A stretch of DNA of 64,000 nucleotides. It comes from Antilocapra americana (Eukaryota > Chordata > Mammalia > Artiodactyla > Antilocapridae). The stretch is taken from contig ML664159.1 in assembly GCA_007570785.1 (NCBI GenBank), forward strand, positions 620,001-684,000, read 5' to 3'. This document shows, in pieces, positions 1 to 64,000 of the stretch. The translations under genes and the position numbers were made by a program. How positions within the stretch are numbered: position 1 is the stretch's first letter; every line of letters starts with the position of its first letter. The notes under the pieces were generated by a model. The model was not told the DNA's origin, searched no databases, and saw only the letters and a program-made list of their open reading frames with translations.

Positions 1-73
1 CCACTTACGTATTTGTTTCTCTCAGTCATTTTGTATTTTGACAGAAGAGTATGGAGAGCTGCTGGATTACATT
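1..73. other. unassigned leader of the window
   Basis: No repeat or gene is recognised. A pyrimidine-rich stretch ends in 'acag' at 41-44, followed by a short in-frame stretch that could be read as an exon beginning. It is too short to call and is listed only as a weak observation. Confidence 0.3.
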
Positions 74-628
74 AAAAGTACTTTTGGTATCAATTCCCAG
101 TTCAGTTTCTTTGCAGAGAATAATAGCTGGGGACGGTGGGCCAATATGAAAAGATACTCAAATTTGGTTCTGTTAGGACCAAGTTGGCCATTACTTTCAC
201 AGATGAGATTACCAGAACATGAAACATGTAAATTATCATATGTGAAATGAATCGCCAGCCCAGGTTTGATGCATGATACAGGGTGCTCAGGGCTGGTGCA
301 CCAGGATGACCCAGAGGGATGGAATTGGGAGGGGGATTCTGGAAGGGGAACACATGTATACCCATGGTGGATTGATGTCAGTGTATGGCAAAACCAACAT
401 GATAATATAAAGGAAAAAATAAATTAATTGTTAAATTTTTTAAAAAAGTTCATACCTCAAAAGTACCTCTGGTATCAGTTCCCAGTTCAGTTTCTTTGCA
501 GAGAATAATAGCTGGGGATGGTGGGCTAATATGAAAAGGTACTCAAATTTGGTTCTATTAGGACCAAGTTGGCTATTACTTTCACAGATGAGATTACTAG
601 AACATTTTTAAAAAAGTCCATACCTCAA
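74..628 (+). repeat. 170-bp tandem duplication, first copy split by an L1 tail
   Basis: The segment 74-220 is repeated at 459-605 with only scattered substitutions. The 23 bases after the second copy ('tttttaaaaaagtccatacc', from 606) also precede it at about 436-458. Removing the inserted L1 piece (about 221-435) leaves two head-to-tail 170-bp units. This order implies duplication first and L1 insertion second, in unit 1 only. Confidence 0.85.
221..435 (+). mobile_element. L1 3'-end fragment (5'-truncated)
   Basis: The text from 'gaaacatgtaaattatc' to the A-rich tail matches the L1 3'UTR seen again at 40373-40585, including 'aatcgccagcccaggtttga' and 'ggggaacacatgtataccca'. Only about 210 bases of the 3'UTR are present. 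It sits inside unit 1 of a tandem duplication, so both insertion boundaries can be read by comparison with unit 2. Confidence 0.85.
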
Positions 629-680
629 ACTGTCACTGTGAAGAAGACTCAGTTCTTGTCAATAACAAACAAGGCATACA

Positions 681-710
681 GTCTGTCTGTCTGTCTCTCA
701 TACAAGCATG

Positions 711-747
<37 letters not shown>

Positions 748-753
748 ACACAA
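681..753. repeat. microsatellites (CTGT)n and (AC)n
   Basis: A short CTGT run (about 681-696) is followed by a nearly pure AC run (about 711-753) with a few interruptions. The apparent cysteine/valine-rich peptides read from it are artefacts of the dinucleotide. Confidence 0.9.
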
Positions 754-756
754 CCA

Positions 757-1094
757 AGGACAATAAGACATATAACTGAATTATCAAAAAGTTGTTCCCA
801 AGTAATTACCCTAAAGTCTGACCTGAAGCTTTTGTTATTAATGAGGTACATCATCAAGCTGGAAAGTTGTATATGAAAATTTTTAGCTTATTTAATAACT
901 CTTAAGTGTTTAGATTTTTGACAAGTTGGCCTCCATTTTTACTCTTTTATTGTGTTAAAATGGTTTAATTCTTTAATGACAGATAAATGATTTATGCTTA
1001 ATGTAGATACAATTTGTAGGGAACTGATTTTAGGAAGAAATGTCATGTTATTAATCTGTATTTTGGAGTTTCATAAGTATTAATGTTTATTTTT
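757..1094. other. unassigned AT-rich DNA
   Basis: No recognisable repeat, gene or strong signal was seen. Confidence 0.4.
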
Positions 1095-1606
1095 ACAATG
1101 AAGTCATTCATCTAACAAATATTTATTGAGTTCCAACCATGTCCAGGCATTCTTATAGGTACTGAAGTCACAGCAGTAAACAGAATAGACAAAAAGTCTT
1201 TGCTTTGTAGGTGCTTGTGTTCTGGTGGGGGAGAAGATAATCAATAAAACACAGGTAAGTATATTATGATATCATTTAGTAATAAGTGCTGTGGAGAAAA
1301 ATAAGGCAGTTAAGGAGAATATAGTGCTGACAGTGGGTGTTGCGGGTTTATATAGTAGCCAGAGAAGACCCTCATGGGAAGATGTCATTTGAGCAGAAGC
1401 CTGAAGGAAATGAGGGAGAACTGCAGATACCTGGGCAAAGAGCATTCCAGGCAGAGGCAGTGGTGAGTTCAAACATCCTGAGATGAGAGTAGAAGAGGTG
1501 TATTTAAGGAACAGGTTGCTTGAGAAGAGTAGGTAAGGGGGAGATAGGTAGGAATTGTGGTCAGAAAGGGGTTGTGAGCAGTAGGCTCTGATGGTCTTGG
1601 TTTTCG
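1095..1606 (-). mobile_element. L2 LINE fragment, antisense (first part)
   Basis: The segment starts with the reverse complement of an L2/MIR-type 3' end ('aaatatttattgagttccaa', 'gtccaggcat'). It continues through the usual antisense body, including 'tggggggagaagataatcaa'-like text and 'atttgagcagaagcctgaag'. It is interrupted by BovB and resumes at about 2033. The family call comes from remembered consensus text, not a search. Confidence 0.6.
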
Positions 1607-2032
1607 CTGTTGTCACTAAGCTGTGTCTGACTCTTTGTGACCCCACTGACCACAGTATGCCAGGTTTCCCTTTCCTTCACTGTCTCCTGGAGTTTGCTCA
1701 AACTCATGTCCATTGAGTTAGTGATGCCATCCAACCATCTCCTCCTCTGCCCTCAGCCTTTCCCAGCATCAAGGTCTTTTCCAATGAGTCAGCTCTTCAT
1801 TATCAGGTGGCCAAAGTATTGGAGCTTCAGCTTCAGCATCAGTCCTTCCAATGAATATTCAGGGTTGATTTCCTCTAAGATTGACTGGTTTGATCTCCTT
1901 GCTATCCAAGGGACTCTCAAGAGTCTTTCTCAGCACCAGTTTGAAAGCATCAATTTTTAGGCACTCCGTCTTCTTTATAGTCCAACTCTCTGAGGGGTAT
2001 CATGTGCATATCTGAAGTTGTTGACATGTCTT
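1607..2032 (-). mobile_element. BovB LINE 3' end, antisense, internally deleted
   Basis: Reverse complement of the BovB 3' end: 'ctgtgtctgactctttgtga', then 'gtgatgccatccaaccatct', 'ggtctttt' and 'ggccaaagtattggag'. After 'tagtccaactctctgagggg' the text jumps to 'gcatatctgaagttgttgac'. In intact BovB that motif lies well 5' of this point, beside the YADD motif, so several hundred bases are missing inside. The element is inserted in an L2. Confidence 0.85.
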
Positions 2033-2165
2033 TGTTGATAGCCTTGGTAGGGCATTCTAAAGATTTGGCCTTTTTTCCAAGTGAGATGAGATGCTACTGG
2101 TGTTTTGAGCAGAGGAGTGCCAAGATCTGACTCAGGTTTAAACAGTATTTCTGGCTAATATTGCA
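2033..2165 (-). mobile_element. L2 LINE fragment, antisense (continuation)
   Basis: The L2 text broken by BovB resumes with 'gccttggtagggcattctaa' and 'tgttttgagcagaggagtgc'. Both normally follow the 1500-1600 segment in the same element. Confidence 0.55.
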
Positions 2166-3214
2166 TACATTGAAAGAGGCAAAATCTGCAGTCTGAACAA
2201 TCTGAATGGTGGAGTTGGGCAGGGATTCAATCTGGAAACATTTTCCAAACAAGAATCATCATTTTTAAACAAGTGTTAAGGATAAGCAAAATCTTTCTTA
2301 AAGAGTAAACCTTTAGAATTAGAGTATGAGCTGTGGCTCCTCAGGTTATTTCATATTATATCAACATCCTTATCAAAAATAATATTTTCCCTCAAGGAGA
2401 AAAGATGCTAGATGTAAAAGATCTGAAATAGAGGTTCCTGATGTTCTAAAACACAGTAATAATATACCAAGTCAAATAAATTATCACATTTAATTTTTCT
2501 GATGAAACGACAAACTGTCTATACTCTAGGCTTTTAGAGAATGGATTTGTTCTATCATATAAGCCAAGAAATAAAATACTAATGAAAACACTTTAAATAT
2601 GGATTTTGTTAAAACATAATTGTGAATTTGGGACAGATTTAAATGCAAAATTAAAATGACTGTCCTGTGGTCCCTATAATGTCAATATCACAATATAAAA
2701 AAGATTCAAGTCAATAAAGAGTGAGTCACTTGTTGTACATATAAATTTGGTTTACTTTGTTGGTGAAACTGAATCAATATGAAAGACTTCTCACCAAAAT
2801 TAGAATTCCCTTTTCCTTCCTATTCTCATCCCAACCCTTTCTTTTTGCATCTTGAGAATAAAGATTACTGATATTTGGTGCTGACATATTCATTTACCAT
2901 ATGTCATAAAAACTGCAGTCTCTTGAGCAGATTTCACTTTCTCTAGCATGATCTAGAGACTTTGGCTCATTGATTCTAAGTTGTTGTCCATTATGTGTAG
3001 AAACTGTAATGATATTTAAGAGAATAATGCACTAAATAAACAGAAGTCCTAATTATATGCCTTGTATACTGGATACTGACCTGCAATTTTTTAGGTATGT
3101 ATCTGCTTAGCTAAGCAAACAGTTTGCCATTTGTCTTGAAAATACAGAATGATTTTAGATATATACTCTTTCTCATATTTAATAGCATTTAATTGTTTCC
3201 TATTGTGCATCCAT
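2166..3214. other. unassigned AT-rich DNA
   Basis: I see no recognisable repeat, coding region or structured element in this kilobase. Confidence 0.4.
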
Positions 3215-3520
3215 GAGCCAAGAAATAAATAAACTTTTATTAAATTTTCTACTGTCAGGCACAATGCTGGGTGCTTAAGAGAAAGAAAAGAGGATTTAAA
3301 GGTTTTGCTCTTAGGGTTATTGTATAATATGGAGGAACTATTTTTGTGATAAGATTTTAGGTTTTTCTCTAGAAACTGTTGAATAATTAAATTTAATTAG
3401 TGTTAATACAAACCCACTTTTGCTTAGAGCCATGCTAGGTACTAGTAATAAAGACAGGAGATTCCTGTTCTCATGAGGGTTACCATGGCTGGATAGAGAA
3501 CCACACTGTAGTTTTCAAGT
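3215..3520 (-). mobile_element. possible degraded L2/MIR pieces, antisense
   Basis: Two short stretches ('actgtcaggcacaatgctgg' near 3254 and 'agagccatgctaggtactag' near 3427) resemble the reverse complement of L2/MIR 3' ends. They are too decayed to separate or classify. Confidence 0.3.
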
Positions 3521-4111
3521 AGCTGGCCTGATTCTACTGTAAGAGCTCAGAAAGGGATGGGATTGTAATGTCCTTGGCTTGGTCAGGAGTCATGAGGACA
3601 CGGTTCTGAAACTATGGCTTGAGGTATGGGAAGTATATATAATGCAGAAAAAGTGTTTCAGAAATTCAGTCTATTGAGAATAAGAAACTATGGTTTACAC
3701 ATGGATGCAGTAAAAATTGATGGGGTTATATAAGCCCTATTATGAGTAATAAGTGGCTTGATATTGCTCCTACCCCCTCCCAACCCCCCAGTCTGGAAGT
3801 GAACTGATTGCCGAATGATATTTTCCTGGTACCAAATCAATATAATTATTTTGGCATCAGGGAGTCACTGAAGAAGTTTTCACTCTTAGCTTTTGTCACT
3901 TTCTTGTGACTAAAAAATGTGGAGCACAAGTTATCCTGACCGCTTTTCATTTAATAACACTTTATGGAAGCACTTTGCCCCAAGCTACTGCTAAGATACA
4001 GAACATAGTTCCAGGCAACCCACTTCTGGCAGAAACTGGAGAGAAGCCAAGAGAAAAAGCAATTATAATTATTATAAAGTGAAGGTTCACAGTGTTCTGT
4101 TCACATTTTTA
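3521..4111. other. unassigned DNA
   Basis: Nothing recognisable apart from a C-rich run near 3770-3790. Confidence 0.4.
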
Positions 4112-4230
4112 TCTATGAGCTCCCTGAGAACACTGAAGATGTCTTACTCACCCTTGATTCTTTTGGTGCCCAGCACTGTGTCCAGCAAATAATATGACAT
4201 AAATGTTTGCTAAATAAATGCACAATAAAG
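4112..4230 (+). mobile_element. L2 3' end, sense
   Basis: 'tgagctccctgagaacactg', then 'gtgcccagcactgtgtccag' and a terminal 'aatgtttgctaaataaatgc' follow the order of an L2 3' end. Confidence 0.55.
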
Positions 4231-4345
4231 TAACCTTCAACATCTGTGTCAGGAAATCCAAACATTTGTTCTTTTACTCACTGATTATATCTGATATTTT
4301 CCTCCCATGTAGTTCAAAGTGTATGAATGTATGAATTCTTCATAA

Positions 4346-4423
4346 TTTTTTTCTTTTAATTGGAGGATAATTGCTTTACAGTGTATTTGTTTCTGCGCTG
4401 CAGCAATGTGAATCAGTCATAAT

Positions 4424-4465
<42 letters not shown>

Positions 4466-4515
4466 AATATACATACATATATCGCCTCCCACCCTCCCCC
4501 TCCCATCCTACCCCT
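4346..4515 (-). mobile_element. ruminant L1 3' end, antisense, with TG microsatellite
   Basis: 'tttaattggaggataattgc', 'tttacagtg' and 'gaatcagtcata' are the reverse complement of a ruminant L1 3'UTR end. A pure TG run (about 4428-4460) has grown inside it. The C-rich 'cctcccaccctccccctccc' is the antisense of the G-rich L1 3'UTR tract. Confidence 0.7.
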
Positions 4516-6097
4516 TTTGTGTGTCCAACAAAGTAAATGCTGAAATAAAGCTCAGTTCACAAGATTGGTTTAAATTTCAGATTTATTCCCTGCATACACT
4601 GAAATATACTAAGGTGGCTGGATGTTCTGTAAACAGATTCATTCTCTCAGGGAAGTTGCTAAAAGAGAAAGAACTTTGCCTGAAGTTTTCCTTTAGACTA
4701 TCCTGGAGTATCTTTTGGAAGTGACCTTTGGAATCATGAAGTTAGAACACCCACTCACATGGCAGAGTGAACTCCACCACAGAGCCCTTAGGCTTTCTAG
4801 CTTCAAGAAGCATCCAGGGCTGCTGCTTTAAGGTGGCATCTTTGTTATTTATGAGAGTAGCTGACTTCTCAGAGGTTATGCCTACACCTTCCTTAAAAAG
4901 AATTTCGGTCACTAAAATTATCTTTGTACAAGAATGCCAACTGGTCAGAGTCTGGAAATAACATATTTTAGTAAGCAGAAGTCCATATGGAGATTTCTAA
5001 TGTTTCAGGAAATGGAACACGTAAAATACACTTTAAGCTTAAACTATGTAAAAGCAATTTACCCCTCTGATGACTGGGAAAATTTTTCAGGTTTCTGCAT
5101 TCCTTCAGGATTCTGAAACATCTAATTCATTATCATTTTACTTATGTATGCATAAAGAAAGTGCCGGTGGTTACACTGAATCCATAATAATTCTGTGAAG
5201 TAACCACAAAAAATATTATTTAAAAAAATAATTGCTGTAAGCTATTTTCATTTTCCTCTAAAAATATGTAACTGCTTAACCTTTACCATATTAATTGAGA
5301 TAATATACATTCCTAGTTAATAGATGATTGAATAAGCCTGGGTATTAAAAGACCATATTTCTATGTTCTTCCATGCTTCCTGCCTTCTACTCAAAAACCG
5401 TGTAAAAACTTGAGGATTTATTATAGGAAAAAAGTCATATAGAAAGATTATGTCTGAACAGTGAGAAAAATGAATAGTGAGTGAAGTTTAGAAAGGAAAG
5501 TAACATCTGCAAAAACAGCTTGCTCACTTGGGGTGACCATAGAGAAAACAGTAACTGAAAGCACAGCTACTCAATATAGCATGTTGCTTCAATAATAGTA
5601 CTTTCAGCTGATTTTTTGCTGGAGAATGAGAATAAGCTTGTTCTCGGCAGAAATGTATAGATAGTGATTCTTTTTACCTAGATTAAGGGGAGGTCTTTCC
5701 TGAGAGAGTTTGCATGTGTTTTGCCTGGAGTTCTATGAATGATATTGGTCCTAGAATGTAACTTGTATTAGACCCTCTACTAGTTAAACTTCAGTGACTA
5801 GTTGAGTGCTGTAAATATGAATCTAGGTCTGTGAAATTTCATTCTTCAGTTGTTTTCCTTTGATCCCTGGATTTTCTTTCTTTTTAAAAGTTCACCTATG
5901 CATTTAAAAGCATATTTATTACATTTTATTCACTATGTTTATTTACCTCTTCTATATTTTTTCTGGAAAGGAACATTAATGCTTTTTATTTCATATATAA
6001 ATGTTTCAGTATGCTTTGTCATTTTATTTTTGGGCCTTGTATTCTCATTTGTAATTTAAGATGCTCAGATATTGAAAAGACATTCTGAATTCTACTA
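4516..6097. other. unassigned AT-rich DNA
   Basis: About 1.6 kb with no recognised repeat. Short open frames occur (for example 4521-4724 and 5850-6059) but have no identifiable domain and look random. Confidence 0.4.
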
Positions 6098-6408
6098 AGC
6101 TCTTAGTTTTTTTCTTTCTTTTTTCTCCCTTTTATTGTTTTTGTCATACAATGCCATGACATCACTATGGGTTTACATATGCTCTCCCTCCAGAAACCCC
6201 TCCTCCCTCCCCCCGGGAAATCTCGATGCACCAGCCCCGAGAATCAATCCTGGGCTGGCGATTGATTAGACACATGACAATTAACATGTCTCAATGCCAT
6301 TCTCCCATATCATCCCACCCTTTCCCTCATCCACAGAGTCCACGAGTCAATTCTATACATCTGCGTTCCTTTTGCTGTCTCGCATGTTGGGTTCTCGTTA
6401 CTGTCTTT

Positions 6409-7801
6409 CTAAATTCCATATATATGTGTTAATATACTGTATTGTTGTTTTTGCTTCTGGCTTACTTCACTCTGGATAATGGGCTCCAGTTCGGTCCATC
6501 TGAGTAGAATTGATTCAAATGAATTTTTTTTTAATGCTGAGTAATATTCCATTGTGTATATGTACCACAGCTTTCTTATCCATTCGTCAGTTGATGGGCA
6601 TCTAGGTTGCTTCCATGTCCTGGCTATTGTAAACAATGCAGCGATGAACATTGGGGTACACGTGGCTGTTTCAATTCTGGTTTCCTCGGTGTATATGCCC
6701 AGCAGTGGGATTGCTGGGTCATATGGCAGGACTATTTGCAGCTTTTTAAGGAACCTCCACACTGTTTTCCATAGTGGCNNNNNNNNNNNNNNNNNNNNNN
6801 NNNNNNNNNNNNNNNNNNNNNNNNNNNNNNNNNNNNNNNNNNNNNNNNNNNNNNNNNNNNNNNNNNNNNNNNNNNNNNACCCAGCAATCCCACTGCTGGG
6901 TCATATGGCAGGACTATTTGCAGCTTTTTAAGGAACCTCCACACTGTTTTCCATAGTGGCTGTACTAGTTTGCATTCCCACCAACAGTGTAGGAGAGTTC
7001 CCTTTTCTCCACATCCTCTCCAGCATTTATTGCTTGTAGACTTTTGGATGGCAGCCATTCTGATTGGTGTAAAGTGATACCTCATTGTGGTTTTGATTTG
7101 CATTTCTCTGATAATGAGTGATGTTGAACATCTTTTCATGTGTTTGTTAGCCATTTTTATGTCTTCTTTGGAGAAATGTCTGTTAAGGCTTTGGCCCACT
7201 TTTTGATTGGGTTGTTTATTTTTCTAGAATGGAGCTGCAGGAGTTGCTTGTATATTTTTGAGATTAATTGTTTGTCTGTTGCTTCATTGGCTATTATTTT
7301 CTCCCAATCTGAAGGCTGTCTTTTCACCTTGCTTATAGTTTCCTATGTTGTGCAGAAGCTTTTAATTTTAATTAGGTCCCATTTGTTTATTCGTGCTTTT
7401 ATTTCCAGTATTCTGGGAGGTGGGTCACGGAGTATCCCACTTTGGTTTATGTCAGAGAGTGTTTTGCCTATGTTATCCTCTAGGAGTTTTATAGTTTCTG
7501 GTCTTATGCTTAGATCTTTGATCCATTTTGAGTTTATCTTTGTGTATGGTGTTAGAAAGTGTTCTAGTTTCATTCTTTTACAAGTGGCTGTCCAGTTTTC
7601 CCAGCACCACTTGTTAAAGAGGTTGTCTTTTCTCCATTGTATATTCTTGCCTCCTTTGTCAAAGATAAGGTGTCCATAGATGCGTGGATTTATCTCTGGG
7701 CTTTCTATTCTGTTCCATTGATCTATATTTCTGTCTTTGTGCCAGTACCATGCTGTCTTAATGACTGTGGATCTGTAGTATAGCCTAAAGTCATGTAGGT
7801 T
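6409..7801 (-). pseudogene. L1 ORF2 C-terminal fragment (broken)
   Basis: Read on the minus strand this is the C-terminal part of L1 ORF2p, from the region after the RT thumb to the terminal HIYGI. The Cys-rich segment (CWRGC ... HCWWEC) lies near 6970-7040. A stop replaces the codon after 'SFCTT' at 7343-7345, where the intact copy at 43950-45335 has lysine. The frame is then cut by the gap at 6779-6878. The first residues of the minus-strand open frame upstream of 7801 come from the inverted segment, so that frame is chimeric. Confidence 0.85.
6779..6878. other. assembly gap (100 N) with overlapping flanks
   Basis: Exactly 100 N. The 67 bases before the gap (6712-6778) are repeated identically at 6894-6960 after it. 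An intact L1 at 43.9-45.3 kb shows that the flanks are contiguous, so the true gap length is probably negative. Open frames crossing the N run are meaningless. Confidence 0.95.
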
Positions 7802-7802
7802 G

Positions 7803-8767
7803 ATTCTAGCAAATAAAATCCAACAACACATCAAAAAGATCATACATCATGATCAAGTAGGCTTTATCCCAGGGATGCAAGGATTCTTCCATATTCGCAA
7901 ATCAATCAATGTAATACACCACATTAACAAATTGAAAAATAAAAATCACATGATTATCTCAGTAGATGCAGAGAAAGCCTTTGACAAAATTCAACATCCA
8001 TTTATGATAAAAACCCTCCAAAAAGTAGGAATAGAAGGAACATACCTCAACATAATAAAAGCTATATATGACAAACCTACAGCAAACATTATCCTCAATG
8101 GTGAAAAACTGGAAGCATTCCCCCTGAAATCAGGAACAGACAAGGATGCCCACTCTCACCACTACTTTTCAACATAGTTTTGGAAGTCTTGGCCACAGCA
8201 ATCAGAGCAGATAAAGAAATTAAAGGAATCCAGATTGGAAAAGAAGTAAAACTCTCTCTGTTTGCAGATGACATGATCCTCTATATTGAAAACCCTAAAG
8301 ACTCTACGAGAAAGTTACTAGAGCTAATCAATGAATATAGCAAAGTTTCAGGATACAAAATCAACACACAGAAATCCCTGGAATTCCTATACACTAACAG
8401 TGAGAAATCAGAAAGAGAAATTAAGGAAACAATTCCATTCACCATTGAAACAAAAAGAATAAAATACTTAGGAGTATTTCTACCTAAAGAAACAAAAGAC
8501 TTGTATATAGAAAACTATAAAACACTGATGAAAGAAATCAAAGAGGACACAAACAGATGGAGAAATGTGCCGTGTTCGTGGATTGGAAGAATCAATATAG
8601 TGAAAATGAGTATACTACCCAAAGCAATCTATAGATTCAATGCAATTCCTATCAAGCTACCAGAGGTCTTCTTTAAAGAATTAGAACAAATAATTTCTCA
8701 ATTTGTATGGAAATACAAAAAACCTCGTATAGCCAAAGCAATCTTGAGAAAGAAGAATGGACCTGGT
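7803..8767 (+). pseudogene. L1 ORF2 reverse-transcriptase fragment (inverted part)
   Basis: Sense ORF2 text. The first frame (7800-8177) carries the '[11 protein letters not shown]' region and 'AFDKIQHPF'. A one-base loss near 8135-8145, in the '[13 protein letters not shown]' region, shifts the frame. The second frame (from 8180) carries the catalytic FADD at residues 28-31 (8261-8272), then the 'KYLGVFLP' and '[10 protein letters not shown]' blocks. Sequence is close to the copy at 43950. It cannot make a functional enzyme. Confidence 0.9.
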
Positions 8768-8785
8768 GGAGTCAGCTCTTTGTTT

Positions 8786-9450
8786 TATACATGAATTGTT
8801 TCTTGTGCTACTCTGAAGTTTACGAATCCATTTATATTTAACTTGCTACAGCATATGCATTTTTTACTGTTAGTAAATATCTTAATCAATGCTTTAGAAT
8901 TGCTTTCCATGAACATATATTATTCTGTTCACTTTGGTTTGGTCATGTATTTTCTTAAAGGTCCTAGATTTCATATGCCTGCTGATGGAGTTACTATATG
9001 AACATTGATAAACCCAGTGGGTAAAAATTTCCAAGTTCCTCTCAAAATTCACATCTCTAAATCCGTGGGAAAGTAAGGAAAGTAATTTGATGGCATATAC
9101 CATGATGACAGCTGTCTATAGGGAAGTGTCCTAGGAGTAACTCATCCTTCATTTTTATTTGGAATGAACTCGCAGGAAAGATATAAATGATACTAGACTA
9201 AAAAAGGATTAATTTTCATCTCTGAGAAATGAACTAAGATTAGTATAAACTCATAATAGCAAATAATAAAAGTATCTTAGATTGAAAAGTGATGATGATT
9301 TGATTGAATAATGGATCCAAAAAATGGAGACCAGAGAGGGTTTATCTGGCATGCTGTAGAAGAAAGGATGCTCTAACAGACTGATGCTGTATCTGCTTTT
9401 ATGAGAGGCAAGGACTTTAGTCTGTTATAACCTGACTGGAATAACTAGTC
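8786..9450. other. unassigned DNA
   Basis: No recognised element between the L1 and the next SINE. Confidence 0.4.
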
Positions 9451-9462
9451 CCTTATATATCT

Positions 9463-9680
9463 TGGGGCTTCCCTGGTGTCTCAGATGGTAAAGAATCCCC
9501 CTGCAATGCAGGAGACCCAGATTTGATCCCTGGATGGAGAAGATCCCCTGAAGAAGAGAATGGCTATCCGCTCCAGTATTCTTGCCTAAAGAATTCCATG
9601 GGTAGAAGAGCCTGTGGATTATAGTTATTGGGGTTGCAAAGAGTCAGAAACAACTGAGTGACTATCACTTTCATTTCTTT
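9463..9680 (+). mobile_element. Bov-tA SINE, sense
   Basis: Typical tRNA-Glu-derived head 'ggggcttccctggtgtctca' and 'cctgcaatgcaggagaccca', and the BovB-like tail 'gggttgcaaagagtcagaaa'. Likely target-site duplications are 'ccttatatatct' (9451-9462) and 'ccttttatatatct' (9682-9695). Confidence 0.9.
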
Positions 9681-9754
9681 CCCTTTTATATATCTATGAT
9701 TTTCAAAGGTGATGTGACCAAATATATTCTCTAAATTAAAAAATGTAACCCTCC

Positions 9755-9815
9755 TATGTATTTATATATATAACACATACATATGTGTGTATACACACAC
9801 ATATGTGTGTAAACT
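9755..9815. repeat. TA/TG/CA low-complexity tract
   Basis: Alternating 'tatatata', 'acacatacatatgtgtgt' and 'atacacacacatatgtgtgt' make a self-complementary purine-pyrimidine alternation. Confidence 0.75.
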
Positions 9816-9829
9816 AAACATTCTAAACA

Positions 9830-10737
9830 CAAACGGATTTGTCCTTATCATTTCAGAGTCTCCATTAGGCCTCAGAGAATATTGAGGTGTGAACAGCATT
9901 TATCTTTAATTGAAATGACTTGTTTTATGAGATCTTATGTCTGCTTTTCTTTTTTGAATGGGAGCTAGCTGTTTGTGTCCCTTTTTTGTGTTAGCTATGG
10001 TTTCTTGCTTCTGGCATTGTGACTCCTTTTAACAGCCCCCTTTGCTTTTAATTTGCTATTTATAATCACCTGTGGCTTGTTTCAAACCAGGCAATCCCAA
10101 TTAAAATGTGTTCAAAATCTGAAAACAGGTTTGAGTGAATAATTTTATATTTTTCTGAAATTGTTAAGATTGATTCACTTTGCCAGCTTTATAATATCAG
10201 TGGTAAATTTGCCACACTGAGGTCCAGACTCTAAATGACAGGGCTATAAAACCCAGGCTGAAATTTCCTTTTGTCTTACTCATTATGTTACTTTTATGGC
10301 ATTTGTTTTAAATTCAACAATAGTTTGAGAAACAAGCGAAGAATAAAATAAACCCAGAACAATCAAGATGGTAGTTTTGCTGAATAAATATGCTGTGTCT
10401 GCATCAATCATGATGAACAATGTAAACCTGACATCATTCATCCTGTTTCACTACTTGGCAAAGAGTTGATAAGTTTTAAAAATTTTCTTAGATTTTATGA
10501 CAGTTTTGCTGATGTGGGGATACAAAAACTGCAAGCCTAGGTGTTGAAAATAAAAGCTTTTGAAATATGAAGTGTGCAGTACTGAGATAGTTATAATTCC
10601 AGAAGTTTCTTCATAAACATTTATTTATTGTTATCTTGGAGGCCCACGTTTCAACTTTTAATTTAAATCCAAGTATATTCAGTGCTTTGAATTCAGTTCT
10701 GGGTTTACCTAATGAAAGAAATGAGAGTTGAGTACTG
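9830..10737. other. unassigned DNA
   Basis: No recognised element seen. Confidence 0.4.
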
Positions 10738-10860
10738 TGTTTCACAGGCTTGGCTGCACATTAGAATGACCTAATGAGCTTTTAAAGTTCTTAATACCCC
10801 AGGCCAGTTAAATCAGAGCCTTCTGGGATGTGAAGCAGGAGAAAGTGCTTTCTAAAGTGC
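10738..10860 (+). mobile_element. MER5A-like hAT-Charlie fragment
   Basis: 'cttggctgcacattagaatg' followed by 'gagcttttaaag', 'taccccaggcc' and 'aattaaatcaga'-like text follows the MER5A nonautonomous DNA transposon. Family named from remembered consensus text. Confidence 0.55.
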
Positions 10861-11009
10861 ACTAATTGATTTCATCATGAAACCAGAGAACCATGGCTTA
10901 GTGATAAAGCCTTGTAGGATTAGTGCCACCACAGGGCTCAACAGGTGCCATTGTAAACACACATCTTGGAGTCCAGTTAGGCCATTCTGGGCTGTCAATA
11001 TGTTCTTTT

Positions 11010-11302
11010 TTAAATATAATTTTATTTATTTAATTTATTTGGCTGATCCAGGCCTTTGTTGCTGCATGTGGTTTTCTCTAGTTACAGTGAGCAGGTGCTC
11101 TTCTTCCTTGCAGTGTGTGGGCTTCTCACTGTGGTGGCTTCTCTTGTTGCAGAGCATGGGCTTTGGGCATGCAGGCTTCAGTAGTTATGGCGCATGGGCT
11201 CAGTTATTCCATAGTATGTAGAATCTTCCTGGACCAGAGATCGAACCTGTGTCCCCTGCATTGGCAGGCAGATTCTTATCCACTATACCACCAAGGAAGT
11301 CC
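11010..11302 (-). mobile_element. CHR-type artiodactyl SINE, antisense
   Basis: Starts with a T-rich 'attttatttatttaatttat' (antisense tail). It continues 'ctttgttgctgcatgtggtt', 'cttcagtagttatggcgcat' and 'ccctgcattggcaggcagat', and ends with 'ccaaggaagtcct', the reverse complement of the tRNA-Glu-derived head. Two other copies lie at 12.3 and 61.4 kb. Confidence 0.85.
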
Positions 11303-11464
11303 TTTAGTATATTCTTATTTAACTCCTCATATAATATCATGGACCTCTGTTCTAAAACCTTTATAAATCGTCTGTATCATATCATTTCACCCTTTATGTT
11401 TTCATTCTTAGCAAATGATTAAACTTCCTACCCCCACCTCAAAAAAAAGGCGGTCACCTGGTAT

Positions 11465-12335
11465 GAAACTGCTTAATTTTTCCTCATTACCTGTGACCTC
11501 CTGGATTGCTACTTTTTTCTCAGTTACCACCTTGACTGCATCTCTTTGTCTTCTAGGACTTTGCTCAGGTCGATTCCCCATCCTTTTGTCTCCACTCCTG
11601 TTTCAATGTGCTGTTCCTTGGCCAGCCTTCCTGTCAAGCTGAGCCCCCTAATTCTCTCATTCTCTTCTCCTCCAGACCAACTCGAATGTCTAATCTGTAG
11701 TCAACATCTCAGCGTCCTCAAAACGAACACTAGTCAGATTTCCACTCTCACACTGTACCAACAAGACGCTCCCAAAAGTCACCATCAATGACTTCCAATG
11801 GTCGGTTCCAATGATCTCTTTCACTCTTCTCTGGCCTAGTCCCCTCTCTTTTGCTGAAACTCTTGATCTCTCCATTGCTTTTTACATACTCCCGATCCCT
11901 AGCTGCCACAATACCTCTTCTCAATCAACTTCTTTCTTTTTCTCTACCTGTATCTCAAGTATTTTTGTGCTATGGGGTTCTACTCTCAGCTAATTTCTAG
12001 TCTCTTTCTGCATGCTCTCCTTGAGTAATTCTGGCCAATCTTTTGTCTTTAGCTAATATGTACACGTTGTTGGCTGATAACCCAACCTCTTTCCTAAGTG
12101 CTGGGCTTTCATATTCACCTACAGACATTGCAAAAATCTCAAAAATCTGTACACCAGGAGCCAATCACTGCCACCTCTGTGAAATAAAATCCCAAACAAA
12201 CAAAATAAAGTAAAACAAACAAAGAAATGCAACAGAGACGCCTTCCTTCTCTATCTTATTTGTGTCATAATTTTCCCAGTCACCTAATCCCCAAACTGCT
12301 GCATTTCTAGTCAGTGAGATATTCTAACACTTTAA
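11465..12335 (+). mobile_element. possible degraded L2 body, sense (first part)
   Basis: Pyrimidine-rich text with 'ctcctccagaccaactcgaa' and 'ccccaaactgctgcatttct' resembles L2 body sequence. It appears to continue beyond the CHR SINE at 12336-12629. Low confidence and strongly decayed. Confidence 0.35.
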
Positions 12336-12629
12336 TTGTTATTTATTTATTTATATATATATAAAATCATTTATTTACTTATTTAGTATTGGCTGCACTA
12401 GGTCTTTGTTGCTGCACGAGGGTTTTTCTCTAGTTGTGGTGTGTAGGTTTTTCATTGTGGTGGTTTCTCTTGTGGAGCATGGCCTGCCTCTAGGCATGAG
12501 GGCTTCAGTAGTTGTGGCATGCAGGCTTAGATGCCTTATGGCATGTGAGATCTTCCCAGAGCTGGGATCATAATCAAGTCCCTTCATTGGCAGGCAGATT
12601 CTTAACTACTGGACCACCAGGAAAGCCCC
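12336..12629 (-). mobile_element. CHR-type artiodactyl SINE, antisense
   Basis: T/A-rich antisense tail (12336-12390), 'ggtctttgttgctgcacgag', 'gcttcagtagttgtggcatg' and 'ttcattggcaggcagattct', ending 'ccaccaggaaagcccc'. The copy is diverged. Confidence 0.85.
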
Positions 12630-13120
12630 ATTAATGATCGTTTAAATCCGTCTCTTTCTCTGTACTCTAATACCTGAGCTAAGGGAACTCATCTTCTCCC
12701 ACACAAATTATTAAGATCTCTCTTTACAGTGCCACCAGGATGATTTAAAAAATAGAAAGACAAATTTTACTGTATTATGTTTTTGTTTGGAAATTGTCAG
12801 CGGCTGTCTGTTGCTTTCTAAGCTTCATCATACTCTTTGCAGCAGCACTGACCCTTCCTTTCTCATGTATTCTACCTGTCCTTTGTAAGCTTCTTGCTGG
12901 TAGAGCCTTCAGCCCCTCCCACCTCATACTGTAATCATCCCCAGGACCCTCTCCTGGTTCTACAATACACTGACCTCTCGGGCAGCCCTCTCTGCTACTG
13001 CTTCTTAGCTCTAGATTTCCTACTTACTCTTTAAGATTCAGACCAAGTGTCATTTCTTCTGTGAAGTTTCCCCCGCCTCAAAGTTATTCTCCTTCTATTT
13101 CTGCCTATATTATGGAGTTG
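12630..13120 (+). mobile_element. possible degraded L2 body, sense (second part)
   Basis: 'tctttaagattcagaccaag' followed by 'tgtcatttcttctgtgaagt' matches the L2 'feature-like' block near the 3' body. The preceding 'catactctttgcagcagcac' region fits the same orientation. Confidence 0.4.
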
Positions 13121-13585
13121 GTCACTTCCTAATTTGGGTTCATGCCAACAGGATAATAGAATTCATTACATTGTTTTGTAATTATTTTACGTTAAATTTC
13201 ACTTGTGAGAATACGTGTGTTTTCCTTGCATCAATTAAACCACAGATAATGAGAAACTCCACTTTGATTACTAACCACAATTCCAGTCTCTTTCCAAAAA
13301 GTAACCTTGCTTATTGTTCCAATATGTAAGTGTGTAGATAATTGATATATAATTTGCATACATACATAAAAAATACAGAGTTAATTTTAAAAGCTTTCTT
13401 GAAATTTAATTGATTTAAGATAACTTACACATATTTAAAGTATTTGATTAATTTTGACATCTGTGTATATCTGTAAAACTGTCCAAGTTTCCTAGTGTCA
13501 CTTTCTAATTGCTCTGTCCTAACATTTTCTGACCCCCAGTAGCCAGTCAACCACTATGTTGTTTTCTGTTATTGAGTGCATTCAC
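13121..13585. other. unassigned AT-rich DNA
   Basis: No recognised element. Confidence 0.4.
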
Positions 13586-13800
13586 ACTAAGTTGCTTCAG
13601 TCGTGTTGGACTCTTTGTGACCTATGGACTGTAGCCAGACAGGCTGCTTTGTCCATGGGATTCTCCAGGCCAGACTACTATAGTGGGTTGCCATACCCTC
13701 CTCCAGGGGATCTTCCTGACCCAGGGGTCAAACCCATGTCTCTTATGTCTCCTACATTGGCAGGCAGGTTCTTCACTACTAGTGCTACCTGGGAATCCCC
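13586..13800 (-). mobile_element. Bov-tA SINE, antisense
   Basis: 'aagttgcttcagtcgtgttg', 'gtccatgggattctccaggc' and 'acattggcaggcaggttctt', ending 'tacctgggaatcccc', the reverse complement of the Bov-tA head. Confidence 0.9.
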
Positions 13801-13809
13801 TTTCTGTCA

Positions 13810-14165
13810 TTATGTTTACATTTTCTAAAATTGTATATGACTGAATTATACAATATGTAGTATTTTCTCTTCTAGCTACTTTAACTCAGCAAAATTATTT
13901 TGAGATTCATCCATATTGTATCCTTTTTCATTGCTGAGTAATATTCCATCATATAGATGTTTATCTATTAACATGTTAATGGGCATTGGATTACTTTTGG
14001 CTTCAGCTATTACAAACAAAGCTTCTGTGAATATTTGTGTTCAAGTGTGTAGGAGCCATGTTTTATTTCTCCTGGATAAATATTAAGGACTAGAATGGCT
14101 GGATCATGTGGGCATACCAGTCGTTTTAAGTATATTTTACATATAATCTTCAGACTTTTTAGTGT
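13810..14165 (-). mobile_element. old L1 fragment, antisense
   Basis: 'ttgctgagtaatattccatc', 'gttaatgggcattggattac' and 'gactagaatggctggatcat' follow L1 ORF2 C-terminal/3' text in reverse complement. Many substitutions and gaps mark it as old. Confidence 0.7.
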
Positions 14166-14170
14166 TCAGT

Positions 14171-14870
14171 GAAAGGAATATGTAAATTACAGGTACTACA
14201 TTTTTCTGAGTGTGGAAGTTGAGCCCTAAGTTCAGTTTATGTATCTGTGGTATTATAAAGATGCTTGGTCTCTGTCTATGGTTCTTGGCACAGACATTCT
14301 AAAACCTTGAATTTCTTGAGTAAATAGGAGTGGAGGAAGTGCCTTCTGTGCTGAAGAGATGACTACTGATGAGACCATAAGTAATTTCCAGATGGGAGCT
14401 GGTTGCCAGAAAATCCAAGACGTAATTAGAAGCCTGGAACTTTCAGTCTCATCCTTCTCCCCACTATCTGGAGAGGGAAAAGAGAGAAGATTGCTAGTGA
14501 TCGATCATGCCTACGTGACAAATCCTCCATAGATAACCCTAAAAGGTGTGATTCAGAGGGTCCCTGGGCTGGTGAATCCTTTGAGAAGCTGGAAGCATGG
14601 TCACTTAAAGAGGATAGGACAATTCAGTGCCCTCCCTCCACACCTTGCCATGTACATCTCTTCCATGTGGCTGCTCCTGACTTGTATGCTTTATAACAAA
14701 CCAATAGAGGTAAAGTGTTTCCCCGAGTTCTGTGAGTCATTCTAGTGAATTATTCAACTGAAGTGGAACTTCTGTAGTCAGCTGGGAAGAAATATGAGTA
14801 GCTGAGTACTTCATTTGTGGCTGGCATCTGAGCTGGGAGCAGACCTGTGAAACTAAAAACTTAATGTAAA
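14171..14870. other. unassigned DNA
   Basis: No recognised element. A 65-codon open frame at 14548-14745 has no identifiable domain. Confidence 0.4.
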
Positions 14871-15081
14871 GAAAGTGTTAGTTGCTCAGCTGTGTCTGAC
14901 TCTTTGCAACCCCATGAACTGTAGCCCACCAGGCTTCTTAGTCCATGGAATTCTCTAAGCGAGAATACTGGAGTGGATAGCCATTCTATTCTTCAGGGGA
15001 TCCTCCTCACCCAGGGATTGAACCAGGGTCTCCTGCATTGCAGGCAGATTTCCTTACTGTCTGAGCCACCAGAAAAGCCCC
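14871..15081 (-). mobile_element. Bov-tA SINE, antisense
   Basis: 'gttgctcagctgtgtctgac', 'gcgagaatactggagtggat' and 'aggcagatttccttactgtc', ending 'ccaccagaaaagcccc'. It lies head to head with the sense Bov-tA at 15125-15320. Confidence 0.9.
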
Positions 15082-15124
15082 TAATATATGGGATCTGATT
15101 TAACTCCAGGTAGTTAGTCTTATA

Positions 15125-15320
15125 GAGTGGCTCATTGGTAAAGAATCCACCTGTAATGCAGGAGATGTGGATCAATCCCTGGGTTGAAGAGATCCCCTGG
15201 AGAAAGAAATGGCAACCTACTCCAGTGTTCTTGCCTGGGAAATCCCAAAGACAAAAGAGCCTGGCAGGCTACAGTCTATGGGGTTGCAAAAGAATCGGAC
15301 TTAACGATCAAACAACAACA
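15125..15320 (+). mobile_element. Bov-tA SINE, sense
   Basis: 'gtggctcattggtaaagaat', 'ttgcctgggaaatcccaaag' and 'ggttgcaaaagaatcggact', with an 'aaacaacaaca' tail. The first bases of the head are lost. Confidence 0.85.
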
Positions 15321-15327
15321 TTAGTCT

Positions 15328-15737
15328 TATGTGGATTATTACTCAGCCACAGAAAGAAAAGAAACTGGATCATTTGTAGAGTCATAGATGAACCTAGAGT
15401 CTGTTGTACAGAGGGAAGTATGTCAGAAAGAGAAAAACAAATATCATAATTAATGCACATACATGGAATCTAGAAAAATGATACTGAGGAACCTATTTGC
15501 AGGGGAGGAATAGAGATGCAGGTGTAGAGAATGGACATGTGAACATGGGGTTGGGGGGTGGGGTTAATTGGAGATAGGAATTGACATATAATATACATAC
15601 TACCATGTGTAAAATAGTAACTAGTGGTAACCTGCTATGAAGCACAGGGTGCTCAGTTCAGTGTTCTGTGATTACCTAGAAGGGTGGGATAGGGGGTAGG
15701 GATGGGAGGGAGGTCCAAGAGTGAGGGGATATATGTA
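15328..15737 (+). mobile_element. old ruminant L1 3' region, sense (first part)
   Basis: 'attactcagccacagaaaga' and 'catacatggaatctagaaaa', then the 3'UTR text 'gaagcacagggtgctcagtt'. It is interrupted by BovB after 'gggatatatgta' and resumes at 16460. Confidence 0.75.
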
Positions 15738-16459
15738 TTTGTTGTTGTTCAGTTTCTTTGCCATCCATGGACTGCAGCACACCAGGTTTCCCTGCCCTCC
15801 ATCACATCCTGGAGCTTGCTTAAACCATGTCCATTGAGTCGGTGATGCCATCCAACCATCTCATCCTTTGTCATCCCCTTCTTGTCCTACCTTCAGTCTT
15901 TCCCAGCATTAGGGTCTTTTCTAATTCTAATGAGTCAGCTCTTCACATCAGGTGGCCAAAGTATTGGAATTTCAACTTCAGCATCAGTCCTTCCTATGAA
16001 TATTCAAGATTGATTTCCTTTAGGATTGACTGGTTTGATCTCCTTGTAGTCCAAGAGACTGTCAAGAGTCTTCTCCAAAACTACAGCTCAAAAGCATCAA
16101 TTCTTCAGCGTTCAGTCTTCTTTATGGTCCAGCTCTCACATCCATACATGACTACTGGAGAAACCATAGCTTTGACTAGACAGACCTTTGTCGGCAAAGT
16201 AATGTCTCTGCTTTTTAATATGCTGTCTAGCTTTGTCATAGCTTTTTTTCCAAGGAGTAAACATCTTTTAATTTCATGGCTGCAGTCACCATCTGCAGTG
16301 ATTTTGGAGCCCAAGAAAATAGTCTCTCACTGTTTCCACACTTTCCCCATCTGTTTGCCATGAAGTGATGGGACCGGATGCCATGATCTTAGTTTTTTGA
16401 TTGTTGAGTTTTAAAGCAACTTTTTCACTCTCCTCTTTCATCTCATTAAGAAGCTCTTT
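15738..16459 (-). mobile_element. BovB LINE 3' portion, antisense
   Basis: About 0.72 kb from the BovB 3' end ('ttgttgttgttcagtttctt') back to text encoding the region downstream of YADD. The minus strand still reads peptide pieces such as 'GSKITADGDCSHEIKR' and 'YGCESWTIKK' near 16105-16314. It is inserted into an L1 3'UTR, and 5'-truncated. Confidence 0.9.
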
Positions 16460-16555
16460 TATACATATAGTTAATTTTCTTCATTGTACAACAGAAACTA
16501 ACACAACATTATAAAGCAACTATACCCCAGTTATAAAAGAACGGAATTAAATTGT
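16460..16555 (+). mobile_element. old ruminant L1 3' end, sense (continuation)
   Basis: 'acaacagaaactaacacaac' and 'aaagcaactataccccagtt' are the L1 3' terminal text that normally follows directly after the 15737 breakpoint. Confidence 0.75.
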
Positions 16556-17300
16556 TGGATACCAGTTGGTATTAGACAATCAGTGAATTGATTGGTATTA
16601 GGAGGAAAGCACCCGCAACATCTCTTTATTTCTGTGAGATTGTCCAAATATCTACTGAAAGCTCTGATTCTGAGCTGAAGTTCCTCTTCTTGGTTTCTTA
16701 GTCCCTTGTTTATGCCTAGAATTGGCAAATGCATTAAGAGAAAAAGTAGCTCACTGAATGTCAGTTCATTTCTCTGGAGATGCCCTTTTCTTTCTGATCT
16801 GAGCCTCCTTCATACTGGTTCTTGTCTCACTTTCCTTTTTCCCAACAGATGTGGATTTTTTGTTGTTTGTTTTACGTCTAGATATATAGCACAAATATTA
16901 GTCTGCTTCAACTTATTCCATCAGAGCCAAAAGTAGAAAACATTATAGCAAAGTGTCATCTTGTTTTATTAAATAAAAATACTTACTAATCTGATTATTT
17001 TTACATAGAAGAACTCTACCAGATGCTACCTACCAATCAGCAATTTCTTAAGTAGACCCAATTCTGCCTTTATAGAACTTCAGCTAGGAGCAGCAGATGT
17101 TAATGACATGGATAAGTACAAAGTTATAAGCTATAATATACGATAAAACAATATAATAGCTAAAATGATGAATTTTTTCTATAAGTAGGCCTCTGCTTAA
17201 ATGTCATGTTATAGGTGTGGCCTTCTTTGCCCATCTTACCGCTAGCATATCTTAGCCTCCTTACTGTGTGCCCCACCCCCATCATTTGATAAATCTCTCT
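16556..17300. other. unassigned DNA
   Basis: No firm element. 'cctctgcttaaatgtcatgt' near 17189 is weakly L2-like. Confidence 0.35.
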
Positions 17301-17301
17301 A

Positions 17302-17878
17302 TTTTTTAAATTGAATTAAGTATAGTTGATTTTTTTTTTTATTTTTAATTTTTTGGCCTACTCTATCCCCTCCATTCCTCCAGTGCCCCAGTGGGTTGAA
17401 GTATAGTTGATTTACAATGTGGTGTTAGTTTCAGGTGTACAGCCCAGTGATTCATATATATATCAATATGCATATATATATACACACATATATATGTATA
17501 TGCACATATATATCTTTTTCAGTTTAATATATATATTTTTATATTCCTTTTCAGAGTCTTTTTCCTTATAGGTTAATACAAAATTCTGAATATAGTTGTG
17601 GTATGCAGGAGGCCCTTGTTAGTTATTTATTTTAGATATTTTAGTGTGTATACATTAACTCCATCTGATTGACTAATTTATCTCCCCTTTGCCCCTTTGG
17701 TAACCATAAACTTGTTTTTAATGTCTGTGGGTCTAGTACTATATTATAAATAAGTTCAATTGTATCTATTTTTTTTCAGATTATACATATAAGCAAAATC
17801 ATGATATTTGTCTTTGTCTGGTTACTTCACCTTAGTATGATAATCTCTTGATCCATCCATGTTGCTGCAAATGGCATT
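17302..17878 (-). mobile_element. old L1 3' region, antisense (first part)
   Basis: 'aagtatagttgatttacaat' and 'gttagtttcaggtgtacagc' are the reverse complement of an old ruminant L1 3'UTR, followed by antisense 3'UTR/ORF2 text to 17878. It is split by a 68-bp insertion (17331-17398) and then by BovB (17879-19594), and it contains a TA-rich microsatellite (about 17452-17530). Confidence 0.75.
17331..17398 (-). mobile_element. 68-bp micro-insertion with 13-bp target duplication
   Basis: The 13-mer 'aagtatagttgat' occurs at 17318-17330 and again at 17399-17411, flanking a T-rich run and about 45 bases of non-L1 sequence ('ggcctactctatcccctcca' and onward). Read on the minus strand it is a short transcript end with an A-rich tail, as expected for a severely 5'-truncated retrotransposed RNA. 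Source RNA not recognised. Confidence 0.6.
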
Positions 17879-19594
17879 GTTGTTGTTTAGTGGCCCAGTC
17901 ATGTCCTACTCTTTGCACCCCCGTGGATTGCAACACACCAGGCCTCGCTGTCCCTCCCCATCTCCTGGAATTTGCCCAAGTTCATATTCTTTGAATTGGT
18001 GATACTGTCCAGCCATCTCATCCTTTGATGTCCTCTTCTCCTTCTGCCCTCAGTCTTTCCCAGCATCAAGGACTTTGCCAGTGAGTCGTCTATTTGCATC
18101 AGATGACCAAAATATTAGAGCTCAGCTTCAGCATCAGTCCATCCAGTGAATATTCAGGGTTGATCTTCCTTCAGATTGACTAGTTTGATCTCCTTGTTGT
18201 CCAAGGGACTTTCAAGAGTTCTCTAGCACCACAGTTTGAAGGCATCAATTCTTTGGCATTCTGCCTTCTTTATGGTCCAGCTCTCACAACTCTATGTGAC
18301 CACCAGGAAGACCATAGCCTTGACTATATGGACTTTTATCAGCAGAGTTATGTTTCTGCTTTTCAACAGACTGTCTAAGCTTATCATAGCTTTCCTGCCA
18401 AGAAGCAATTGTCTTCTGATTTCATGACTGCAGTCACTGTCTGCAGTGATTTTGGAGCCCAAGAAAGAAATCTGTCACTACTTCCCCCTTTTCCCCTTCT
18501 ATTTGGCATGTAGTAACGGGGCTGGATGCCATTTGATCTTAAGTTTGTTGGTTTTTTTTTTTGTTTGTTTATATTTAGTCTTAAGCTAGCTCTTTCACTC
18601 TCCTCCTTAACCCTCATCAAGAGGCTCTTTAGTTCCTCTTCACTTTCTGCCGTTAAGAGTGTCATCCACCTATCTGAGGTTGTTGATATTTCTCCTGCCT
18701 ATCTTGATTCTGGCTTGTAACTCATCCAGCCCAGCATTTCTCATGATGTGTTCAGTGTATAGGTTAGACAAACAGGGTGACAGCAGAAAGCAGTCATACT
18801 CCTTTCTCGATCTTGAACCAATCAGTTGTTCCATACACGGTTCTAGCTGTTGTTTCTTGACACACATACAGGTTTCTTAGGATACAAGTAGATGGTCTGG
18901 TATTCCCATCTCTGTGAGTGCTTTCCATTGTTTCTCATGATCCACACAGTCAAAGACTTTAGCATTGTTGATGAAACAGAGACAGATTTTTTTTTTTAAA
19001 TTCCTTAGCTTTCTTTATAATTCAGCAAATGCCAGCAATTTGATCTCTAGTTTCTCTTCCTTATCTAAACCCAGCTTGGACATCTGGAAGTTCTTGGTTT
19101 GCATATGCTGAAGCATAGTATATTTAAGCACGACCTTCCTAGCATAGGAGATGAGTGTGATTGTCTGATGATTAGCACATTCTTTAGTATTGCCCTTCTT
19201 TGGAATTGGGATGAGGATTTACCTTTTCTAGTCCTGTGGCCACTGCTGGGTCTCCCAGATTTGCTGACATAATAAGTGCAAAATCTTGATGGCATCATCC
19301 TTTGGGGCTTTGAATAGTTCTGCTGGAATTTCATCAAATGCACTAGCTTTATTAACAGCAGTGCTTCTTAAGGCCCACTTGACTTCACACTCCAGAATGT
19401 TTGGCTTTGGGTGACTAACCACACCATCATAGTAATCCAGTTCATTAAGATCTTTTTTCATACAGTTCTTCCATGTATTCTTTGCATCTCATCTTGATCT
19501 CTTTAGCGTCTATTAGGTCTTTACCATTTTTATTTTATTGTGCCCATGTTTGGGCAGAGTGCTTGCTTGATATTTCCAGTTTTCCTGAAGATAA
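17879..19594 (-). mobile_element. BovB LINE, antisense, 5'-truncated, with target duplication
   Basis: About 1.7 kb from the BovB 3' end ('gttgttgtttagtggcccag') to the middle of the RT. It splits an old L1. The 13-mer 'tgcaaatggcatt' is present at 17866-17878 and 19595-19607, defining the insertion exactly. Full BovB is about 3 kb, so the 5' half is missing. The region at 17899-18099 still reads the 3'-end peptide 'GKTEGRRRRGHQRMRWLDSI'. Confidence 0.95.
18384..19461 (-). pseudogene. BovB reverse-transcriptase remnant
   Basis: Minus-strand pieces of the BovB RT in several frames. 'NILECEVKWALRSTAVNKAS' and 'IPAELFKAPKDDAIK' lie at 19228-19461, and the region 3' of the catalytic site ('LTAESEEELKSLL') lies at 18384-18665. 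Frame changes between pieces and a T-run near 18988 show it is dead. Confidence 0.85.
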
Positions 19595-19607
19595 TGCAAA
19601 TGGCATT

Positions 19608-19802
19608 ATCTCATTCCTTTTTATGGCTGAGTAATATTCCATTGTGTATACATACCACATCTTCTTTATCCATTCATCTGTAGATGGACATTTAGGTTAC
19701 TTCCATGTCTTGGCTATTAAATAGTGTTGCAATAAACATTGGAGTACATGTATCTTTTCAAATTAAATTTTTTTCTGGATATGTGCCCAGGAGTGGGACT
19801 GC
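19608..19802 (-). mobile_element. old L1, antisense (continuation)
   Basis: 'gctgagtaatattccattgt', 'ccattcatctgtagatggac' and 'gcaataaacattggagtaca' continue the L1 interrupted at 17878. Confidence 0.8.
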
Positions 19803-19935
19803 AGTTTCATGTGATTTAGTTGCTAAGTCAAGTCTGACTCTTGTGACCCCATGGTTTGTAGCCAGACAGGCTCCCCTGTCCATGGGATTTTCCAGGCAAG
19901 AATACTAGAATGGGTTGCTATTTCCTTGAAGTTTT
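19803..19935 (-). mobile_element. Bov-tA fragment, antisense
   Basis: 'gatttagttgctaagtcaag', 'gtccatgggattttccaggc' and 'agaatactagaatgggttgc'. Only the BovB-derived half is present. The tRNA-like head is missing. Confidence 0.8.
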
Positions 19936-19994
19936 ATACTGCAACTCTATTCTTTTAAAAAAAAAAAAAAGCTAAAAATCTTTCTATTTATTTT

Positions 19995-20110
19995 TGATCA
20001 TTTGTCTCCCCTAGTAAAATGAGACCTCCCTCAATGGAGAAAAATCTGTTCGTGTATTTTCATCAATGTAACTATAGCTTTCTATGCATGGTAGATGCTT
20101 AGTTTTTTTA
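19995..20110 (+). mobile_element. possible L2 3' end, sense
   Basis: 'ctcccctagtaaaatgagac' followed by 'ctatgcatggtagatgctta' resembles an L2 3' end. Weak. Confidence 0.3.
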
Positions 20111-20164
20111 AAATGTTGAATGTGCTTTCTACTTTGGTAAGAATTTTTTGTGCATTTAATTTTT

Positions 20165-20640
20165 GCTCACCCTTTTGTAATGGGCTGAATGTTGCCAACC
20201 ATTGACATCAAGTTCTAATCCCTGGAACCTGTTAAGTGTTAATTTATAAGGAAAAGGGGTCTTTGAAAATGTCATTAAATTAAGGATTTCAAAATGGGAA
20301 TATTATTCTGGATTATCCCATTGGGCCCTCGAGACAAAGAGAGGTCATTTGTCAAATCTGAGATTACAGAAAAGGAAAAGGAAGTGTGACCATGAAGGTA
20401 GAGTTTGGAGTGATATGGCCACATGTCAAAGAATGCTGGCAGCTACTAGGAGGTGAAAGAGAAAAGGAATGGGTTCTCCCCTAGAGCTTCCAGAGGGAGA
20501 ATGGCCGTGTCAGCACCTCAGGTTTGAACCCATGAAACTGATTTTGGACTTCCAGCCACCAGAATTAGGAGAGAATAAGTTTCTTCTTTACAAATAATCA
20601 AGTTTGGTTATACGATTTCCCAATCCTGAAGCAAATTAGA
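20165..20640 (+). mobile_element. MaLR-type LTR-like element (MLT/MST class), decayed
   Basis: 'aatgggctgaatgttgccaa', 'tctttgaaaatgtcattaaa', 'ggattatcccattgggccct', 'cttccagccaccagaattag' and 'gagaataagtttctt' follow the order of an ancient mammalian MaLR-like LTR. Its last 40 bases appear to fall inside arm 1 of the large inverted repeat. Exact family not assigned. Confidence 0.5.
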
Positions 20641-21360
20641 AACAAAAAACAATTAGGAAGAACTTCTAAGCCAAAGATAGATGAATACACAGAGTAGTGA
20701 AGTGAGATCTTCTGACAATAAAAGAGGAGACCAAACAAAATTCATTCAGTTGTCTTCAGAGTCACTCTACTACAGCAATTATCTAATTGATGTTCTTAAC
20801 TCGGAGGGATAGACATAAGTACGATTATACTATGTATAATATGTATATTTCCTTTTATAAATGCTTCCTTCAGATATGGCTGAAATTAAAGCAGTTTTTA
20901 AAGCTTAACTTTCATTTACTTTAGAATTTCACTTTTGCCGAGCTTAGTTCTCCAGGGAGTATTTACCTATAAAAAAGTATTTTTATATGTAACCACCCTT
21001 TGAGAGCTTTAAAAGCCAAGGACTCCATATGACTCAGTAGACTGTTGAGTTGGGTATTGTTCCAGTAAGTGTTGAATTCCTAAATGAAGGTAATAGATTT
21101 TATACCATCACAAGGCCCTCCATTGCTAGGAAAAGTTGAACTTGTATCATCAGAAGAAATTTTTAGGCTTTTTCCCTACTAAGAATTTAATAAATTATTG
21201 TTAAATATACAAATACACAATTCTACTGAAATTTTCTGTGGCTATAACATTGAGCCACTGAAGGTTAACTATGAAAGATTTTTGGGTAGCTTAGTTTCCT
21301 ACTGCTTAAAATAATTCAGAAGTATATACTAATAACAGTAGTAGCTACAAAAATTGAGTT
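20600..21360 (+). repeat. arm 1 of large inverted repeat
   Basis: About 761 bases that reappear in reverse complement at 23455-24230, at roughly 88-90% identity by eye. Perfectly shared blocks include 'aattagaaacaaaaaacaat', 'gaggagaccaaacaaaattc', 'atgtataatatgtatatttc', 'agattttataccatcacaag' and 'aataaattattgttaaatat'. Small indels separate the arms; for example arm 2 has about 16 extra bases after 'atatgtaacc'. No known element recognised inside the arm. Confidence 0.9.
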
Positions 21361-22235
21361 CTTTTGTCACTTGCAACAGCCCATGTAACTCAAGAGATGC
21401 TTACTCCATTTTCAGCCCCAGGTAATATCATTCAAAACAAATTGTGGTAATACTATGTTTCCTATCTCTACTGGTTTAAGAATTCAGATTTAAGCTAATT
21501 ATTATATAACATTCCTTTAGTGATTGTCAATCGTCCAAGACTGGAACAAGATCTTATTTGTCCAGTCAAACTGAAGAGAACTTTTATTATTTGGTTAAAG
21601 ATAGGCTCTCCATCTTTCCTGATGGATATGAATAAAAAAGCATCGTCTGCCAGAAGCTGTCATCTGACAAAGAAAGAAGTGTGTCAGAGTCAATACACAG
21701 AGAAAGAAAGAGCTCAGTGAATTTCAGAGATATTACGTTGTGGCCTATGTGCACATAAAACAACTACTTCCCCCTACCCTTGGACTTTCTGATAGTGAGA
21801 ACATACCTTTTATTATTGTGTAAACCAGAATCATTCTCATGTAAATAATATAGGTGAAGATGTAAAGACAATATATTTAAACATTTTTTCAAGGTGATTA
21901 GCTATGGAGGACAATATGGAGATAATGAGGGTGGTTGAATGATGAAAGGAAGAACAAAATGTTAGATGAGGCATAGAAAATCATTACTGAGAAAGTTGTG
22001 AGCTGATGAGATGAGTGATATCCAAATTACGTGGGAATAGGAAAGATGATTCCTCACTTATAGCAAATGAGTAAAAGAATAGACGGAGATGCAGGAGGCT
22101 AGACATATTTATTAGAGAAATCTCTATTAAATAGCTTCTATTTTCTCAGTGAAGTTAGATAGCATGTCTGCTGGAAGATTGAGCTGGCATGGAATAGTGG
22201 TTTTTAGGAGCTGAAGAAGTCATGAAACAGTAATT
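21361..22235. other. unassigned spacer DNA (part 1)
   Basis: Lies between the inverted arms. A 66-codon open frame (21520-21720) has no identifiable domain. No repeat recognised. Confidence 0.4.
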
Positions 22236-22600
22236 AAAGAGACTGGATATATTAGGTTGCATTAATGTCACCAGTTCTTCACTGCTTCATATAGTCACAC
22301 TCTTTGTCCTATAATGTTGCAGTTATTCCCACAGAACAGGCAGATAATATATCTAATTTCTGACTTTGGGTATAAATGTATGACTTTCTTTCACCAGTAG
22401 AATGAGTTGGATGTGACTTTATGCCAGTTTTTAGTTTATATCCTAAAAGGTCTTGCACAGTGACCCTGGATCTCTTGTTTTGCTGCTAATGCCTTAAGAA
22501 CATGTCTAGGATGCCTTGCTTATTCTAGGAGGAAGATGAGACGTATGTGAAGGAGAGATGCCACAACTGAACCATTCCAGATGGGTCTGGCCTGTATTAG
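22236..22600 (+). mobile_element. possible ancient LTR-like fragment
   Basis: Text such as 'ctttcaccagtagaatgagt', 'ttgttttgctgctaatgcct' and 'ggtctggcctgtattagaca' has the composition and order of an old mammalian LTR. The family could not be named. Confidence 0.3.
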
Positions 22601-22909
22601 ACAATCCCTATCTGATTTGTAGATTTTGCATTTCTTTTTAGGTAGTAACAGATAATTGATATGCTGGGAAAGTAACTTTATTAGGGAATGCAATATTAAA
22701 TATTAGGACTATTTGAAGGCTTAGTTGAGACTGGGGATTATAAATTAATAGTGATATTAACCTGTCCTGTTAGGGAATTTCCTTCTGTAGGGTGGAGCTT
22801 CAAGGTACAAGAATATGGAAGGCAGATGAATGAGTTGGAAAATAACGAGAAAAGGTGGCTGATGATATTGAGAAATTGGCATTAGAAATAATATAGTCAT
22901 CTGTATACT
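22601..22909. other. unassigned spacer DNA (part 2)
   Basis: Nothing recognisable. Confidence 0.4.
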
Positions 22910-23220
22910 TAAATACAATAAACTAGTGAGTATAACAAAAAATAAGTAGACTCACAGACATAGAGAACAAACTAGTGACTATCAGTGGAGAGGGGAGGGA
23001 GAGGGACAAATTAGGGGTAGGAGATTAAGAAGTATGAACTCTTATATATACAAAAGCTATAAGGATATTATCTACAATGAAGGAAATATAACTAATATTT
23101 TACAATAATGATAAATGGAGTATATCCTTTAATATTGTGAATCACAATATTGTATACCTACAAGTTACATAACATTGTATAGCAACAATATTTCAATTAA
23201 AAATAATAAATTAGTTAGAA
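22910..23220 (+). mobile_element. old L1 3' end, sense
   Basis: 'agactcacagacatagagaa', 'caaactagtgactatcagtg' and 'cattgtatagcaacaatatt', with an A-rich end, match an old ruminant L1 3'UTR. It lies in the spacer of the inverted repeat. Confidence 0.7.
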
Positions 23221-23454
23221 AAAAGAAAGTTGTGATTAGAAAAAGGAAACATTTGAATAAGTGATAATGAATATAAACAGTTCAAGGTTATGACACAGAA
23301 GAAGGTAGCTAATGTAGAAAAGAAGACCAAGGGATGAAAACATGTAGGAACTGAGAGGTTAGAACAGCTAATCTGTGGGACTGTGAAGTCATTCAGGATG
23401 CTTGTCAGAAGCTGCAGTAGATGAGACTCACTTTGGAGGGGTGCGTTGGAGATT

Positions 23455-24230
23455 CTTCTGAATTTTTGTAGTTCCTAATGCTATTGGGATACATTTCTGA
23501 ATTATTTTAAGCAATACAAATCTATGTTACCCAAAATCTTTCATAGCTAGCAAGTGGCTCAATGTTATATCCACAGAAAATTTCAGTAGGTTTGCGTATT
23601 TGTATATTTAACAATAATTTATTAAATTCCTAGTAGGGAAAAAAGCTTAAAAACTATTTCTGATGATACAAGTTCATCTTTTTCTAGCAGTGGAGGGCCT
23701 TGTGATGGTATAAAATCTATTACCTTCACTTAGGAATTCAGCACTTACTGGAACAATACCTCAACAGTCTACTGAATCATATGGAGTCCTTGGCTTTTAA
23801 AGCTCTCAAAGGATGACTTCTAAAGGCTTTGGTTACATATAAAAATATTTTTTATAGGTAAATGCTTCCTGGAGAACTAAGCTCTGCAAAAGTGAAATTC
23901 TAAAGTAACTGAAAGTTAAGCTTTTCAAGTAAAAACTGCTTTAATTTCAGCCACATTTGATGGAAGCATTTATAAAAGGAAATATACATATTATACATAG
24001 TATAATCATACTTATGTCTATCCCTTAGAGTTAAGAACATCAGTTAAGTAATTGCTATAGTATAGTGACTCTGAAGACAACTGAATGAATTTTGTTTGGT
24101 CTCCTCTTTTATTGTCAAAACATCTCATTTCACACTCAGTGTACACATCTATTTTTGGCAGTCCTTTTCTTCCTAATTGTTTTTTGTTTCTAATTTGTTT
24201 CAGAATTGGGAAATCATATAGCTAAACTTA
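23455..24230 (-). repeat. arm 2 of large inverted repeat
   Basis: Reverse complement of 20600-21360. Its outer end (24190-24230) pairs with the last 40 bases of the MaLR-like LTR that spans the outer edge of arm 1, yet no LTR continues beyond 24230. This suggests arm 1 is the older location and arm 2 an inverted copy. Confidence 0.9.
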
Positions 24231-25185
24231 TTTAATTACATGTCAAGTAGAAATAGTAGTCTTTAAATAAGTACCTGAAAGAATTTAATCTTATGAGATT
24301 TGTTAGAAATATTTTTCCTCTTAATGGACTTTTTGAATATATTTGCTGGCTCTGAACACTTTAAATTTCTGTTCTATGATTTTAAGATCAGCACGATATT
24401 GCTACACTTTTTATAAAAACTTTGATTTAAACTTTTTTTGCTATATGGACTCAAGATGAATAGAATTACTATTAATATTAACCAATTCAAACCTTCCTAT
24501 CTTAGGTAAACATAGCCTATTTTATAGGCTATGAAACATGAAATGGTTTATGAAACATAAACTATTTCAAAGCTGAAGAAGGCCTTAGAGAACATTGTTC
24601 CAAGAAAGATTTTTTTATCTTACTTTAAAAAATAATTTTTGAAAGAGTCATCTAAAAAGGATATTGAATATCTTGCTCTGAGAACGAGGGATATTAAAAA
24701 GTGTGATATGAATCTCACTCAATCTGGTTGTCTTGATTCTGGTTGACTAGAAATTGAATCTGGAGTTTCCTAATATTAAAACTAAGTATAGCTTTTATAC
24801 TGCATTTATTTAAACTTATCTTCATAATCTTCAATAAACTATCTTAAAGTATCATGACAATGAGTAACCAAAGAAAAAGACACCTTCAAGTCATATATGA
24901 ATATACTCGAAACTTTAATTTCAAGCATAGTTAATCTACAAATGAGTCATTAAGCACTTAATATTAATGACAGAAATATTGTTCCTAAATTTAAAAGAGA
25001 TAGTCACATTTGCCAAAAATAAGACTGTTTTATGTTTTAATGTAGAAAGTAGTTTTAACGTAGTAATATACAAGATGAGCTACTGAACTTAGAGGACGAA
25101 ATAACCCCGGTGATGGTCCAATTACACACTTAGTGAGCTTTGAAATTGTTTGATCTTCTTTGGAGAAATTGAATCTTAAAAAATT
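24231..25185. other. unassigned AT-rich DNA
   Basis: No recognised repeat or gene. Confidence 0.4.
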
Positions 25186-25336
25186 CGAGATTTCCCCGGG
25201 GGAGGGAGGAGGGAGGGGGGAGGGAGGGGTTTCTGGAGGGGGAGCATATGTAAACCCATAGTGATATCATGGCATTGTATGGCAAAAGCAATAAAAGGGA
25301 GAAAAAAAAAAAACAAAATGAAAAGAAAAAAAAAAA
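25186..25336 (+). mobile_element. young L1 3' tail fragment
   Basis: 'cgagatttccccgggggagg', a G-rich tract to about 25245, then 'atatgtaaacccatagtgat' and an A-rich tail. It is the same 3'UTR type as the L1s at 6.1 and 43.9 kb. Only about 150 bases are present. A short 'aaaaaatt' flanks it on the left, with similar A/T text on the right. Confidence 0.85.
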
Positions 25337-25984
25337 TTGAGTAAATTTTCCATGGTCCATGGAGAGTATTTTCTTTCTTTGTTTATTCATTTAGTCCTCA
25401 CATGTCTATTGTATATCTAGTGTTCCAGGAAGACTATAAGGCTCTTGGACTACACCGTTTAAAAAAAGACTTCTAAGATGTTCATAATCTCCTGGCAAAA
25501 GTGAGACTACATTCCAACATCAGAACTAGACTTCTGAGGCTTGTTCTTGGTTTCTTTCCAATATACATTGTCACACTTCATTTGCTGGTATCAAATACTT
25601 CAGAAGACCCTGATTCTATTCTGAGTACTCTAACTTTGGATAAATTATTTTGAGGTCCTTAGGACCTATTTTCCATTTTTAACCTAAAAATAAGCTGCTA
25701 GGTCTTTTTCTGGGCTACTTTAACAATAATATAATACATATGGAAAAAAATTTTGAATTGTGCATATAGAGTAACCAGAAATAGAACAAAAGTTAAAAGA
25801 TTTATCTAAGTTCACCCAGACAGCAGAATTTCCAGATTTCCTGACCACTGTGTCAGCAAAGTATTGTTCTTACTCTGTTACTAATGTCTTTCCTTTGGTT
25901 ACTGTCTAGATAACTTTGAATGAAATCTGTACAAGCAATGGCTTCTGAACTTGTTAAATAAAATGTTAGTGTATTACTCAGGGA
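25337..25984. other. unassigned DNA
   Basis: Nothing recognisable. Confidence 0.4.
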
Positions 25985-26420
25985 TCACTAGAGAAATATA
26001 ACCAATAAGATGTGTATATGTAGAAAGATTAATCTTATATAATTGGCTCACATGCTTACAGAGGCTTTGACAGTCCAAAATCTGCCAGGGGAGGTGGCTG
26101 GCAGGCTGGATACTCAGGAAAAATTCGCAATTTGAATTCAAATGCAGTATACCATAGAACCTTAAACATCCTATTTTGAAGATAAATTCTGAAGGCTGTC
26201 TTATTAAGAATTTTCTCTTTCCTGGGGATGTCAGCCTTTTATTCTATTCAGATCTTCAGCTGATTAGATGAGCCCCAATCCCCCACATTATGGAGAGCAG
26301 TCTGCTATACTCAGAGTTCCTAATTTAAACATAATTCTCATCCCCAAATGTCCACAAAGAAACGTCCCAGAATAGTTTTTGACCAGATATCTGGGCACTG
26401 TGGTCTAGGCAAATCAAAAA
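25985..26420 (+). mobile_element. ancient mammal-wide repeat, family unassigned
   Basis: 'actcagggatcactagagaa', 'ataaccaataagatgtgtat', 'aattggctcacatgcttaca', 'gtccaaaatctgccagggga' and 'atatctgggcactgtggtct' follow a repeat that is common in placental genomes. I know the text but cannot name the family with certainty. Confidence 0.5.
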
Positions 26421-26677
26421 ATCAACACAAAAAATCAACCATGCTTATAAAGATGAATTAATCAGTCATCAATACATGTTTATAACCTAGATTCTGGTCT
26501 AACTTACTTTGGAATAATAAAGGAGAAATTACATTTTCCATTCAGATCAGTTTTTCATACCAAAATTGATTATTTTTAATATATTATTTATAATATGCTT
26601 TATGGGTATCATATTCTAATAGTTCATCTTGAACCCTGAATTTAAGCTAATTAGAATTTTATTTAAAACAATAAAAC

Positions 26678-26896
26678 AGGGCTTCCCTGGTGGCTCAGCA
26701 GTAAAGAATCCAATTGCCAATGCAGGAGATGCAGATTTGATCCCTGGGTCAGGAAGATCTCCTGGAGTAGGAAATAGCAACCCATTCCAGTATTATTGCC
26801 TGGGAAATCCCATATACAGAGGAGCCTGGCTGGCTATAGTCCACGGGGTTGCAAAGAGTCGGACATGACTTAGTGACTAAACAAAGACAACAACAA
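26678..26896 (+). mobile_element. Bov-tA SINE, sense
   Basis: 'gggcttccctggtggctcag', 'aatgcaggagatgcagattt' and 'gcaaagagtcggacatgact', with an 'aaacaaagacaacaacaaa' tail. Confidence 0.95.
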
Positions 26897-26975
26897 ATAA
26901 GGAAACAAGCATATAATCATTCAAAAATACTCATTTAAAGAATAAATTAATTTAGTGCTTCTAGTATTAGGTGCC

Positions 26976-27254
26976 CAGAGAAGATGATGGCACCCCACTC
27001 CAGTACTCTTACCTGGAAAATCCCGTGAATAGAGGAGCCTTGTGGGCTGCAGTCCAGGGGGCCTCTGGGAGTTGGACACAACTGAGCAACTTCACTTTCA
27101 CTTCTCACTTGCATGCATTGGAGAAGGAAATGGCAACCCACTCCAGTATTCTTGCCTGGAGAATCCCAGGGACAGGGGAGCCTGGTGGGCTGCTGTCTCT
27201 GGGGTCGCACAGAGTCGGACACGACTGAAGCGACTTAGCAGCAGCAGCAGTAGC
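26976..27254 (+). mobile_element. Bov-A2 SINE (dimer), sense
   Basis: Two successive Bov-A units: 'agaagatgatggcaccccac' to 'aacttcactttcacttctca', then 'ggagaaggaaatggcaaccc' to 'gtcggacacgactgaagcga', with an AGC-rich tail (27239-27254). Flanked by 'agtattaggtgcc' (26963-26975) and 'agtgttaggtgcc' (27255-27267), a target-site duplication with one mismatch. It is one of the least diverged SINEs in the window. Confidence 0.95.
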
Positions 27255-27267
27255 AGTGTTAGGTGCC

Positions 27268-28182
27268 ATCTCAAGCATTATTCCACATTATCAATTCAAA
27301 TTAAAGTCTTTAAAATGATTTTGTTTTCTAAAAGTAAAAGTTATACAATTCAAGATTCCATATCTCCTAAATTCCTATTTGTTTCTCTTTGCTCACCAAT
27401 CATATTTCTTTTCATTAATATTTCCCAAACTTTTAAATGTATTTGATTTAAAATCTACTAGTAAACCAGCCAACCAACAAATACCAACCATGCACAAGCT
27501 ACTTGACCAAGCAATTCAAAGTCTTGAAATATGCCTCTGATGTATGCTTCTACCTGAGGGGAAAAAATGAGACTTCAGTCCTCAAAGGAACACTTCTCAT
27601 TATCTTGGATCAAATAATCTTTACTAAAAAGAAAGGGCAGAAAATACCATCTGCCTTAAGTAAATAACTTTAAGGGTGGTTTAAAATTTTTTCAAAAGAA
27701 CAAAGCTATGAAGTGCTATGCATAATATATGCTAATTTGTATGATGCAATATTAATAAAGTACAAACATTTTAATGTCTGAAATCAGGCCAGTTTCCTGA
27801 GCTTTGAAGAGTGATAATTATTTAGTTTTAAATTTATCTAATTTTATTTAAAATGATAATGCTATAAGCACAATCACTTTGCTTGATATTAGAACAAGTT
27901 CAAGGCCAAGTAGTTTTTGTCATGGTTACTTTATTTACTAGATATCTGACTCTATGCTATATTTTTACTTTTTCTAGACCTTAGAGCAGAATGAGTTTTC
28001 TAGCTGTAAACTGGGGATAAAGCTGAAATCCGTAAGGAAAGCAAAATACTCATTCAACACACCAAGAATTCTAAGCCAGTCAAATTCAAGATATATATCC
28101 TGAATAGTTTGCCTTGGAAATGAACCAAGATCATTCTGTCATTTTTGAGACTGCAACCAAGTCTGCACTCTGGGCTCTTGTT
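27268..28182. other. unassigned DNA
   Basis: No recognised repeat. Confidence 0.4.
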
Positions 28183-28985
28183 GACTAAGGGCTACTCCAT
28201 TTCTTCTATGGGATTCTTGCCCACAGTAGTACATATAATGGTCATCTGAATTGAATTTGCCCATTCCCGCCCATTTTTAGTTCACTGATACCTAAACTAT
28301 CGATGTTCATTCAGCCTTACCTTCTCCTGTCTGACCATATCCAATTTACCTTGATTCATAGACCTAACATTCAAGGTTCCTATGCAATATTGTTCTTTAC
28401 AACATTGGACTTGCACCACTAGATACAACCACAGCTGGGCATTGTTTGTGCTTTGGCTTGAAAATGAAAAAGTGAAATTTAGCCACTCGGTCATGTCCGG
28501 CTCTTTGTAATCCTGTGGACTGTAGCCCACCAGATTCCCCTTTCACAAAATTCACCAGGCAAGAATACTGTAGTGGCTTGCCATTTCCTCCTCAGGGGGA
28601 TCTTCCCAACCCAGGAACTGAACCCGGGTTTCCTGCATTTCAGGCAGATTCTTTACTTTTTGAGCCACAGGGAAACCCTGCTTTGCCTTAGCCTTTTCAT
28701 TCTTCCTGTAGTTATTTCTCTGCTCTTTGCCAGTAGTATATTGGACACCTACTGACCTGGGGGGATCATCTTTCAGTGTCATATCTTTTTGCCTTTTCAT
28801 ACTGTTCATGGGGTTCTCAAGGCAAGAATACTGAAGTGGTTTCCCATTCCCTTCTACAGTGGAAGATGTCTTGTCAGGCCCTAACTAGCAAGACTTGCCC
28901 TTCAGTCACTCAACATAGTCGGATGGCATGCCTGGTGCCCTGGTTGATCCATTGCTGGTCTCTGTTAAGCATATAAGCCTTCACT
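28183..28985 (-). mobile_element. BovB 5' region, antisense (with Bov-A-like segment)
   Basis: 'ggctactccatttcttctat' and 'gggattcttgcccacagtag', then 'tagacctaacattcaaggtt' and 'ctgggcattgtttgtgcttt' are the reverse complement of the BovB endonuclease start. On the minus strand 'IGTLNVRSMNQGKL' can be read near 28360-28400. 28455-28680 is a Bov-tA-like antisense unit and 28685-28890 is BovB 5'UTR-like text. The orientation of the last part is less certain. Confidence 0.7.
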
Positions 28986-29056
28986 GATATTGGATGTCAG
29001 TCAGTGTGTGGCTGGGGTTTGAGACAAAGGCCCTGCTGGAGTGGGAAGGGGGTCCC

Positions 29057-29787
29057 CAAGAAAAAGAAATATAAAAAGGTGAAGTGGTTTTCTGAGGAGA
29101 CCTTACAAATAGCTGAGAAAAGAGGGGAAGTGAGAGACAAAGGAGAAAGAGGAAGATACACTCAACTAGAGTTCCAGAGAACAGCAAGGAGAGTTAAGAA
29201 AGCCTTCTTAAGTGAACAGTGCAAAGAAATAGAGGAAAACAATAGAATGGGAAAGGATAGAAATCTCTCTAAGTAAATTGGAGATACGAAGGGAATATTT
29301 CATGTAAAAATGGGCACAATAAAGGACAAAAATGGCAAGGACCTAACAGAAGCAGAAGAGATTAAGAAAAGGTGTCAAGAATATCCAGAAGGACTATACA
29401 AAAGTACTCATAATGACCCAGATAACCAGGATGGTGTGGTCACTCACCTAGAGCCAGACATCCTGGAATGTGAAGTCAAGTGAGTACTAAGAAGCATTAC
29501 TACAAACAAAGCTAGTGGAGATGATAGAATTCCAGATGAATTATTCCAAATCCTAAAAGATGATGCTGTGAGAGTGCTGCACTCAGTATGCCAGCAAATT
29601 TGGAAAATTCAGCAGTGGCTACAGGACTAGAAAAGGTCAGTTTTCACTCCAGTCCTGAAGAAAGGCAATGCCAAAGATTGTTCAAATTACTGTATAATGG
29701 CACTCATTTCACATGCTAGCAAGATTATGCTCAAAATTCTTCAAGCTAGGCTTCAGCAGTACATTGTCCCTCATGAGAGGAAATAGC
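29057..29787 (+). mobile_element. BovB LINE middle part, sense
   Basis: 'gaggagaccttacaaatagc', 'gttccagagaacagcaagga', 'acctagagccagacatcctg' and 'caagctaggcttcagcagta' run in BovB order through the N-terminal part of the RT. It ends abruptly at 'gagaggaaatag' without the BovB 3' end. Stops interrupt the frame, for example in 'gtcaagtgagtactaag' near 29474. It lies opposite in orientation to the BovB 5' region just upstream. Confidence 0.85.
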
Positions 29788-29824
29788 AGCATTCTTTTAT
29801 TGAAACAAAACAAAACAAACCCAC

Positions 29825-29930
29825 CTGTTTTGAATGTTTACTGCATGAAAGGCACTCTATAGGACCTACAGTGATGAAAAGAAAGACATTTCTTCTTTAA
29901 GGGAATTTGTACTCCAGCAGGTAACAGATA
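29825..29930 (-). mobile_element. possible L2-type 3' end, antisense
   Basis: 'atgtttactgcatgaaaggc' and 'gaatttgtactccagcaggt' resemble an antisense L2 3' end. It runs directly into the palindrome at 29931. Confidence 0.4.
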
Positions 29931-30133
29931 AAACTACCCAGTAATTTCTTTAATCACAATTATATGTAGCATGTATTCCTGACATTCTTTGCTCAATTTT
30001 GGTCAAAGAAATTTAAATTTAATTTTAAATAAGATTTTAATGAATTAAATTTTATTTGACCATCATTGAGCAAAGAATGTCAGGAATACATGCTACATAT
30101 AACTGTGATTAAAAAAAATTACTGGGAAGTTAG

Positions 30134-30135
<2 letters not shown>
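29931..30135. repeat. 205-bp near-palindrome
   Basis: Left arm about 29931-30007 and right arm about 30055-30135 are reverse complements at more than 90% by eye. Blocks 'tagcatgtattcctgacatt' and 'ctttgctcaat' pair exactly with their partners. The central 47 bases are A/T only, apart from a few G. A CA microsatellite begins immediately to the right. Expected to form a hairpin or cruciform. Confidence 0.9.

Positions 30136-30136
<1 letters not shown>

Positions 30137-30172
<36 letters not shown>
30137..30172. repeat. (AC)18 microsatellite
   Basis: Pure AC run ending in 'ccccaccccgacccccag'. It abuts the palindrome. Confidence 0.95.
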
Positions 30173-30174
<2 letters not shown>

Positions 30175-30390
30175 CACCCCGACCCCCAGTAGCTGATTCC
30201 AAGGCTGTATCCTTAGAGCTCTGATGTCTGCTGCTGCTGATGCCAGAGGCTGGCTTATCCTTGCAGCCATTGGATTGTTGATAAGTGGCCAGCTGTGGAA
30301 TGGCTTGCTCCTCTCACGCCAACATGTTGGAGGACCTGGTGTGTCTGTGACTGTGGTATAACAAAGGCAGCCACTGATTTGGTACATGTT

Positions 30391-30761
30391 TTAATTCTGG
30401 TTTCCATTTGAAACTTAACTCCAACTCCCTGTTCCTCCAACTTTGCCTCAGGGTAAAGGGGAGAAGTTTGGGGGCTTCTCTGGTGGCTCACATGGTAAAA
30501 AGACTGCCTGCAATGCAGGAGACCTGGGTTTGTTCCCTGGGCCAGGTAGATCCCCTGGAGGAGGAAATGACAACTACTCCAGTATTCTTGCCTGGATAAT
30601 TCCATGGACAGAGGAGACTGGCAGGCTACAGTCCATGGGATCGCAAATCGACTGGCAACTAACACTTTCTTCTTTGATTCTTTGATTCTGGTTTCCATGA
30701 GAAACTTAAAACTCCAATTCCCTGCTCCTCCAACTTCACCTCAGGGAAAAGGGAGGAAGTC
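30391..30761 (+). repeat. 78-bp direct duplication flanking a Bov-tA
   Basis: 'attctggtttccat' to 'gagaag' at 30394-30466 is repeated at 30685-30759 with scattered changes. Both copies contain 'ctcctccaactt'- and 'cctcaggg'-type blocks. A Bov-tA sits between the copies. The duplicated stretch is much longer than a usual SINE target-site duplication. Confidence 0.8.
30470..30672 (+). mobile_element. Bov-tA SINE, sense
   Basis: 'ggggcttctctggtggctca', 'tgcctgcaatgcaggagacc', 'ttcttgcctggataattcca' and 'ggcaggctacagtccatggg', with the usual final 'aactaacactttc'. Confidence 0.9.
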
Positions 30762-31291
30762 ATCACTGTGATATTCACCACTTTTTATGATCCTGCCCAT
30801 GCTCCAGTTGAACAGGGACACATTTGCAATACTCACTCGATAAGCTTCCTCTGTTATGGATGACTCCAAACTTTGAAGATGTATGAAGAGAGATGAGCAA
30901 TCAGGAAATATGCCAGTCTTAGATTCCCCAATGCTGTCTCAAAGTTCTTCTCATTCTGTCTCTGGCTCTGATGAGCTTTTTTAGTTTCTGGAAAATGCTG
31001 GACTCTCTTTTACAATATGACTTCTGTAGATGCTCCTCCATCTGTCTCAAATTTCCTTCTTTAAGTCACTATATTTCCCCTTCTTAATTCCTATTTATCC
31101 TTTGATTTCTAATGTAAAAACTACTTACTGGGGCAAGGTATTCTCTCTTTCTTTCATGTGGTTTTGCAGCAACCCAGGTGCCATTTCTTATGGACCTTAT
31201 CTCCATGAAAATTTTATTATCTTTGTGATTTACAAAGGTCTGTCTCCTGCACTTATTCTTGACATTAGCAATTGAGAGTCCTCAACAGCAG
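30762..31291. other. unassigned DNA
   Basis: No recognised element. Confidence 0.4.
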
Positions 31292-31294
31292 AAA

Positions 31295-31516
31295 GGGGCT
31301 TGTCAAGTGGCCCATACGGTAAAGAATCCGCCTGCAATGCAGGAGATCCAGGTTTGATTTTTCTGTCAGGAAGATCTCCTGAGAATAGCACCCCACTCCA
31401 GTATTCTTGTCTGGAGAATTCCATGGACAGATACATGGACAGAGGTCTACAGTTCATAGCATCTCATAGAGTTGGGCATGACTGAGCAAGTGATTAACAC
31501 TTTCACTTTCACTTTC
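31295..31516 (+). mobile_element. Bov-tA SINE, sense
   Basis: 'ggggcttgtcaagtggccca', 'aatccgcctgcaatgcagga' and 'gttgggcatgactgagcaag', followed by repeated 'tttcact'. An internal 'catggacagata' duplication is present near 31424-31440. Confidence 0.9.
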
Positions 31517-31549
31517 AACAAGGGAAAGGATATCAGTACTCAGCCTTAT

Positions 31550-33332
31550 GCAGACTTCCAGAGAATAGCAAAGACCGTCTTAGATGAACAGAGCAAATAA
31601 ATGGAGGAAAATAATAGAATAAGAAAGACTAGAGATGTCTTCAAGAAAGTTAGAGATACCAAGGGAACATTTCATGCAAAGGTGGGCTCAATAAAGGACA
31701 GAAACAGGATGGACCTAACAGAAGCAGAAGATATTAAGAAGTGATGGCAAGGATGCACAGAACTGTACAAAAAAGATCTTCATGACCCAGATAACCACAA
31801 TAGTGTGGTCACTCACCTAGAGCCAGGCATCCTGGAATGTGAAGTCAAGTGGGTCTTAGGAAGCATCACTATGAACAAAGCTAGTGGAGGTGATGGAATT
31901 CCAGCTGAGCTATTTAAAATCTTAAAAGATGATGCTGTTAAAATGCTTCACTCAATATCTCAGCAAATTTGGAAAACTCAACAATGGATACAGGACTGGA
32001 AAAGGTCAATTTTCATTCCAAACCCAAAGAAGGGCAATGTCAAAGAATGTTCAGACTACTATACAATTGTGCTCATTTCTCGTGCTAGCAAAGTAATGCA
32101 CAAAAGCCTTCAAGCTAGGCTTCAGCAGTACATGAACTGAAAACTTCTAAATGTTCAAGCTGGATTTAGAAAAAGCAGAGGAACCAGAGATCAAATTGCT
32201 AACATTTGTTGGATTATGGAGAAAGCAAGGGAATTCCAGAAAAACATCTGCCTCTGCTTCATTGACTACACTAAAGCTTTTGACTGTGTGGATCATAAAA
32301 TCTGTGGAAAATTCTTAAAGATATGGAAGTACCAGACCACTTTACCTGTCTCCTGAGAAACCTGTATGGGAGTCAAGAAGCAACAGTTAGAACTGGATAT
32401 GCAACAACTGATGTGGTTCCAAACCAGGTGAGGAGTACAAGACTGTATATTGTCACCCTGTTTATTTAACTTCTAAGCAGAGTACTTTCTGTGAAATGCC
32501 AAGCTGGATGCATCACAAGCTGGAATCAAGATTGCTTGGGAAAATGTCAACAACTTCATATATGCAGATGATACCATTCCAATAGCAAAAAGTGAAGAGG
32601 AACTAATGTGTCTCTTGATATGGGTGAAAGAAGAGAGTGAAAAAGCTGGCTTGAAACTCAGCATTTAAAAAAACTAAGACCATGGCATCCAGTCCCATCA
32701 CTTAATGGCAAATAGAAGGGGAAACAGTGGGAGCAGTGACAGATTTTATTTTCTTGGGCTCCAATCACTGCAGATGGTGACTGCTCCTTGAAATTAAAAG
32801 ACACTTGTTCCTTGGAAGGAAAGCTATGAACCTAGACAGCATATTAAAAAGCAGAGATATCCCTTTGCCAACAAAAGTCCATGTAGTCAATGCTGTGGTT
32901 TTTTAGTAGTCATGTGTTATTGTGAAAGTTGAACCATAAAGAAGACTGAACGCTAAAATACTGATGCTTTCTAATTGTGGTGTTGGAGAAGACTCTTGAG
33001 AATCCCTTGGACTGCAAGTAGAGCAAACTAGTCAGTCCTAAAGGAAATCAACCCTGAATATTTACTGCAAGGACTGATTCTGAAACTGAAGCTCTAATCC
33101 TTTGACCACCTGATGTGAAGAACCAACTTACTGGAAAAAACCCTAATGCTGGGAAAGATGTAAGGCAAAAAGAGAAGGGGGCAGCAGAGAATGAAATGGT
33201 TAGATAGTATCACTGACTCAATAGACATGAATTTGAGCAAACTCTGTGAGGTAGTGGAGGACAGGGAAGCCTGGTTTGCTGCATCCATGGGGTCACAAGG
33301 AGTCAGATACGACTTAACACCTGAACAAAAAC
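31550..33332 (+). mobile_element. BovB LINE, sense, 5'-truncated
   Basis: About 1.78 kb running from 'cagagaatagcaaagaccgt' through the RT to the 3' end ('ggatcacaaa'-like text, then 'ggtcacaaggagtcagatac' and 'gacttaacacctgaacaaaa'). The endonuclease half is missing. Many stops and frameshifts show age. Confidence 0.95.
31805..32660 (+). pseudogene. BovB reverse-transcriptase remnant
   Basis: The first frame (31805-32140) reads 'LEPGILECEVKWVLGSIT' to 'LQARLQQYMN'. Later parts lie in other frames: 'FRKSRGTRDQIANIC' near 32163-32207 and the catalytic 'YADD' at about 32561-32572. An insertion/deletion near 32140 and others break it. Confidence 0.85.
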
Positions 33333-34298
33333 AGCATCCAGTATTATGAATGCATATATTTGCATATTCATAAAAATAAACTGACCATCATTGAATCAAA
33401 ATTTTCCATGAAACATACTACATATAATTTTGAGGGCTCGGACACAGAGTGAATAAATAAATGAATATTAGCTTGAAGGGGTTTTCACTAAAAAGGAAGT
33501 TTATAGCAGCTTTATTTTCACAAAACTTAGGTTTATGTGCAAAAGCACTGTAGATCATGTTTATCACAGTCAGGGAGCTGTTTCTTTTTCCTCAGGAGGA
33601 AATACAACTGCAATGAAATCTATCCTTGTAGTTCTAAGGAATTATGTTTTGGTGATAGATAAGAAAAGAAAAAGGCTTAAAGAACAGAATGAAAAATAAC
33701 AATAAGTTTTATTAAAAAAAACTCAATGCTGTATACTTTTTAAACATAAAAAAGTGGCTTTGTTTACAGTTTTCATTGTAACTTTTATTTTTGCTTAAAG
33801 ACAGCCTTGATGTTTGAAACAATGTCAAGTTTTAAAAACGATGAAGTCAAAATGTGCCAACGTGGAGACATTTGAATAATGAACCATAGAATTAAGCCTG
33901 AGTTTGTTATGAATCTATTGCAAGACTTTGTAAAAAAATAAATCTCTAAATGGACTACCTATACTAAATTAAAAAAAAAACAAACTTCCAAATCTCTTAA
34001 TTACTAAATTCATATTCAAACTATCTTAAACAAACACATATGTCATCCTATTGCCCTATACCCACTGTAAACAATGACAGTGTTAAATACCCATAAATTT
34101 ATGTTCACTCTGAACTCATTAAATTTGGGAACATTACCATTTCGTCTAAACCCTGCCCTGAGTGCACAGAATTGCAACAAGATGGCAGAGACCTAGCTTT
34201 GCACTCAGAAACCTATCACTCTCCTCCCATCAAGTATATATTCTAAAAATCATATTAAATTATCCTTTGCTATTTCTTTTCTAACAGAATTAATTTTG
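33333..34298. other. unassigned AT-rich DNA
   Basis: No named element. 33378-33432 ('gaccatcattgaatcaaaat' to 'atactacatataatttt') weakly resembles the right arm of the 29931-30135 palindrome. Confidence 0.4.
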
Positions 34299-34300
34299 TT

Positions 34301-34339
34301 CTTTTCTAGTGTTTTGGTAATTTTTCTAGTGTTTGGTAA
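34301..34339 (+). repeat. 20-bp tandem duplication
   Basis: 'cttttctagtgttttggtaa' is followed at once by 'tttttctagtgtttggtaa'. Two copies only. Confidence 0.8.
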
Positions 34340-36485
34340 TTTTCAGTAACTTGACTAAACCAGTATTTTTTAAGCATCTACTATTACCACAGGATATTGG
34401 CTTCTATTGGAGTAATATGGATTAATACTAGACATTATGAGGATGAGTTCAACTGATAGAAACCTCTAAATATCAAGAAACTGAATACATGAACAGATAA
34501 GCAGAGGGTTTTGACCTTCTAATACTCACCCAATAGATATATATGGCAGCTGTCTTTTCAATTTCTGTCTTTCCGCCTCATAACTCCTTAGAATTGAGAG
34601 ATAAAAAGTGGTATCTAACTGAGAAATATGGTCCTTGCCCCTGGTGAACCCCAGGTCTTTTAAACTCTATCTTCTTTGGCTCTATTGTTAGTATGTGCAC
34701 ATGCCCACAATTGCTCTCCCTCACACACACACATACATACCCAAATGAAATAGTGACTTTGAGAAATCAAAAACAATAAAATTTGGAGCAAGTACAATCC
34801 ATCATAATTTCTCAAGCATAAAGAGTAATATTTTTTAAGTGTTTCAGCAGATCCATATGGCAGTGAAAGCTGCATTATGCTTCTCAGATTAATTTACCAA
34901 CTTTAGGCAGAGTTTATTGATGTCCTGCTACGTAGTGGGGAGAAATGGAAACAGGGAGATTTATCAGGAAGCAGACGTAGTGGACCAGGCATAAGTGAAT
35001 AATGGTCTTTTCTGACTGGTGTGATATAGATATTAGTGGGAGCTGAAGGACAGGAAGAGGGAGAGATATTTCTAAGTTTGTGAGAAAAGAAAGGGAGGCC
35101 ACGTGTGGGGCAGAGGATAAAAAAGATACCGATTTTTGGCATGTTAGTTTATGACAGTGCTGCTCTATCTGGGTGAAGATGCTGTGTGGGCAGCTGGAAA
35201 TGATTGAAACTCAGGAGAGGGAAAGCAGGAAAATGTGGGTTTGAAATACAGAGCTGTGGGATATTTTATATTAACTTAGCACCTTATTCAGTTAAAGGCC
35301 TCACTGCCTTTTTTTTTCTATTACCTTTCTTTCCATCATCAATTGGATAGAAAGTATTTGAAAGTTTCATTTTGATACTAATTTTATTGATTGAACTATC
35401 ATAATACCTTGTAAATTTGTCTCTTCAATTTGTTCTTAACCTCGCTCCAGCACATCATGTATGACTTTACAAGCCTTGCTTTTCCAAACAACTCTAAACA
35501 AATAATGTTTGGGGCTTCCTATTGCATACAAAATACAAGCTAGACTTCTTTCAGCCTGATTTTTCAGCTCCAAACTACTCCTTGCAGCCTATTTTTTTTT
35601 TATTACTGTCCTCCATGAAACCCATGCTGTGGCAAATTGATCTACTCACTGATCATAACACATACTTGATGCTTTCCCATATCTGTGTGCTGCTTATGCT
35701 GATCCTGAATGTCTAAAGTCATCATGCCTAAATCCTAAGCATAAGGCAACTGTTGGTTCTGCCATTATTTCCCCAACTGAAGATCCCTTTCTCAATTACC
35801 TTGTCATTTTACCTGTATCATGCCACTAATCTCATTTTTTCTTGTTTTAAATTGATTTGATAATCTTCCTAGTTTCCCTAAAAATATCTTAAGTTGCTTG
35901 AAGGTAAGAACTGTTTCAGAAATAAGTTTTAAATTTTTTGGTACTCACTTGTTTTTTATATAGATAGCAGTACTCAATATTAAAGTAAACATGCTTTCTC
36001 ATAGTTGCATTAGATTTTCAACTTTTTAGTTAGCATTATTTGGTTGCAAGCAAGAGAAAAGAGGTTTGCTTAACTTATGCCAAAAATGACTTTATTAAAA
36101 GCCTATCATGCAGCTCAAAATAGTAAAGAAAAAGTTGAAGAAGCATCACTAAAAAAGCAAAAAAAGCAGGGTGTCCCTCAGGAATACTGGGGGCAGGAAT
36201 TAAGGGAAAATCTCAGTGTGTTATCATTGACATGAAACCAGCTCCTATAATTTTGGTGTCTCAACATCATTCTGGTCAAAGTTAAAATTCCCTAAAGAAC
36301 TCTGACTGGCTTAGACTGAGCCAGTAGCCAGGAGCAGGTGAGACTCCTTGGCTGATGGTTCTAAAAAGACTTCATGAAATAAAGACTGTTATTTTTCCAA
36401 AACAAAATTAGAAGGAATAGATGCCCAGCAGATAAGAACAATAGACTCTAATACATCCATCCAATAAAATCTCATGCATTAATAA
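34340..36485. other. unassigned DNA
   Basis: Over 2 kb with no recognised repeat or gene. Imperfect CA text occurs near 34720-34740. 35420-35580 is weakly L2-like ('cagcctgatttttcagctcc'). Confidence 0.35.
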
Positions 36486-36620
36486 AGCATTCATGCATCT
36501 ATTCAACCAACCGGAATTTATTGGGCACGTGTTCTACCAGGCAATGTGCTAATTGCTGTAGATACAAATATGAATCTGATGTCATCTATGTTTAGAGAGT
36601 TTATAGTACAGTATGCTTCT
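36486..36620 (-). mobile_element. L2/MIR-type 3' end, antisense
   Basis: 'tctattcaaccaaccggaat', 'tattgggcacgtgttctacc' and 'aggcaatgtgctaattgctg' match the reverse complement of an L2/MIR 3' end. Confidence 0.55.
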
Positions 36621-37435
36621 GTTACTTCCTAATTCATGTAATCATTTTATTAAAATGAATGGTCAATTAAGTGTACATATCCCTTGAGAGCTTTTCATTG
36701 CATCGTGCCTCACTCATAGTCTACGTGACTTCAGCCCTAGCTTTATGACCTGTCTTGCATCCTGGTTGCTTAGTTAATTCCTCAACAGTAATAAGTGTGG
36801 TAAGAGGCCAAAATCAGCAATGTCTATAGGAAAAGATAATCTAGAGTATTGGGGGATTTGGTAGAAATTTAGGTTTTATTTAAAGTGTGATTGGGAGCAA
36901 TTAAGAGAATACTTAATTCTCTTAATAATCAGAGCAGGTCATTGTAGTTTCTGTGTAGAGGCTGCATTATGAGAAGAACAGGGAGACAAGAGTAAGAGCA
37001 GGCCACCTGTTAGCAGGTGTCACAGTGGTCTACTATACAGAGATGAGTGTGGCAGCAGAGGACAGGTAAAAAATGGAAGGCTCAGAAAACACCTCCGTTG
37101 TGGAGCTAACAAGACTTGCTTATGGAGTAGACATGGTGATAATGGAGGAACCAAGGCTGATCTTTAGGTGTACAGAAGTTCCTAAGATCCTTATTTTTCT
37201 GTTCCATTTACTTTCAATATGCCAGTTCTTCTATCTCATCTTGATCATAGATCCCTTGACCCTTTTATTATTTTTCTGTCAGTTCTATCCTGTGTTCACT
37301 TAAAGCTTAGATCAATGGTTCATTATTTCTATCAATATCACTCTTATGAACAGCTCAAACCCCTTACCTCAATTTTCTCCTATTGTACTTGTCTAGTGAA
37401 GTGTTCACCAAACAGCCCACACTTTATATTTTGAT
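36621..37435. other. unassigned DNA
   Basis: No recognised element. Short open frames at 37073-37303 and 37219-37434 have no domain. Confidence 0.4.
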
Positions 37436-37439
37436 TGGA

Positions 37440-38040
37440 CTTTGGAAATATCACATAACTTACAGAAACAATGCCTGCCAACTCTTCCGTCTTCGGAGAA
37501 AGTCCCACCAGATCTTTGTCCCTCTGGTAAATGCCATAAAATTAGTCAGTGAGTCTCTTCATATGGTTCAGGTACTTTTCAAGCTGCTGCTCTGTGCTGG
37601 TACTCAGAATGATAGAGTTTGTACACAGATCCTTCAAGAGCAATATCTCAGTTTCTGAGTCGTTTACCTCTTCCAGAAGTAAGCCTACTGGTTTTCAAAG
37701 CCAAATCTTATGGGGACTCGTCTTCCCAGTGCAGCTCCCCAGGCTAAGGAGACCAGTGTGAGGCTTGGAAACCTTGCTCCCAGAGAGGACCCCTGCGGTT
37801 GTAATATCCTTCTGCTTGTGGGTTCCCACGTCAAGGGTGTGGGCTCTGACTCAGGGGTCCCTGCCCCTCCTACCTGTCTAAATGTGGCCTTTTCTTTATA
37901 CCCTTAGTTGGAGAAAGATCTTTCCTGTTGGTCTTCAGGTTATTCCCAGAGAGAGTTGTTCTTTGTGTAATTGTAGTTTTGCTGCTCATTGCAGGAGTTG
38001 AGCTCAGGATCCTCCTACTCTACCTTTCTGATGTGGCCAT
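37440..38040 (-). mobile_element. possible old L1 5'UTR, antisense
   Basis: 'gtacttttcaagctgctgct', 'ggttttcaaagccaaatctt', 'gttattcccagagagagttg' and 'gagttgagctcaggatcctc', followed by 'ctactctacctttctgatgt'. This resembles the reverse complement of an old L1 5' end, where 'ccaagatggcggagtag' normally begins the element. GC content is above that of the surroundings. Confidence 0.45.
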
Positions 38041-38302
38041 ACTTTATTTTCCTGGGGCTTCTACTGTTTCCCTGGCTGCTTGTTCTCTTGTCTTTCTCTT
38101 TCTTTCTATTTCCCTCCTTTCTGTCTCTCCCTCCCTACTTTTCTCAGTCCCGACTTCCTTCCACCCATCTCTCTCTCCTTCCCAATAGCCCCCTCTCCTT
38201 TTTTTTTTTCTTCTGTGAGTTCCTGTGTTGCTCTCCCTTCACATTTCTCTTCTAAGCTTTGTTCTCTTTTGATAATAGGTAAATCTTTAGTTTTTCTGTC
38301 TG

Positions 38303-38413
38303 GATCCATGAAGTTTCTCTTCATGGATCACTGGAGAGAATTCTTCCAGTGATCTGCTACTGAGGCTGTGTGTGTGTGTGTGTTGGTAATAAGCTTAGTT
38401 ACCTAAGCTTATT
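38303..38413. repeat. cluster of three short perfect hairpins
   Basis: Hairpin 1: 'gatccatgaag' (38303-38313), loop 5, 'cttcatggatc' (38319-38329). Hairpin 2: 'gatcactgga' (38326-38335), 9-base centre, 'tccagtgatc' (38345-38354). Hairpin 3: 'aataagcttag' (38388-38398), loop 'ttac', 'ctaagcttatt' (38403-38413). A TG run (about 38368-38383) lies between hairpins 2 and 3. Hairpins 1 and 2 share GATC at 38326-38329. Confidence 0.9.
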
Positions 38414-40165
38414 CTAAGATCAAGCAAACAACAAATGCAGCCTTCCCATAGAGGGTAAAAATTTTGAAGAATCAAAACAAAAATGAAGACCAGGAGGGGA
38501 AAAACATCACAAACAAAAAGGGAAAGGAGATGAGATTGGAGAGAAATGGGAGCCAGCCCTTCAGGACCCCACAGGTCATGGCAAGGGACTCTGCATTTTA
38601 TTTTAGAAACAATAGTTATTGGTGTATTCACATTAATTCATTCAACCTAATTAGCAGATTAGAGAAAAGCTAATATAAACATAAATAGTCTTGATGAAAA
38701 AGAGGTGATTGAGATATAAAAAAGTTGCTAAAATAATTGAGTTAGCATTTCAGAAAGTTGTGTGAAGATATACTGCAACAATAAACCAAGAGAGGACATT
38801 CAACATAGTATTTAAAAGCATAGGTATTAGAGCCAGCTGTGTTCTTGGACAAGAAATTTAATTTTGTGTTTATGTTTCCTAACCTGTGAAATAGGTTGAT
38901 AATGGAAATATTTTTTCAGAATTGAGATGAGAGTGAGAGTTATTATACATAAAACATCAAAATAAGCCTGAAAAATAGTCCTGTACAACTTGTAATATTA
39001 TAATGTCCCTGTAAAATTTATAATCCTGTAACAAAAAATAAGTTAGAATATAAAATATGATTGCTGAATTTTAAAAATAGTGAATGAACTGAATAAAATA
39101 ATAGTGCTTAAAACTTGATTTGGAAGATAAATAGGAAAATTTGCTTAAGATGTAGGCACAAAACAGAGAGACTGAAAATATAAGAAGTAACACAACATGA
39201 GGAAATTAATTCAGATGTTCTTTCATTTATAATACTTAAGGAGATCCAGAGGCTGAAGGCAGAAAAAATGGAAGAGAGATAACACTTTAAATAAAGGAGA
39301 AGAAAAAAGAAATAGTGTATAGATAGAAATGTCTACTAAGTGATAGGCAGAACATATAAATAGCCTTGGTGGATCTTGGAAATTTTATAACACCATGTAT
39401 AAAAGGGAAAAAACCTGAATGCATTCAGAGATTAAATGGAGATTCACTGTGAAAGACAGAAAATCTGAGGGCATCAGACCCCTCCATTCGATTCCAAAGT
39501 TTCAAATATCTGGGCAAGTTAATATTTTAAACTGTGAAAGCTCAAAGCTAATTATCATTCACCTTGCATGAAAAATAAACTGTATGAAGATATTTCTGTA
39601 AAATGAAACAGGAATACCAACAAATAATAATTAATATAAAATGCAAATTCTAGTTGATTACTATATAAAGTTTTTTGAAAAAGCTGATGAAAAATAGACA
39701 AAATGGATTACTTCACTTGCTAACCCTTGGAATTTTTGCCTTTAAGTAGAAAGGGTTTATTGAAATAAGGTTACAATTATTTCTTCTTTTATCCTATTTT
39801 TACTGCTTGATTCTTGAGTGAATAAAATTTATATAATTATAGATATGAAATGCTTTTATATGTGTTTAATTTATAGAAGCATACTCTAAATAAAATGAGT
39901 ATGACTAATTAAATTGTTGAGGAACAGGATGTAAAGATGTTTATAACATAAAAATAACAACATAACCAAAATATATATCTGGAGGTGGAGACCGAATAGA
40001 GGAGGGAGTAGTAGAAAAATACTAAATTTCTCATCTTTTATATCAGAGAATAAGAAGTATTTTTAAATTTAATAAAAATAAAATTGAAATATGTATTCAT
40101 ATCAAAATAATTGTTTTGTAACTACCAGCTTATTATTTAAAAAAAATAAAAAACCTTTAAATGAG
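38414..40165. other. unassigned AT-rich DNA
   Basis: 1.75 kb without a recognisable element, gene or strong pattern. Confidence 0.4.
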
Positions 40166-40585
40166 GTGGACGAAACTGGAACCTATTATACAGAGTGAAG
40201 TAAGCCAGAAGGAAAAACAACAATACAGTATACTAACACATATATATGGAATTTAGAAAGTTGGTAATGATAACCCTGTATGTGAGACAGCAAAGGAGAC
40301 ACAGATGTATAGAACATTCTTTTGGACTCTATGGGAGAGGACAAGGGTGGGATGATATGGGAGAACGGCATTGAAACATATAAATAATCATATGTGAAAT
40401 GAATCGCCAGCTCAGGTTTGATGCATGATACAGGGTGCTCAGGGCTGGTGCACAGGGATGGCTGGTGCAGAGGGATGGAATCGGGAGGGAGGTGGGAGAG
40501 GGGTTCTGGAAGGGGAACACATGTATACCCATGGCGGATTCATGTCGTGTATGGCAAAACCAGCACAATAATGTAAAGAAAAAAG
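40166..40585 (+). mobile_element. L1 3' end, sense
   Basis: 'ggtggacgaaactggaacct' (end of ORF2), 'gtgaagtaagccagaaggaa', then the 3'UTR 'aatcgccagctcaggtttga' and 'ggggaacacatgtataccca', ending 'aataatgtaaagaaaaaa'. About 420 bases. It carries the 'gatgcatgatacagggtgct' type of 3'UTR, unlike the L1s at 6.1 and 43.9 kb. Confidence 0.9.
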
Positions 40586-41484
40586 TCTTTCTTGAATTTG
40601 TTACAATAAAAAATAATAATTAAAAAATATAGAAAAAAATAAAATCTTATATAAATATACAAAAAAATTTGGAAGGTTACATATAAACTTTTTAATGGGA
40701 GAGATTAATTTTTATTATATCTTTTATATTTAATTTTTAAATATGTTTAAAACTTTAAGTATGGTCATATATTGGTAATAAGGTTGCAGAATAATAGGTT
40801 TTTTATTTAAACAGTCTGTATTTTGTACACAGAAGTATTTATACACAGTGTTCTTTATCATAGTAATTTTTGAGAGTAAATGCTCTCAAGGGTAACTTTA
40901 ATTTGCAAAACTTTTAATATTGAGAAGACATAATTATAAGTAGATCAAATATATAATATGTAGAGCATCATATGAAGGAAAACTATACAGCCTTAGTAAA
41001 GAATCAGGTAAGTCAAAGGGACATTTAGGAAAGCATGTCCTGGATGTAATTCTGAATGAAAAAATGAAAAGAAAGCCACCTAAAAACTGAAAAGTACAGT
41101 TGCCTTTGTGTATAGAAAATGACATGTGTGCAAATGTCTATTAGTAGGAAGATCTTAAAAAAGTTAGATTCATACTTCACCTTCCCCAAAAAAGGAATGA
41201 ATTACTGATACAAGTGGCAACAAGTGGTATAAAATCAAAAGCATTATATTAAACAAAGGGAATCATAACAGAAAGCATATAAAGTTTAAGAAAAGGCAAA
41301 ACCATCTATGATGTTTGAAATCTAAGCGTTAATTACTTCTGGAGTGATGAGGAGGGGCTGTTAGAATTGACTAGAAAGGAGCAAGTAGGAAATTTCTGGG
41401 GTGATAAGTATATTCTATATCTTCATTGGGGTGGTGGTTACTCTGGAGTGTGCATTTGTTAAAATTCATTAAATTGTACACAAC
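40586..41484. other. unassigned AT-rich DNA
   Basis: No recognised element. Confidence 0.4.
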
Positions 41485-41643
41485 AAGATGACAGAGGATG
41501 AAATGGCTGGATGGCATCACTGACTTGATGGACATGGATTTGGGTAGACTCCAGGAGTTGGTGGTGGACAGGGAGGCCTGGTGTGCTGCAATTCATGGAG
41601 TCACAAAGAGTTGGACACGACTGAGTGACTGAACTGAACTGAA
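41485..41643 (+). mobile_element. BovB 3' end, sense
   Basis: 'gacagaggatgaaatggctg', 'gatggcatcactgacttgat', 'gtgctgcaattcatggagtc' and 'gactgagtgactgaactgaa'. Only the last 160 bases of BovB are present. Confidence 0.9.
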
Positions 41644-41843
41644 AATGTGTGCATTCTACTTTATGTAAACTATAGCCCAATTTACAAAAATTTTGAGTGT
41701 ACAAATGTATGTATTATTTGTACAAATATGATTCCATATTCAAATGATAATGCTGGAAAAAGACTGCATATCAAGATATTGAGATTGAGGGAGTTAGCAA
41801 GGAAAGGATTTACATTCTATATTGATTTTAATTTTTATGAGCA

Positions 41844-42046
41844 TTGTGGTTTAGTTGCTAAGTCATGTCCAACTCTTGCAACCCCATGGACTGTAGCCTG
41901 TCATCCTTGCCAGGGATTTCCTGGTCAAGAATACTTGAGTGGGTTGCCATTTCCTTCTCCAAGGGGATCTTCCCAACCCAGGGATTAAACCTGGGTCTCC
42001 TGCATTGCAGATGGATTCTTTACCCACTGAGCCACCTGGGAAGCCC
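41844..42046 (-). mobile_element. Bov-tA SINE, antisense, with target duplication
   Basis: 'gtggtttagttgctaagtca' to 'gccacctgggaagccc'. Flanked by 'atttttatgagcat' (41831-41844) and 'atttttatgggcat' (42047-42060), one mismatch. Confidence 0.95.
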
Positions 42047-42060
42047 ATTTTTATGGGCAT

Positions 42061-43919
42061 ATTACTCTTAGGAATAAATTCAAAAGATAAATTTGAAATG
42101 CAGTTTGAATCCTAGAAGGCACTGACTTTCAATGTTTTAAGACTGAACTGCTCTCCATCGATGATGCCCTTCTGCCTCCCAGCTCTAACATAGATCTATT
42201 TTCTGGGGAACTGTCGCTTGACTTTGTTCTCCCCCAACCCCACCAGAGGCTGGGAAAATTGTGAAGGATAGAGCAGCAACGAGGCTGACTGTAGGTTGTT
42301 CAGAAACCGAGCTCACTGGAAAGAAAACAGAGGATAGTGAGTATGTAAGAAAATCATTTTGAGTTTCAGCAGAAATATATAAAAGGTCGAACACAGAAAG
42401 GAAAACGTATTCTGTAAGATCTCCATATACAGGGTTTTCTGCCTGTGTCTGCAGCAACCTTTGTGTATGTGAGTAGCTTGGAAAAATGCATATTGGGTAT
42501 ACATGTAAGGTAAGCTATCTTTGCAGGAGAATCAAAACCAAAAAATTGAATGTGACCATGAGGCACATTGTCAGCAAGAGTTGTTAGCTCTTTTAAAGAA
42601 GCCAGACGCAAAAGCCTTTTAATAATTGCTTTGCTCCAAGCCCTCCTGCTGCCACCAGCTTTTAACTCAGTATTCCCTTGGGTTATTTTCCTTTTTCATC
42701 CTTTCATTTAATATGAAATATCTGCAGCACCAGAATTCAATTGCTAGTTCATGCTAACAAGACTTCACTTACCTGTCCTGATATTTTGACCTTCTGACAC
42801 TTATAAATCCCCAGAGTTTCTAAACTCAGGCAATTAGTGCCTGGAATTTCTAACTTTGACAATGCCTTGTAGAGGGCAGAGGAAAACTGGCTTTTCATAA
42901 AAGAATGAAGTTGCATGCTAACTCCCTTATTAAATTATTGTTTTGACAGCCACTGGGTGTAGGTTTTGTTGTTTTTGTGATGATGATTGATTTTATTTGT
43001 TTGAGCCATAGAAATTAGAACTTTTAATTTTTTAGTAAACCAGAGCAGATTCAATTTTTCTGTAATCCATAGATGACAGATTTCTTAAATGTAGATTAGA
43101 GAATAGGTTATACTGAACTATAAGTTTCCATAATATATATTACTGAAGAAATAGCTATGCATTGTTTTTTGAGCAAGATAGTGCACTTTTGTATATTTTT
43201 GTTCAATATTTGTCCTATTTTGCAAAGTATTCTGAGATATTCCCAGAGAGGAGAAAGCCCTTTTAAGAATTGCAGTTTTTATATATGATTAGCCTAGAGG
43301 CCAAGTAAATGATGCACTATTTTTAACCTCTGTTTACCTGTGCAAATAATGGATATAGCCTATAATTAATTTATCAATGAAAATGAAGAGCAATGACCCC
43401 AAGATGACAGACACAACTAGAGGAAGCCTAAATCTTGTGTCATCTTTCGAAGTAAATCGTTAGAAAGTCCTCTTGACCCACACATACTTTGTAAAAGCAG
43501 GAGACAGACTCTTAACTGAGATAAGAAACTGCAATTTTTTTTTTAGAGGAGGTGGTTAATTTGCTTGCTTATACCAAGACTATCTCACCAATGTTAGTCA
43601 TGACTAATGTCAGCACTTTCTTAAAAGGTAATGTATTTTTGTGGTCAGATAGAATCAAATATTGTCCAGAATTTTTAAACATAACCTGAAGTTTCAGAAT
43701 TATTCTTGGAATCATAGTTTGACTCCAAAGTTTTAGAAACACTATATCTTAATAAACCAATATGATAAATATTTTTCTTGAGTCTTAGTTGAACTGTATT
43801 CAAGAAGTAAGGGAAATTTTCTGTATTCTATAAAAGAAGGAAGAAAAGAGTCAAGGGAGAACAAAAAAGAGGGTGCCAGATAAGAAAAAGAAGGAAGGAA
43901 ATTTTATTGAACCTACTTT
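42061..43919. other. unassigned DNA
   Basis: 1.86 kb with no recognised repeat. Minus-strand open frames near 42185-42611 have no identifiable domain. Confidence 0.4.
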
Positions 43920-43949
43920 AAAAACTCACACCGTGGAAGAATCAACATA

Positions 43950-45335
43950 GTGAAAATGAGTATACTACCCAAAGCAATCTATAGATTCAATGCAATTCCT
44001 ATCAAGCTACCAGAGGTCTTTTTCAAAGAATTAGAACAAATAATTTCTCAATTTGTATGGAAATACAAAAAACCTCGTATAGCCAAAGCAATCTTGAGAA
44101 AGAAGAATGGAACGGGCGGAATCAACCTCCCTGACTTTAGGCTATACTACAAATCCACAGTCATTAAGACAGTATGGTACTGGCACAAAGACAGAAACAT
44201 AGATCAATGGAACAGAATAGAAAGCCCAGAGATAAATCCACGCATCTATGGACACCTTATCTTTGACAAAGGAGGCAAGAATATACAATGGAGAAAAGAC
44301 AACCTCTTCAACAAGTGGTGCTGGGAAAACTGGACAGCCACTTGTAAAAGAATGAAACTAGATCACTTTCTAACACCATACACAAAGATAAACTCAAAAT
44401 GGATCAAAGATCTAAGCATAAGACCAGAAACTATAAAACTCCTAGAGGATAACATAGGCAAAACACTCTCTGCCATAACCCAAAGCGGGATACTCCATGA
44501 CCCACCTCCCAGAATACTGGAAATAAAAACACGAATAAACAAATGGGACCTAATTAAAATTAAAAGCTTTTGCACAACAAAGGAAACTATAAGCAAGGTG
44601 AAAAGACAGCCTTCAGAATGGGAGAAAATAATAGCCAATGAAACAACAGACAAACAATTAATCTCAAAAATATACAAACAACTCCTGCAGCTCCATTCTA
44701 GAAAAATAAACAACCCAATTAAAAAGTGGGCCAAAGAACTTAACAGACATTTCTCCAAAGAAGATATAAAAATGGCTAACAAACACATGAAAAGATGCTC
44801 AACATCACTCATTATCAGAGAAATGCAAATCAAAACCACAGTGAGGTACCACTTTACACCAGTCAGAATGGCTGCCATCCAAAAGTCTACAAGCAATAAA
44901 TGCTGGAGAGGATGTGGAGAAAAGGGAACCCTCTTACACTGTTGGTGGGAATGCAAACTAGTACAACCACTATGGAAAACAGTGTGGAGGTTCCTTAAAA
45001 AGCTGCAAATAGACCTGCCATATGACCCAGCAATCCCACTGCTGGGCATATACACAGAGGAAACCAGAATTGAAAGAGCCACGTGTACCCCAATGTTCAT
45101 CGCTGCATTGTTTACAATAGCCAGGACATGGAAGCAACCTAGATGCCCATCAACTGACGAATGGATAAGAAAGCTGTGGTACATATACACAATGGAATAT
45201 TACTCAGCATTAAAAAAAAATTCATTTGAAGCAATTCTACTCAGATGGACGAAACTGGAGCCCATTATCCAGAGTGAAGTAAGCCAGAAGCAAAAACAAC
45301 AATATAGTATATTAACGCATATATATGGAATTTAG
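43950..45335 (+). CDS. L1 ORF2p C-terminal part, uninterrupted frame
   Basis: 461 codons without a stop up to the normal ORF2 terminus (HIYGI). Residues 1-60 match the region after the RT catalytic core ('[12 protein letters not shown]' at about 35-46). The C-terminal Cys motif C318-x3-C322-x7-H330-x4-C335 is intact. The EN domain and RT catalytic FADD lie upstream in a full L1 and are absent here. Full ORF2p is about 1,270 residues, so this is roughly the last third. The first ATG is internal and no promoter is present, so it is a dead fragment rather than a gene. The antisense open frame at 44363-45190 is its shadow. Confidence 0.85.
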
Positions 45336-45437
45336 AAAGACGGTAACGAGAACCCAACATACGAGACAGCAAAAGGAACGCAGATGTATAGAATAGACTC
45401 GTGGACTTTGTGGATGAGTGTAAGGGTGGGATGATAT

Positions 45438-45537
45438 NNNNNNNNNNNNNNNNNNNNNNNNNNNNNNNNNNNNNNNNNNNNNNNNNNNNNNNNNNNNNNN
45501 NNNNNNNNNNNNNNNNNNNNNNNNNNNNNNNNNNNNN
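45438..45537. other. assembly gap (100 N) with overlapping flanks
   Basis: Exactly 100 N. 45381-45437 (57 bases) is repeated at 45538-45594 with one difference (gagTgtaa against gagGgtaa). The right flank then continues the L1 3'UTR directly. The true sequence probably needs the N run and one 57-base copy removed. Confidence 0.95.
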
Positions 45538-45921
45538 CAGATGTATAGAATAGACTCGTGGACTTTGTGGATGAGGGTAAGGGTGGGATGATATGGGAGA
45601 AGGGCATTGAAGCATGTTAATTTTCATATGTCTAATCAATCGCCAGCCCAGGATTGATGCTCGGGGCTGGTGCAGCGAGATTTCCCGGGGAGGGAGGGAA
45701 GAGGGAGGGGGGTTCCGGAGGGGAAGCATATGTAAACCCATGGTGATATCATGACAATGTATGGCAAAAACAATTAAAAAAAAAAAAAACTCACACCGAC
45801 TATGCGGTAGGGAGGTGAGATCAGTCAGTTAAATAAGATGATTCAGATTATTGTGATGTGCTTTTTACTAAAATAGGCTATATGTACTTAAAAAATCATT
45901 TTGTAGAGGTACCATGGAGGT

Positions 45922-45943
45922 GATGGTGGTTTAGTTGCTAAGT
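45922..45943 (-). mobile_element. Bov-tA remnant joined to L1
   Basis: 'ggtggtttagttgctaagt' is the start of an antisense Bov-tA, but it passes directly into internal L1 text at 45944. A deletion or recombination joint is likely. Confidence 0.5.
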
Positions 45944-46136
45944 GCATATTATCCAGCAATCCCACTCCTGGGTGTATATCTGGAAAAGATGAAGACTTGG
46001 TTTGAAAGATACATGCACCCCAATGTCCACTGCACCACTATTTATATAGCCAAGACAGAGAAGCAACCTAAATTCCACCAAGAGGTGAATGGTTAGAGAA
46101 GACTGATACATGTATGTATGTGTATATGATATATAT

Positions 46137-46146
<10 letters not shown>

Positions 46147-46182
<36 letters not shown>
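46147..46182. repeat. (AC)18 microsatellite
   Basis: AC run flanked by TA/TG alternation (46100-46200). More TA/TG text follows at 46317-46375. Confidence 0.95.
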
Positions 46183-46189
<7 letters not shown>

Positions 46190-46198
46190 TATGTGTGT

Positions 46199-46308
46199 GT
46201 GCTCAGTTGCTTCAGTCATGACTGACTGTTTGCTACCCTGTGGACTGAAGCCCACTAGGCTCCTGTGTCCATGGGATTCTCTAGGCAAGAATACTGGAGT
46301 GGATTACT
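46199..46308 (-). mobile_element. Bov-tA fragment, antisense
   Basis: 'gtgctcagttgcttcagtca', 'gtccatgggattctctaggc' and 'aagaatactggagtggatta'. Only the BovB-like half remains. Confidence 0.85.
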
Positions 46309-46440
46309 ATACATATGATATTTGTGTGTGTATATATGTATATAGCATATATATTACGTGTTACATATATTTATAATGGAATATCACTCAACCATTAAAA
46401 AGAGTAAAATAATGTCATTTTCAGCAACATATATGGACCT

Positions 46441-46941
46441 CAGTTCAGTCCAGTTCAGTTCAGTCACTCAGTTGTGTCCAACTCTTTAAGACCGCATAAA
46501 TCTCAGCACGCCAGGCCTCCCTGTCCATCACCAACTCCCGGAGTCCACCCAAACCCATCCATGTCCATCAAGTCGGTGATGCCATCCAACCATCTCATCC
46601 TCTGTCGTCCCCTTCTCCTCCTGCCCTCAATCTTTCCCAGCATCAGGGTCTTTTCCAAGTCAGCTCTTGGCATCAGGTGTCCAAAGTATTGTAGTTTCAG
46701 CTTCAACATCAGTCCTTCCAATGAACTCCCAGGACTGATCTCCTTTAGGATGGACTGGTTGGATCTCCAAGGGACTCTCAAAAGTCTTCTCATGTCAATG
46801 TATGGCAAAATCAACACAATAATGTAAAGAAAATAAATAAACAAATAAATATATTTATAAAAACTATTAGAACAAATAAAATAATCTACAAAAAAAAAAA
46901 GTCTTCTCCTGTGCCACACAGTTTAAAAGCATCAATTCTTC
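46441..46941 (-). mobile_element. BovB 3' end, antisense, with nested L1 tail
   Basis: 'cagttcagtccagttcagtt', 'gccaggcctccctgtccatc' and 'gatgccatccaaccatctca', back to 'agcatcaattcttcgg'. About 390 bases of BovB. 'ggacct' flanks it at 46435-46440 and 46942-46947, a short target duplication. Confidence 0.9.
46792..46900 (+). mobile_element. L1 3' tail inside BovB, possible 3' transduction
   Basis: 'atgtcaatgtatggcaaaat', 'caacacaataatgtaaagaa', then A/T-rich text to 46888 and a second A run. 'aaaagtcttctc' flanks it at 46780-46791 and 46897-46908. The roughly 40 bases between the first A-rich tail and the second A run are not L1 and may have been carried along from a source locus. Confidence 0.75.
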
Positions 46942-47187
46942 GGACCTAGAGATTATCATATTGAGTGAAGTCAGCCAGACAGAGAAAGACTAATTAATTA
47001 TATGAAATCACTTATATGTGGAATCTAAAAAATGATACATATGAACTTAAAATTTACAAAACAGAGTCAGACTCACAGGCAGAAACTAATGGTTACCAAA
47101 GAGGAAAGGTATGGGAGGGAGGGATAAATTAGGAGTTTATATCCCTCTGCTATACATCTGAAACTTAACACAACATTGTAAGTCAAA

Positions 47188-47398
47188 AGTAAAAATATTA
47201 GGCACTCAGTTGTGTCCCACTCTTTGAGACCCCATAGACTGTAGACTGACAGGCTCCTCTGTCCACAGGATTTTCCAGGCAAGAATACTGGAGTGGGTTG
47301 CCGTCTCCTTCCCCAGGGGATCATTTTGACCCAGGGATTGAACCTGGGTCTCCCACATTGTGGGCAGATTCTTTGCCATGTGAGCCATCAGGGAAACC
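47188..47398 (-). mobile_element. Bov-tA SINE, antisense, with target duplication
   Basis: 'ggcactcagttgtgtcccac' to 'gagccatcagggaaaccc'. 'cattgtaagtcaaa' (47174-47187) and 'cattgtaaatcaaa' (47399-47412) flank it, in the 3' end of an old L1. Confidence 0.95.
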
Positions 47399-47435
47399 CA
47401 TTGTAAATCAAACTATATTTCAATTAAAAATTATC

Positions 47436-48274
47436 ATCTTGTACTATGAAATAAATAATATTTAAATTGATCACAATATGATACAGAAAGCTCTAAATGT
47501 TATTTTTCTTGGTGTACTTGTTATCTTAAAAATAATTCAGTCAGCATGAATGGTTTGTTTATTAATAAAAAGGCATGTAACAAAAAATTATGATCACAAT
47601 ATGATATACAATTAAAATATTAAACCTTTTCTACTTTTGTTTGTTGCAAAAGTGACATAAATATAGTTTCTTAAAAATTTTAAAGGAATGAATAAATAGT
47701 GATATTAGGTCAAGCTTCTCCTTGATAAATTTAATTATTATTTGAAATCTCATAGGCTGCATATATTAATGTGAATAAACCAATGACTATTGCCCTCACT
47801 AAATTTCAAAACCCCCTTCCATGCCTATAGGATCCTTTATATCTGGTCACTGTTTTCCTTCAGTCTTACCTTCTCCTCTTCTCACTTGCTATACTTCTGC
47901 AATATGGACTTTCATTTTTATTCATTGATTCTCCTAAGCCCTTGCCTTCTTCAGGATTGTAATATTTCTTATAATATTTTTATCTGGTTCTGGAAGCATG
48001 GTTATGTTGCCCTCCTAAAAGCAGTTGTGGCTTTCTCTCTGTTTGTATCATTTGGTAAATTTTGAATAATACTTGTGTTGTTCATGTTTGGAAGAATTCA
48101 CCAGTCAAATTTTCTAGATTTTACTTTGTTGGAAAATGTATAACAAATTGAAATTGTTAAAGAGGTATTTAATATTCAAGTATCCTACTTCTTTTCTTGT
48201 AAATTTTGGAGAGTTGTATATTTTTAGGAATTTATCCATTTGATCCAAATCATCAGACATAGTTTTATCTTTTT
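47436..48274. other. unassigned AT-rich DNA
   Basis: No recognised element. The open frame at 47790-48065 has no domain. Confidence 0.4.
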
Positions 48275-48783
48275 AACAAATAGAAATATATGCATTATCA
48301 ATCAAGTGGAATTTATGCCAGTTATGTAAATCTGATTCAACATTTGAAAATTAATTAAAGTAATCCATTTCATCAACAGGCTAAAAAAGAAAAATCATAT
48401 GATCATATCAATAGATGTAGAAAAAAAAAGCTAGCAAAATACAAAACCCATTAATGATAAAAATTCTCAAAACCCTAGAATAGAGGGTGAATTTGTCAAC
48501 TTGATAAAGAACATCTACCAAAGAAAAAAAAAACTCTTATACCTGACATCATACTTCATGGTGCTATCATCAAAGCTTTCCCACTAAAATTAGGTATAAG
48601 ACAAGGATGTTCCCTCACATCACACCTTTTCAACTTTGCGCTGGATGTCCTCACTAATGCAATAAGACAGGAAAAAGAAATGAAAGATATGCAGGTAGAG
48701 AATAAAGAAATAAAATTGTCTTTGTTCACAGGTGATATGACTATCTAGGTAGACAGTCTGAAAGAATCATCAAAACAACCCCT
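48275..48783 (+). mobile_element. old L1 ORF2 fragment, sense
   Basis: 'atgatcatatcaatagatgt', 'aagctttcccactaaaatta', 'ggtataagacaaggatgttc' and 'ttgtctttgttcacaggtga' match the ORF2 RT region. The catalytic FADD is changed to F-T-G-D near 48724-48735 and several stops are present. Confidence 0.8.
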
Positions 48784-48784
48784 G

Positions 48785-49125
48785 GCCTTTGGGAGGTGAT
48801 TAGTCATGACTGTGGAGCCTCAGAATGGATTAGTGCCCTTGTACAAGAGATCCCCATGGCTCACTTGTCCCTCCTGTCATGTGAGGACACAGAGAGAAAA
48901 AAGAGCCCTTTATGTACCAGAAAGCATGCCCTGTTACACTGAGTCTGCTGATGCACTCAACTTGAATGTTCTAGTCCTCAGAACAAAGATAAAAAAAAGT
49001 GTTGTTTATAAGCAACATAAACAACAATATAGACAATAATTTATAATTAATATAAACAACTGGCTGTTTATATACCTGGTTTAGGATAATTTATTTTATA
49101 GCATCCTGAACTGACTAGGACATAG
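48785..49125 (+). mobile_element. MLT1-like LTR fragment, sense
   Basis: 'cctttgggaggtgattagtc', 'ggattagtgcccttgtacaa', 'cctgtcatgtgaggacacag' and 'gttgtttataagcaacataa', ending 'catcctgaactgactaggac', follow MLT1. The 5' part is missing and it abuts the old L1. Confidence 0.75.
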
Positions 49126-50449
49126 GATATTATAGGTCGTTTCCCTATACTCTATATTTATCCTTACTAAAAGTAAGGGAACAAGCTGATACTTAAAATG
49201 CTAAACAAAAGCTATTTTCACAGGTGCTATAGATAATAGTTTGGTTGAAACAAAAATGAGAATATTTGTCACACTTTTCACTATCAGGAAGGCAGTGAAG
49301 TGGGGACAAGGAGGATAAAGAATGGGGAGTGGGGAGTCTGGGCCTCGTATACTTTAATTTTATTTTTTAGAAATTTCACCCTGTGATATTATCAACTCAG
49401 AATATTAATTTAAGATCTAATAGACAAAGAGTGAGGGAGAAAGGGAGGAAGAGAGGAAGGGAGAAAGGAATAAAGAATAAAGGGGACAGTTATAACATGC
49501 ATAAATTAAATGTCTCTAACGTGGGAAATGGTAGGAAAAAGAGAGACCTTTATGTATATTGTTAAAGTTACTTTCAGTATCAAATTCCCCTTTTTGTGAC
49601 TGGTTATATTTTAGATAAATTACATCAGCTAATCTATTATAAATGCATCTACCATCAGATATAGAAAATGAAAAAATATTGTTATTCCTGTCCAGAATAG
49701 AAGAGTCAGGCCCACAATGTAAATATATCTATTTATTGAGTGACTTTATATAGAACTGTGTACCAATAATTGTAATATATACTTACATTCAAAATAAATT
49801 CACTCGAATTATAGTATTAACTTTGTTCTTGAATATAGGGACTAATATATAAGGCAACATTCTTAAAACTAACTCTTTGAGTATACTTCTTTTCTTTTTT
49901 CATATTATAAAACTCAGAGATTCAGGATGCAGATCCAAGTATAAATCCCCTTCTGAGCAAATAAAACATGTTTGGCAACCCAGAAGTTGCCTGAAATCCA
50001 GGCACCTGCAGAGGCCTCTTTGACATTTTTTCCAGTTATACAGTAGCCCTGAAGCCTAATTCTTTCCTCTTTCTCTCCTTACAAAAAGAAAGAGGAAACA
50101 GCTTTTTTCTTTTTTTTTTAAGAATTCAAATAATTAAGATTATTTAATAGCCAACTTGGTGTCAGTGCTGCTAACATATGACTGCCTTTATAAACCAAAG
50201 AAAAGTGGAATATAAATTTGTTTCTATTTCAAATACATGTTCAGTGCTATGCCGGTGTATCTTTTAAAAAGACTTTGTTGAGGTTAGGGATGAGGGGAGC
50301 CAGTTTCTGAGTCTGCTAATTTCTATAGTGTAAGTATTCCCATCATGACTAATTCCAAATTGCCGGTGCTCTGTTCACAGGGGATCTGTCCTCTTCACCA
50401 TTCCTGTCCCTTTCTGCTCATAGCCATGACTTCAGTGCAGCCACTGGTA
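49126..50449. other. unassigned DNA with a GA-rich patch
   Basis: Purine-rich 'agggaggaagagaggaaggg' text lies at about 49430-49475. Otherwise nothing recognised. Confidence 0.4.
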
Positions 50450-50820
50450 TTTCTCACTCCACTCCAAATTCAGTTCCTGAATCCCTCATCTGTTATCAAT
50501 AATGTAGCCAGAAATATCTTTCTAAGATGCAAAATTTCTGAATTAATCTGCTTCAGTGTCTTTAGACAAAGCCTAAAGTCCTACTAGAGCCTCAGATGGT
50601 CCTTTTTGATTTGGCCCGTATATGTTTCACTTAGTTATACTAGTTGTCTTAGATTATCTTGAAAGTTTCCCCTCATGTTTCTATGTGTTTGTGTACTATT
50701 TAATTTTTTCCATTGCTAGTACCTTTGTTATGGCTATTTCATATCCCCCAAACTTCTGTCCCTCTCATCATGGGGAGTTCAGTCTTATTCTGTTGGAGTA
50801 CCTGCCTTTTAAACTTTTCC
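50450..50820 (+). mobile_element. possible L2 body, sense
   Basis: 'tttctgaattaatctgcttc', 'tttagacaaagcctaaagtc' and 'ctcagatggtcctttttgat' follow the L2 '3' body order ('aggataaagtccaaactcct'-type text). Decayed. Confidence 0.4.
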
Positions 50821-52373
50821 AAAGTATGGTACTTTGAACATACTTGAGTGATTGCTCCCCAGTATGTAATTATATGTCCGTGTGTTTAGCTCCTCAGTGG
50901 ACCATGAGTTTCTTAGAGAAAGAGACCACATTTATTTTCCAGTTGTAATGGAACATAATTAAAGTATTAATATCATGTTTTATTATATGATATGTTATCA
51001 ATATTGAGAATATGTCTTTATCATTATTTCCTGGCAGAATGAAGGTAGTGGGATTAAGTACGAAATAAATGTTTCAGAATATTTTAAATTTTGTTATTTT
51101 ACATCAATTTATGCCTTTTTTGTTAATTCATTTAGGAAATAAAAAAATGAAAGCACACATTAGATTTGAAGATGATCCTAAGTTAAGAATAATAGGTATC
51201 ATCCTAATACTTATGCTCACAGTTCAAAATAACCTCAATAAAAAGGAGTCATCAAAAATAAAGTTGCTGGAGAAACTAGTTTAGTGAGTCATCCTTAGGG
51301 GGAAAAAAGGAGTTGCACAAACTGAATGAGGAGATAGAGAAATCACAATATATATACCTAAAAATACAGCATTTTAAAAAGTAAACATAAGAGCATTGCA
51401 CAAATAAGGATAGTACTTAATAATCAGTCATGTTTTAAAGATTCAGCAAATATTTCTTGACAGAATACTCTATGCAAAGTACCAGCTGCATACTGTTTAT
51501 TTTTGAGTTGATACTGAGGAATAACTGTGTCTGTGTCATCTACTTTTATAGAATGTGCTGCAATACTTTAAGTAATACTTTAAGATGTTCAGAAATGAGG
51601 AAAGAGGAATAATAACTGGTCACATGTTCACTTTAGTTTTGTGTCCAAATTTGGGCTCAATATCTTTAAAATAGACGTAAAGAAATGTCAAAAGAAGTCA
51701 AAGGGAATTAATGCATTAATTTAAAGGTTAAAACAATTACCTTTTAAAAATAAACAAGAAACAATTGGTATTATTTAACTGATTCTAATGGGCCCACAAA
51801 TATTAAAACCATATGTGTTTCAGACTTCAGAAAAAGTTCAATATTTAAAAGTTAATACCTGTGTATTTAATATAACACATAAACCAACTCTATCCTCCAG
51901 CAGGATTTGAGGCAGGATTTCAATCAAAGGCATCAACATTTCTGCAGTCAAAACTATTAATGGTATCGTCTGGAAAGATGAGGAAAGACTACAGGTAGCT
52001 TCATGTCAGTGCCAGGCTAGACTTTGCCATCAAATGAGTTATCAATAAAATATATGTTTTGATAACATTTTGGATTTCAGACTTTTCTTTGTTGATTATA
52101 GTTTCAACTAAAAAATATGCACAACTTGAGAGTTGCAAGTTAAATTTTATTTGGAGCAAAATGAGAACTGCAGCCTGGGAGACAATATCTCAGTTATTTC
52201 TGAGAGACTGCTCCAAGGAGGTAGGAGGGGGAAGTCAGGCTATATAGTTTGTAACAAAGGGGGAACTCAGTCAGAACATCAAAGATCAGATATCAGCTTA
52301 AGGAATTTAACATACTATGTATGGGAAGATGCAAGCTTGTGGATGCAATGAATTCATTCCTTTCATTGCACCT
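50821..52373. other. unassigned AT-rich DNA
   Basis: No firm element. 51430-51500 is weakly L2-like in antisense. Confidence 0.35.
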
Positions 52374-52651
52374 CGGCTCAGTTCAGTTCAGTTCAGTTCA
52401 GTTCTTCAGTTGAGTCCGACTCTTTGTGATCCCATGGACTGCAGCATGCCAGGCCACCCTGTCCATCACCATCTCCTAGAGTTTATTCAAACTCATATCC
52501 ACTGAGTGATGATGCCATCCAACCATTTCATCCTCTGTCATCCCCTTCTCCTCCTGCCTTCAATCTTTCCCAGCATCAGGGTCTTTTCCAATGAGTCAAC
52601 TCTTCACATGAGGTGGCCAAAGTATTGGAGTTTCAGCTTCAAGATCAGTCA

Positions 52652-53437
52652 TTAAAATGAATATTCAGGACTAATTTCCTTTAGGATTGACTGGCTGGAT
52701 CTCCTTAAGGTCCAAGGGATTCTCAAGAGTCTTCTCCAACACCACAGTTCAAAACAATCAATTCTTCGGTACTCAGCTTTCTTTATAGTCCAACTTTCAC
52801 ATCCATACTTGACTAGTGGAAAAGCCATAGCCTTAACTAGACGGACCTTTGTTGGCAAAGTAATGTTTCTGCTTTTTAATATGATGTCTAGGCTGGTCAC
52901 TTTCCTTCCAAGGAGTAAATGTCTTTTAATTTCATGGCTGCAGTCACCATCTGCAGTGATTTTGGAGCCCCCCAAAATAAAGTCAGCCACTGTTTCCACT
53001 GTTTCCCCATCAATTTGCCCTGAAGTGATGGGACCAGATGCCACGATCTTAGTTTTCTGAATGTTGACCTTTAAGGCAACTTTTTCACTCTCCTCTTTCA
53101 CTTTCATCAAGAGCCTCTTTAGTTCTTCACTTTCTGCCATAATGGTGGTGTCGTCTGCATATCTGATGTTATTGATATTTCTCCCAGCAATCTTGATTCC
53201 AGCTTGTGCTTCATCCAGCCCAGCATTTCTCATGATATACTCTGCATATAAGTTAAATAAGCAGGGTGACAATATACAACCTTGACGTACTCCTTTTCCT
53301 ATTTGGAACCAGTCTGTTGTTCCATGTCCAGTTCTAACTGTGGTTTCCTGACCTGCATACAGATTTCTCAAGAGGCATGTCTGGTGGTCTGGTATTCCCA
53401 TCTCTTTCAGAATTTTCCACACTTTGTGGTGATCCAC
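52652..53437 (-). pseudogene. BovB reverse-transcriptase core, open for 261 codons
   Basis: Minus-strand frame with the RT 'RQGCILSPCLFN' block at residues 51-62 and the catalytic YADD at 93-96. It continues through 'YGCESWTIKK' to the normal-looking end 'LKEISPEYSF'. One glutamate codon is missing in the 'ESEE(E)L' stretch. The upstream RT part (53637-53972) is in another frame, and about 200 bases between contain frame breaks. It is therefore a decayed element despite the long frame. Confidence 0.85.
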
Positions 53438-53636
53438 ACAGTCAAATGCTTTGGCATAGTCAATGAAACAGAAATAGATATTTTTCTGGAACTCTCTTGC
53501 TCTTTTGATGATTCAGTGGATGTTGGCAATTTGATCTCTGGTTCCTCTGCCTTTTCTAAAACTGGCTTGAATATCTGGAAGTTCACAGTTCACATATTGT
53601 TGAAGCCTGGCTTGGAGAATTTTGAGCATTACTTTA

Positions 53637-53896
53637 CTAGCGTGTGAAATGAGTGCGATTGTGGTAGTTTGAGCATTCTTTGGCATTGCCTTTCTTTGGG
53701 ATTGAAATGAAAACTGACCTTTTCCAATCCTGTAACCACTGCTGAGTTTTCCAAATTTGCTGGCATACTGAGTGCAGCACTTTCACAGCATCGTCTTTTA
53801 GGATTTGAAATAGCTCAACTGGAATTCCATCACCTCCACTAGTTTTGTTTGTAGTGATGCTTCCTAAGACCCACTTGACTTCACATTTCAGGATGG
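53637..53896 (-). pseudogene. BovB RT N-terminal remnant
   Basis: Minus-strand reading 'ILKCEVKWVLGSITTNKTSG' to 'KKGNAKECSNYHN' matches the BovB region 5' of the RT core. It is separated from the 52652-53437 frame by frameshifts. Confidence 0.85.
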
Positions 53897-55845
53897 ACCC
53901 AAATCCTTTTTCCTTGTTCAACTTAAGGAGTGGCAGATGGCTGCTTCTTGCCTTCCGCCAGCTCATCAGCAATCACCATGGAGGATGGCAGTTATCTGTT
54001 GGATCACAATTTTGGAAGCCCTCATTCATATTTGGAGGCCAAAATTCTCTGATGACTTTGACATTTCTGTTTCTTGACATAACAGGAGATATTTTCATTT
54101 CACAATAGTGTTAGAGACTTGACTTAAGGAAAGTTTTAATTGCTGAAAGCTTTAAGAAGATTAACATACTAGTTTATAAATAGTGTAGTTTCTGAGAGAC
54201 TTTCTTAATTTTCATGTTTTTTACATTCAATATTAAATAAACATGGCAAAGAGAAGATATTATCTTCTAAGATCTTATCTTCTCATAGTTGCTTTTCATT
54301 TTTCTTATATGGCTTCATTTCTTCACTCTCACCTAGAATGGTATTTCTACCTTGTTCTGCCCAATGATGCCTCAATCCTTGGAAATTCTTCCAATGGTTT
54401 GTCTCTTTGATGAAACTGCTCCCAAATCATCTCCCTTGAATTGAGATGTGTAAACCTTTCAGAATCTACTTTGCTCTTTTTCTTCCTATTTCATCTAGCC
54501 TCAGCCTGGACTTCAGTGCACTATGCTGTGTCTTCATATACATACAATAACTCCTTTTTCATCGATGACCTTGGGTTTTACATTGTGACAGGTAAATCAA
54601 ATTAGATGTGTTTCAGAACAGGGAAATATTTTAAGTTGAGATTTGTTTTTGATACAATAGAACATACTTTTACATATCCATTTCATAAACCAAAGCTTAA
54701 ATGTCTAATGCATTTTTAAAATTTAAGATTTGCAGACTTCCAAATCACAAAAGTTAAAATTCACCTGAAAAATTATATATTTTTTTCAGATTCAGTAAAA
54801 GTTTTCTGAAAATCTAAGCAAGCAAATAAATGAGGAAATCAGTTGTTTTCATGCAACCTTTAAAATATACCTTATGTTACAATGTTATATTCTACGTTAT
54901 ACATGTATACTTATATACAAGGTATATGTAGCATCTACAATAATAGCAGTGACCATTGTTTTGCCACATTTCTTTACAGAAAAATCAAGTCATCAATTGA
55001 GAAAGTGAGAAGCAGACTAAAAAGTGTTTCTATTAATTGAGTAGATTCATAAAATTTGCATCAACTGCATGAGAAGATTTTTAGTTTACTTACTCTAATA
55101 AATATTCTATGCCCATTACTTAACTAACTCCCATAACATTTCATTCTTTACAATATATTGCAAATATTTTTGAACCTAATTAACATCTAGAATACATGAT
55201 ATGGAATTTACCCACCATTGCTATTCATCTTTTCCCTCCTTCTCTCCCTTGCTGAAGCAGCTTCCATTTTTCTGCACCAAAGGAAAAAAATTCAGTGTTA
55301 ACCATAGAAGCCATTTTTTACCTCTCTTAAAAAAACATCGGAGTGTTCTAACATTTCCCTGAGAAATCAGATTCCTCTCACTGTTGTTTTCAAACATATT
55401 TTTTTAGTTTCTGTGATTTTTGTTGCAGATAATTTTGTGCTTTTTATTAAGCATTTGAACTATTTTTTTAAACAGATGAATGATAAGATTTTCAAATGTG
55501 CCAAATTAGAGCCAATCCCATGGCTGAAAAGGGATATTGATGTTGTTTCATTTAACTGAAAACAATGGATGTTTTCCAAAGGATATATATGGAGCTTGCA
55601 GAGCCAGTTTTTAATTGTGTTTGTGAAAGATTCAGCAAGTAGAAGCCAAATGGACAATTCACACTTGTGTCTTTTGAAACACTTTCTCACTATAAACAAA
55701 AAGGTTTGGTATTTTGTGAAAACTGTGAGCATCAGCAAAATGTATACACAAAAAGAAATTGACATCAGTGTGAAATTCAAGATGCTTTCTAGGAAGTAGT
55801 TGTCTGAAGGAGCAGAATACTATGCTTTTTTTGTGAAAATTTTGC
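53897..55845. other. unassigned DNA
   Basis: Nearly 2 kb with no recognised element. Overlapping open frames at 55460-55847 on both strands have no identifiable domain. Confidence 0.4.
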
Positions 55846-56470
55846 AATGTCCTTGCTTATTTAACTTGTATGCAAAGTACATCATGCAAAATGCCAGGCT
55901 GGATGAAGCACAAGCTGGAATCAAGATTGCTGGGAGGAATATCAATAACCTCAGATACGCAGATGACACCAACCTTATGACAGAAAGTGAAGAGGAACTA
56001 ACGAACCTCTTGATGAAAGTGAAAGAGGAGAGTGAAAAAGTTGCCTTAAAGCTCAACATTCAGAAAACTAAGATCATGGCATCTGGTCCCATCACTTCAT
56101 GGCAAATAGATGGGGAAACAATGGAAACAGTGAGATAATTTATTTTCTTGGGCTCCAAAATCACTGTGGATGGTGACTGCCGCCATGAAATTAAAAGATG
56201 CTTGCTCCTTGGAAGAAAAGTTATGACCAACCTAGACAGCATATTAAAAAGCAGAGACATTTCTTTGCTGACAAATGTCTGTCTAGTCAAAGCTATGATT
56301 TTGCAGTAGTCATGTATGGATGTGAGAGTTGGACTATAAAGAAATCTGAGTGCCGAAGAATAGATGCTTTTGAACTGTGGTGTTGGAGAAGACCCTTGAG
56401 AGTCCCTTGGACCTTAAAGAGATCCAGCCAGTCAATCCTAAAAGAAATCAGTCCTGAATATTCATTTTAA
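55846..56470 (+). pseudogene. BovB reverse-transcriptase C-terminal remnant
   Basis: The first frame (to 56138) contains catalytic YADD (about 55956-55967) and 'ESEEELTNLLMKVKEESEK', then a stop in 'ETMETVR'. A second frame (56198-56470) carries 'YGCESWTIKKSECRR' to 'KEISPEYSF'. A frameshift lies near 56138-56200. Confidence 0.85.
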
Positions 56471-56741
56471 TGACTGATGTTGAAGCTGAAGCTCCAATAC
56501 TTTGGCCACCTGATGCGAAGAATTGACTGATGATGATAAAGAAAAGACCCTGATGCTGGGAAAGATTGAAGGCAGAAGGAGAAGGGGACGACAGAGGATG
56601 AGATAGTTGGATGGCATCACTGACTCAATGGACATGAGTTTGAGCAAGCTCTGGGAGTTGGTGATGGACAGGGCAGCCTATTGTGCTGCAGGCCAAGGGG
56701 TTGCAGAGAGACGGACCCAACTGAGCGACTGAACTGACTGA
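55846..56741 (+). mobile_element. BovB LINE 3' part, sense
   Basis: 'ccttgcttatttaacttgta', 'gaatcaagattgctgggagg', 'cacttcatggcaaatagatg', 'ggtgttggagaagacccttg' and 'gatggcatcactgactcaat', ending 'gagcgactgaactgactgag'. It starts just upstream of the YADD motif. About 0.9 kb. Confidence 0.95.
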
Positions 56742-58374
56742 GGCTAAATGGTTATTTTTAGATTTTTCTCAGCAATAGGCAGTTGAAAACTTTATTCATT
56801 TACTAGCCCAGTCTTATACTCACCAATTTCTTTTGACTTTTGGAGAGATCTAAAGATTTCAAAATTTTCTAACATTGTTGGAAGGCATTAAAATAGAGAG
56901 AGTATTTACTCATATTAAAACATCCCAATCACCTTTTATAGAAAAATGAACATTTTCCTCTCTTCAACTGACCTATTCATGTATAGAAATGGGAAAATCT
57001 GAAATTTTAAAGTCTTATATTGTGACCATGACCATGGTTATGGCAGAAAAGAATGTTTTATTTGAAATTTATTGAAGTGGGGAATTCCAAGACTGGGAAG
57101 ATCTGTTTCCAATTTGCAGTTATCTATAAATAATAAGAGATAAATGAAGGTGGTGGTAATAGAGTTATAAATGAGGCATGAATATGTAGAATATTTCACA
57201 GGAAGCTGAAGGACATGATCTTTATTGAATGTGAAGGGTGGAAAGAAAATGAATTAAATATGATACTTAGTTTAGTCCTGGTCTGAATATACTCTTTATT
57301 ATTGTCCCCCTTGCTCACTCAGCCCCAGCCACATAGACTCCTTGCCATCATACGAAACCATCAGGTACACTACTGTATCAGTGCTTTTGAACTTGCTATA
57401 CACATCTTAGCTTCCCCTGGAAATTTCCTTAGCTTGTTCCTTCTCTCAGTCAGGTGTTTGTTCAAAGGTCACCTTCTCAATGAGGACTTCCACAACTCCC
57501 AAATTTAATACACAACCATCTCCTAACCCCCAACACAGTAGTGATCAGAAATCTGATTAAGTCATCATAGATACAGGATATTCGGGAGAATAAAGGGATA
57601 AGTTTAAACACATTAACCTAAAGATGTTCTGAAGGCAGTTAGAAAAACAAATCTGTAGCATAGGAAAGATTTAAAATTTGATTGTGTAATTTTAGGAGTC
57701 CTCTAAATAAATGTAGTATGTATATCAGAATTTCTGCTTCAAGGAAGAAGGAATTATTTGTCACAACCAGAAAAGCAGGGCAAATTATGAAAAAAAAAAA
57801 GGTTTCAGAGAGCTGCTTAAGCAGAAAGATTTAGAAGGACTTGAATTCCAAAGAAATCAGAAGTAAATTCAGAAGTAGATTGAGGATCTATAGCTTCTTC
57901 TTTTTTCCTCTGGACATATTTGTTGATTCTAGGTATAAATAAAAGGCTAAGAATATGGGTGTGAAGAGACAGGAAGCTGCTGCTAAGGCACATACACAAG
58001 CAATCATAGTTTTGGAAATTATGTGGGTTAGAATGACAGAGTTGGAAATCCAAACACACAACTCATTTCATCTCAAGACTTTGCTATATTCTGAAGATGT
58101 ATAGAGCAAGAACTTAAAACAGCTCTGAAAAGCAGAGGGAAATTTCCAGTTGCTTAGTGTTAAAGAGACAACGGCACTAAATTCTCAGTTAGAAGTCTAT
58201 TGAAGGCAACCATAGGTATAGATGCAAACCACAGGTAGACTGAATCTTACTAAAACTGCACCTCAACCTGAGTTTAGTCGATGATTGGATGAAGAAGATA
58301 ATTTCTCAGTTTATCAAAAAAATAGATACTTATATTTCTCAATTACAAATATCTATTTTTTTTAAAAATAAGAC
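56742..58374. other. unassigned DNA
   Basis: No firm element. 57410-57540 ('gttcaaaggtcaccttctca') is weakly L2-like in sense. Confidence 0.35.
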
Positions 58375-60400
58375 TTTGTTTTATAGCAATTTCAGGTTCA
58401 TAGCAATACTGAAGAGAAGATAACAGAGATTTCCCTTAAACCCTATACCTCTCTCCCATTATCAGTTTCCTTACCATAGTGGTATGTTTGTTAAAACTGA
58501 TGAATCTATGTTGACACATCATAATCACACATAGTACGTAGTTTGCATAATGGTTCACTCTCTGTGTTGTACATTCTATGAGTTTGGGCAAGTATAATAA
58601 TGACATGTTATCCATCATTATGATATCATACAGAGTATTTTCAATGCCCTGAAAATCATTTATGCTCTGCTTATTTATTCCTAGCCTATCTCATATGCTA
58701 GTAATTGCTCATCATTTAGCTGTCTCTGAGTTTGCCTCTTTCAGAGTGGCATATAGTTAGAATCATACACTAAGCAAACTTTTCAGATTGGCTTTCTTCA
58801 CTTAGTAATATGTCCTTCATGTCTTATCAAGGCTTGATAGCTCATTTCTTTTTAGCACTGAATAATATCCCATTGCCTGGATGTACCAGTTTGTTTATCA
58901 ATTTACCTACAGGAAGACATTTTGGTTACTACCAAGAATTATGAATAAAGCTACTGTAAACATCCATGAGCAGATTTTGATGTGGACATAAGTTTTCAGC
59001 CCAGTTGGGTAAATACCAAGGAATATGATTGCTGGATTGTGTGGTAAGAGTATGTTTAGTTTTGTAAGACACTATCAAACTGTCTTCCAAAGTGGCTGAA
59101 TCATTTTGTATTCCCACCAGCGATGAGAGTTGCTATTGCTTTCTGCCTTCATGAACATTTAATGCTGTCAGTGCTTTGGATTTTGGCTACTCAAATGGAT
59201 GTGTAGTGGTATCTCATTGCTGTTTTAATTTGCATTTCCATGAACATATATTTGCGATCTATATATCCTGTTTGATGAGATGCCTATTTAGATCTTTGAC
59301 CTGTTATTCAGCCAGGTTGCTTGTTTTCTTATTGTTGAGTTTTAAGAGTTCTTTGTATATTTTGTATATCATCTTTTATCAGCTTTGATTTTTGCAAACA
59401 CTTTCTCCTAATATGTGACTTGTCTTCTCATTCTCTTGACTTTGTTTCTTTTCAGAGCAGAGTTTTCATTTTAATGAGTCAAGCTTATCAACTGTTTCTT
59501 GCTATTTAAAGTGTCTTTAGTGTTGTATCTAAAAAGTCACTGCCATACCCAAGGTCATCTAGGTTTTCTCCTGTTATTGTCTGCAGTTTATAGTCTATGC
59601 TCCATTTGAGTTAATTTTTATGAAGGGTATAAGTCTTGTGTCTAGATTAATTTTTTGCAGGTGGGTGAATAATTGTTCCAATACCATTTGTTGAAAAAAA
59701 ATCTTTGCTGCATTGTATTACCTTAGCTCATTTTTCAATGATCAATTTTTTGTGTGAGTCTATTTCTGGGCTCTCTATTTTGTTCCATTGATCTATGTTT
59801 TCTATTCTTTCACCAACACCCACTGTCTTGATTTCATACCTTTATAGCAACTCTTGAAGTCAGATAGTTATCAGTCCTCCAACTTTGTTCTCCTTCAATA
59901 TTATGTTGACTATTCTAGGTCTTTTGTCTCTCCAAATAATACTGAGAATCAGTTTGTCAACAGCCACAGAATAACTTGTTAGGATTTTGATTGAGATTGC
60001 ATTAAATCTATAAATCAAGTTGGAAGTACAGACATCTTGACAATATTGAAACTTCCTCTCCAAAAGCTTGGACTATCTCTCATTTATTTAGTTCTTTGAT
60101 TTCATTTATCAGAATTTTGTAGTTTCCCTCATATGGATCTTATACACATTTTGTTAGATTTTGAGGGGAGTGTTATTTAAATAGAATATGGTTTAATTTC
60201 AAATCCCATTTGTTCATTGCTAGTATACAGGAAAACAACTGACTTTTGTATATTAACCTTATATCTTACCAGCTTGTGCTATTCCTTTATATTTCACAGC
60301 TACCCAATCTAATAACATAAGAAGTTTTTTCCCCCACTGATATCGTGTTAATAAACATACGAGCAACATTTTAATAAAGGATGCTTTCACTTAGTCCAGT
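58375..60400 (-). mobile_element. old L1, antisense, 3'UTR to ORF2
   Basis: 2 kb of reverse-complement L1: 'ggatgtaccagtttgtttat', 'gtcttccaaagtggctgaat', 'atttgcatttccatgaacat', 'attttgttccattgatctat' and 'gatttcatttatcagaattt'. Divergence is high, as in L1M-type elements that predate ruminants. Only short ORF2 frames remain, such as 59860-60063 on the minus strand. Confidence 0.85.
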
Positions 60401-61332
60401 GATATTAATACATTTTTTCCATTCTTCAATTTTATAAATAACATTGACCTAATGTTTATATGATAGATATGGTTTGTTTCCTAACTTAGTTCTTGGCTCT
60501 GTTTCCTTTCCAACCTGTATTTTTCTCATTTATGCTTTTTATCTTTGTTATCTACCCTAAGTTCTTTGTTTGTGGACAGAGATGGAACATGGATACATTG
60601 TAAAAGAAAATACTTTAAGTAGAGAAGTGTTGGTGGTGACATTTCATTTGAAATCTTTTTTTTTTCTGAAACAATATGGGTACAAGTAAACAAATTAAAC
60701 AATCCAAATAGAGAAATGTTAGAGCTGACATTCCATCTGGGATAATAGCCACTTGACTGGCTTCAGGGTCACTTATTTTCATGAAATAGCAATAATATCC
60801 TGATTTGCTGAGTGGGTGTTCATTTTCTCCTCTCTTCTCACTTTGCCTTTGAAAATGTACTCTGTTTTAAAAGTTCATATTGCACAGATAGGAGATCATG
60901 GCTCATAAGTTTTTGTTTGGTTTGATTATACTCAAAATTATATACCTGTTGTATTGTATTCAACTGTCAACCTTTCAGAGAGAAATAAAGCAAAACCCCT
61001 GTCATATTTCTGAAATGTCAAAATGGACATTGTTAATTGAAAAATAAAGGTTTTGAAGTATACACAGTATGACATTGTTTTGTTGAAGAAATACAAAGTT
61101 CTTTATAAATTTGCGTTTCATAAAATAAGATCTGGAAATACATATACTATAGTATTAACAATAGAGCTCTCTGGGCAGTGAGAGTGTTTTCTCATTTATC
61201 TTTCAAGCTTTGTTATAGCATATGTAATGGATCATTATATGGACTCATATGTGTCAGGTGCAAATTCTTACTGCTCCCAAGTAGATGATATTATTCTATA
61301 TCCTGGGTTTCCTGTTTATTTATTTTTTAAAT
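60401..61332. other. unassigned DNA with a weak 90-bp tandem repeat
   Basis: 60618-60657 ('agtagagaagtgttggtggt' onward) and 60705-60744 ('aatagagaaatgttagagct' onward) are similar, and their flanks also align loosely. No known element recognised. Confidence 0.4.
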
Positions 61333-61421
61333 TGTTGTCCAGTCACTAAATCATATCCAACTCTTTGCAACCCAATGGATTGCAGCATGCCAGACTTCCC
61401 TATCATTATCTCCTAGAGTTT
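61333..61421 (-). mobile_element. BovB 3' end, antisense (short)
   Basis: 'attgttgtccagtcactaaa', 'ccaactctttgcaacccaat' and 'ggattgcagcatgccagact'. Only about 90 bases before the CHR SINE begins. Confidence 0.8.
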
Positions 61422-61766
61422 AAATAAGTTTATTTATTTTTAAGCTGTGCTGGATCTTTGTTGCTGTGCAGGCTTTTTTCTAGTTGCAGCATGCAGAGGC
61501 TACTCTCTAGTTGGGGTGCGCAGGCTTCTCATTGAAGTGGCTTCTCTTGTCACTGAGCATGGGCTCTAGGCCATGTGGGCTTCAGTAGTTGTGGCGCGAG
61601 GACACAGAGGTTGCAGTTTCCAGGCTCTAGAGCACAGGCTCAGTAGTTGCAGCCTGCAGGCTTGGTTGGCCCATGGCATGTGAAACCTTCCTGGATTGGG
61701 AATCTAGCCCTTGTCTCGTACATTGGCAGGCTGACTCTTTACCACTGAGCCATTAGGGAAGTCCCT
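61422..61766 (-). mobile_element. CHR-type artiodactyl SINE, antisense
   Basis: 'agtttatttatttttaagct', 'gctggatctttgttgctgtg', 'gggcttcagtagttgtggcg', 'cagtagttgcagcctgcagg' and 'acattggcaggctgactctt', ending 'ccattagggaagtccc'. The longest CHR copy in the window. Confidence 0.9.
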
Positions 61767-62694
61767 GGGGCTCCTATTCAAATATTATTTCAGAAATCGA
61801 TTTCACTAGAAAAGTTAATACAGTCATTCAGCCAGTGCTTGGTGCTGGGATCTAACAGAAGACAGAATCCATATAGACACACATTAGTGGAACAGAAAGA
61901 TAGAAATATAAGTTAAGGATTACACTTACCACAGTGTGTAATGATTCTACTTATGTGCCTGTCTGTTACTCTGTGTGTCTTCCACATAGATCTTAAAACC
62001 CTAGTAGTCAGGTTTACCTTGGTCTTCCCAGTGACTGGAGTACTGTCTGACATGTGGCAGGCAATCAACAAATGAGCTAAGTAAGTAAATTGATCAAATA
62101 CACACTAATTAGAGCTATTAAGTAAATAAGTAGGGTGACATAGACACAAACAGGAGATCAACTTTAGCTTGGCTGTTCAGGTAAGGCCTCACTGAGGAGC
62201 TTATATATTAGCCAAGACCTGACAGATAGAAGAAAACAAAGCAGATAATCAAAGAATATTGATGCTGCTTTTTTATTCTTGTTTTTGTAAATCTTATTTC
62301 ATGCCCTTGTGTTTTGGAAAGTGAAATTTGAATACTCTGTAGTCTGGATAGATATACTTCAGGAAAGGGTCTTCATTGTATCTCCTCTAATACTTCACAG
62401 GCAGCATATGGAGAGTTGTTTGAAAGAAAAAGTGGCACATGATCTGTACTCTTTTAGGCAGTATATAAAAGGGACATACTTTATGTATGTTTCCCCTCAG
62501 GCTTCTGAAATAAGTTTTGAAAGAAAACTTACTTGTTTTTTATTTTTTGGTTTGGTATATTAGCAAAATAAAATCAACTATAGATCAATTGCATTTTACC
62601 TCCTTATAAATATTTTATTAATAATCACATGCTATTATGAAGAAATGAGTTAGCAAATTAAAAAACTTTAAAACCACTATGTGTAAATGTGCAT
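61767..62694. other. unassigned DNA
   Basis: 'gactggagtactgtctgaca' near 62034 is weakly L2/MIR-like. Otherwise no recognisable element. Confidence 0.35.
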
Positions 62695-62835
62695 GCACAC
62701 ACAAAAGAGAAAGAGAGGGTGGAAGGAAGAAAACGGTGGGGAGGAAAAGTGGGAGGAAGGAGAGTGAGAGGGAGGAAGGAAGAGGAAGAGAAGAAAAAGC
62801 AAAAAAAAAAAAAAAAAGAAAGAAAGAGAAAAATG
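62695..62835 (+). repeat. purine-rich (GA) tract with poly(A)
   Basis: About 130 bases almost entirely A and G on the plus strand, including an A run at about 62799-62816. The lysine/arginine-rich and phenylalanine-rich peptides read from it are artefacts. Confidence 0.9.
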
Positions 62836-64000
62836 ACACTAATTCTGACCAGAGGGGCAAAAAGAATAGATCCTGTGCTTATCTAGCTTTGTCTTCTTCA
62901 TTTCATCCCATGTATTTCTAAGTACCCTGAAGGCAGGTGGCATAACTGGATGAAGCAGCCATCATGGCTGATTATGCATTGAACAAATCCAAGGAGCCCC
63001 ATTTACATTTCTAATTGTTGTAGATTTTCTGGATGATGGTAGTAAATTATTTTAAGAAAGATCAACCCTTTCTAATTTTCCCAAAGGAATCATTTGAACT
63101 AGTTGCAGGGTAGGAACTAGTTTTAGAGTAGGTATCCTTTTTATGGGGCAGCTGCTCCTCCATGTCAATCAATTGTTTTAGTGCAAAAATATCATTCTAT
63201 GATTGGAGAACATGGATTGATTTCACAAGAAGCTAGAAATACAGCATTTTATGTGACTTCTAATTTTTAAATACTGTTCAATTAAGCACTTAAGTAGTCA
63301 TGCCTGTGTGGGCATGGATGTAGTCCATGAGCCACTGGTTGCAGACCTCTGCCCATGACCTTCACAAAGCTTTCGGCCTGGATAGGTACATTTTGTTTCA
63401 GGCATCTCTGCAATAGATTCTTCTGAGAAACTTTGATCTAAGCTCACTGTTAAAGCTGTTTTCTCTGTAGAGTTACTATTTGTTCTGGTTCCTTCACTTC
63501 CCTACTCTGTCATGTTTGAATGCCCTTCTGGAATGGAATAATTTTCTCTCCCTATACCCAACATGATGTCAATTCCTGTGTTTATTATATGGCTCTTCCT
63601 TTATTCCCGCCATACTAGCTTCACAATCTACTGTTGAACAATTGCAGGCACAACTTTGTGCAAAAATTCTCTAACATGGTATGAGCCAGGAAACAGTTGT
63701 AATTTTTAATTTGACAGTGTGGCAATTTAAAAAAAAATATGGTTTCTTCAAACCATCAAATATTATATAGGTTGTGACATTTTATCAATAGTTAACTGTA
63801 TTTAGGTGATGACTGCTCTAAGACCTAGTAGTGAAAAATTAGGATCTTTTAGGGTAAAAATTTGAATGAAAACTTAATAAGGACCTTGTTATTCCATTCA
63901 GTGTTATCACGTCCACATGATATTCAGAAAACTGGTGACCCTATTGGTTATTTTTAATCCCTTATATGCTTCTTAACTTCTCCATTATATCCTTTTTATT
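62836..64000. other. unassigned DNA to the window end
   Basis: No recognised repeat, gene or structured signal. Confidence 0.4.

What the first reader, a model, noticed from the sequence alone, without database searches (positions are those of the whole stretch)
20600..24230. Large imperfect inverted repeat (arms about 0.76 kb, spacer about 2.1 kb)
20600-21360 reappears in reverse complement at 23455-24230 with about 90% identity by eye and only small indels. The arms match no repeat family I recognise. The MaLR-like LTR at 20165-20640 overlaps the outer 40 bases of arm 1. Arm 2 carries only those 40 bases, pointing to an inverted duplication copied from arm 1 rather than a transposon with terminal repeats. 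A transcript across it could fold into a long dsRNA hairpin.
Basis: seen in the sequence. Interest (0 to 1): 0.75.

Follow-up and report, generated by a model that had tools for sequence, protein, structure and literature searches.

The report
Old local inverted DNA duplication
A 0.77-kb piece of non-coding, probably ruminant, DNA occurs twice, back to front, about 2 kb apart; the pair is real and old but looks like an ordinary scar of DNA repair, with no sign of a function.

Summary
The inverted repeat is real: 20592-21358 matches the reverse complement of 23458-24240, 91.5% over ungapped columns (86.5% with gaps), spacer 2,099 bases. Fifty shuffles come nowhere near it. Searches of the window's own 2.44-Gb genome found only these two copies, so it is not an ordinary interspersed repeat. 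No ORF of 100 aa or Rfam match lies there.

The MaLR-type LTR does not run 40 bases into both arms. Its recognisable sequence stops at about 20590-20606, at arm 1's outer edge; neither arm's outer 58 bases resemble the 3' tails of 26 genomic LTR copies. Tail-like sequence lies just inside arm 1, about 21360-21405 (2 of 299 random segments score as high; one search is mixed). So arm 1 is more likely a copy of arm 2 inserted into the LTR, the reverse of the proposed direction.

Best reading: one templated inverted insertion by break repair or template switching, very roughly 15-40 Myr old, perhaps homogenised later in its centre, neutral. RNA across it could form a long hairpin, but transcription could not be tested. 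A new case of a known kind.

The parts
20176..20590 (+). MaLR/MLT1-type LTR body (name recalled); start by eye, genomic matches begin at 20182; similarity may reach 20606
   Evidence: 40 non-self matches at 66-81% identity (40 of 270 candidates scored). Of the 17 that reach 20564 or beyond, 16 stop at 20566-20590 and one at 20606, although the query ran to 20643
20592..21358 (+). arm 1, probably the derived copy; BLAST limit 20580
   Evidence: two copies only
21360..21405 (+). possible remnant of the LTR 3' tail just inside arm 1 (suggestive only)
   Evidence: 21359-21416 mean z 1.81, 11 of 26 copies above 2, 2 of 299 random segments as high; 22 of 26 copies align from tail position 13-26 to 42-60; scan mixed
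21359..23457 (.). spacer, 2,099 bases
   Evidence: one full-length place in the own genome; all 39 other scored matches fall on the piece at 22911-23210 or its immediate edges (40 of 1,883 candidates scored)
22911..23210 (+). old interspersed repeat piece, LINE-1 3'-end-like (name recalled)
   Evidence: 39 non-self matches at 75-80% identity
23458..24240 (-). arm 2, probably the source; BLAST limit 24253
24254..25180. single-copy flank beyond arm 2, without LTR tail signal
   Evidence: one match, itself; 24241-24298 z -0.16 and 24254+ z 0.42

Best explanation
It is an old, single local inverted duplication. A break or stalled fork in the 3' tail of an ancient LTR was repaired by copying about 0.77 kb from a template about 2.1 kb downstream in opposite orientation (arm 2 to arm 1), perhaps entering through a short AAGTTT-like homology seen by eye at 20600-20605 and in arm 2, and then returning to the LTR. 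Shown: two inverted low-copy arms, and the LTR's recognisable sequence ending at the arm-1 edge. Suggested: the LTR tail resumes just inside arm 1, so arm 1 is the copy (about 3 to 1); and the centre of the arms was later homogenised, or evolves more slowly. Inferred: the break-repair or template-switch mechanism, the age (very roughly 15-40 Myr, rates recalled) and neutrality. It probably has no function; if a transcript crosses it, the RNA would form an imperfect long hairpin as a by-product.
For: Two copies only and a flank that is single copy. LTR stop at the arm edge: 20530-20591 z 11.2 with 12 of 12 copies above 2, 20592-20645 z -0.09 with 0 of 12; repeated with 12 copies and 26 copies; BLAST ends. 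Tail-like sequence at 21359-21416 (2 of 299 random segments as high; 11 of 453 random joins as high at 21359, 1 of 453 at 21365; register and truncated-tail control). No notable target-site duplication (a 6-mer at the arm-1 edges, matched by 930 of 4000 random pairs) and no poly-A at the arm ends by eye. Less divergence in the centre: 5.2% at 20716-21216 against 14.4% outside, 12 of 300 shuffles; thirds 10.4, 4.0, 12.0%, p 0.004 on counts worked out from those rates.
Against: The tail remnant is weak: in the local scan other places score as well or better (23687 -, 21279 -, 24187 +); the extension test gave the arm itself and the inner edge about equal gains (8.9-15.3 and 9.2-9.8 for 21353; null 4.8 +/- 2.6); and permissive alignments with the arm included run past 20591 in 26 of 31 copies. 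One search, whose query was cut at 20591, says nothing on where the LTR stops. Beyond arm 2 one search gave middling ranks (29 and 16 of 453). No orthologous locus was available, so neither direction nor mechanism is proven.
Confidence: 0.65

Rival explanations
1. Same kind of event in the reader's direction: arm 1 is original and arm 2 the inverted copy; the LTR lost its 3' tail separately or in the same event.
For: The LTR body is intact only beside arm 1; local alignments with the arm included run past 20591 in 26 of 31 copies; 2 of 26 tails match arm 1's outer 58 bases at z above 2.
Against: The arm edge would have to coincide by chance with the end of the recognisable LTR; arm 1's outer segment scores like random DNA (z 0.34); tail-like sequence lies at the other end of arm 1.
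Confidence: 0.2
2. A small inversion of the spacer by staggered breaks, whose filled-in overhangs left inverted duplicates at both ends.
For: Such inversions leave inverted duplications at their breakpoints in Drosophila (PMC5080602, passages). The arms and spacer have that layout.
Against: If the LTR tail remnant at 21360-21405 is real, the spacer's left end keeps the LTR's orientation. No outgroup was available.
Confidence: 0.1
3. Two insertions of one rare mobile element in opposite orientation.
For: Arm 1 seems to lie inside an LTR, as an insertion would.
Against: Only two copies were found in 2.44 Gb, 2.1 kb apart; no notable target-site duplication; no poly-A by eye; no Rfam match. The arms were not compared with a repeat library, which was not at hand.
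Confidence: 0.03
4. A functional hairpin-RNA locus (endo-siRNA or editing substrate) kept by selection.
For: Arms pair strongly (-1035 kcal/mol, 704 of 767 bases); longest perfect runs 54 and 46 bases; centre less diverged.
Against: Any inverted duplication pairs. No ORF of 100 aa, no Rfam match, no CpG-island-like 300-base window in 264 kb. siRNA production is the main bottleneck for RNAi from long dsRNA in mouse cells (PMC6391682, abstract). No RNA data were available.
Confidence: 0.02

Closest known systems
Class 2 templated sequence insertions (PMC5110952, passages)
   Same: Copied patch without target-site duplication or poly-A, with possible microhomology and microdeletion at the junction
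   Different: Described for distant donors and as human polymorphisms, often from RNA; here the donor is 2.1 kb away and inverted, and the event is old
MMBIR / FoSTeS template switching (PMC2621351, passages) and short inverted templated insertions at breaks in yeast (PMC11724301, abstract and outline)
   Same: Local template in inverted orientation, then a second switch that restores the chromosome
   Different: Yeast local fold-back insertions are mostly about 5-34 bp; here about 770 bases; junctions are too old to read exactly
Fold-back inverted duplications of human patients (PMC3907307, passages)
   Same: Inverted copies with an unduplicated spacer; 2,099 bases lies in their range (766-70,466, median 3,428, 21 junctions)
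   Different: Those are large and joined to terminal deletions or translocations; this one is 0.77 kb and interstitial
Long inverted repeats catalogued in human DNA (PMC5414712, passages)
   Same: Arms over 30 bp, identity above 85%
   Different: The tool comparison there limits stem and loop to 2,000 bp, so this spacer would just fall outside

Membership tests
Local inverted duplication (long inverted repeat) | Two reverse-complement arms over 30 bp with identity above 85% | tested here: met
   91.5% ungapped, 86.5% with gaps
Local inverted duplication (long inverted repeat) | Arms are low copy, not two members of a repeat family | tested here: met
   Two places only in the own genome
Local inverted duplication (long inverted repeat) | Spacer not duplicated | tested here: inconclusive
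   One full-length place, but only 40 of 1,883 candidates were scored; 21359-22900 alone did not complete
Class 2 templated sequence insertion | No target-site duplication and no poly-A | tested here: met
   Shared 6-mer at the arm-1 edges is as common as 930 of 4000 random pairs; poly-A absent by eye
Class 2 templated sequence insertion | Donor from a distant genomic region | tested here: not met
   The only other copy is 2.1 kb away
Class 2 templated sequence insertion | Insertion absent from an ancestral or sister allele | not testable with these tools
   No related mammalian genome held
Fold-back inverted duplication | Unduplicated spacer in the kb range | tested here: met
   2,099 bases against 766-70,466
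Fold-back inverted duplication | Large duplication adjoining a terminal deletion or translocation | tested here: not met
   Arms 0.77 kb, interstitial: window at 620001-684000 of an 8.3-Mb contig
Interspersed transposon with terminal inverted repeats | Further copies in the genome | tested here: not met
Staggered-break inversion | Spacer reversed relative to outgroups | not testable with these tools
   No outgroup sequence held
Hairpin-RNA (endo-siRNA) locus | Transcript across both arms with Dicer products or editing | not testable with these tools
   No RNA data; pairing potential only

The most novel reading that the evidence does not exclude
An old inverted duplication whose centre is kept alike by arm-to-arm gene conversion, or by selection on a long RNA hairpin, so that it serves as a tissue-limited source of double-stranded RNA: a sub-kilobase counterpart of conversion-maintained palindromes.
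Probability: 0.05. Interest if true: 0.5.

Novelty: new member of a known kind. Interest (0 to 1): 0.18.

Why it matters
It is one well-preserved fossil of a small inverted templated insertion, with a built-in marker (an apparently interrupted LTR) that may tell donor from copy. If the slower centre were proved to be gene conversion between 0.77-kb arms 2 kb apart, it would add a case of short dispersed inverted repeats being homogenised. It changes no view of genome function.

Tried and rejected
Interspersed repeat or transposon: set aside, only two copies found. Coding or known RNA: no stop-to-stop ORF of 100 aa or more between 19368 and 27032, no Rfam match (whole window at gathering scores; for 20000-24800 at E<=1). 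LTR inside the arms: not supported. Insertion of the whole arm-spacer-arm block into the LTR: no tail signal beyond arm 2 (24241-24298 z -0.16; 24254+ z 0.42), though one search gave it middling ranks (29 and 16 of 453). A similarity test of the LTR body with arm 2's outer flank gave 35.5, the same as the best of 100 shuffles (mean 25.9); not pursued.

Tests that did not help: position-wise match fractions in free-end alignments stay near 0.7 also outside the LTR; the extension-gain test did not separate the contiguous arm from the inner edge; one search's LTR-body query was cut at 20591, so its alignment ends (20582-20590) are no evidence of where the LTR stops. Rows dropped: 5 of 31 fetched LTR copies (L036, L040, L045, L048, L050), mean tail z of 3 or less against the others. 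An exact 31-mer shared by both arms had 0 matches in viral contigs and in genome contigs. The spacer half 21359-22900 and 23220-24457 did not complete.

Full report
Observation. The inverted repeat is present. BLAST of the window against itself pairs 20580-21358 with 24253-23458 in opposite orientation, 86.5% over 806 columns, and gives no other match to the arms. The repeat finder reports it as nine ungapped pieces (I1-I8 and I13). A local alignment has 766 ungapped columns, 701 identical (91.5%), K2P 0.091, with 43 gap columns, the largest gap of 14 near 20995. Fifty composition shuffles reach at most 34 against 1079.

Copy number. In the window's own genome (2.44 Gb, 2,503 contigs) arm 1 has two matches, itself and arm 2 (E<=0.001), and arm 2 the same two (E<=10); the tool warns that it skips very common words. 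The flank 24254-25180 has one match, itself. The spacer has one full-length place; its 39 other scored matches (of 1,883 candidates, 40 scored) lie on one old LINE-1-3'-end-like piece around 22911-23210 at 75-80% identity. The spacer half 21359-22900 could not be searched alone; it has no repeat depth in the 264 kb around it. Among low-depth pairs of at least 80 columns in those 264 kb this is the longest (806 columns; next 444); the other low-depth pairs or hairpins closer than 1 kb have 80-203 columns.

The LTR. The LTR is real: 40 other matches at 66-81% identity (40 of 270 candidates scored). Of the 17 that reach 20564 or beyond, 16 stop at 20566-20590 and one at 20606, although the query ran to 20643. 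Against 12 fetched copies, 20530-20591 scores mean z 11.2 (12 of 12 above 2) and 20592-20645 scores -0.09 (0 of 12); one search agrees (arm 1 0.66 and 0.17, arm 2 0.2). Of 31 copies fetched in all, 26 carry a recognisable 3' tail, scoring mean z 4.1-9.7 against the other copies; 5 were dropped. Against those 26 the outer 58 bases of arm 1 score 0.34 and of arm 2 -0.24, like random window segments (0.13 +/- 0.49, n = 299). So recognisable LTR sequence stops, within about 15 bases, where arm 1 starts. One search does not count here, as its query ended at 20591.

Direction. An LTR that ends at the arm-1 edge is what an insertion into the LTR would give, and the missing tail should then lie beyond the arm's other end. 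The segment 21359-21416 scores mean z 1.81, 11 of 26 copies above 2; 2 of 299 random segments do as well. In 22 of 26 copies it aligns from tail position 13-26 to 42-60, the register expected if the first 15-25 bases are on the other side; copies resemble each other, so this is not 22 independent results. Real tails cut by 20-25 bases score 0.4-6.7, a range that holds 1.81. In a join test 11 of 453 random joins do as well at 21359 and 1 of 453 at 21365, against 135 of 453 for the contiguous arm. Against this: in the same call's local scan other places score as well or better (23687 -, 21279 -, 24187 +); the extension test did not discriminate; and alignments with the arm included run past 20591 in 26 of 31 copies. 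I take arm 1 as the likely copy and arm 2 as the likely source, about 3 to 1 (4 to 1 before one search was withdrawn as support).

Age and later history. With a divergence of 0.09 and rates of 1.2-3 x 10^-9 per site per year (recalled) the arms separated about 16-40 Myr ago; the more diverged ends alone would give 27-67 Myr. The repeat piece in the spacer, at 75-80% to its relatives, is roughly 10-12% from their root if divergence is shared equally, and so probably predates the arms' split of about 4.5% per arm (inference). Divergence is uneven: 5.2% at 20716-21216 and 14.4% outside, reached by 12 of 300 shuffles; thirds 10.4, 4.0 and 12.0%, p 0.004 on counts worked out from those rates. Conversion of the centre or a slowly evolving centre would both do this.

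Mechanism. Inverted copies with a spacer not seen twice, no notable target-site duplication and no poly-A at the ends by eye fit a templated inverted insertion during break repair or template switching. Related processes in print: MMBIR (PMC2621351, passages), fold-back duplications with spacers of median 3,428 bases (PMC3907307, passages), inverted templated insertions at breaks in yeast (PMC11724301, abstract and outline), class 2 templated insertions in humans (PMC5110952, passages), microinversions and short template switches in apes (PMC8755829, passages; PMC7954356, abstract and outline). A staggered-break inversion (PMC5080602, passages) would also give inverted arms; it is less likely if the LTR tail remnant is real. 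Inverted duplications also lie at herring inversion breakpoints (PMC11499932, passages).

Function. Folding the arms together gives 704 of 767 arm-1 bases paired to arm 2 and -1035 kcal/mol, against 79 bases and -320 with one shuffled arm 2; this follows from the sequence and is no evidence of use. No ORF of 100 aa or more lies between 19368 and 27032, no Rfam family matches, and no CpG-island-like 300-base window occurs in 264 kb. Transcription is neither shown nor excluded. In yeast, widely spaced and diverged inverted repeats can fold back in long single-stranded DNA (PMC10164571, abstract), so some residual instability is possible.

Organism.

Verdict. A true observation of an ordinary kind, with the proposed direction of copying probably reversed.

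Noticed in passing
6119-7806 and 8584-8774 versus 45789-44119 and 43934-44124: A second, younger inverted pair, mostly 96-97% identical (88% at its outer end) and about 36 kb apart, with an RVT_1 ORF at 8105-8794: probably two recent LINE insertions; copy number not searched.
   Followed up: partly
6779-6878 and 45438-45537: Two 100-N gaps, both inside that pair and flanked by repeated ends (6698-6778 and 6880-6960 94%; 45381-45437 and 45538-45594 98%): look like unmerged assembly overlaps.
   Followed up: no
29932-30131: A 200-base self-complementary stretch, 86% in its match to itself, low copy in the 264 kb, no Rfam match.
   Followed up: no
68-220 and 453-605: Low-copy direct repeat of 153 bases, 93% identical, 233 bases apart.
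   Followed up: no
G000:C2190:571609-571759 and 572225-572076 (L008): A smaller low-copy inverted pair outside the window, 151 columns, 87%, 317 bases apart.
   Followed up: no
26855-26878, 41607-41630, 46462-46485, 56707-56730; ORF 52652-53512 (-): Four matches to a recalled BovB/Bov-tA end motif and an RVT_1 ORF, in keeping with a ruminant genome.
   Followed up: partly
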